This document shows positions 1 through 33,339 of a stretch of 33,339 nucleotides of DNA, one piece after another; position 1 is the stretch's first letter, and each line of letters opens with the position of its first letter. The stretch is from Bacteroidales bacterium (lineage in GTDB: Bacteria > Bacteroidota > Bacteroidia > Bacteroidales > F082), in NCBI GenBank assembly GCA_017466405.1, contig JAFTUF010000044.1, positions 1-33,339 on the forward strand, given 5' to 3'. The notes under the pieces were generated by a model. It saw only the letters and a program-made list of their open reading frames with translations. It had not been told where the DNA came from and did no database searches. Both the position numbers and the translations under genes were made by a program.

Positions 1-32
1 TGCTCCTCAGCAGAGCCTGTTTCCGTTTCCAT
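1..32 (-). CDS. possible 5' end of a leftward gene, cut by window edge
   Basis: On the minus strand an ATG at 32-30 opens a frame (M-E-T-E-T-G-S-A-E-E) that runs off the window. An exact Bacteroidota -7 box, TACCTTTG, lies 10 bases upstream, which would make the transcript almost leaderless. Only ten codons are visible, so no function can be given and the frame may be chance. Confidence 0.25.
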   Translation of the reverse strand, partial: METETGSAEE

Positions 33-41
33 CCGATACCA

Positions 42-49
42 CAAAGGTA
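42..49 (-). promoter_or_regulatory. -7 promoter box, leftward
   Basis: The minus strand reads TACCTTTG, an exact match to the Bacteroidota sigma -7 consensus TAnnTTTG. No good -33 TTTG was found about 20 bases upstream. It points at the partial frame at the left edge. Confidence 0.4.
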
Positions 50-141
50 CGAATTTACCGAACCTAATTTTTAACCTATCAAAAAATTATTGCAGTATTA
101 AATTTATTATTAATTTTGTAAACATATTTTAGGACGGGTCA

Positions 142-193
142 GAGACGTACCAATTACACCAATAAAATAAATATTATGTAATTGATGCGTCTC
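142..193. repeat. palindromic element copy A
   Basis: Arms 142-158 and 177-193 pair at 15 of 17 positions, plus one G-T wobble. The arms begin GAGACG and contain CAATTACA. It lies just beyond the 3' end of clpX. A similar palindrome lies at 10832-10886 and a shorter relative at 9501-9547. It is too far from a T-run to be a clear terminator. Confidence 0.7.
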
Positions 194-200
194 AAACTCG

Positions 201-248
201 GAGACTTGGTGACTCAGTGACTTAGCAACTCAGTATCTTAGTAACTTT
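201..248. repeat. 8-bp tandem repeat overlapping the clpX 3' end
   Basis: Six degenerate 8-bp units of the form GTGACTTA, GCAACTCA, GTAACTTT lie head to tail. The tract runs across the clpX stop codon (222-224), so the last eight or so ClpX residues are encoded by repeat sequence. The same unit, in the opposite orientation, forms the tract at 10759-10823. Confidence 0.75.
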
Positions 249-1445
249 TCCCTCTGCGTATTTACGATCGACGGTGAGTTTTTTCTTATTGCTCGATGGC
301 ATCTCATACATAGCATCGTTTAGGATAGCTTCCATGATGGCTCTCAAACCACGAGCTCCAAGTTTGAACTCAATGCTCTTATCGACGATGAAATCTAAGA
401 CTTCTTCTTTCATCTCTAATTTAATCTCGTCCATCTCGAACAATTTGGTAAACTGTTTCAGAAGAGCGTTCTTAGGTTCTTTGATAATGCGTTTCAAGGT
501 GTCTCTGTCTAATGGGTTGAGGAAGGTCAATATTGGGAAACGACCAACTATCTCAGGGATGAGACCGAATTTCTTGATGTCGGCAGGGGAGACGTATTGC
601 AACAGATTGTCTTTGTCGATCTGTTTCTTATTGTCATTGCCATAACCTATTGCGTTGCTTCCCACTCTGTTGGCGATGATCTTATCAATTCCGTCGAAGG
701 CGCCACCTGCTATGAAGAGTATGTTCTTTGTATTGACCTGAATCATCTTTTGTTCAGGATGCTTACGTCCTCCTTGTGGTGGAACATTTACAACTGTTCC
801 TTCGAGGAGTTTCAGCATGGCTTGTTGTACGCCTTCGCCAGAGACGTCGCGGGTGATGCTCGGGTTGTCGCTCTTACGTGCTATCTTGTCAATCTCGTCG
901 ATGAAGACTATTCCTCTCTCAGCAGCAGCTACGTCGTAGTCGGCAGCTTGTAATAACTTGACTAAGATATTCTCAACGTCTTCACCAACATAACCTGCTT
1001 CTGTCAAGACGGTGGCGTCGGCGATGGCAAAAGGCACGTTTAACATCTTGGCGATGGAACGGGCGAGGAGCGTCTTACCTGTACCAGTCTCTCCGACCAG
1101 AATGATATTAGACTTTTCAATCTCGACCTCGTCGGCGGTCTGCTCTTGGTTGATACGCTTGTAGTGATTATAGACAGCTACAGCAAGAATCTTCTTCGCT
1201 TCATCCTGACCGATAACATATTGGTCTAAAAACGATTTTATCTCAATAGGTTTCAATAATTTGAAATCTGGAGTGTTGGCTTTCTTGAGGTGTTTCAATT
1301 CTTCCTGCACTACGATATGACCTCTCTCGATACATTCGTCGCAGATGAAACCATACATTCCGGAGAGAAGCAATGCAGCTTCCTTATCGCTTTTTCCACA
1401 AAATGAGCAGAAGTTTTCTTGTTTTTTTGCCATACTATTATTCAT
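222..1445 (-). CDS. clpX: ATP-dependent Clp protease ATP-binding subunit ClpX
   Basis: ClpX is the AAA+ unfoldase that feeds substrates to ClpP in the cytoplasm. The 407-residue product has an N-terminal zinc-binding domain (Cys13, Cys16, Cys35, Cys38), a Walker A motif GETGTGKT at 118-125 and a Walker B FIDEID at 181-186. The start at 1445 (MNNSMAKK) is preferred over a GTG at 1463; ATG at 1433 (MAKKQENF) is equally possible. It lies downstream of clpP in a tig-clpP-clpX order, 115 bases from the clpP stop. The C-terminus (VTKILSC) is encoded by an 8-bp tandem repeat and looks unlike a conserved family end. Confidence 0.97.
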
Positions 1446-1457
1446 ATATTTTAACGT

Positions 1458-1474
1458 GGACACATTATGTGTCC
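1458..1474. repeat. small hairpin upstream of clpX
   Basis: GGACACA and TGTGTCC form a perfect 7-bp stem with a 3-base loop. It lies 13 bases before the clpX start, where it could affect translation of clpX. No T-run follows it on the minus strand. Confidence 0.4.
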
Positions 1475-1500
1475 GTACGTCAATTGTAAATTATCAAAAA

Positions 1501-1539
1501 AGTGTATAGTTTAAAATTATAATTTATAAACTGTACACT
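1501..1539. repeat. hairpin between clpP and clpX
   Basis: AGTGTATAGTTTA at 1501-1513 pairs with TAAACTGTACACT at 1527-1539, leaving one mismatch and a 13-base loop. On the minus strand a run of T follows (complement of the A-run at 1495-1500), so it may act as a partial terminator or processing site between clpP and clpX. Confidence 0.5.
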
Positions 1540-1569
1540 TTAGTCTTTAATCTTTAGACTTTACACTTT
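1535..1569. repeat. 7-bp tandem repeat at the clpP 3' end
   Basis: Five units with a strict 7-bp period (ACACTTT, AGTCTTT, AATCTTT, AGACTTT, ACACTTT) span the clpP stop codon at 1561-1563 and the last two codons. It is one of several 7-bp tracts in the intergenic gaps of this window. Confidence 0.65.
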
Positions 1570-2229
1570 CTTAATAAGGACTTCGTCAATCATGCCATAG
1601 TCTTTGGCTTCTTGAGATGTCATCCAATAGTCGCGGTCGGAGTCAGCCCATACCTTATCGAATTCTTGTCCTGAATGTGTTGCTATGATGTCGTAAAGTT
1701 CTTTCTTGAGTTTCAATATCTCACGTGCTGTGATTTCGATGTCGGAGGCTTGTCCTTGCATACCTCCCATTGGTTGGTGAATCATGATGCGTGAGTGTTT
1801 TAATGCAGAACGTTTGCCTTTAGCTCCGGCGCACAACAAGACAGCAGCCATTGATGCAGCGATACCTGTACAGATTGTTGCTACGTCAGGGCTGATGAAT
1901 TGCATAGTGTCGTATATTCCCAAACCTGCATAAACTGAACCGCCAGGAGAGTTGACATAAATCTGTATGTCTCTCTTAGGATCTGACGACTCTAAGAAAA
2001 GTAACTGAGCTTGAATGATGTTAGCTACATAGTCGTTGATTTCGTCGCCCAAGAAGATGATGCGGTCCATCATAAGACGTGAGAAAACGTCCATCTGAGC
2101 TACGTTAAGCTGACGTTCTTCGATGATAGTAGGGGAGATATAATTCGTTACTGTAGATGTGTATTTTTCTAATACCAAACTATTGATACCGCAATGTTTT
2201 GTGGCGTATTTATAGAATTCGTTGTTCAT
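1561..2229 (-). CDS. clpP: ATP-dependent Clp protease proteolytic subunit ClpP
   Basis: ClpP is the serine protease barrel that degrades proteins unfolded by ClpX. The 222-residue product has the family triad: Ser126 in GIAASMA, His151 in IMIHQP and Asp200 in the DSDRD segment, 49 residues after the His as in E. coli ClpP. The N-terminus carries about 30 residues before the conserved fold, which may be a propeptide. It lies between tig and clpX on the same strand, an arrangement widespread in bacteria. No -7 box was seen in the 139-base gap upstream, so it is probably cotranscribed with tig. Confidence 0.97.
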   Translation of the reverse strand: MNNEFYKYATKHCGINSLVLEKYTSTVTNYISPTIIEERQLNVAQMDVFSRLMMDRIIFLGDEINDYVANIIQAQLLFLESSDPKRDIQIYVNSPGGSVYAGLGIYDTMQFISPDVATICTGIAASMAAVLLCAGAKGKRSALKHSRIMIHQPMGGMQGQASDIEITAREILKLKKELYDIIATHSGQEFDKVWADSDRDYWMTSQEAKDYGMIDEVLIKKV

Positions 2230-2285
2230 TGTTGTTTTATATTTTTTATATAAACTTAATTGATGTGTATTTTGTTCTATCGTCA

Positions 2286-2355
2286 GTTTAAAGTTTAAGG
2301 TTTAAAGCTTAAAGCTGATTAGTATCAACCTTAATCCTTAAACCTTAACCATTAA
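2286..2355. repeat. inverted 7-bp tandem repeats between tig and clpP
   Basis: Units GTTTAAA, GTTTAAG, GTTTAAA, GCTTAAA (2286-2313) are followed in the same 7-bp register by ACCTTAA, TCCTTAA, ACCTTAA, CCATTAA (2328-2355). The two halves are roughly complementary, so the RNA from this gap can fold into a long A/U-rich hairpin. It occupies half of the tig-clpP gap. Confidence 0.65.
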
Positions 2356-2368
2356 ATCTCAGATATAA

Positions 2369-3502
2369 TTATTCAGCTGTTTCTTCTGTTTTCTCAGCTT
2401 TTTTAGCTCTAGTCTTTTTAGGTTTTGCTTCTTCAGCTACTTCAACTTCTGGCATGAATGATTTTACAAAACCGTCGTAGTCTGTATCGACAACAGTAAC
2501 AGTCATATTTTCTTTCAAGTAAGCTGTCAATTTTTTGTCAGCTAACTGATTGTTGATATTTTGACGTTGGTCGTCGTTTTTGAGGATGACGTCAACGATG
2601 TCGTCTAAACGTTTCTTTGTTTCTTCGTCCAAAGTTGTTACGTCCATGTGACCGAAGTATGTGCTTCTTACGAAGTCGCGGACTTCTTCTTCTTTAAGAA
2701 CTAATTCTGGATTTTGTTTTACGAGAACTTCCTCGATGAGTTGCCATCTGAGAGACTTCACGTAAGCGTTATCGTAGTTCTTTTCGACTTCTTCAGCGCT
2801 GATTTTGCCTTCGCTGTTTTCAACGATCCAGCGTTTGAGGAATGTGTCAGGCAAATTGAATTTAACTTCTTCAACCAATTGATCGACAGCTTTGTTATAG
2901 AACATTCTTTCTGCTTCGAGAACATATTGTTTTTCCATTTCGACAGCTACTTTGCTGCGGAATGTTTCTATGTCTTTCACTTCTTGACCAGGGAAAATCT
3001 TATCGAAGAGTTCTTCGTTGAGTTCAGGTTCTTTATCTTCGACTTTATTATTTTCTTGGATGCTTTTTATTGTTCTGTCGATTTCTTCTTGAGAAGCCTT
3101 GATATTGAAATCGTTTACTTTATGGTCTTTAAGGTTAACGTTGATTTCTGGTTTGAGAGCTGCTTCGAAGAAGAAGTTCAATTCTTCTTGGTTATCGAGG
3201 TCGTTAGGTTGTGATTGTTCCATATCTGGAAGAGGATAACCGATAACGTCTAATTTATTTTCGATGATATGATTGTTGAGAGCTTCTGAGACTTTTTGAT
3301 TTATCTTTTCCAAAAGGACAGCCTGACCGTACATTTTCTTAATCATGCTGAAAGGAACTTTACCTTGACGGAAACCTGGCATTGCAGCTTTACGTTGATA
3401 ATCATTCAAAGCCTTCTTTACTTCTGCTTCATAATCAGCCTTAACTATAGTCACTTGAATACCGGCGAGAAGTTCGCCTTTTGATGTCTGTGTAGTGTTC
3501 AT
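2369..3502 (-). CDS. tig: trigger factor lacking the PPIase domain
   Basis: Trigger factor is the ribosome-bound chaperone that meets nascent chains. The 377-residue product has the ribosome-binding signature GFRQGKVP at 43-50 and a recognisable C-terminal substrate-cradle domain starting near KEPELNEELFDKIF (157-170). The FKBP-like prolyl isomerase domain that normally separates them, about 80-90 residues, is absent: the linker helix ending near 157 passes straight into the C-terminal domain. The protein ends in a Lys/Glu-rich tail. The start at 3502 is chosen because the upstream extension would read into tRNA-Leu. It is followed by clpP and clpX. Confidence 0.92.
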   Translation of the reverse strand: MNTTQTSKGELLAGIQVTIVKADYEAEVKKALNDYQRKAAMPGFRQGKVPFSMIKKMYGQAVLLEKINQKVSEALNNHIIENKLDVIGYPLPDMEQSQPNDLDNQEELNFFFEAALKPEINVNLKDHKVNDFNIKASQEEIDRTIKSIQENNKVEDKEPELNEELFDKIFPGQEVKDIETFRSKVAVEMEKQYVLEAERMFYNKAVDQLVEEVKFNLPDTFLKRWIVENSEGKISAEEVEKNYDNAYVKSLRWQLIEEVLVKQNPELVLKEEEVRDFVRSTYFGHMDVTTLDEETKKRLDDIVDVILKNDDQRQNINNQLADKKLTAYLKENMTVTVVDTDYDGFVKSFMPEVEVAEEAKPKKTRAKKAEKTEETAE

Positions 3503-3526
3503 TTGATATAAATTATTTTTTTGTAG

Positions 3527-3608
3527 TGCGGATGAAGGGACTCGAACCCCCACGCCTCTCGGCATCAGATCCTAAGTCTGACGCGGCTACCAATTACGCC
3601 ACATCCGC
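3527..3608 (-). tRNA. tRNA-Leu (anticodon UAG)
   Basis: The minus strand gives a class II tRNA: acceptor GCGGATG pairs with CATCCGC, anticodon stem TCAGA/TCTGA encloses loop CTTAGGA (anticodon TAG), a long variable arm follows, and the T-loop is TTCGAGT. CCA is not encoded. The T-stem has two G-U pairs. It lies 24 bases upstream of the tig start on the same strand and probably shares its promoter. Confidence 0.95.
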
Positions 3609-3626
3609 CTGAATCGTTAGGAGGTG

Positions 3627-3634
3627 CAAAGATA
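3627..3634 (-). promoter_or_regulatory. -7 box for tRNA-Leu and the tig-clpP-clpX group
   Basis: The minus strand reads TATCTTTG, an exact TAnnTTTG box, 19 bases upstream of the mature tRNA-Leu 5' end. No convincing -33 element was found. Confidence 0.6.
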
Positions 3635-3690
3635 CAATTTTTTTTCAAACTCTCTACCAATTTTTAAAATAAAAAAACGAAATATTTTAC

Positions 3691-3698
3691 TACATTTG
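3691..3698 (+). promoter_or_regulatory. -7 box for the DUF5723-like gene
   Basis: TACATTTG matches TAnnTTTG exactly and lies 24 bases before the ATG at 3722. The region upstream is A/T-rich with no clear -33 TTTG. Confidence 0.55.
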
Positions 3699-3721
3699 CA
3701 TAGACTTTTTTTTCAACTAAT

Positions 3722-5248
3722 ATGGCTGTTATACGTAGATTTTTTCTGATACTTTTTTTATTCTCCTTTACAACTTGTTTGTTCTCGCAGTCGCTCATAG
3801 GAACGCAGGGTAATTACGCAGGCTCCCGCTCGCTTTCAATGAATCCTGCCTTGATGTCAACTTCATATCTCTATTCCGATTTTTCTATAGCAGCAACAGG
3901 ACTCTCGTTTTTCAATGACTTCATATATTTAAAAGGTAGTGACTTGTCAAAGTTTTTATTCACTGAAGAACATCCGATACCGGAATATGAACATCCGTTA
4001 AATAGTGGTGACACTCTTAACTTTATGATTTACGACAATCCTAATAGTAAGTATAATAGTATTTACGAGTCCCTAGATGTAAACTTGCTGAGTTTTATTT
4101 ATAGTCTTGATGAAAAACAGACAATAGGATTCTCTTTGAACGGAAGAGTCTATACCAGTGGGACAAACATTCCCTATGAGATTCCGGAGATGTGTGCTTT
4201 GGGTTTAAAGGATAATGATTCCCTGTTAGGTCATTATCAGTCGTCCGACGCGGAAATAGCTACTATGGAATGGGTTGAACTCGCAATGTCGTATTCGAGA
4301 AAGGTTTACGACCGCTATCTTAACAGAATTGATATAGGTGCCAGCGTGAAATATCTTATGGGTTATTCGGCTGCTGTGGCAAATATCGATAATCTTGATT
4401 ATGAGGTTGTCCACGAAGATACTATAGTGGTGAATAATATAGATTCCTATATAGCTTATTCTCTGCCTTTGGACTATGACGCGCCCTTTGACTCTGTGTT
4501 ATTGTTTGACAAGTCTTTGGTGAGAGGAAACGGTATAGCTCTCGATTTGGGCTTTTCGTTCACTCATAAGAAAGGAATCTCTTATAATAATCCTCGACTT
4601 ATCTCAGCCTGCATGATGCCAAGAGTCGATTACAGATGGAGACTTGCGATATCTCTAATGGACTTGGGCTTTATAAATTTTAAAGATAATGCTGTTGACA
4701 ACAGATTCGTCAGCGATAGCCCTGTTGATTTCGACAAGGCAATTTTTGATAACGTAGGTTCTTTCAGCGATATTATAAATTTCCTTAGCGATATTTATTA
4801 TGATGGCGACACCACGGCTTCTCTCATCGGCAATGCTTTCAAGGTAGGACTCCCAACAACTTTGCGACTTCAGTTCGATTATAATATTGTTAATCATGTT
4901 TATGTCAATGCTACTTTCATTCAGCCTATAAGTTTGTTTAAGTATTCGGTGAAAGCAGCACCACAGCTTTTGCTGGAACCTCGTTTTGAATCCAATTATT
5001 TCGACCTAAGCATTCCATTGACTCTGCGCGACTACAAACATTTCATGGTAGGAGCTACGGCAAGGATTGGATTTATAACCATAGGAACACAGAACTTGGC
5101 GTCATATCTTGGCTTTGGTAACGTGAATGGAATGGATTTCTTTGTCTCGCTGAAATTTAATTTTATCAAGGGAAAATGTGATGAAGACAAGTACGATGCT
5201 TGTTGGTCGGCTGACTATGGAAATTATAAAAACAGAAGACGTCAGTGA
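3722..5248 (+). CDS. DUF5723-like predicted outer-membrane beta-barrel protein
   Basis: The 508-residue product begins with a signal peptide (RR, then a hydrophobic stretch ending CLFSQS, cleavage near residue 23). The N-terminal region after it (GTQGNYAGSRSLSMNPAL) resembles the start of the DUF5723 family of Bacteroidota, which is related to PorP/FadL-like barrels and begins with a motif describing where the proteins keep NPA. The rest alternates hydrophobic and polar residues in strand-like blocks and ends in amphipathic strands. The function of the family is unknown. The gene stands alone and converges with the permease gene 8 bases downstream. Confidence 0.7.
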   Translation: MAVIRRFFLILFLFSFTTCLFSQSLIGTQGNYAGSRSLSMNPALMSTSYLYSDFSIAATGLSFFNDFIYLKGSDLSKFLFTEEHPIPEYEHPLNSGDTLNFMIYDNPNSKYNSIYESLDVNLLSFIYSLDEKQTIGFSLNGRVYTSGTNIPYEIPEMCALGLKDNDSLLGHYQSSDAEIATMEWVELAMSYSRKVYDRYLNRIDIGASVKYLMGYSAAVANIDNLDYEVVHEDTIVVNNIDSYIAYSLPLDYDAPFDSVLLFDKSLVRGNGIALDLGFSFTHKKGISYNNPRLISACMMPRVDYRWRLAISLMDLGFINFKDNAVDNRFVSDSPVDFDKAIFDNVGSFSDIINFLSDIYYDGDTTASLIGNAFKVGLPTTLRLQFDYNIVNHVYVNATFIQPISLFKYSVKAAPQLLLEPRFESNYFDLSIPLTLRDYKHFMVGATARIGFITIGTQNLASYLGFGNVNGMDFFVSLKFNFIKGKCDEDKYDACWSADYGNYKNRRRQ

Positions 5249-5256
5249 TTAAGTGA

Positions 5257-6396
5257 TTATTTCTTTACGTCCAAGGCGTCGCGTAAGGCGTTGCCGAAGA
5301 GCATGAATGCCAATACCAAAAGCATTATGGCGATACCTGGAAGTATTGCGAGATAGGCGTCGTTTAAGATGATATAAGCGTAGTTTTCCTTTATCATACT
5401 TCCCCACGACGGCATGGGTGGCTGAACGCCGATGCCTAGGAAACTGAGTCCTGCTTCAAGTAAAATCGCTGAGGCGAAGTTGGCGGCAGAAATAACTATG
5501 ATAGGATTTATGATATTTGGAATCACATGACGTGAAATTATTCTGAAATTGCTGAATCCTAACGCTCTTCCTGCTTCAACGTATGTCATCTCTCTCACCG
5601 ATAAAATTTGTCCACGAGTCACACGAGCAACCTCGACCCACATCGTCAAGCCTACTGCGATGAAAACCTGAACGACACCTTTACCTAAAACGAAGGTGAT
5701 GGCGATGACTATCAATAATGTGGGAATCGACCAGACGACGTTTATCAGCCAAAGCATCACATCATCGACCCATCCTCTGAAGAAACCGCCGAGGCTGCCT
5801 ACTATTATACCTATTAATATACTCATGAAGACGGCTATGAAACCTACCGAAAAACTGATTCTTGTTCCAAGCAGCAACCGGCTTAAGAAATCTCTTCCGA
5901 ATTGGTCGGTGCCGAGAATAAATTTTCTATGTCTGACGCAATTGCTATATATATAATGTGTTGCTTCTTCGTCGTTAGCGAAACTTATCTCAGAACATAA
6001 ATCTTTGTTAGAAATGATTTCCTCGTTGGGTGTAGAATTAGCGTCGGGATTAAAGATAAACACCGTCGTTTTTTCCTTGTCGATTTTTAAAGAGTCGAAG
6101 GGAATTTGTCGATAGGGAGAAGGCTTTCCATTCATCATCTGTGAGAGAAATCCTTTGTTATCGACCATATTTTGTTTTGGCACTAGAAGCATATCGACTT
6201 CAAAACCTGGTTTCTGGGTGCTTATTTCGAGAATCTGAGTGTTGGCGTATGGTGTTTTATCAGGAATGATAAAATAGGCAAACAGTGCTATTAATCCGCA
6301 TAAGATGATAAAAATCAGAGATATCATTCCGGTGACGTTTTTCTTAAAACGTGCTATTGCGATTTGGTTAGGAGATAATATCTTATTGTCTTTCAT
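5257..6396 (-). CDS. OppC/DppC-type ABC transporter permease
   Basis: This is a membrane permease of the peptide/nickel ABC transporter family. The 379-residue product has one N-terminal membrane helix (about 16-40), an unusually long extracytoplasmic segment of roughly 110 residues, the family motif ILGTDQFGRD, then five further helices. The EAA loop that contacts the ATPase reads EAGRALGFSNF. The start at 6396 (MKDNKILS) is chosen over longer A/T-rich extensions. No partner permease, ATPase or binding protein lies nearby, so the substrate is unknown; partners would have to be encoded elsewhere. Confidence 0.88.
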   Translation of the reverse strand: MKDNKILSPNQIAIARFKKNVTGMISLIFIILCGLIALFAYFIIPDKTPYANTQILEISTQKPGFEVDMLLVPKQNMVDNKGFLSQMMNGKPSPYRQIPFDSLKIDKEKTTVFIFNPDANSTPNEEIISNKDLCSEISFANDEEATHYIYSNCVRHRKFILGTDQFGRDFLSRLLLGTRISFSVGFIAVFMSILIGIIVGSLGGFFRGWVDDVMLWLINVVWSIPTLLIVIAITFVLGKGVVQVFIAVGLTMWVEVARVTRGQILSVREMTYVEAGRALGFSNFRIISRHVIPNIINPIIVISAANFASAILLEAGLSFLGIGVQPPMPSWGSMIKENYAYIILNDAYLAILPGIAIMLLVLAFMLFGNALRDALDVKK

Positions 6397-6415
6397 CTTG
6401 TTTTGAATTAAAAAA

Positions 6416-6423
6416 CAAAAATA
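6416..6423 (-). promoter_or_regulatory. -7 box for the OppC-type permease
   Basis: The minus strand reads TATTTTTG, an exact TAnnTTTG match, 19 bases before the chosen ATG at 6396. This supports the shorter start. Confidence 0.5.
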
Positions 6424-6466
6424 AAAAAAAATCTTGTTGGACTTAATTTTTGAAAGAAAAAAGTTG

Positions 6467-6474
6467 TATATTTG
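6467..6474 (+). promoter_or_regulatory. -7 box for tRNA-His
   Basis: TATATTTG matches the -7 consensus exactly and lies 15 bases upstream of the tRNA 5' end. Confidence 0.6.
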
Positions 6475-6489
6475 CACTCGAATTCAGAC

Positions 6490-6564
6490 GGTGGATGTAG
6501 CTCAGTTGGTTAGAGTACCGGATTGTGGTTCCGTGGGTCGTGGGTTCGAGTCCCATCTTCCACC
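6490..6564 (+). tRNA. tRNA-His (anticodon GUG)
   Basis: The cloverleaf has loop TTGTGGT with anticodon GTG, T-loop TTCGAGT and the extra G at position -1 (6490) facing C73 that marks tRNA-His. Several stem pairs are weak: T6-T67 in the acceptor, G10-T25 in the D stem, C27-T43 in the anticodon stem and G49-T65 in the T stem. CCA is not encoded (CCG follows). Confidence 0.93.
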
Positions 6565-6567
6565 CGT

Positions 6568-6600
6568 AAAAAAAAGAGTCGAATTTCGACTCTTTTTTTA
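6568..6600. terminator. terminator after tRNA-His, also usable from the right
   Basis: An A-run, GAGTCGA, a 3-base loop, TCGACTC and a T-run form a strong intrinsic terminator directly after the tRNA. It is symmetrical and could also stop leftward transcripts coming from higBA. Confidence 0.9.
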
Positions 6601-6650
6601 TTTATCTCAATTGAAAATCACGGCAGAACCGAGGTTTGCCTTAACAGTTT

Positions 6651-6995
6651 TCATAATACAGCTGCAATTTGTCTGATTTTAGAAAGTCTTTCTGCAAAAG
6701 ATTTATCCTGTTTTGCAATCTGCATATTGTAATCCATTTGCATTGAGGTGAATATACTAGCTGAAATTCCCAAAGCAGCTTCAATGAGCAAGGCGGTGTT
6801 AGCCGTTATCGGTCGGCGACAGTTCAGTATATCGTTCAGGTTCTTGTACGGAATACCTATCTGCTCGGCAAATTTTTTCTGTGAAATGCCGCGATATTCC
6901 AACTCATCTTTCAGCAGTTCTCCAGGATGTGTCGGTTCAAAAGGTTCAAGATTGTTTGCAATCATTTTTGGGTCAATTCCTTTGACAGTTATCAT
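6651..6995 (-). CDS. higA: HigA-family antitoxin (XRE helix-turn-helix)
   Basis: The 114-residue product matches the HigA/VapI antitoxin family: an N-terminal HPGELLKDELEYRGIS segment leads into an XRE-type helix-turn-helix (SQKKFAEQIGIPYKNLNDIL, then the conserved NCRRPIT turn) and the TALLIEAALG helix. Such antitoxins bind their toxin and repress their own promoter. It follows the toxin gene by 8 bases, the toxin-first order typical of higBA. It is longer at the N-terminus than minimal HigA proteins, by about 15 residues. Confidence 0.88.
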   Translation of the reverse strand: MITVKGIDPKMIANNLEPFEPTHPGELLKDELEYRGISQKKFAEQIGIPYKNLNDILNCRRPITANTALLIEAALGISASIFTSMQMDYNMQIAKQDKSFAERLSKIRQIAAVL

Positions 6996-7003
6996 GACGA
7001 TAT

Positions 7004-7321
7004 TTATTTATAATGGTTTGACAATTCTAATATATTACATATATAAACAATAGTTTCTGCACCTTGTTCTGTCACTGTGAATTCGATACGGTATTTATCG
7101 TTCACCCTTATCGAAGATTTACCAGCCTTATCGCCTTTAAGTACTTCGTAGTTTAAGGAATGAATCGGATATAAGGCTTCGATACATGGCACGTGCTTTA
7201 GTGTGTCGATACATTTTCTGTATCGTTTCACGACATCTGGTTGAAAGCGGTGTTTTTTATCATCGCTTTTTCCTGATGTATAAAGTTTTTCCAAATATTC
7301 CTTATCGAAAGTGACAATCAT
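7004..7321 (-). CDS. higB: HigB/RelE-family toxin
   Basis: The 105-residue product resembles HigB-type mRNA interferases of the RelE superfamily: an N-terminal strand IVTFDKEYLEKLY, a central helix with HRFQPDVVKRYRKCID, the segment YPIHSLNYEVLKGDKAGKSS and the core strands IRVNDKYRIEFTV. The RVNDKYRI motif is characteristic of the family and carries the Arg expected in the active site. It is expected to cleave mRNA on the ribosome, held in check by the HigA partner downstream. The pair lies between tRNA-His and dapD. Confidence 0.87.
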   Translation of the reverse strand: MIVTFDKEYLEKLYTSGKSDDKKHRFQPDVVKRYRKCIDTLKHVPCIEALYPIHSLNYEVLKGDKAGKSSIRVNDKYRIEFTVTEQGAETIVYICNILELSNHYK

Positions 7322-7347
7322 TTCTATGATACTATTGTTTATGAATG

Positions 7348-7355
7348 CAAAGATA
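7348..7355 (-). promoter_or_regulatory. -7 box for higBA
   Basis: The minus strand reads TATCTTTG, an exact TAnnTTTG match, 26 bases upstream of the higB ATG. HigA-type antitoxins usually bind near this position; no clear operator palindrome was recognised. Confidence 0.5.
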
Positions 7356-7436
7356 ATATTTTTTTATCGCAATCCTCTTTTTTTAAGGATTTTTAATAAA
7401 AAAGATGTAATATCGTGGATTAGAGTTTTTTATTTC

Positions 7437-8252
7437 TCATACCGAAACATTAAATTCTCTCAAAACGTCGTTCAGCGAGGTCTTCTTATCTGTCGATTCT
7501 TTTCTCTTTCCGATGATTAAAGCGCAGCTGACTTGATAATCGCCAGCAGGGAAGTGCTTGGTGTATGATCCTGGTATCACGACGGAACGTGCAGGAACAA
7601 ATCCTTTGTATTCCTTAGGTTCGCTGCTGCTGACATCGATGATTTTTGTCGATGCTGTGATGACTGTGTTGGCTCCTAAGACAGCTTCTTCTTCGATGAG
7701 AACGCCTTCAACTATGATACATCTCGAACCGATGAAACAGTTGTCTTCTATGATAACAGGCGCAGCTTGCACTGGCTCCAAAACTCCTCCGATGCCAACG
7801 CCGCCGCTGAGATGAACGTTCTTGCCAATCTGTGCGCAGGATCCTACCGTAGCCCAAGTGTCGACCATGGTGCCGCTATCGACGTAAGCTCCGATGTTGA
7901 CATACGAAGGCATCAAGATAGCACCTTTATTAATAAAGGCTCCGTGTCTTACTGTAGCAGGAGGAACGACGCGGACGCCGGCTTCTTCAAAACCGCGTTT
8001 CAACGGAATCTTGTCGTAATATTCAAAAATGCCATTCTCAATGACTTCCATCTCGTTGATAGGGAAATACATCAAAACGGCTTTCTTCAGCCACTCGTTG
8101 ATGTTCCATTTGCCGTCAATCTTTTCTGCAATACGCAACTCGCCTTTATCCAACTTCTCGACTACATTGCAAATGGCATTGCGGACTTCTTCTTTTTCTA
8201 ATAAAGCTCGGTTGTCCCAAGCGTTTTCTATGATATTTCTTAAATTTTCCAT
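7437..8252 (-). CDS. dapD: 2,3,4,5-tetrahydropyridine-2,6-dicarboxylate N-succinyltransferase
   Basis: DapD succinylates tetrahydrodipicolinate on the route to meso-diaminopimelate and lysine. The 271-residue product has the family's full length: an N-terminal helical domain, then a left-handed parallel beta-helix built of hexapeptide repeats (from about VVPPATVRHGAFI to VLGANTVITAS) and a C-terminal strand region (PARSVVIPGSY). The conserved segments YVDSGTMVDTWATVGSCAQI and GVGIGGVLEPVQ are present. The gene stands alone with its own -7 box. Its product fits the meso-DAP-type MurE encoded in the same window. Confidence 0.96.
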   Translation of the reverse strand: MENLRNIIENAWDNRALLEKEEVRNAICNVVEKLDKGELRIAEKIDGKWNINEWLKKAVLMYFPINEMEVIENGIFEYYDKIPLKRGFEEAGVRVVPPATVRHGAFINKGAILMPSYVNIGAYVDSGTMVDTWATVGSCAQIGKNVHLSGGVGIGGVLEPVQAAPVIIEDNCFIGSRCIIVEGVLIEEEAVLGANTVITASTKIIDVSSSEPKEYKGFVPARSVVIPGSYTKHFPAGDYQVSCALIIGKRKESTDKKTSLNDVLREFNVSV

Positions 8253-8270
8253 AATGAATTTTTATATATG

Positions 8271-8278
8271 CAAAGATA
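8271..8278 (-). promoter_or_regulatory. -7 box for dapD
   Basis: The minus strand reads TATCTTTG, an exact -7 consensus, 18 bases upstream of the dapD ATG. Confidence 0.55.
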
Positions 8279-8283
8279 TAAAA

Positions 8284-8341
8284 AGTTTATAGTTTATAGT
8301 TAATAGTTTAGAGTAGTTTTAAAGTTAAAAGTTTTAAGTTG
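8284..8341. repeat. 7-bp tandem repeat between dapD and ruvX
   Basis: AGTTTAT, AGTTTAT, AGTTAAT, AGTTTAG open a 7-bp-period tract that decays into TAAAAGT and TAAGTTG units. It lies just upstream of the dapD promoter box. Confidence 0.65.
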
Positions 8342-8347
8342 AAAACC

Positions 8348-8372
8348 GTAGGGCGTATCGCATACGCCTAAT
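8348..8372. repeat. short palindrome upstream of ruvX
   Basis: TAGGGCGTAT and ATACGCCTA form an imperfect stem of about 9 bp around a 3- to 4-base loop. It lacks a following T-run, so it is treated as an intergenic palindrome rather than a terminator. Confidence 0.5.
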
Positions 8373-8420
8373 AAAGAGCGTATAGTTTAAAGGTAGAGTG
8401 ACACGATGATGACTAAAAAA

Positions 8421-8450
8421 CTGTTGTCCGTTGTCTGTAGTCTGTTGTCT
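8421..8450. repeat. 7-bp tandem repeat upstream of ruvX
   Basis: CTGTTGT, CCGTTGT, CTGTAGT, CTGTTGT run head to tail directly before the ruvX -7 box. The 13-mer CTGTTGTCCGTTG within it recurs exactly at 31854-31866. Confidence 0.65.
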
Positions 8451-8456
8451 TTTTAT

Positions 8457-8464
8457 TATCTTTG
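8457..8464 (+). promoter_or_regulatory. -7 box for ruvX-def
   Basis: TATCTTTG matches the -7 consensus and lies 16 bases before the ruvX ATG at 8481. It supports that start over an upstream ATG at 8406, which would translate the heptamer repeat. Confidence 0.6.
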
Positions 8465-8480
8465 CAAAAAAAAATTAAGA

Positions 8481-8912
8481 ATGGCGAGAATAATGGCTAT
8501 CGATTATGGACGCAAACGTTGCGGCATCGCAGTGACTGACCCTTTGCAGATTATTGCTAACTCACTCACTACGGTTGCCACTCACGAATTGCTGCCCTTT
8601 ATCTTGGATTATGTCAAGAAGGAAAACGTGGAGTCGATTGTTATCGGCGAACCTAAGGATATGCAGAATAACCCTTCCGAGTCGAGTCGTTATATTGAGC
8701 CTTTCATCGCTCAGCTGAAAAAGGCGCTGCCTGAGATGAACATCAAACGTCATGACGAACGCTTCACCTCCAAGATGGCGTTCCAGACTATGATAGACGC
8801 TGGCCTCGGAAAGAAACAACGCCAGAATAAGGCTCTCGTCGATACCATCAGCGCGACAATCATTTTACAGTCGTATATGGAATCTGAAGCAATAAAGAAA
8901 AATAGATTTTAA
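8481..8912 (+). CDS. ruvX: Holliday junction resolvase-like protein RuvX/YqgF
   Basis: RuvX (YqgF) is an RNase H-fold nuclease implicated in Holliday-junction or 16S rRNA precursor processing. The 143-residue product has the expected acidic positions: Asp7 in MAIDYGRKRCG, Glu in IVIGEPKD, and the segments RHDERFTS and VDTISATIILQ. Its length is normal. The chosen start (MARIMAIDYG) follows the -7 box by a short leader; the upstream in-frame ATG at 8406 would add a repeat-encoded peptide and is rejected. It is followed 10 bases later by def. Confidence 0.93.
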   Translation: MARIMAIDYGRKRCGIAVTDPLQIIANSLTTVATHELLPFILDYVKKENVESIVIGEPKDMQNNPSESSRYIEPFIAQLKKALPEMNIKRHDERFTSKMAFQTMIDAGLGKKQRQNKALVDTISATIILQSYMESEAIKKNRF

Positions 8913-8922
8913 ATTTTAAATT

Positions 8923-9489
8923 ATGATTTTACCAGTAGTAGCCTACGGACATCCCGTGCTTAAACGTGTGGCAGAAGAGATTGAACCAAACTATCCAGGA
9001 TTACAACAACTTATATCAGATATGTTCGAGACTATGTATCACTCAGAAGGCGTAGGTCTCGCAGCTCCTCAAATCAATAAGTCGATACGTCTGTTCGTCA
9101 TCGACGCAGATCCATTCCAAGAGACTTATCCTGAAGCTAAAGGCTTTAAGAAAGTGTTCATCAACCCTGAAATCGTCGAACATTCAGAAGAGACCTGGAC
9201 TTTCCGTGAAGGTTGCCTCAGCCTTCCTGATATGAATGAAGAGGTCGTACGTCCAAGTAAGATAACAATCAATTATTTAGATGAGAATTTCGTTGAACAC
9301 GAAGAAGAATACGACGGAATTTGCGCCCGCGTCATCCAACATGAATATGATCATCTCGAAGGAAAAGTCTATGTCGATAGAGTGGCTCCAATGCGTAAGA
9401 TGATGCTTAAGAATAAATTGCGCAACATCTCCGAAGGTAATGTCCTCGTCGATTATAAAATGATATTCCCTGCAAAAAAAAGAAGATAA
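8923..9489 (+). CDS. def: peptide deformylase
   Basis: Def removes the formyl group from the initiator methionine of new proteins. The 188-residue product has all three signature motifs: GVGLAAPQI at 43-51, EGCLS at 96-100 with the metal ligand Cys98, and QHEYDH at 139-144 with the ligands His140 and His144 and the catalytic Glu141. The length fits type 1 deformylases of Bacteroidota. It is cotranscribed with ruvX, 10 bases upstream. Confidence 0.97.
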   Translation: MILPVVAYGHPVLKRVAEEIEPNYPGLQQLISDMFETMYHSEGVGLAAPQINKSIRLFVIDADPFQETYPEAKGFKKVFINPEIVEHSEETWTFREGCLSLPDMNEEVVRPSKITINYLDENFVEHEEEYDGICARVIQHEYDHLEGKVYVDRVAPMRKMMLKNKLRNISEGNVLVDYKMIFPAKKRR

Positions 9490-9500
9490 TTAACAATGTA

Positions 9501-9547
9501 GAGACGCGTCAATGAAACCATAAAAATAGACACGCATTGACACGTCT
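9501..9547. repeat. palindromic element copy B
   Basis: GAGACGCGTCAATG at 9501-9514 pairs with CATTGACACGTCT at 9535-9547, with one G-T wobble and a loop of about 20 bases. The first arm is identical over GTAGAGACGCGTCAAT to the reverse complement of the right arm of the copy at 10832-10886. It lies between def and the TPR-like lipoprotein gene. Confidence 0.7.
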
Positions 9548-9555
9548 GTGGAATT

Positions 9556-9577
9556 AAATTAACAATTAACAATTAAA
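9556..9577. repeat. short 7-bp tandem repeat
   Basis: About three A/T-rich 7-bp units based on ATTAACA lie before the ATG at 9588. It is a weak member of the heptamer tracts of this window and could be simple A/T-rich sequence. Confidence 0.35.
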
Positions 9578-9587
9578 TTTTACAATT

Positions 9588-10103
9588 ATGAAAAGATTTT
9601 TGACATTATTATCGATATTGTTTGTTGCTCTTTTTGTTTCATGCAGCGACAATACAAAGGAAGAAATTGCAAGATTAGAGTCGCAGATGCTTGATAGCAA
9701 TGGTATGCTGAGAACAGATGTCGGTATGGAACTTATTGATGCATATATGCTTTATGCAAATAAAAATGCTAAGTCGGAAGAGGCTCCTCATATTTTGTTC
9801 AAGGCTCTCGACCTCTCTATGAATCTTAGAACAAACGATTATAGCAAGTCTATAGAGATAGCCGACCTCATCATTACTAAATATCCTGACTTCGAGATGG
9901 CTCCGATGGCATTATATCTCAAAGCATTTGTTTATGAAGATTTGATGCACGATTATTCTAATGCTGAAAAAACATATCGCGAGTTTATTGAGAAATATCC
10001 TAACAATCCTATGCTTGAAGAGGTGAAGGCTTCGTTGAAGAACATCGGAATTCCGCCTCAGGATTTGGTTCGTATGTTTGAAAATGCAGAAGAAAACAGA
10101 TGA
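9588..10103 (+). CDS. small lipoprotein with TPR-like repeats
   Basis: The 171-residue product starts with a lipoprotein signal peptide (KRFLTLLSILFVALFVSC, lipidated Cys19). A coiled segment (NTKEEIARLESQM) follows, then helices that look like tetratricopeptide repeats, best seen in APMALYLKAFVYEDLMHDYSNAEKTYREFIEKYPNN (about 104-140; quoted only as a locator of helix pairs). Such repeats mediate protein contacts, and the arrangement recalls YbgF/BamD-type periplasmic adaptors, but no specific partner can be named. It is closed by the strong terminator at 10125-10155. Confidence 0.75.
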   Translation: MKRFLTLLSILFVALFVSCSDNTKEEIARLESQMLDSNGMLRTDVGMELIDAYMLYANKNAKSEEAPHILFKALDLSMNLRTNDYSKSIEIADLIITKYPDFEMAPMALYLKAFVYEDLMHDYSNAEKTYREFIEKYPNNPMLEEVKASLKNIGIPPQDLVRMFENAEENR

Positions 10104-10124
10104 TATTATTTATGGCATAAAACG

Positions 10125-10155
10125 AAAATGTCTCCCTCAAAAGGAGACATTTTTT
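10125..10155. terminator. bidirectional terminator shared by convergent genes
   Basis: AAAATGTCTCC and GGAGACATTTT form an 11-bp stem with a 7- to 8-base loop, followed by T on one strand and preceded by A on the other. On the minus strand the stem contains the last codons and stop of engB (10137), so engB and the rightward lipoprotein gene share it. Confidence 0.9.
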
Positions 10156-10748
10156 AATTCCTGATTATAACCTTCTATCAAATTTAAGACGTCGTCTTTG
10201 CCTATTTCTTTCTCGGAAGAAGTGACGATGATTTGCGGTATCTCTTCCCATTCTTCAGCGAGTCTGTCTTTATAAGCCTGCAGGTTACGCTGAAGTTCGG
10301 CTTCTTTTATCTTATCTACTTTAGTGAAGATGATGTTGAAAGGCATCTGCAGTTCTCCGAGATGATTGATGAATTCCAAGTCGATTTTCTGAGGCTCGAT
10401 GCGGCTGTCAACCAAAACGAACATACAGATGAGATTTTTTCTGTTTTTGATATAATCGTCGAGCATGACTTTCCACGACTCACGGTCTTTCTTTGAACGC
10501 TGCGCAAAACCATAACCTGGCAAATCGACAAGATACCATTCGTCGTTGATGATGAAATGGTTTATGGTGATGGTCTTTCCTGGAGTGGAAGATGTCTTTG
10601 CTAATTGCTTTTTGTTAGTCAGCATATTAATCAATGACGACTTTCCGACATTGGAGCGACCAATGAAAGCGTATTCCGGCTTGTTGGCGGAAGGTAGTTT
10701 GTCGATTTTTGTGTTGCTTTGCAGAAACGCTGCTTTTCTTATTATCAT
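10137..10748 (-). CDS. engB: ribosome biogenesis GTPase YsxC/EngB
   Basis: EngB (YihA/YsxC) is a GTPase needed for assembly of the large ribosomal subunit. The 203-residue product has G1 GRSNVGKSS at 30-38, G3 DLPGYGFA and G4 TKVDK, with the normal family length. The start at 10748 ([11 protein letters not shown]) is chosen: an ATG at 10847 is in frame but would add 33 residues encoded by the 8-bp tandem repeat (a repetitive Ser-Asn-Ala-Thr-Gln-Leu stretch). Its stop codon lies inside the terminator stem. Confidence 0.95.
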
Positions 10749-10758
10749 CTTTTTTAAA

Positions 10759-10823
10759 GTTACTGAGTTACTAAGTTGCTGAGTTGCTAAGTTGCTGAGT
10801 TGCTGAGTTGCTGAGTTGCTGAG
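10759..10823. repeat. 8-bp tandem repeat upstream of engB
   Basis: Eight 8-bp units run head to tail: GTTACTGA, GTTACTAA, GTTGCTGA, GTTGCTAA, then four GTTGCTGA. It starts 11 bases before the engB ATG and is joined to the palindrome at 10832-10886. The same octamer with the same flanking GTTTGAGACG occurs inverted at 201-248. Confidence 0.85.
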
Positions 10824-10831
10824 GTTTGTTT

Positions 10832-10886
10832 GAGACGTGTCAATCACATTATTGTTTATGATTCATAGGTGTAATTGACGCGTCTC
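10832..10886. repeat. palindromic element copy C
   Basis: GAGACGTGTCAAT at 10832-10844 pairs with ATTGACGCGTCTC at 10874-10886 (one G-T wobble). It lies between the start regions of engB and the end of glsB. Right arm and loop sequence (GGTGTAATTG) resemble copy A at 142-193. Confidence 0.8.
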
Positions 10887-10888
10887 TA

Positions 10889-10916
10889 CAATTTTCAATT
10901 TTCAACTTTCAATTTG
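10889..10916. repeat. 7-bp tandem repeat over the glsB stop
   Basis: CAATTTT, CAATTTT, CAACTTT, CAATTTG run across the stop codon of the leftward glsB gene (10902-10904), so the last GlsB residues are encoded by the repeat. Confidence 0.6.
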
Positions 10917-11870
10917 TTTAAGGTGTTCCGGTTTTTCGTTTTTGTTGTAAATGAGATGTCGTTCAATCTTTTCAGGGAAGATGTCTTCAATAGTTACCAA
11001 GATTGCAGTCTCTTCAACATTGCCGAAAGGTTCGTTGAGCGCAGTTCCGAATGTCTTCATCGTTGCCGAAAGGCTCATGTATGCGTTGAACAGAGGAGGT
11101 ATTGTAGAACCGTGTTCTCTTATATATTTACTCAATGTCCTGTAGCTGTTCTGATAATTGTTGCCGTCGAGTCTCAGCTTCATGATAGCTTTTCTGGCCT
11201 TGATATTTATGGCTTTATCAGGGTAAGGATAGATGAGATTATCGTTGTCGGGGAAGAATTTTTTCATGAAGAAAAGAATCATGTCGCGCAATGCAGGGTC
11301 ATATTGAGAATACATAGTGACTTTTCCGAAGAAATATTTTGTCGAAGGTATCACTGTGAGCAAGGCGCCGAGTCCGTCCCATAGGTTGTCAAGGGTGAAG
11401 ATGCTCTTTCTTACGTTGCCTGTCGATTGGTATTTCGGTTGTATGAAAGAACGTCCGAGTTCTATGGTATGAGGAAGATAGTCTTTGATGAAATCCTCTG
11501 AGTAATAGAAGAGCTCTGATGTTGGAGTATCTACTTGTCCGTTATTTTTTATCTTAAGTTTTTCGCAATCGATGAAGCGGTAGCCTCCGAGTATTTCTTT
11601 CTCGGCAGGGTCCCATACTATGAGTTGCTCGAAATAAACATCGTCTCTTGTGTCGAACTCGTCTATGTCCATGCTCTTGCCTGTTCCGCCACCGGATTCT
11701 CTGAAGGCTAATTCACGAAGACGGCCGATCTCGCGCATGGTGTTAGGAGCGTTGTGCGCATTGACGATGTATATCTCGTTGTGTCCGTAGTTAGTCTTCC
11801 TTACAAAACGTTCTTCTGTCAATTCTTTGATGATGTCTTCCGAAGAAACGGCATCAATAATTTTTTCCAT
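10902..11870 (-). CDS. glsB: GlsB-like N-acyltransferase (OlsB/GNAT-type)
   Basis: The 322-residue product resembles the acyltransferase of the OlsB type that N-acylates glycine in Bacteroides glycine lipids (GlsB). It shows RELAFRESGGGTGKSMDIDEFD, a strand block with GGYRFIDC, and ELGRSFIQPKYQ, which match the GNAT-like acyl-ACP binding region of hemolysin/OlsB-family proteins. It follows a PlsC-like gene by 9 bases on the same strand, the pairing known for glsB and glsA in Bacteroides. The exact substrate is inferred from this pairing, not proven by sequence. Its last codons are repeat-encoded. Confidence 0.72.
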   Translation of the reverse strand: MEKIIDAVSSEDIIKELTEERFVRKTNYGHNEIYIVNAHNAPNTMREIGRLRELAFRESGGGTGKSMDIDEFDTRDDVYFEQLIVWDPAEKEILGGYRFIDCEKLKIKNNGQVDTPTSELFYYSEDFIKDYLPHTIELGRSFIQPKYQSTGNVRKSIFTLDNLWDGLGALLTVIPSTKYFFGKVTMYSQYDPALRDMILFFMKKFFPDNDNLIYPYPDKAINIKARKAIMKLRLDGNNYQNSYRTLSKYIREHGSTIPPLFNAYMSLSATMKTFGTALNEPFGNVEETAILVTIEDIFPEKIERHLIYNKNEKPEHLKQIES

Positions 11871-11879
11871 ATCTTATCT

Positions 11880-12740
11880 TTATATTGTATAATTTTTTTC
11901 TGGGTCAAAAGTCTGCTCGCAGTCGGCTGGGAGGTTGTAGGAGAAGTTTCTCAGTCGCATCGCCCATTCTGCGTCGCTGTATCTGTTGTCGAAAGTCTGC
12001 CAAGGTATCGGCTTGCCGAAAGTGATGGTGAGGGTCTTGTTTTTCTGTTTGTAAAACTCGTTGACCAAAAACATCATCTCGATATTTACCTTGATGCCAA
12101 GTTTCTTTCGTATGTTGGAGAGGTTGTAGAAGAAGTCGCTGTTTCTTCCTGTTATATGAGCTGGTATTATGTCGCGATGATACGCCTTGGCTTTAGTGAT
12201 GAAAGTCTTCTTCCATTCCAAATCGATGATTTTGCCGTTTTGTTTTCTCGAACATAATCCGTAAGGATAGTAGCAGATTGTCCTGTCGCTTTCAAAGGTC
12301 TCGTTGAAAACCTTGATGTTGTCGGCGTTGCTTCCTAACTTGTTGACAGGTATGAAGAGAGGTCTTAGGTTAGGAACGAAGAGAAGGAAATCGTTGACGG
12401 GTGTGATGACGTCGGGTCTTATCTTGCCGACGGTGTCGATAAGTGCTATGCCGTCGAGACCGCCTATTGGATGGTTGGCGGCGATGATGTAGCGTCCGTC
12501 TTCTTTGATGTGGTCTAAACCATGCGTGATGACGCCAGTGTTGAATTCTTTCATGGTCTCAGCAACAAAAGGCAGTCCTGCAATGCCGTTGGCTCTGATC
12601 AACAATCCGTTGATGTCGTCTTGATGAAGTATTTTCTTTAAATATTTAATAACAAAACGCGGAACCTTGTTGGCAAACTTAGGAGCTTTCTGGCTGATAA
12701 TTTTCTCAATGTCAATCTGTAATGTTTCTTTCTCGCTCAT
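11880..12740 (-). CDS. glsA: GlsA-like O-acyltransferase (PlsC-type)
   Basis: The 286-residue product has the 1-acylglycerol-phosphate acyltransferase signature in the form NHPIGGLDG (His and Asp of the NHx(4-5)D motif) and a second block YYPYGLCSRKQNG at the place of the usual FPEG motif. In Bacteroides this protein adds the second, ester-linked acyl chain to monoacyl glycine lipid. It is the first gene of a leftward pair with the GlsB-like gene and reads divergently from mraZ. A general lysophospholipid acyltransferase is the alternative. Confidence 0.72.
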   Translation of the reverse strand: MSEKETLQIDIEKIISQKAPKFANKVPRFVIKYLKKILHQDDINGLLIRANGIAGLPFVAETMKEFNTGVITHGLDHIKEDGRYIIAANHPIGGLDGIALIDTVGKIRPDVITPVNDFLLFVPNLRPLFIPVNKLGSNADNIKVFNETFESDRTICYYPYGLCSRKQNGKIIDLEWKKTFITKAKAYHRDIIPAHITGRNSDFFYNLSNIRKKLGIKVNIEMMFLVNEFYKQKNKTLTITFGKPIPWQTFDNRYSDAEWAMRLRNFSYNLPADCEQTFDPEKNYTI

Positions 12741-12790
12741 TTCTCATTAATTATTCAAGAGCTATCATTGATGATAGAACTTCCATTTTG

Positions 12791-12798
12791 CAAAAATA
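12791..12798 (-). promoter_or_regulatory. -7 box for glsA-glsB
   Basis: The minus strand reads TATTTTTG, matching TAnnTTTG, about 50 bases upstream of the glsA ATG. No -33 element was recognised. Confidence 0.45.
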
Positions 12799-12915
12799 AT
12801 GAATTATCCTTACGAAAAGTAAAATAAATTTTTTTAATGCTTGTTGTGAAACTGTATTTTTCAAATCCCTTGATTTTGCTGTATGTTGGATTGTTGTTGA
12901 AAACTTTTTTAGAAA

Positions 12916-12953
12916 AAAGTGAATTTTTTTAGTTCAAAGTGGTTGAAAGTGGG
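12916..12953 (+). promoter_or_regulatory. putative MraZ-binding repeats
   Basis: AAAGTG at 12916, AAAGTGG at 12936 and AAAGTGGG at 12946 are direct repeats set at 20 and 10 bp, that is in helical phase. MraZ is known to bind tandem GTGG/TGGG repeats with a 10-bp repeat unit upstream of its own gene. The last two copies flank the -33 region of the predicted mraZ promoter, so binding would repress transcription. Confidence 0.6.
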
Positions 12954-12972
12954 AAAAAATGCACTAATTTTA
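12943..12972 (+). promoter_or_regulatory. predicted dcw operon promoter
   Basis: TTG at 12943-12945 and TAATTTTA at 12965-12972 (one mismatch to TAnnTTTG) are separated by 19 bases, the spacing of Bacteroidota -33/-7 promoters. The predicted start would lie about 18 bases before the mraZ ATG. The placement is inferred from sequence only. Confidence 0.45.
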
Positions 12973-12995
12973 CAACTTGAAAATTTGAATGGAAA

Positions 12996-13460
12996 ATGAA
13001 TTATCCAATTGGCGAATATAATTGTAAATTAGACAGTAAGGGAAGATTGCTTCTTCCGAGCAGTTTTAAGGAACAGCTCGGTGATGCGCTCGAAGAGGGA
13101 TTTGTCCTTCGTCCTAGTCTTTTTGGCGATTGTCTTGAGCTTTTTGGAATGAGCGATTGGCGTGCCATGCAGGAGAAGTTAGGAAAACTTAATCCGTTCA
13201 AGGCGGAGAACGTGATGTTGATTCGTCGTTTCAATGCCGGTGCGCGAATGGCTAAAGTAGATGCAAACGGTCGCCTTCAGATTCCTAAGGATCTGATGGA
13301 GAAAACTAAACTCGTGAAAGATGTCGTCATGACTTCTTTGATTGATAGAATGCAGATCTGGGATCGTTCCATTAAGGAGATTGAAGATTCCAAGATTTCA
13401 GAAGAACAATTTGTGGAGATGCTTACCGCAAAATTGGGTGATTGCGATTTTATTGGTTAA
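12996..13460 (+). CDS. mraZ: transcriptional regulator MraZ
   Basis: MraZ is the DNA-binding regulator that opens the dcw cluster. The 154-residue product has two SpoVT/AbrB-like swapped-hairpin domains, each with the family motif: DSKGRLLLP near the N-terminus and DANGRLQIP in the second half. Length is normal. It is the first gene of the operon, preceded by GTGG-type repeats that are its likely binding sites, and ends 20 bases before rsmH. Confidence 0.96.
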   Translation: MNYPIGEYNCKLDSKGRLLLPSSFKEQLGDALEEGFVLRPSLFGDCLELFGMSDWRAMQEKLGKLNPFKAENVMLIRRFNAGARMAKVDANGRLQIPKDLMEKTKLVKDVVMTSLIDRMQIWDRSIKEIEDSKISEEQFVEMLTAKLGDCDFIG

Positions 13461-13480
13461 TAACATTAAGATTAAAAGAG

Positions 13481-14383
13481 ATGTATCATATTCCTGTTTT
13501 ATTGAACGAAAGTGTCAATGCTTTAAATATTAAGCCAGATGGCGTTTATGTTGATGTTACCTTCGGTGGCGGCGGTCATTCTCGTCGTATCATGGAGTGT
13601 CTTGGTGAAAATGGTCGTCTCTATGCTTTTGATCAGGATGAAGACGCTGCTAAGAATGTTATCGACGATAGTCGTTTTACGTTCATCCAGCAGAACTTCC
13701 GTTATATGAAAAACTTCGTTCAGCTTTATTGCGGAGGCAAAGTCGATGGCATACTCGCTGACCTCGGCGTGTCTTCATATCAGTTCGACACTCCAGAAAA
13801 AGGTTTCTCCATACGTTATAACGGACGTCTCGATATGCGTATGAACAGAAACGCTGCCGTAGATGCAGCTTCTGTAGTCAATACCTACGACCAAGCTTCT
13901 TTAGCGTCAGTGCTTTCGCGTTATGGCGAACTTAGAAACGCCATGGCAATAGCAGACTCTATCACGATGGCACGTGAAGTGAAACCTATAGAGACAACAG
14001 ACGAACTTAAAGAAGCAGTAGCTCGTTTCTTGCCAAAAGGCTCTGAGAACAAGGTGCTCGCTCAGATTTTCCAAGCTTTGAGAATTGAAGTCAACGAGGA
14101 GATGAAAGTGCTCGAGATGTTTCTCTCTCAATGTGCCGACGTCTTGAATCCTGGAGGAAGACTCGTGGTGTTGTCGTATCATTCCTTGGAAGACCGTCTC
14201 GTGAAAAACTTTATGAAGACAGGTAACGCCGACGGTATTCTCGAGAAGGATTTCTTCGGCAATCAGCTAACACCTTATAAATTAATATCCAGCAAACCAA
14301 TAGTTCCTTCTGACGAAGAGATAAGTCTTAACAATAGGGCTAGAAGCGCGAAGTTACGTGTGGCCGAAAGGAGGACGAAATGA
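13481..14383 (+). CDS. rsmH: 16S rRNA (cytosine(1402)-N(4))-methyltransferase RsmH
   Basis: RsmH (MraW) methylates C1402 of 16S rRNA in the decoding centre. The 300-residue product has the SAM-binding motif VDVTFGGGGHS, the segment GILADLGVSSYQFD and the C-terminal block LVVLSYHSLEDRLVK, all diagnostic. The start at 13481 (MYHIPVLL) is the family start, preceded by AAAAGAG; an in-frame upstream start would overlap mraZ. Its stop overlaps the start of the ftsL-like gene by 4 bases (ATGA). Confidence 0.97.
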   Translation: MYHIPVLLNESVNALNIKPDGVYVDVTFGGGGHSRRIMECLGENGRLYAFDQDEDAAKNVIDDSRFTFIQQNFRYMKNFVQLYCGGKVDGILADLGVSSYQFDTPEKGFSIRYNGRLDMRMNRNAAVDAASVVNTYDQASLASVLSRYGELRNAMAIADSITMAREVKPIETTDELKEAVARFLPKGSENKVLAQIFQALRIEVNEEMKVLEMFLSQCADVLNPGGRLVVLSYHSLEDRLVKNFMKTGNADGILEKDFFGNQLTPYKLISSKPIVPSDEEISLNNRARSAKLRVAERRTK

Positions 14384-14724
14384 AAAATAACATCAACAGA
14401 ACCATAGCTGATGTGATGGGCGGCAATATCTTTTCAAAAGATAGCTTCGTCAATTTTTTCCCTTTTCTTATATATCTTGTGGCACTTTCAATGCTTTATA
14501 TCACAAATATATATATCGCTGAAGATACGAGCCGTGAGATTTCTAAGATGAATGCCAAAGCAGAAGACCTTTATGTGGAATATGTATATTTGAAATCGGA
14601 GATAACGGAAACTACCAAACAGTCTAACTTGGCTAAGATGCTGAAGAATAAAGGTATCAAAGAATCCTTGGAGCCTATGAAAAAGATAAAGGTAGAGAAG
14701 GAAGGAGGTGCCTATGAAGATTGA
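14380..14724 (+). CDS. ftsL: FtsL-like cell division protein
   Basis: The 114-residue product has a short cytoplasmic N-terminus, one membrane helix (about 28-48, FFPFLIYLVALSMLYITNIYI) and a periplasmic coiled-coil segment (about 50-90). This is the topology of FtsL, the small divisome protein that works with FtsQ and FtsB to activate FtsWI. It sits between rsmH and ftsI, the standard ftsL position. Sequence similarity to proteobacterial FtsL is low, as is normal, so the name rests on position and topology. Confidence 0.82.
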   Translation: MKNNINRTIADVMGGNIFSKDSFVNFFPFLIYLVALSMLYITNIYIAEDTSREISKMNAKAEDLYVEYVYLKSEITETTKQSNLAKMLKNKGIKESLEPMKKIKVEKEGGAYED

Positions 14725-16846
14725 TCCTAAAAACGACGTGTTATGGAGGGTTTATCTTCTCTATATATTAATGGTGTTGTTCGGAATCTTGGTGTTGGTC
14801 AAGATAGTCATTATCCAAACCAAAGAGAAAGACGAACTCATAGAAATGGCTGAAAAACGAGAAGAACGATTCAAAGAGGTGGAGTCTCATCGTGGTAATG
14901 TGGTTTCTAAAAACGGAACCTTGTTGGCGACGTCAATACCAGTGTTCGACGTTTTCTTTGACCCATGCGCTCCTCACGACACTACCTTCAAAAAGGAAAT
15001 CGATGGACTCGCTACTTGTCTCAGTCGTAAACTCGGAAAGAAATCAAAAGCTAAATATATTAGTGACCTTACTAAGGCGCGTGCCGACAGAAAACGTTAT
15101 ATCAGAATAGCAACTAAATTGTCGATGTCGGACTATAAGGAGATGTCAAACTTTCCTATATTCAGACATGGCAAAAACAAAGGCGGATTCATCACGGAAA
15201 GAAGATACGTGAGAAACTTGCCATACGGAGTGCTTGCTGCAAGAACGATTGGTTACTCGAGAGAAAACGATAAAGACAGCATATATGTATATGTCGGCAT
15301 CGAAGGCGCTTATAACGAATATCTTAAAGGAAAGAATGGTCAGCAGGCTTATAGACGTATCAACGGAAACTTCTGGATGCCAGTGCCGGATCCTTTCAAC
15401 AGCGAGCCTGTCAACGGTGACGATGTATATACTTCTATAGATATTGAATTGCAGGATGTTGCTGAAAACGCTCTAATGAATTGCCTCATAGAAAACGAAG
15501 CAGAACAAGGTTGTGTCGTTCTTATGGACGTAAAGTCGGGATTTGTAGAGGTGATGGCATCGTTGTGTTATAATCAGAAGACATCTAAATATGAGGAGAC
15601 ATATAATTATGCATTGCGTCATAATGTGGAGCCGGGTTCTACATTTAAGGCATTGACGATGTTGGCCTTGTTGGAGAATAATCCTTCACTGAGCATTGAC
15701 GACAAAGTCAATATTGGAACGACAGGCTATAAGGTGTTTTATAGAAGAACATTGAGAGATTCTCATAAGGTGAATGATGAAAAAGGCTATACCACAATAC
15801 GCAATGCCTTCGAGCAATCTTCGAACATAGCTTTCGCGACATTGGTGGAAGAGACGTTTAAAGACAATCCTCAGAAGTTTATAGACCATATCTATGATAC
15901 TAAAATTAATGAACCTTTAAATCTTGATATACAAGGTGCGGCGTCTCCATATATAAAGAATACCAAAGACAAGACATGGTCGAAACTTACACTTCCTTGG
16001 ATGTCGGTAGGTTATGAGGTGCAGCTTACGCCAATACAACTTCTTACATACTACAATGCTATCGCTAACGATGGTGTTATGGTGAAGCCTCAGTTCGTCA
16101 AAGAGATACGTCATGGCGATGAGCTGATAAAGAGTTTTGATACTATAGTTATCAATGAAAGTATTGCGTCGCCAAGGACAATAGAGACTTTGCAGACTCT
16201 TTTGAAAGGCGTGGTGGAAAACGGTACTGCCAAGAGCATGAGCAAACTCGGATTCTCTGTGGCGGGAAAGACTGGAACAGCGCAGATTTCACAGGGAGGC
16301 GGATATAATAAAAAGAATTATACGGCAACGTTCGTGGGATATTTCCCTGCTGACAATCCCCAGTATTCATGTATCATAATGGTAAGCAACCCTATGGGTG
16401 GAAAATATTATGGTAGCTCGGTGTCGGGACCGGTGTTTAAAGAACTTGCCGAGAAGATTTATGCGACGCGTCTGGGTATAGTTGAAGAAGAAAGCGATCA
16501 TCAGGCAGATTGCAAATCATTTACCAGCGCCTCTATGGTCTATTACGACGACTTCATGAATTTCTGTAACATAGAAGATATTCCTTTCATCGATGATGTG
16601 GAGAGTGACAAGTGGGTCAATGTGAAAATAAATGAAGATGTGACATACGTAAGTCATGTTGATTTTGAAGAAAACAAAGTGCCTGATGTCAAAGGGATGA
16701 ATGCCACCGATGCGGTGTGTCTCTTGGAGTCGATGGGATGGAAAGTGACATTTACGGGTTATGGAAAAGTGAAGACACAATCTGCTAAGGCTGGTTCTGA
16801 ACTTAAAAAAGGAAGTGTAATTAATTTATCGTTGAGCGCAAAATGA
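14714..16846 (+). CDS. ftsI: FtsI-type penicillin-binding protein with PASTA domain
   Basis: This is the septal transpeptidase that cross-links peptidoglycan. The 710-residue product has an N-terminal membrane helix (about 8-30), a pedestal domain, and the transpeptidase domain with SxxK at Ser309-Lys312, SxN at Ser369-Asn371 and KTGT at 519-522. A single PASTA domain (VPDVKGMNATDAVCLLESMG) occupies the last 60 residues. The start at ATG 14714 is chosen over GTG 14708 because GGAGG lies 5-10 bases upstream. It overlaps the ftsL-like gene by 11 bases and murE by 4. Confidence 0.95.
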   Translation: MKIDPKNDVLWRVYLLYILMVLFGILVLVKIVIIQTKEKDELIEMAEKREERFKEVESHRGNVVSKNGTLLATSIPVFDVFFDPCAPHDTTFKKEIDGLATCLSRKLGKKSKAKYISDLTKARADRKRYIRIATKLSMSDYKEMSNFPIFRHGKNKGGFITERRYVRNLPYGVLAARTIGYSRENDKDSIYVYVGIEGAYNEYLKGKNGQQAYRRINGNFWMPVPDPFNSEPVNGDDVYTSIDIELQDVAENALMNCLIENEAEQGCVVLMDVKSGFVEVMASLCYNQKTSKYEETYNYALRHNVEPGSTFKALTMLALLENNPSLSIDDKVNIGTTGYKVFYRRTLRDSHKVNDEKGYTTIRNAFEQSSNIAFATLVEETFKDNPQKFIDHIYDTKINEPLNLDIQGAASPYIKNTKDKTWSKLTLPWMSVGYEVQLTPIQLLTYYNAIANDGVMVKPQFVKEIRHGDELIKSFDTIVINESIASPRTIETLQTLLKGVVENGTAKSMSKLGFSVAGKTGTAQISQGGGYNKKNYTATFVGYFPADNPQYSCIIMVSNPMGGKYYGSSVSGPVFKELAEKIYATRLGIVEEESDHQADCKSFTSASMVYYDDFMNFCNIEDIPFIDDVESDKWVNVKINEDVTYVSHVDFEENKVPDVKGMNATDAVCLLESMGWKVTFTGYGKVKTQSAKAGSELKKGSVINLSLSAK

Positions 16847-18300
16847 GAAAAATAAAAGACATATTAAAAGCTTGTAAAATAGTTGAAGTCGTTGGTGACG
16901 ACAATCGTGAGGTTTCCGGTCTTACCTTCGATTCTAGAAAATGTTCCTCAGAGATGGCTTTCTTCGCTATAAAAGGAACTCAGGTCGATGGACATGACTA
17001 TATCGAAAAGGCTATAGCCCAAGATTGTAAGGTGATAGTATGTGAGAAGTTGCCAGAAGCCGTCAGTGATGATGTGACGTATTATGTCGTTGACGATAGT
17101 GCTGAGTCTCTCGGCTATGCAGCGTCAGAATTTTATGGCAGACCTTCTGAGAAAGTACGTCTTGTCGGTGTGACTGGCACGAACGGAAAAACGACGATAG
17201 CAACATTGTTGTATCGTTTGTTCTTCAATGCAGGCTTTCCATGCGGACTTTTATCGACGATAGAAAACAGAATCAACAATACAGTCGTACCTTCTACACA
17301 TACCACAGGCGATCAGCTTCAAATCAACGAGATGCTCAGCCGTATGGTGGAGGCTGGATGCGAATATGTCTTTATGGAAGTGAGTTCTCATGCCGTTGAC
17401 CAGAAGAGAATAAAAGGACTTCGTTTTGAAGGTGGCATATTTACAAACCTCACACACGACCATCTCGACTATCACAAGACAGTGGCAGCCTATCGCGACG
17501 CTAAGAAGAAATTCTTCGATGAGCTTCCCTCGACGGCATTCGCTCTCACTAACTTGGACGATAAAAACGGAATGGTGATGCTTCAAAATACAAAAGCATC
17601 GAAGAAAACCTACTCATTAAGAACTGACGCTGATTTCAAAGGTGTCGTCATGGAGAGTTATTTCGATGGAATGGAGATGAAGATAAACAGAAACAACATC
17701 TCGACATTCTTGGTAGGTAAGTTTAATGCAAGCAATCTTTTGGCAATATATGGAGCTGCTTCTTTGTTGGGTATGAGCGACGATGATCTGTTTAAGGAAG
17801 TCAGTAAGTTGCAGAGCGCTCCTGGACGTTTTCAGATCGTACGTTCCGATTCAGGTGTCGTTGGCATAGTGGATTATGCTCATACTCCAGATGCTCTGAA
17901 AAACGTGCTCGACACCATTAATGAAATAAGGACTCATAACGAAACGCTTATCACTGTGGTAGGCGCTGGCGGTAACAGAGACGCTACCAAGAGACCTGAG
18001 ATGGCTGACGCTGCTGTGACAAGAAGCGACAGACTTATCATCACAAGCGACAACCCTCGTTTTGAAGAACCGGAAGATATTATCAGACAGATGCGTGCTG
18101 GCGTTGGCGGCGAATATTATAACAAGGTGCTGAGCATTACGGAAAGAAGAGAGGCTATAAGAACAGCAGCTGCCTTGGCAAAGAAAGGCGATATTATTCT
18201 GGTCGCTGGCAAAGGTCATGAAGACTATCAAGAGATTAAAGGCATACGCCATCATTTCGATGACGTGGAAGAGTTAACAAAGGCTTTGAACGAAAAATAA
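16843..18300 (+). CDS. murE: UDP-MurNAc-tripeptide synthetase MurE
   Basis: MurE adds the third residue to UDP-MurNAc-L-Ala-D-Glu. The 485-residue product has the three Mur ligase domains: an N-terminal UDP-binding domain, the ATP motif GVTGTNGKTT at 109-118 and a C-terminal domain with DNPR at 403-406. DNPR marks meso-diaminopimelate as the substrate, which agrees with dapD in this window. Its substrate is the product of MurD, whose gene in this operon is only a remnant. It overlaps ftsI by ATGA. Confidence 0.97.
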   Translation: MRKIKDILKACKIVEVVGDDNREVSGLTFDSRKCSSEMAFFAIKGTQVDGHDYIEKAIAQDCKVIVCEKLPEAVSDDVTYYVVDDSAESLGYAASEFYGRPSEKVRLVGVTGTNGKTTIATLLYRLFFNAGFPCGLLSTIENRINNTVVPSTHTTGDQLQINEMLSRMVEAGCEYVFMEVSSHAVDQKRIKGLRFEGGIFTNLTHDHLDYHKTVAAYRDAKKKFFDELPSTAFALTNLDDKNGMVMLQNTKASKKTYSLRTDADFKGVVMESYFDGMEMKINRNNISTFLVGKFNASNLLAIYGAASLLGMSDDDLFKEVSKLQSAPGRFQIVRSDSGVVGIVDYAHTPDALKNVLDTINEIRTHNETLITVVGAGGNRDATKRPEMADAAVTRSDRLIITSDNPRFEEPEDIIRQMRAGVGGEYYNKVLSITERREAIRTAAALAKKGDIILVAGKGHEDYQEIKGIRHHFDDVEELTKALNEK

Positions 18301-18308
18301 GATAAGAT

Positions 18309-19589
18309 ATGTTGTACTATTTGTTTGAATATTTAGATAAGTGCTGCGACTTCCCAGGTGCTGGAATGTTTACTTACGTCACTTTCCGAGCTATCTTTGC
18401 TATCATAGTGTCGTTGTTGATTTCGGTGTGGTTCGGTAAATATTTCATCCGTCTGCTGAAGAAACATCAGATCTCGGAGACACAGAGAGATGAAGCTACC
18501 GACCCGTTCAACACTCAGAAAAAAGGAGTGCCAACAATGGGAGGACTCATCATAATAACAGCGATATTGATTCCTTGTCTGTTGATAGGCAAGCTTAAGA
18601 ATGTCTATATGATATTGATGATAGCCACGACCGTGATACTTGGTATTGTGGGCTTCGCCGATGATTATATCAAGACGTTCAAGAAGAAGAAAGACGGTTT
18701 GAACGGATGGTATAAAGTATTCGCTCAGGTACTTCTCGGACTTATCGTTGGTCTTACGCTGCGCTTCAGTCCGTCGGTGGTGATGAATGAGAAAGTTGAG
18801 ACAAAGATTGAAAACAATAAGGAGATAGTTGTTAAGACTCCTGATGTCAAATCGACACGCACTACTATACCGTTTATAAAAGGACATAACTTGAATTATG
18901 CCGACATCTTCAATTTCCTCGGAGAGCCATACAAATATTGGGCAGGCTGGATTTTCTTCGTGATAGTGACGGTGTTTGTGGTTACAGCGGTATCGAATGG
19001 CTCTAACCTCAATGACGGCATGGATGGTATGGCAGCGGGTAACTCTGCGATAATGGGCGTGGCTCTTGCAGTGCTGGCTTACGTCTCGAGTCACGTGGTG
19101 ATGGCGGATTATCTCAATATTATGTTCATACCAGGAAGCGAAGAAGTGGTGGTGTTCCTCTGTGCCTTCATCGGAGCTCTCATCGGATTCTTATGGTATA
19201 ACTCATATCCAGCACAGATATTTATGGGCGATACGGGAAGCCTTACCATAGGTGGAATAATAGCAGTGTCTGCTGTCATCATTCATAAAGAATTGCTTCT
19301 GCCAATAATTTGCGGAGTGTTCCTGTGGGAAAGCCTCTCCGTGATTTTGCAGAAATATTATTACAAAATGGGTAAGAGAAAAGGCGTACATCAACGTCTG
19401 TGGAAGAGAACTCCAGTACACGATCATTACAGAACATCGCTTTCGTTGGTGGAGAAATTGGATCCAGGATGTAAGGTCTTATTCAAAGGCTCATCACAGC
19501 TTTATCACGAGTCGAAGATAACATTCCGATTCTGGATTGTGAGTATCTTGCTCGCAGCATTCGCAATATTAACATTGAAAATCAGATAA
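18309..19589 (+). CDS. mraY: phospho-N-acetylmuramoyl-pentapeptide transferase MraY
   Basis: MraY transfers phospho-MurNAc-pentapeptide to undecaprenyl phosphate, making lipid I in the inner membrane. The 426-residue product has about ten membrane helices and the family motifs GVPTMGG, GFADDYIK, SNGSNLNDGMDGMA and FMGDTGSL. The C-terminal histidine motif reads PVHDHYR. The length is greater than that of E. coli MraY because of a loop around residues 160-200 containing VKTPDVKSTRTTIPF, as in Bacteroidota homologues. It is followed 32 bases later by the murD remnant. Confidence 0.97.
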   Translation: MLYYLFEYLDKCCDFPGAGMFTYVTFRAIFAIIVSLLISVWFGKYFIRLLKKHQISETQRDEATDPFNTQKKGVPTMGGLIIITAILIPCLLIGKLKNVYMILMIATTVILGIVGFADDYIKTFKKKKDGLNGWYKVFAQVLLGLIVGLTLRFSPSVVMNEKVETKIENNKEIVVKTPDVKSTRTTIPFIKGHNLNYADIFNFLGEPYKYWAGWIFFVIVTVFVVTAVSNGSNLNDGMDGMAAGNSAIMGVALAVLAYVSSHVVMADYLNIMFIPGSEEVVVFLCAFIGALIGFLWYNSYPAQIFMGDTGSLTIGGIIAVSAVIIHKELLLPIICGVFLWESLSVILQKYYYKMGKRKGVHQRLWKRTPVHDHYRTSLSLVEKLDPGCKVLFKGSSQLYHESKITFRFWIVSILLAAFAILTLKIR

Positions 19590-19621
19590 CATTTTTTTAT
19601 ATTTCTTAAATTTTATTAACA

Positions 19622-20170
19622 ATGACATTAGAACAATTGGCAAGACAGGGAAGAAGGACAGCTTCGATGACGACAGCAGCAACAATTTCATCGAAGATGA
19701 GCCAGATTAGAAAAGAAAGTATCAAACAGGCATTCTGTGACTTCGATAGCGTAAAGCATAGATATGAATATGTAGATGTAATAGATGGAGTTTCGTATTA
19801 CGACGATTCAGGAGCATGTTCCAGCGAAGCATCTTGGTTCTCTTTCGATAATCTGCATCAACAACTCGTGTGGATAACATACGCCAACAATGCCGATTGT
19901 GATGAGCTTATTCCTCAGGTGAGAAAATATGTCAAGTCGATAGTTTGTATAGGAAACAACACTGAGAGATTCCATAAGGTGTTTTCTAATATCATCCCTG
20001 AAAACATCATAGATTGCGACAGCATAGAAGAAGCTGTTAAGATGGCTCATATTCTTGCTGAGACCGACGACTGTGTCATTTTCTCTCCAGCATCGCAGGT
20101 GAGAGATGAGTTCTCGTCTTTTGCAGAGAGAGGTGACTATTTCAAACAATGTGTTCAAAATTTAAAGTGA
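19622..20170 (+). CDS. MurD C-terminal-domain remnant (non-catalytic)
   Basis: The 182-residue product aligns only with the third domain of MurD, the D-glutamate ligase, from about residue 16 (SMTTAATISSKM, matching the NSMAA region) to the end. The UDP-binding and ATP-binding domains, about 260-290 residues, are absent, and only 32 bases separate it from mraY, so no frameshifted N-terminus is hidden. Residues that hold D-glutamate are also lost: DSKATN is DSGACS (62-67), the GGxDKG segment is ITYANNADC, and SPACASLDQFKNF is SPASQVRDEFSSF (155-167). The frame is open and the spacing to ftsW is tight (6 bases), which suggests retention for a structural or regulatory role, though early decay is possible. 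Confidence 0.85.
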   Translation: MTLEQLARQGRRTASMTTAATISSKMSQIRKESIKQAFCDFDSVKHRYEYVDVIDGVSYYDDSGACSSEASWFSFDNLHQQLVWITYANNADCDELIPQVRKYVKSIVCIGNNTERFHKVFSNIIPENIIDCDSIEEAVKMAHILAETDDCVIFSPASQVRDEFSSFAERGDYFKQCVQNLK

Positions 20171-20176
20171 TAAAAT

Positions 20177-21352
20177 ATGAAACTGTTTAATAAGTTGTTT
20201 CAAGGAGATAGAGTGATATGGATGATAGTGGCTCTGCTATCGTTGGTGTCGTTGTTGGCTGTCTATAGCGCTACGGGAACGTATGCTAATGCGAGGTTTG
20301 GTGGTGACAACGCCAGGGTTTTGCTGAGTCATGCTGGCAAGATGTTCATAGGATTGGGAGTGTTGTATTTTGTCTATCTCTTTAAATACACTTATTATTC
20401 AAGAATTTTTCAGGTGGCATTTTTACTGTCTATACCATTATTGCTATATACCTTGTTTTTTGGTGTCGATCTCAATCAGGCACAGCGTGTAGTCCATATA
20501 ATGGGAATCTCGTTCCAGTCAAGCGACTTCGCTAAGATTGCGTTGATAGGTTATCTCGCAAGAGAACTGACACTGAGGCAGGACGAGATAAAAGATTTTA
20601 AACATGCTTTCATCCCCTTGATGCTGCCAGTCCTGATAATTGTAGGATTGATATTTCCAGAGAATTTTTCTACGGCAGCTATCTTGTTTGCAGCATGTAT
20701 GGTTCTTCTTTTTGTGGGAAGAATCAATATGAAGCATCTGATGGCGTTCTTCGGAATAGCCTTGGTGATAATGAGTTTTTATATATTGATAGAACTTAAC
20801 GATAATGATCCTGACGACCGTGTAAATACATGGTTTAATAGAATAGAGAGATATTTCAACCCAGCAGAAGGCGAGGAGACAGAAGATGATTATCAGATGA
20901 TAATGTCGAAGACTGCCATAGCTAAAGGCGGTATTTTGGGTAGCGCTCCTGGAAGAAGTACTCAGCGTAATTTTCTCCCGCACCCGTATTCCGATTTTAT
21001 CTTTGCCATCATTGTTGAGGAATACGGATTGTTAGGAGCTGCCTTTGTGCTGATGCTTTATCTGATATTGCTGTATCGCTCCATTACTATAATGGTAGCG
21101 ATACCGCAGTCGTTCGGAGGATTCCTTTCCTTTGGTCTGGCGTTTATGCTTGTTATGCAGGCTATGGTCAATATGGGAGTCGCGGTGGGTTTGCTGCCTG
21201 TTACGGGACAGCCTCTTCCTTTTGTGAGTATGGGAGGATCTTCGCTGATGTTCACAGGATGTGCCTTTGGCGTGATATTAAGTGTATCGAGAGAAGTTAA
21301 TAAAATTAAAGAAAGAAAAAATGAAGTCGAGACAACCCAAGATAATTATTAG
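20177..21352 (+). CDS. ftsW: SEDS peptidoglycan glycosyltransferase FtsW
   Basis: FtsW polymerises lipid II at the septum together with FtsI. The 391-residue product has about ten membrane helices, the large periplasmic loop with HPYSDFIFAIIVEEYG containing the catalytic Asp, and the C-terminal motif LPVTGQPLPFVSMGGSS. The N-terminal motif is ISFQSSDFAK, where many homologues have FQPSEFAK. It overlaps murG by 32 bases. Confidence 0.96.
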   Translation: MKLFNKLFQGDRVIWMIVALLSLVSLLAVYSATGTYANARFGGDNARVLLSHAGKMFIGLGVLYFVYLFKYTYYSRIFQVAFLLSIPLLLYTLFFGVDLNQAQRVVHIMGISFQSSDFAKIALIGYLARELTLRQDEIKDFKHAFIPLMLPVLIIVGLIFPENFSTAAILFAACMVLLFVGRINMKHLMAFFGIALVIMSFYILIELNDNDPDDRVNTWFNRIERYFNPAEGEETEDDYQMIMSKTAIAKGGILGSAPGRSTQRNFLPHPYSDFIFAIIVEEYGLLGAAFVLMLYLILLYRSITIMVAIPQSFGGFLSFGLAFMLVMQAMVNMGVAVGLLPVTGQPLPFVSMGGSSLMFTGCAFGVILSVSREVNKIKERKNEVETTQDNY

Positions 21353-22436
21353 CGGCGGAGGCACGGGAGGTCATATCTTTCCTGCCATAGCAATAGCCGA
21401 TGCCTTGAAGAAACGTTTTCCTCAAGCTGAGATACTCTTCATAGGTGCCAAAAATAGAATGGAAATGGATAGGGTACCTAAGGCTGGTTTTCCTATCGAA
21501 GGACTTTGGATAAGCGGCTTCAAAAGAGAACTGTCGCTCGACAACCTGAGTTTTCCTTTCAAACTGCTCAGCAGCATGGTGAAAGCGAGAAAAATTATCA
21601 AGAGGTACAAACCCGATGTTGTCATTGGCGTTGGAGGATTTGCCAGCGGACCAACCATAAAGACAGCTGCGTCGATGGGAATCCCTATCGTCATACAAGA
21701 ACAGAATTCCTTTCCTGGGGTGACAAATAAATTGGTTGCAAATAAAGCTGCCAAGATATGCGTGGCTTACGATAATATGGATAAGTGGTTTCCTAAAGAT
21801 AAGATAGTACTTACCGGTAATCCGCTAAGAAATAATATATCTCCAGTAGATGGAAAGAAAAACGAAGCTCTCTCGTTCTTTAATCTTAACACTGATAAGA
21901 AGACTATACTTCTTGTCGGAGGAAGTCAGGGCGCTCTTGGAATCAATGTCGGCATCTCTGCACAGTTAGCTTCTTTCAAAGAAAACGACTATCAGATGAT
22001 ATGGCAGACAGGCAAACATTATTACGATAAAGCCGTTGCTGAGGTGAAAGCCAACGGACTCGAAGACAGAATAAAATGTACGGTCTTCATCGATAGAATG
22101 GACTTGGCGTATGCCGCCGCCGACGTGGTGATTTCACGCGCTGGCGCCATGTCGATCTCAGAGTTGTCGCTGCTCGAAAAGGCTGTCGTCTTCGTGCCGC
22201 TTCCTACCGCTGCCGAAGATCATCAGACAAAGAACGCGATGCGTCTCGTCGAAGCTGATGCCGCACTTTTGGTGAGAAATGCTGAGACCGAAAAAGAGCT
22301 TCTGCCAAAGGTGTTCGAACTTATGAACGATGAGGAAAAGCAAAACATGATTAAAGTCAATATAGCCAAATTTGCTAAGCCTAACGCGGCAGAAGATATA
22401 GTAGATCAAATAGAAATAATACTTAACGAAAAATAA
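21321..22436 (+). CDS. murG: undecaprenyldiphospho-muramoylpentapeptide beta-N-acetylglucosaminyltransferase MurG
   Basis: MurG adds GlcNAc to lipid I, forming lipid II on the inner face of the membrane. The 371-residue GT-B protein has the N-terminal glycine loop GGGTGGHIFPAIAIAD, the linker-domain motif VGGSQGALGIN and the UDP-GlcNAc-binding region SRAGAMSISEL followed by PLPTAAEDHQ. The start at 21321 (MKSRQPKI) gives the family N-terminus; the longer frame from 21282 is less likely. The start lies inside the last 32 bases of ftsW, which suggests translational coupling. Confidence 0.96.
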   Translation: MKSRQPKIIISGGGTGGHIFPAIAIADALKKRFPQAEILFIGAKNRMEMDRVPKAGFPIEGLWISGFKRELSLDNLSFPFKLLSSMVKARKIIKRYKPDVVIGVGGFASGPTIKTAASMGIPIVIQEQNSFPGVTNKLVANKAAKICVAYDNMDKWFPKDKIVLTGNPLRNNISPVDGKKNEALSFFNLNTDKKTILLVGGSQGALGINVGISAQLASFKENDYQMIWQTGKHYYDKAVAEVKANGLEDRIKCTVFIDRMDLAYAAADVVISRAGAMSISELSLLEKAVVFVPLPTAAEDHQTKNAMRLVEADAALLVRNAETEKELLPKVFELMNDEEKQNMIKVNIAKFAKPNAAEDIVDQIEIILNEK

Positions 22437-22448
22437 AAATCTGAAGTG

Positions 22449-23798
22449 ATGAATAAGATTGCTGAACAAAACATATATTTCTTGGGAATAGGAGGCATAG
22501 GAATGAGTGCCCTCGCTCGTTATTTCCAAAAGAAAGGATGTAAAGTCTCGGGCTACGATAAAACACCGTCGCCACTGACAGCACGTCTCGAAGAAGAAGG
22601 CATGACTATTCATTATGAGGATAACCCTAATCTTATCCCTGACGACATCGACTTTGTGGTGCTGACACCAGCGATACCTTCAGATTCGTTGGAACTGAAT
22701 TATCTCCGTGAAAGAAACGTCAGGATAATAAAACGCGCTGAGGTCCTTGGTGAAATATCGCGTCACAGCAAGAGCATCGCCGTGGCAGGAAGTCATGGCA
22801 AGACAACGGTGACGTCAATGGTGACGCATCTCCTTAAATATTCAGGAAAGAAGATGTCGGCTTTCATCGGAGGCATAGCGAAAAATATCAATAGCAATGT
22901 CGTCATTGGTGATGAAAACGACGAACTCGTGGTGATGGAGGCTGATGAGTTCGACCGTTCTTTCTTGAAGCTGTCGCCTTATCTCAGTATCGTCACTTCC
23001 ATCGATGCCGACCATCTCGATATTTACGGAGATAAAGAGCAGGTTGTAGAGAGTTTTAATCAGTTTGTGGAAAAGACAGCCGCCGATGGAGTGGTGGTTC
23101 ACAATAATAAACTTCAGATTGTTACAGATAGAAAGAAGATAACTTACGGTATTGAAGATGCCGATTTTATGGCAAGAAATATCAGAGTTGAAAATGGCGT
23201 CACAAAGTTTTCCGTAGTGACGAAAGAGGGTCACGATTACGGAGAGTTTCGGATGCATATCTACGGAGAGCATAATGTGATGAACGCCTTGTCGGCTATA
23301 ATAAGTTGTCTTTGTTTTGATGTCGATATTGAAGTGATAAGAGAAGGACTTGCTGAGTTTCAAGGAGTGCTGCGTCGTTTCGATATAAGAGTAAAGAATG
23401 ACAATGTCTGTTATATCGATGATTATGCGCATCATCCAGAAGAGATAAAGGCAAGTCTGCGTGCTGCCAAGACGATATTCCCGGATAAGGAGATGACCGT
23501 TATCTTCCAGCCTCATCTTTTTACTCGTACGCGCGACTTTATGCTTGAATTTGCAGACGCTCTATCGCTCGCCGACAGACTCCTCTTGATGGAAATATAC
23601 CCGGCTCGCGAAAAAGCTATACCAGGAATAACATCATCGGCTCTGCTTGAAAAAGTGTCGTGCAAAGAAAAATTCATCTGCCAGAAAGAGGAACTCCTCG
23701 AAATGGTGAAGAACATAAAACCGCAGCTGCTCATCACAATGGGAGCCGGCGACATCGATAGATTCGTTCCACAATTAGAAACATTACTCGACTCATGA
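22449..23798 (+). CDS. murC: UDP-N-acetylmuramate--L-alanine ligase MurC
   Basis: MurC adds L-alanine to UDP-MurNAc, the first step of the stem peptide. The 449-residue product has the N-terminal nucleotide-binding loop FLGIGGIGMSALA, the ATP motif AGSHGKTTVTSM and the C-terminal DDYAHHPEEI motif with catalytic-site His residues. All three Mur ligase domains are present, in contrast to the murD remnant. ATG at 22449 is preferred over the GTG at 22446. It overlaps ftsQ by ATGA. Confidence 0.97.
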   Translation: MNKIAEQNIYFLGIGGIGMSALARYFQKKGCKVSGYDKTPSPLTARLEEEGMTIHYEDNPNLIPDDIDFVVLTPAIPSDSLELNYLRERNVRIIKRAEVLGEISRHSKSIAVAGSHGKTTVTSMVTHLLKYSGKKMSAFIGGIAKNINSNVVIGDENDELVVMEADEFDRSFLKLSPYLSIVTSIDADHLDIYGDKEQVVESFNQFVEKTAADGVVVHNNKLQIVTDRKKITYGIEDADFMARNIRVENGVTKFSVVTKEGHDYGEFRMHIYGEHNVMNALSAIISCLCFDVDIEVIREGLAEFQGVLRRFDIRVKNDNVCYIDDYAHHPEEIKASLRAAKTIFPDKEMTVIFQPHLFTRTRDFMLEFADALSLADRLLLMEIYPAREKAIPGITSSALLEKVSCKEKFICQKEELLEMVKNIKPQLLITMGAGDIDRFVPQLETLLDS

Positions 23799-24574
23799 AA
23801 AAGAAACTTAACATATTATTGCTCATACTAACCTTAGCCTCCATGTTAGGTCTATGTGGCTATCTTATGTATGAACATTTTCATTCAAGACTTAATGACG
23901 TCAACCTGACGATATTGAGAAATAATGAAGACGGTTTCTTGGATTATCAGGAGACATATAACGACATAATGAATATATGTGATACTGCCAGTAACAATCA
24001 GATAGTTATGATTCCTGTCGATTCTGTGGTTAAGTCATTAAACTCTATTCCATGGATTACTGATGTCGAGGCGCAGATAAATCTTAAAAGTTTTTTAGAA
24101 GTTAAACTCGTGGAATGTGAACCTATAATGAGAGTATATAATAAAAAAGGGAAGTCGGTTTATCTTGATGAAGAAGGTAATGTCTTCTCAACTGATAACG
24201 ACTATGTCCCTCATCTGCTTGTTGGTAGCGGTAATGTCGATTTCCCGATAAGGAAAAAAGGAAATATCAATGATGAGGATTATGTTAAGACTGACTTGCC
24301 TGAGATGTTCGCCTTGATGAAGGAAATTGTTAAAGACGATTATGCTAATACATGTGTGAAACAAGTCTTCAAAGACAAGAATAAAAATTACGTTTTTTCC
24401 TTGAATAACACAAATATTATTGTTATCTTTGGCGATGTTAATAATATTGAAGAAAAGTTGTTCAAGATGAAGCATTTTTTTAACAAAATGCAAGGCAGTC
24501 CAGAATTGGATAACTATAAAGAAATTAACTTAAACTTTAAAAATCAAGTTGTTTGCACCAAAAAGAAAAAATGA
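23795..24574 (+). CDS. ftsQ: cell division protein FtsQ
   Basis: The 259-residue product has a short cytoplasmic N-terminus, a membrane helix at about 5-25 (LNILLLILTLASMLGLCGYLM, split across the segment) and a periplasmic region with a POTRA-like part (SLNSIPWITDVEAQINLKSF) and a beta domain. FtsQ recruits FtsL, FtsB and FtsWI to the septum. Similarity is low, as is usual for this family, so position between murC and ftsA carries much of the weight. Its stop overlaps the ftsA start. Confidence 0.88.
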   Translation: MKKKLNILLLILTLASMLGLCGYLMYEHFHSRLNDVNLTILRNNEDGFLDYQETYNDIMNICDTASNNQIVMIPVDSVVKSLNSIPWITDVEAQINLKSFLEVKLVECEPIMRVYNKKGKSVYLDEEGNVFSTDNDYVPHLLVGSGNVDFPIRKKGNINDEDYVKTDLPEMFALMKEIVKDDYANTCVKQVFKDKNKNYVFSLNNTNIIVIFGDVNNIEEKLFKMKHFFNKMQGSPELDNYKEINLNFKNQVVCTKKKK

Positions 24575-25962
24575 AAGATATGAGTGAGCCTGTTTATATT
24601 GTTGGTCTCGATATTGGCACGACAAAGATAGCGTGTATTGTCGGAGAGAAGATGCCAAATGGTAAGATTGAAATTCGTGGTTATGGCAAGAGAGATTCAA
24701 TCGGAGTGAAACGTGGTATGGTTGTTAACATTGAAGATACTGTAGAAGCCATCAAGGGTGCTGTGGCACAGGCTTCGGAACAGTCGAAGGTTAACATCAA
24801 GAGCGTTAATGTTGGTATTGCAGGTCATCATATCAAGAGCCTTCAGCATCGTGGACTCCTTATCCGTGAGAATGCCGATTTGGAAATTTCAGATCAGGAA
24901 CTCGATAAGTTGAAGCTGGATATGTACAAGATAGGGACATCTCCTGGAGAAGAGATAGTCAATGTCATTCCGCAGGAATATTTCATCGACGGTGAGCCTA
25001 TCGGAAACCAACGACCAAAAGGAATGCTTGGTAATAAGCTTGAAGCCAACTTCCACGTCATTATCGGTCAGACTTCAGCTGTTAGAAACATTATCAAATG
25101 TATCGAACAGGCAGGCTTGGAGATGGAGAATATGATACTCGAGCCTATAGCATCAGCGGCGGCAGTGTTGGGTGACGACGAGAAAGAAGCCGGCGTGGCT
25201 ATTGTCGATATAGGAGGCGGCACAACCGACATCGCTGTGTTCTACGACTCGATAATTTATCATACCGCTGTCATCCCTCTCGGAGGTAATATCATCACAG
25301 AAGACATTCGTCAAGGATGTTCTATCATAAGAAAACACGCCGAAGAGATTAAGGTGAAGTTCGGTTCTGCTGTGGCAAGCGAAAACAGCGACGACGAAGT
25401 GGTTTCTATACCAGGAATAAGAGGACGTGAAGCAAAGGAGATTTCGTTTAGAAACCTCGCCGGTATTATCCAAGCGCGTTTAGAAGAGATATTCGATTTC
25501 GTCGATTCTGAGATACAGAAAGTTAACTCCGAACATAAACTTATCGCTGGCATAGTGCTCACTGGCGGCGGCGCGATGATGAAACATATACGTCAACTCG
25601 CAGAGTTCAAGACAGGTATGGAAGTAAGACTCGGCTATCCTAACGAAAACCTCGCCAACGAGACAGCAAGCGACCTCGAGAGCCCTATGTACTCTACAGG
25701 TATTGGTCTTGTCATAGAAGGATTGGCAAAATATGAAAACAGCAGGCTGAAGAAACAAATGGCAAATGAACCTTTATATGATGAAGCTTCTGTCAATGAT
25801 ATAAAAGATGACAATGTTGAAGTTGCAAACAACGATGTTGCTGATATTGTTGATGACAAACCTAAAAAAGGATTTAGTGTCAAAGACATCATCACAGGCT
25901 TCACACGTTTCTTCAAGAGTGACGAAAATATAGACAAAAATATAACAGATATAGAACAATGA
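24571..25962 (+). CDS. ftsA: cell division protein FtsA
   Basis: FtsA is the actin-like protein that tethers FtsZ to the membrane. The 463-residue product has phosphate-1 motif GLDIGTTKIA, the SHS2/1C insertion domain, phosphate-2 motif IVDIGGGTTDIAVF and the adenosine motif GIVLTGGGA. The C-terminal segment KGFSVKDIITGFTRFFKS is an amphipathic helix suited to membrane binding. ATG 24571, overlapping the ftsQ stop as ATGA, is chosen over an upstream TTG; ATG 24580 is possible. Confidence 0.96.
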   Translation: MKDMSEPVYIVGLDIGTTKIACIVGEKMPNGKIEIRGYGKRDSIGVKRGMVVNIEDTVEAIKGAVAQASEQSKVNIKSVNVGIAGHHIKSLQHRGLLIRENADLEISDQELDKLKLDMYKIGTSPGEEIVNVIPQEYFIDGEPIGNQRPKGMLGNKLEANFHVIIGQTSAVRNIIKCIEQAGLEMENMILEPIASAAAVLGDDEKEAGVAIVDIGGGTTDIAVFYDSIIYHTAVIPLGGNIITEDIRQGCSIIRKHAEEIKVKFGSAVASENSDDEVVSIPGIRGREAKEISFRNLAGIIQARLEEIFDFVDSEIQKVNSEHKLIAGIVLTGGGAMMKHIRQLAEFKTGMEVRLGYPNENLANETASDLESPMYSTGIGLVIEGLAKYENSRLKKQMANEPLYDEASVNDIKDDNVEVANNDVADIVDDKPKKGFSVKDIITGFTRFFKSDENIDKNITDIEQ

Positions 25963-27626
25963 CAGAATTGATTAAATTCGACCCAGTTGAAGAGATGCCT
26001 AACTTCATTAAGGTCATTGGTGTAGGCGGAGGCGGTAGCAATGCTGTCACTCACATGTTTACCGAAGGTATCCAGGGTGTCGATTTTATACTTTGTAACA
26101 CAGATTATCAGGCTTTGGAAAAAAGTCCCGTCGCTATGAAGGTGCATCTCGGCAAGAGAGCTCTCGGCGCCGGTAATATCCCAGCCGTCGGTCGCGAAGC
26201 AGCTATGGAGACAAAGGACGAAATCCGTGAGATGCTGAGCAAAGACACTAAGATGGCTTTTATCACCGCTGGTATGGGCGGCGGAACAGGAACAGGTGCT
26301 GCTCCAGTGGTGGCTGAAATAGCACGCGAACTCGATATCCTTACTGTAGGTATAGTGACAATGCCTTTCACCTGCGAAGGCAAACGCCGTCAACAACAGG
26401 CAATGGAAGGTATAGCAGAACTACGCAAACATGTCGATACTCTCTTGGTTATCAGTAACGACAAATTGCGTGACGAATATGGTAACATGAAACTGACTCA
26501 GGCTTTCAAAAAAGCTGACGACGTGCTTAAGACCGCTGCTAAAGGTATAGCTGAAATTATCACAGTGACAGGTTATGTCAACGTTGACTTCCAAGATGTT
26601 AACACCGTGATGAGAAGAAGCGGCAAGGCTATCATGGGCTCTGGATTCGCCGAAGGTCAAGGCAGAGCTGAAAGAGCTGTAGAAGAAGCCGTGCATTCTC
26701 CTCTCTTGGATGACTCCGACATCAGGGGCGCAAAGAATATCCTTATCTACATTACTTCGGGAAGCGGTGACTGTGAGGTGTCGCTCGATGAAGTGATGGA
26801 AATAACAGATTATGTCCAAGATGCAACAGGCAACTGCTCAGACGTGATATGGGGTAATGGAATCGATGAATCACTTGGTGAAGGCCTTAACGTGACTCTC
26901 ATAGCAACAGGCTTCGATATGCCTGCTGGTTATGAAAATAGCAACTACGACGTTAACACAAAAATAATACATGAGGCTTTCGGTCAGCTCTCAGGTCAGA
27001 AGAGCGCTGCACCAGAACCAAAAACTGAACCTATTGTCCCACAAGAGGAAAGCGGAATATGTGCTATAAATAAGAATGCAGATATTCCACGTCAAGCTCC
27101 TGAACCAGACAATACGGCTAATTCTAACTCGAAGAGAATTCATACCTTAGGTGAAGAAAAGAAAGAAAAAGAGGAACCTATAGTTGCTGAGAATGATAAC
27201 AATGATGGTTATGTGGTCCGTCGTAGAGACCCTTCTCCAGAGCGACGCACTGCAGACCAAGTCCCGACAACACGCGTTTTCGATAATCCATTCTCTAAAG
27301 AAGATGATGAAGAAGATTTCGGAATAAAATCTTTCGTGAAGGATAATGCTGATGCTCAAGTGCAAATGATTATGAAACATGAGGTTAAGACCGAAGTTAA
27401 AAATAACGGTCTTTCTCTTGATGAACAACTTCGTCGCAGACGTCTGTCGTCTCTCAATATGAACTTTAATTCTAAAGTTATAGAAGAACTGGAGAATAAA
27501 CCGGCATATCTTCGTAAAGGTCTGAATATTGATTTAAATGAAGAACAAGAATTGTCAAGCTATTCTTCCAACAGAAATCGGGGCATAAGCGAAAACAACT
27601 CTTACCTGCACGATAACGTAGATTGA
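25959..27626 (+). CDS. ftsZ: cell division GTPase FtsZ
   Basis: FtsZ polymerises into the division ring. The 555-residue product has the N-terminal loop VGGGGSNAV, the tubulin signature GGGTGTGAAPVVAE and the T7 loop region NVDFQDVNTVM. After the globular domain (to about 325) comes a charged, disordered linker of nearly 190 residues, then the conserved C-terminal peptide NKPAYLRKGLNIDL (513-526), followed by 29 further residues rich in Ser and Asn. The gene overlaps ftsA by ATGA and ends the dcw operon with a terminator 8 bases after the stop. Confidence 0.98.
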   Translation: MTELIKFDPVEEMPNFIKVIGVGGGGSNAVTHMFTEGIQGVDFILCNTDYQALEKSPVAMKVHLGKRALGAGNIPAVGREAAMETKDEIREMLSKDTKMAFITAGMGGGTGTGAAPVVAEIARELDILTVGIVTMPFTCEGKRRQQQAMEGIAELRKHVDTLLVISNDKLRDEYGNMKLTQAFKKADDVLKTAAKGIAEIITVTGYVNVDFQDVNTVMRRSGKAIMGSGFAEGQGRAERAVEEAVHSPLLDDSDIRGAKNILIYITSGSGDCEVSLDEVMEITDYVQDATGNCSDVIWGNGIDESLGEGLNVTLIATGFDMPAGYENSNYDVNTKIIHEAFGQLSGQKSAAPEPKTEPIVPQEESGICAINKNADIPRQAPEPDNTANSNSKRIHTLGEEKKEKEEPIVAENDNNDGYVVRRRDPSPERRTADQVPTTRVFDNPFSKEDDEEDFGIKSFVKDNADAQVQMIMKHEVKTEVKNNGLSLDEQLRRRRLSSLNMNFNSKVIEELENKPAYLRKGLNIDLNEEQELSSYSSNRNRGISENNSYLHDNVD

Positions 27627-27633
27627 TAAATAG

Positions 27634-27670
27634 AAAAAAGTTGGATCCTAGAAAGATTCAACTTTTTTTT
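27634..27670 (+). terminator. dcw operon terminator
   Basis: AAAAAGTTGGATC pairs with GATTCAACTTTTT (13 bp, one G-T wobble) around a 7-base loop and runs into T. It begins 8 bases after the ftsZ stop. Confidence 0.92.
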
Positions 27671-27730
27671 GATGTAACTGCAAAAACCTTATCGAGCTTT
27701 TGTTGTTTAAATGTTAAAAAAATCAACATT

Positions 27731-28804
27731 ATGGCAACTAGTATCTTATCAATCAACCCCAAGTTATATTCTACAGAAATAGCAGTCAGCAAAAATGATG
27801 ATATTTTCTATCACTATGAGATAGAACATTCTAATGACGATTTGATACTTTTTGAAAATTTGGTCGAGCAGATTCCATTTCGTCGTGATGCCATAATGAA
27901 TCAATTGCGAAAAGACAATATAAACATTAAAGAGCTGAATTATGTTGTCGCAGAAGGAGGTTTGTTGCGACCTTGTCAGTCAGGTGTTTATGCTATAGAT
28001 AAAAATATGGTCGGCGATCTCCTCGATGGAATAGCAGGCGATGATATAATAAACCTCGGCGGTTTGTTGGCATTTACTGTTGCTAACAGTCTAAGGATAA
28101 AATCACTTGTGGTAGAACCAGCTTCAGTAGATGAGCGCTCCGAACTCGCAAGCTTCACCACACATCCTAGCCTGAGAAAGAAATCTCTCTTTCATGCTTT
28201 GATACATAAATATCTCTCAAAGAGATATGCCTCCGATGTTAAAAAGAATTATGAAGACCTTAACATAATATTTTGTCACGTTAATGAAAGATCTGTATCA
28301 GTGGCTGCACATAAGAAAGGAAAAGTGGTAGATGTAAATCAAGCATATATGGGTTTTGGACCTATGGGATTCTGCGAGATTGGTACCTTGCCAGTTTCTG
28401 CAATCAACGATATGCTCTTTAAGAAATGCTATTCTAAAGACGAGATGTTAAAACTTGTTAAGACAAATGGAACGTCTTTTTCATATCTCGGAACAAATTC
28501 CATCAATGAGATTATAAAACTTTTCGAGAACAACGATAAGAAGACGAAACAGATGCTCGAAGCGATGGCTTATCAGATTAGCAAGGAAATAGTATCTCAT
28601 TATGTAAGCTTGGATGCTCAAATAGATGCGATAATTTTATCGGGTGAAATTTTCTCTGCAAAACGTTTTTTTAAGTATATTTCCAAACGAATTGAAAAGT
28701 TGGCACCGATAGTAACGTATCCTAAGGATTATACTTTTGAAGCTATGGTTTTCAATGTTTTGCAAGTTGAAAATAAGAAAGAGGAAATAAAGACTTATGT
28801 TTAA
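27731..28804 (+). CDS. butyrate kinase homologue with altered active site
   Basis: The 357-residue product aligns end to end with butyrate kinase (acetokinase family, ASKHA fold): FRRDAI, GGLLRPCQSGVYAIDKNMVGDL, NLGGLLAF, VVEPASVDE and RKKSLFHAL match. The catalytic loops do not: NPGSTSTK is NPKLYSTE (9-16), HxGGG is HVNERS (183-188), GxGPFSPERSG is GFGPMGFCEIG, and the TGG motif is SGE (304-306). It is therefore probably not an active acyl kinase; a binding or regulatory role is inferred. The start at 27731 is chosen because a longer frame (TTG 27623) would translate the ftsZ terminator. It overlaps the next gene by 8 bases. No ptb gene is adjacent. Confidence 0.85.
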   Translation: MATSILSINPKLYSTEIAVSKNDDIFYHYEIEHSNDDLILFENLVEQIPFRRDAIMNQLRKDNINIKELNYVVAEGGLLRPCQSGVYAIDKNMVGDLLDGIAGDDIINLGGLLAFTVANSLRIKSLVVEPASVDERSELASFTTHPSLRKKSLFHALIHKYLSKRYASDVKKNYEDLNIIFCHVNERSVSVAAHKKGKVVDVNQAYMGFGPMGFCEIGTLPVSAINDMLFKKCYSKDEMLKLVKTNGTSFSYLGTNSINEIIKLFENNDKKTKQMLEAMAYQISKEIVSHYVSLDAQIDAIILSGEIFSAKRFFKYISKRIEKLAPIVTYPKDYTFEAMVFNVLQVENKKEEIKTYV

Positions 28805-31244
28805 AAAAATTAACTTAATATTTTTTTTGTCGTTAATTATAGCATCGACATTACTCTTTCCTACTTGTAAAAATAACATTGATAACACAGAAATAAACCA
28901 GACAATTTCATTCTTCAACGACTTTGAAGATGATATGCAGAATTCTATTTGGAAGAATGTAGTTAGAAAATATGATTCTATTGCATTTTCAGGTGATTAT
29001 GTCGGCGAATGTCCGGAAAATAAGCAATATGCTTTTGGCTTTAACTTGATGATAGACGATAGTATAGGGAAACGTAATGCTATGTTTTTCATCGATATGA
29101 AACTTAAAGCAGAAAAGCAGCCTGATGCAAAGCTCGTGTTTTCTATTGACAGAGATGATAATAATATTTTCTGGCATACCTTTCCTCTTTCAGAAGGTTT
29201 CGTTAATAATCATTGGTATGAAGTTTCCTTTGAACTGAATGTACCTAACGATGTGTTAAAAAATTCTAAATTGAATTGCTATATCCTTAATTCTAATAAT
29301 AATCATTTCTATATAGATGACTTCAATCTTGATATAAAACTATATGAATTACCAACTTATGTAGATGAGATAAATCAATATAAGCAAGCAAAATATTTAA
29401 AGGAAATTACTGATACTAAGACTATAAACATCCTTTATTCAGAAAAAAAGAATAGAATACAGCTTGCCGATGATAATAAAAATCAAGTTACTAAACCATT
29501 ATCAATGTTCTATTCTTTGATTGTAGATAATGATACAATTGAACTTCAATCTGCCGATTGGGAATTGTTAACAAATGTTAAAAAGAAAGATGAAAATATT
29601 TTAAGATTTAAGAGTGAAAATGATTTACTGACAACCGAACTTACTATTATTTTAAAGGATGATAATCCTAATGTTAATTTTTCTTTACAAACGAAATACT
29701 TAAAAGATGTTAACATTGTCAAGTCGTCGTTGATAATTCCTTTTATAAGTGATGATTTTATAGTTTACAGAAAGAATTCGTTTGTAGATACTGTTGATTT
29801 TCAAAATGTATATTATCTTGATAAAGAAGGTTTTTCGCTTGAACTTGATGAGAAGCAGATGAATTTATATCATCCAGATGATGTATCTTCAATTCAGCTT
29901 GATACGAGAAATTCGATTGCTTATATCAATATGGATTACTACCGAGATCATTTTTTGATTAGATTTCCTCTTTCAGATACATCGGATTATTTCATTGACA
30001 ATTCTACAGTTTTTATGAAAGCCGGTACAATTGACAGTTCATCTTTCGTAATTTCATTAACAGATAAAACTGTTTTGCCGAGAATCATGCCAATCTTCGA
30101 TGGTTACGAATCAGCGATTATATGGACGGAACACGCCGATTGGGCTGATATTAAAACCCATAGAGCAACGTATTTTGGAAGTGAAGATGTAGAGGATATT
30201 AAAGATGCGGTCGGCGGTTTTGCGTATTATGATATTCCTGTTACAAAGAGCGTCTTTTATGACAATCCAGATTCAATAACAAATTATGAGAAAAACGAAG
30301 ACTATCCAGAATTTCATTCCACAATTAAGACAGATAATTCTTTCTTTGATTTTCTTAAACAGCTGGATAATAATGGCTTTGATATTTGTTTGCATACTCC
30401 GGAACAATATACATCCGATAGAGAATCGTTGTCGGAGGCACTTTCTTTCATAAAAGAAAACTTTGCCTCGCCATCATGGATTGATCATGGTTATAACAAT
30501 AGTGTTGTCAACAATAGAGAGAATATGGTTTGTGACGGTTTAGACTCGACATCGCCATATTATGTTTACGATTTATGGAAGAAAAATGGTGTGAAGTACG
30601 TTTGGAATTGTTCTTACGAAGACGCATTCCCCTTTGGAGACTATCTGTTCTACAATAATTTATCACGTCCGTATCCTGGATTTGGCGATGCTTTTCCATT
30701 GCCAAGAATAAGTTCGCATCCTTCATATCCCGACATTTTGATTTGGTTTACACATTACACCATTGAGCCTGGCGAGAACTGGGCTTGGGATTATTTCTTC
30801 AGTCAGAAGAGATTGGATAAGATTGTGGATTTCAGGGAGGTGTTTATCACTCATATTTATGCACCTTGGGTCGAGGAAAAAAGAGGATTCTGGGAAATTG
30901 AAAATGGAAAAGTCGTGGCAAAGAAAGGATTCAATCGCGCACTTGAGAAGATTGCGAAAATGAGAGAACAGCGTTTGCTGTTACCGACAACGATAGCCGA
31001 TTATATGAAATATCAGCAACAGCTGAAGTCGTTGGAATATCGAGTTGAGAAAAACGGTGATGTTGTCTTAAAAAATCGTGGCGACGAAACGATAAAAGGC
31101 TTATCTTTGATAACTACAAAAGATGTGGAATTAGATAATTTAAAATATTTTAACAAAAGAGAGACAAGTGCTGGTGACGAATGGATTATTTGGTTTGATA
31201 TGTCTCCAAATGAAGAAGTTAGGATTTTAAGTAAAATTAAATAA
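28797..31244 (+). CDS. large predicted lipoprotein with a polysaccharide-deacetylase-like region
   Basis: The 815-residue product has a signal peptide and a lipobox-like LLFPTC (Cys24; Pro and Thr before the Cys are unusual). Residues up to about 200 look like a beta-sandwich carbohydrate-binding-type domain (FSIDRDDNNIFWHTFPL, WYEVSFEL, FYIDDFNLDI). From about 435 (DGYESAIIWTEHADWAD) the pattern is that of a NodB-type barrel, with DICLHTPEQ (His533) and SWIDHGYNNS (His564). The catalytic assignment is uncertain. It overlaps the butyrate-kinase-like gene by 8 bases, which suggests translational coupling. Confidence 0.6.
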   Translation: MFKKINLIFFLSLIIASTLLFPTCKNNIDNTEINQTISFFNDFEDDMQNSIWKNVVRKYDSIAFSGDYVGECPENKQYAFGFNLMIDDSIGKRNAMFFIDMKLKAEKQPDAKLVFSIDRDDNNIFWHTFPLSEGFVNNHWYEVSFELNVPNDVLKNSKLNCYILNSNNNHFYIDDFNLDIKLYELPTYVDEINQYKQAKYLKEITDTKTINILYSEKKNRIQLADDNKNQVTKPLSMFYSLIVDNDTIELQSADWELLTNVKKKDENILRFKSENDLLTTELTIILKDDNPNVNFSLQTKYLKDVNIVKSSLIIPFISDDFIVYRKNSFVDTVDFQNVYYLDKEGFSLELDEKQMNLYHPDDVSSIQLDTRNSIAYINMDYYRDHFLIRFPLSDTSDYFIDNSTVFMKAGTIDSSSFVISLTDKTVLPRIMPIFDGYESAIIWTEHADWADIKTHRATYFGSEDVEDIKDAVGGFAYYDIPVTKSVFYDNPDSITNYEKNEDYPEFHSTIKTDNSFFDFLKQLDNNGFDICLHTPEQYTSDRESLSEALSFIKENFASPSWIDHGYNNSVVNNRENMVCDGLDSTSPYYVYDLWKKNGVKYVWNCSYEDAFPFGDYLFYNNLSRPYPGFGDAFPLPRISSHPSYPDILIWFTHYTIEPGENWAWDYFFSQKRLDKIVDFREVFITHIYAPWVEEKRGFWEIENGKVVAKKGFNRALEKIAKMREQRLLLPTTIADYMKYQQQLKSLEYRVEKNGDVVLKNRGDETIKGLSLITTKDVELDNLKYFNKRETSAGDEWIIWFDMSPNEEVRILSKIK

Positions 31245-31256
31245 AAAAGGATATAT

Positions 31257-31823
31257 ATGAAAAGATTGTCGATTTTTGTATCAGGTGGAGGTACTAATTT
31301 ACAGAGAATAGCAGAATATTTTGCAGAGAATCCAGAGGTGGAGATAGCAAATGTGATTTGTAACAATCCTAATGCGTATGCCATTGAAAGAGCAAAAAAC
31401 TTAAATATTCCATGTAAGATTATCAATAGGGCGGAGTTTAAAAGTGAAGAATTAAGTAAGGAACTTTTAAATCAAAAAATTGATTTGATAGTTTTGGCAG
31501 GTTTCTTATGGCTTGTGCCTCAACATCTCATTGATGCTTTCCCTAATAAGATTATAAATATTCATCCGGCTTTGTTGCCTAAATATGGTGGAAAAGGTTT
31601 CTATGGCGAACACGTTCATGAGGCGGTAGTGGCAGCGAAAGAAGAATACTCTGGAATCACAATACATTATGTGAACGAACATTACGACAGTGGCGATATT
31701 ATTTTCCAGGCTAAGGTTGCATTGGAAGAAGGTGAGACACCAGATAGCCTTGCAGCGAAGATTCATACTTTGGAATATAAACATTATCCTGAAGTGATTG
31801 AGAAATTAACAATTGACAATTAA
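31257..31823 (+). CDS. purN: phosphoribosylglycinamide formyltransferase PurN
   Basis: PurN transfers a formyl group from 10-formyl-tetrahydrofolate to glycinamide ribonucleotide in purine synthesis. The 188-residue product has the N-terminal phosphate loop VSGGGTNLQ and the catalytic residues Asn101, His103 (INIHPALLP) and Asp144 (HYDSGDII). Length is normal. GGATATAT precedes the ATG. The last four codons and the stop lie in a 7-bp tandem repeat. Confidence 0.95.
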   Translation: MKRLSIFVSGGGTNLQRIAEYFAENPEVEIANVICNNPNAYAIERAKNLNIPCKIINRAEFKSEELSKELLNQKIDLIVLAGFLWLVPQHLIDAFPNKIINIHPALLPKYGGKGFYGEHVHEAVVAAKEEYSGITIHYVNEHYDSGDIIFQAKVALEEGETPDSLAAKIHTLEYKHYPEVIEKLTIDN

Positions 31824-31833
31824 TAATTATGGA
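31806..31833. repeat. 7-bp tandem repeat over the purN stop
   Basis: TTAACAA, TTGACAA, TTAATAA, TTATGGA run in a 7-bp register across the purN stop codon (31821-31823). Confidence 0.5.
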
Positions 31834-31837
31834 CAAA

Positions 31838-31868
31838 GACTGTTGACTGTTGTCTGTTGTCCGTTGAC
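31838..31868. repeat. 7-bp tandem repeat upstream of the DUF2147-like gene
   Basis: GACTGTT, GACTGTT, GTCTGTT, GTCCGTT and a partial GAC run head to tail, ending 9 bases before the ATG at 31878. It shares the exact 13-mer CTGTTGTCCGTTG with the tract upstream of ruvX. Confidence 0.7.
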
Positions 31869-31877
31869 ATTAAGAAA

Positions 31878-32282
31878 ATGAAAAAACACCTTTTATTATT
31901 AGTATTATTTTTCTGTTCGATGGTGGCATCGGCGCAAGTAGAAAAAATTCTCGGTGAATGGCGTACTGTCGATGATGTGACAGGCGAGACTAAAGGAATA
32001 GTGGAATTTTATAAAGGCGATAACGGCCTCTATTATGGCAAGATATTGAGAGTCTTCTGGAAAGGACAGGAGCTTAAAGACACAGGTTTTGAGAATATGG
32101 TCGTGATTAAGGATATGGAGGAACATGACGGTATTTTGAAGAACGGCATTATCTACGAACCAGAAGGAAAGAAAAACTATTACGGAAAGATTATTTACAA
32201 TAAAGAAGATAACACCATAACTCTGCGCGGTTCATTAGACAAACGCGGCTGGATAGGACGGTCGCAGACTTGGGTGAGATAG
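31878..32282 (+). CDS. DUF2147-like secreted protein
   Basis: The 134-residue product begins with a signal peptide (KKHLLLLVLFFCSMVASAQ) and continues as a lipocalin-like small domain: GEWRTVDDVTGETKGIVEFYK, YGKILRV, and a C-terminal block LRGSLDKRGWIGRSQTWVR that is typical of the DUF2147 family. The function of this family is unknown; it is predicted to be periplasmic. The start at 31878 is chosen because the longer frame begins in the tandem repeat. Confidence 0.85.
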   Translation: MKKHLLLLVLFFCSMVASAQVEKILGEWRTVDDVTGETKGIVEFYKGDNGLYYGKILRVFWKGQELKDTGFENMVVIKDMEEHDGILKNGIIYEPEGKKNYYGKIIYNKEDNTITLRGSLDKRGWIGRSQTWVR

Positions 32283-32331
32283 AAAGGCTAATGATTCCTA
32301 CAAATGTTAAAAAATCTTTACTCTTTTTTTC

Positions 32332-32362
32332 TTGACAAGAGTTTGTAAATATTATATTTTTG
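32332..32362 (+). promoter_or_regulatory. promoter for the small-protein/GNAT pair
   Basis: TTG at 32332-32334 and TATTTTTG at 32355-32362 are separated by 20 bases; the -7 box matches TAnnTTTG exactly. It lies 32 bases before the first ATG, so the pair has its own promoter. Confidence 0.65.
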
Positions 32363-32394
32363 CGGTTAGTATTAACCAATTAAATTTTAAATTT

Positions 32395-32550
32395 ATGGAA
32401 ACTCCATACATCAAAAACACCCCAATTCTTCGAGGTGAAGATGCAAGACGATTCTTGAAGAGAATGCAAGAGAAACATTACGAAGATCCTGAGAAAAGAA
32501 AAAGACGCATAGCAAATTATGAAATGATTATGAAAAATTTCGAGGAATAG
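32395..32550 (+). CDS. small antitoxin-like protein
   Basis: The 51-residue product (starting METPYIKNTPILRGEDARRF) is highly charged, with a helical segment rich in Lys, Arg and Glu (ARRFLKRMQEKHYEDPEKRK). Small proteins with a TPILxGxDA-type start commonly precede GNAT-family genes in Bacteroidota, which suggests the antitoxin half of a pair. No DNA-binding fold is recognised. The ATG at 32395 is chosen over a start at 32332 that lies in the promoter. Confidence 0.6.
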   Translation: METPYIKNTPILRGEDARRFLKRMQEKHYEDPEKRKRRIANYEMIMKNFEE

Positions 32551-32557
32551 ATTGACT

Positions 32558-33118
32558 ATGCATGTACCAGAGAAATGTAATTATAGTTCTTTCAGAGTAC
32601 GAAAATTACGAAATGATGAAACAATAGAATCGTTCGACTGCGGAAACAATGATCTTAACGATTTTATCGTAAGTAGAGCTCAGTCATACTATAAATTGTT
32701 AATAGCTGTAACCTATATCTGTGAAGATGTTGATAGTGGTGCTATATTGGGTTATTTTAGTTTAGCTTATGACAGAATATCTATTGATGATTTTGATAGC
32801 AATACGGACTTTAATCGTTTTAGGAGACGTCGTTTTATCAATGAAAAACGTATAAGAAGTTATCCCGCTGTCAAAATATGCCGATTAGGAGTGCATAATA
32901 AGTGTAAAGGTACAGGTATTGGAACCATCCTGATAGATTTTATAAAATCATATTTCCTTGTAAATAATAAGGCTGGTTGTCGTTTTATTACAGTCGATGC
33001 TTATAATAATGCAGTGCTCTTTTATGAAAGAAATGATTTTAAATTACTAAGAGTAGGCTCAAACGATAGTGACATTACCAAGTTACTTTATTATGATCTT
33101 AATGATATGATAGCGTAG
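32558..33118 (+). CDS. GNAT-family acetyltransferase, toxin-like
   Basis: The 186-residue product has the N-terminal motif FDCGNNDLNDFI, the strand-helix acetyl-CoA loop ICRLGVHNKCKGTGIGTILIDF (the RxxGxG/A region is RLGVHNKCKGTGIG) and the C-terminal segment VDAYNNAVLFYERNDFK. These are features of TacT/AtaT-type GNAT toxins that acetylate aminoacyl-tRNA. It follows the 51-residue gene by 7 bases, supporting a toxin-antitoxin pair. An ordinary acetyltransferase cannot be excluded. ATG 32558 is preferred over TTG 32552. Confidence 0.75.
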   Translation: MHVPEKCNYSSFRVRKLRNDETIESFDCGNNDLNDFIVSRAQSYYKLLIAVTYICEDVDSGAILGYFSLAYDRISIDDFDSNTDFNRFRRRRFINEKRIRSYPAVKICRLGVHNKCKGTGIGTILIDFIKSYFLVNNKAGCRFITVDAYNNAVLFYERNDFKLLRVGSNDSDITKLLYYDLNDMIA

Positions 33119-33156
33119 TTGCTCCTGCAATTCAAAAAACAATTTTGTTAAAAAAA

Positions 33157-33187
33157 TAGGGACGCAGTATAAGATAAAGCGTCCCTA
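33157..33187. terminator. palindrome after the GNAT gene, possible leftward terminator
   Basis: TAGGGACGC and GCGTCCCTA form a perfect 9-bp stem with a 13-base loop. On the minus strand it is followed by a T-run (complement of 33150-33156), on the plus strand it is not. It may instead be a dispersed palindrome. Confidence 0.5.
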
Positions 33188-33266
33188 CAATATTTAGACT
33201 CCTGACTTCGTCACTCTATTTTTAGTAAAAATATAAGTTGTAGATAAACAGCGTTTTAACTCTTTT

Positions 33267-33300
33267 GCGCACCCTATTTTGGGGTACGCAAGTGTTTTTT
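33267..33300. repeat. hairpin before the right-edge gene
   Basis: TGCG-C-ACCC pairs with GGGT-A-CGCA, one mismatch, with a short loop, and a T-run follows. It could be a terminator or an end of a mobile element. Confidence 0.4.
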
Positions 33301-33304
33301 TTAC

Positions 33305-33312
33305 TATTTTTG
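33305..33312 (+). promoter_or_regulatory. -7 box for the right-edge gene
   Basis: TATTTTTG matches TAnnTTTG and lies 4 bases before the ATG at 33317, which would make the transcript leaderless or nearly so. Confidence 0.35.
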
Positions 33313-33316
33313 TAAC

Positions 33317-33339
33317 ATGTACGTAAAGAAGAAAAAGAA
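33317..33339 (+). CDS. first codons of a gene cut by the window edge
   Basis: ATG at 33317 opens a frame M-Y-V-K-K-K-K that leaves the window. N-termini of this kind are seen in IS1634/IS4-like transposases of Bacteroidota, and a hairpin lies upstream, but seven codons do not establish this. Confidence 0.3.

Follow-up and report, generated by a model that had tools for sequence, protein, structure and literature searches.

The window, by which we mean the whole stretch of 33,339 nucleotides analysed here, carries a dcw cluster on its forward strand. Full-length murE (16843..18300), murG (21282..22436) and murC (22446..23798) each score over their family cut-off, ftsA and ftsZ are likewise full length and each above its own, and mraY (18309..19589) is intact and over the cut-off of TIGR00445. 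The ftsW-like gene (20177..21352) is also intact and has TIGR02614 as its best match, with 261.8 bits and a cut-off of 337.5 that it does not attain. Between mraY and this gene lies an open reading frame of 182 residues with zero internal stops (19622..20170, forward strand), separated by 32 bases from the end of mraY at 19589 and by 6 bases from the ftsW-like gene. Its frame and profile matches identify it as a free-standing MurD domain 3 whose catalytic residues are lost, hereafter D3-only murD. The murD model TIGR01087 matches it at profile positions 269-440 of 441 (4.4e-33, 115 bits, under the curated cut-off of 211.95 bits), and in a whole-genome scan with the murD model it covers positions 263-440. 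The match to PF02875 (Mur_ligase_C) has 26.5 bits (1.3e-5), under the curated cut-off of 28.4; among eight proteins including this one, six lie above that value, and L053 has 27.7. The start segment MTLEQLARQGRR (19622..19657) corresponds to an internal methionine of full-length MurD and the M-T-x-E-x-LALQG(K/R)HN segment that it opens, with H270 and N271 lost; the residue numbers H270, N271, K319, T321, K348 and A414 follow the numbering of E. coli MurD. The P-loop and the catalytic residues of domain 2 are missing together with that whole domain, and three ligand-binding motifs have changed, from DSKATN to DSGACS, from GGxDKG to ITYANNADC and from SPACASFDLF to SPASQVRDEF. No ligation is possible, because both the UDP-MurNAc domain and the ATP domain are missing. 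An earlier sequence-only reading had described the frame as MurD domain 3 alone, with the three segments altered, 32 bases from mraY and amid otherwise intact murC, murE, mraY and murG; it had also denied it any ligase activity and ascribed its shortness to deletion and not to a frameshift. The matches bear out this description throughout, the deletion being supported by the 32-base gap and by the same arrangement across the genus.

A profile scan of the genome to which the window belongs (2.43 Mb in 69 contigs, 95% complete) returned no full-length MurD, and no glutamate racemase was detected in it at E-values up to 1. Reading of the corresponding position in the congeners gave the same D3-only gene in 31 of 35, with ftsW downstream in all 31 and mraY upstream in 30; at L038 the contig stretch covers only the end of mraY. 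Among the matches listed, the interval could not be placed in the remaining four congeners (G002, G003, G006 and G013; 62-82% complete), and the stretches examined for G003 and G013 do not include it. A full-length canonical MurD is found in 0 of the 36 genomes of the genus, again among the matches listed. The truncated murD is a fixed feature of this genus, whose members are uncultured bacteria of the gut. The congener proteins are 34-69% identical to that of the window, whose nine nearest D3-only relatives include two from horse faeces and water-buffalo abomasum. At L068 (G015, about 4130-4165), murE is followed directly by D3-only murD, and mraY was not found between them.

One full-length murD match exists elsewhere in 31 of the 36 genomes of the genus; a MurL-like gene adjoins it in the same 31, and by coordinates the full-length match is the one beside that gene in every case (31/31). 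The congener copies that were read, of the MurD2 type, are 28-33% identical to a canonical MurD of the order. The 20 MurL/MurD2 loci read show an 8-base overlap of the two genes in 16 and one shared frame in 2; in the other two, from the window's closest relatives G009 and G027, the spacing is 4 and 12 bases. In G031 the fused frame is recognised by both the MurL model (1.7e-76) and the murD model (1.5e-95). MurL-MurD2 as one open frame of about 885-996 residues was also noted in L164, L172, G019, G024, G028, G507, G533, G607, G692 and G757, and the fusion may have arisen in several lineages. In all 20 MurD2 copies read, from the 31 found, Glu occupies the position of Asp182 and Arg that of Lys348; these are the equivalents of E197 and R358, seen in the motifs EEH and GG[FY]DR. 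According to the accessible part of the Xanthomonas work, this pair of residues sets the L-Glu specificity of MurD2, and reversing both leads to D-Glu (PMC8788868). The racemase MurI, tested in 60 genomes, is found in 0 of the 36 of the genus; the set also includes 24 genomes from other families, six with MurL and without MurI, 17 with MurI and without MurL, and one with neither (G050). The latter genome, 98% complete in about 10 contigs, shows neither MurL nor MurI nor a MurD that reaches the cut-off among the matches listed, and its best match to the murD model is a 460-residue frame at C3:321390 that is weakly MurC-like. The MurL matches (NF041275) score about 204-285 bits (1e-60 to 1e-85), below the model cut-off of 700 bits; the model is named for Xanthomonadales, so we call the genes of this order MurL-like only, and their MurL activity is deduced with reserve because the scores fall under that cut-off. 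Since a MurL-like gene and a MurD2 with the L-Glu residues are present and MurI is not, the genus most likely makes D-Glu on the nucleotide precursor. The sequence-only reading had placed a working D-Glu ligase elsewhere in the genome and had advised a search for a full-length murD or for the MurD2/MurL route. A ligase fitting that route was indeed found in 31 of the 36 genomes, but the block was not detected in the assembly to which the window belongs. The substitute also resembles an L-Glu ligase paired with an epimerase-like protein, a chemistry proposed from homology. A second D-Glu ligase was rejected, as the genus has no full-length match besides the MurL-adjoining one (31/31; residues read in 20).

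MurL and MurD2 were not found in the assembly of the window, in the less complete congeners G002, G003 and G016, nor in G023, which is 97% complete and too distant for DNA matching. The stretch L159 744-9823, which holds the block and its neighbours, has no DNA match in the window's genome (G000) among the 40 of 148 candidate places that were scored, and is matched at 66-70% by contig C24 of G009. The far flank of the same locus (10674-13724), unlinked in G009, has a 78% match in the window's genome. As about 9 kb around the block are unmatched even though the nearest complete relative has them, the contig is probably absent from the assembly, a true loss of MurL/MurD2 being less likely. Two repeated stretches were noted in these sequences. 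A stretch of about 50-75 bases (window 8405-8468; L159:9843-9922) occurs in at least 10 places of the window's genome with 78-85% identity, which among the matches listed are on C10, C11, C15, C17, C19, C37, C38, C49 (twice) and C62; the copy in the window sits at the start of the open reading frame 8406-8912. The other, a dispersed repeat of about 30-60 bases (L159:13705-13780), has at least dozens of copies in G027 and G009 and is also present in G023.

The reduction is not peculiar to the genome of the window and recurs across MurL-bearing families of the order. A MurL-like gene is present in 125 of 393 genomes of the order (67 of 204 genera) and in 0 of 392 genomes of a phylum sample, all at least 90% complete. 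The 125 MurL-positive genomes include 48 with a D3-only murD, 68 with a full-length gene, four in which the gene lies at a contig edge and five with none; 124 were scanned with a domain-3 profile, giving 47 D3-only genes, and the D3-only state of G033 comes from the reading of the genus. In the five genomes without the gene (G055, G505, G555, G586 and G659) there was no second domain-3 match at the thresholds used; domain 3 may be dispensable there, or too degenerate, or hidden by MAG gaps. MurL-negative genomes show 0 D3-only and 51 full-length genes, drawn from 36 picked by handle number among genomes outside the MurL-positive list (35 full length, one at a contig end) and 16 further genomes with MurI, all full length, in one of which (G041) the gene is split over two contig ends. 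Genes that meet a contig end were left out (G796, G809, G533 and G522, MurL-positive; G482, MurL-negative), and two genomes were left off the MurL-negative side: G052, with MurI and 70% complete, which has no full-length MurD among the matches listed, and G050, without MurI or MurL, which has no MurD among them. The D3-only state is thus seen in 48 of 116 MurL-positive genomes with a readable gene versus 0 of 51 MurL-negative ones (Fisher p = 5e-10, kinship ignored), and by families in 19 of 41 versus 0 of 51 (p = 1e-8, kinship ignored). In the FtsW tree, 27 of the 29 full-length MurL-negative rows fall into one clade, and recurrence is a stronger point than these association tests. Both murD states coexist within ten families, and the tree needs 17 state changes, at least six of them forced by well-supported (starred) branches; it is a quick tree with long-branch warnings, which includes some of the members of the mixed families and leaves out rows without FtsW (L208, L020 and L308). 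Since domains once deleted are very unlikely to return at the same site, this means several independent cuts.

At 45 further D3-only loci of MurL-positive genomes, three of them congeners, mraY lies upstream in 45 and ftsW downstream in 44; at L308, ftsW was undetected in the 0.86 kb of contig that follow the D3-only gene. The D3-only gene of G038 has both neighbours, and for that of G040 the contig starts just upstream, after an in-frame stop. Two Flavobacteriaceae have a D3-only gene in the same arrangement, and MurL was not found in either. In the Flavobacteriaceae MAGs G060 (L093/L197) and G061 (L105/L198), the dcw cluster contains a D3-only murD but no murC match between murG and the genes that follow, which are ftsQ-, ftsA- and ftsZ-like by look; scans of these genomes with the models for murD and MurL yielded neither a full MurD nor a MurL or MurC-like match. 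Because 68 MurL-positive genomes keep a full-length MurD and 48 have lost it, MurL alone does not force the loss. Among these 68 full-length genes, 41 were read, 40 of them with ftsW adjoining, and the operon place of the rest is assumed. The 41 proteins (43 rows, two of them duplicates) keep the catalytic residues and the P-loop, with single changes beside the catalytic residues in a few copies (GGKDKEND in G654, NITPDHLGRY in G626). Since the full-length MurD of MurL-positive genomes is still of catalytic type, redundancy would have come first and the cut later.

The D3-only genes are under purifying selection. Among the best 60 pairs, taken after exclusion of pairs with MraY identity below 0.82, domain 3 has dN/dS values of 0.00-0.38, mostly below 0.20, four pairs giving no ratio; the same pairs give 0.02-0.26 for ftsW, often below domain 3, and lower values still for mraY. 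Values outside the family of the window are 0.05 in f116, 0.07 in f170, 0.10 in f129, 0.15 in f135 and 0.19 in f127, and the window compared with its two nearest kin yields 0.09 against L059 and 0.10 against L053, at a saturated dS. The retained non-catalytic role that the sequence-only reading had supposed finds support in this selection within the genus, and the outcome that it had named as refuting, full-length orthologues in close relatives beside a neutrally decaying copy, is not what the congeners show. Conservation was compared between 71 full-length and 56 D3-only rows in 20 groups, weighted by group and family, the second loci of G047 and G048 being left out of these and of the methionine counts. 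H270 is invariant in full-length rows and retained in 2% of D3-only rows, where N271 is kept in 34%, K348 in 43%, and K319 and T321 in 63-64%. All 56 D3-only rows have D317 and an Arg or Lys at position 302, the Ser-Pro pair (410-411) is kept in 95-97%, and a tryptophan and several hydrophobic and glycine positions are retained in 92-100%. The motifs form a gradient from intact DSKATN and GGxDKG (G040, G550, G469 and G811) to the degenerate protein of the window, and their loss is greatest in the window's genus, f2, f127 and f135.

These observations bear on what the domain is kept for. That the gene is a relic decaying without function would agree with the loss of active-site motifs, most advanced in the lineages just named, and with the faster change of domain 3 relative to MraY. 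However, the D3-only frames are intact and nearly constant in length across 19 families (176-195 residues from the predicted start in 53 of 56 rows, a later methionine having been picked by the script in the other three), dN/dS is well below 1 in all reported pairs with a ratio, and D317, Ser-Pro, the tryptophan and several hydrophobic and glycine positions are kept as described; neutral decay is ruled out by dN/dS and conserved length, and we regard a functionless relic as highly improbable. A role of the nucleic acid itself is unlikely because it would not give the observed dN/dS values. With both of these disfavoured, a function of the folded domain remains. It could be to bind ligands or to regulate another enzyme, MurD2 or MurC for instance, as a subunit that senses nucleotide or D-Glu. 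D317 and Arg/Lys302, present in all 56 rows, leave nucleotide binding possible, and several D3-only lineages still carry DSKATN and GGxDKG; nevertheless, many lineages, the genus of the window among them, no longer have K348, T321, K319 and N271, and MurD2 has a complete domain 3 of its own, which makes a sensing subunit unlikely in our view. An assembly artefact or a frameshift of a full-length gene deserves a mention since the window comes from an assembly in 69 contigs, of which it is one, but the 32 bases next to mraY and the recurrence of the arrangement in dozens of further assemblies, some with contigs as long as 1.38 Mb (G705) and 5.26 Mb (G677), leave it a negligible probability; assembly error is rejected on the strength of these other assemblies.

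We propose that the open reading frame is the remnant of the dcw murD, a catalytically dead pseudoenzyme domain 3 that is kept for protein binding in wall synthesis, and we hold this to be the probable explanation, with moderate confidence. Ligation would have been taken over by MurL/MurD2, freeing the dcw MurD from catalysis; the two substrate- and ATP-binding domains would then have been removed by a deletion reaching to a conserved ATG inside the gene, where domain 3 begins; and domain 3 would have been kept as a candidate binding module for docking on wall-synthesis proteins encoded in the same operon, with MurG, MraY and FtsW as the possible partners. MurG is favoured as the candidate partner because it is reported to bind MurD, its binding of MurD, MurE and MurF being cited in the accessible part of a work on Mur scaffolds (PMC6420597). 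We infer the order of events, the docking function and the partner. The pattern suggests that domain 3 of MurD has a second, non-catalytic job.

The position of the cut has prompted a rival explanation. The cut lies mostly at one internal methionine of full-length MurD, and M-T-x-E-x-LA-x-QG, exact or slightly varied, opens most D3-only genes, though not those of f2, f112 and part of f127. It can be hypothesised, tentatively, that full-length murD already makes a domain-3-only protein from an internal ATG, and that the truncated genes lost the long form after MurL/MurD2 had arrived. This methionine is the most conserved one of MurD (94% of 71 rows), and a methionine is found within three residues of the site in 41 of 41 MurL-positive and 27 of 30 MurL-negative full-length proteins, yet it may be conserved for structural reasons, as PDB 3lk7, a MurD from outside the order, has a methionine there too. 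The 30 bases upstream of it have an AT content of 0.73 (D3-only starts, 0.78; randomly chosen internal positions, 0.58), and local folding there is weak; the full-length rows are nevertheless related to each other, and the linker is rich in Asn, Ile and Lys. An A at -3 is seen in 70%, versus 35% at random internal sites and 62% at D3-only starts, but M344, another conserved methionine, also has it in 80%. Among the positions scored in full-length genes of MurL-positive genomes, the intervals straddling the methionine show the greatest depletion of synonymous G+C, although the interval just before it ranks 23 of 422 (67 of 422 in MurL-negative genes) and the first 15 codons, including the gene's own start, lie outside the scoring. 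These are hints of an internal start in full-length murD. Were they correct, murD might be a two-function gene in these Bacteroidales, a ligase and an internally started free domain 3 that organises the wall complex, and the takeover by MurL/MurD2 would represent a separation of function repeated six to ten times or more; this wider scenario is speculative, and we would not count on it.

Compared with the MurD structures PDB 1e0d and 2uag, domain 3 aligns over its full length and the gene occupies the same slot between mraY and ftsW, whereas the window protein is without domains 1 and 2, H270, N271, K319, T321, K348 and A414. In these genomes the name murD does not guarantee that a gene encodes a ligase, which calls for caution in annotation. 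As far as the available account of it extends, MurT of the MurT/GatD pair is likewise a case of the Mur-ligase fold reused outside the set of pentapeptide ligases. MurT has enzymatic activity and possesses an ATP-binding domain; by contrast, the window protein is a lone domain 3 without an active site. The congeners share with Xanthomonas oryzae, as described in the accessible part of that study, a MurD2 with both specificity residues, a MurL-like gene adjoining or fused to it, and the lack of MurI; no D3-only MurD is mentioned in the same part, whereas here the old MurD survives as one domain (PMC8788868). The review of MurD2/MurL names gamma- and alphaproteobacteria and actinobacteria, and the stem 'bacteroid' appears nowhere in its text (PMC8788868). 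A MurL-like gene, reported for few other genera in the accessible part of that source (PMC8788868), is common in the order of the window. Neither a domain-3-only MurD nor MurL in Bacteroidota appears in the titles and abstract openings of the papers listed by searches of literature outside subscription papers and preprints, a silence that is a weak sign of novelty. The MurG-centred Mur scaffold provides a model for a MurD domain that would serve by docking alone; in the accessible part of its description no domain 3 contact is mapped, the scaffold is not shown for Bacteroidota, and the structural role of Mur ligases is argued mainly from binding and localisation studies (PMC6420597). In the order studied here, catalysis seems to have been lost and a single domain retained on several independent occasions, which opens the question of a structural role to direct testing.
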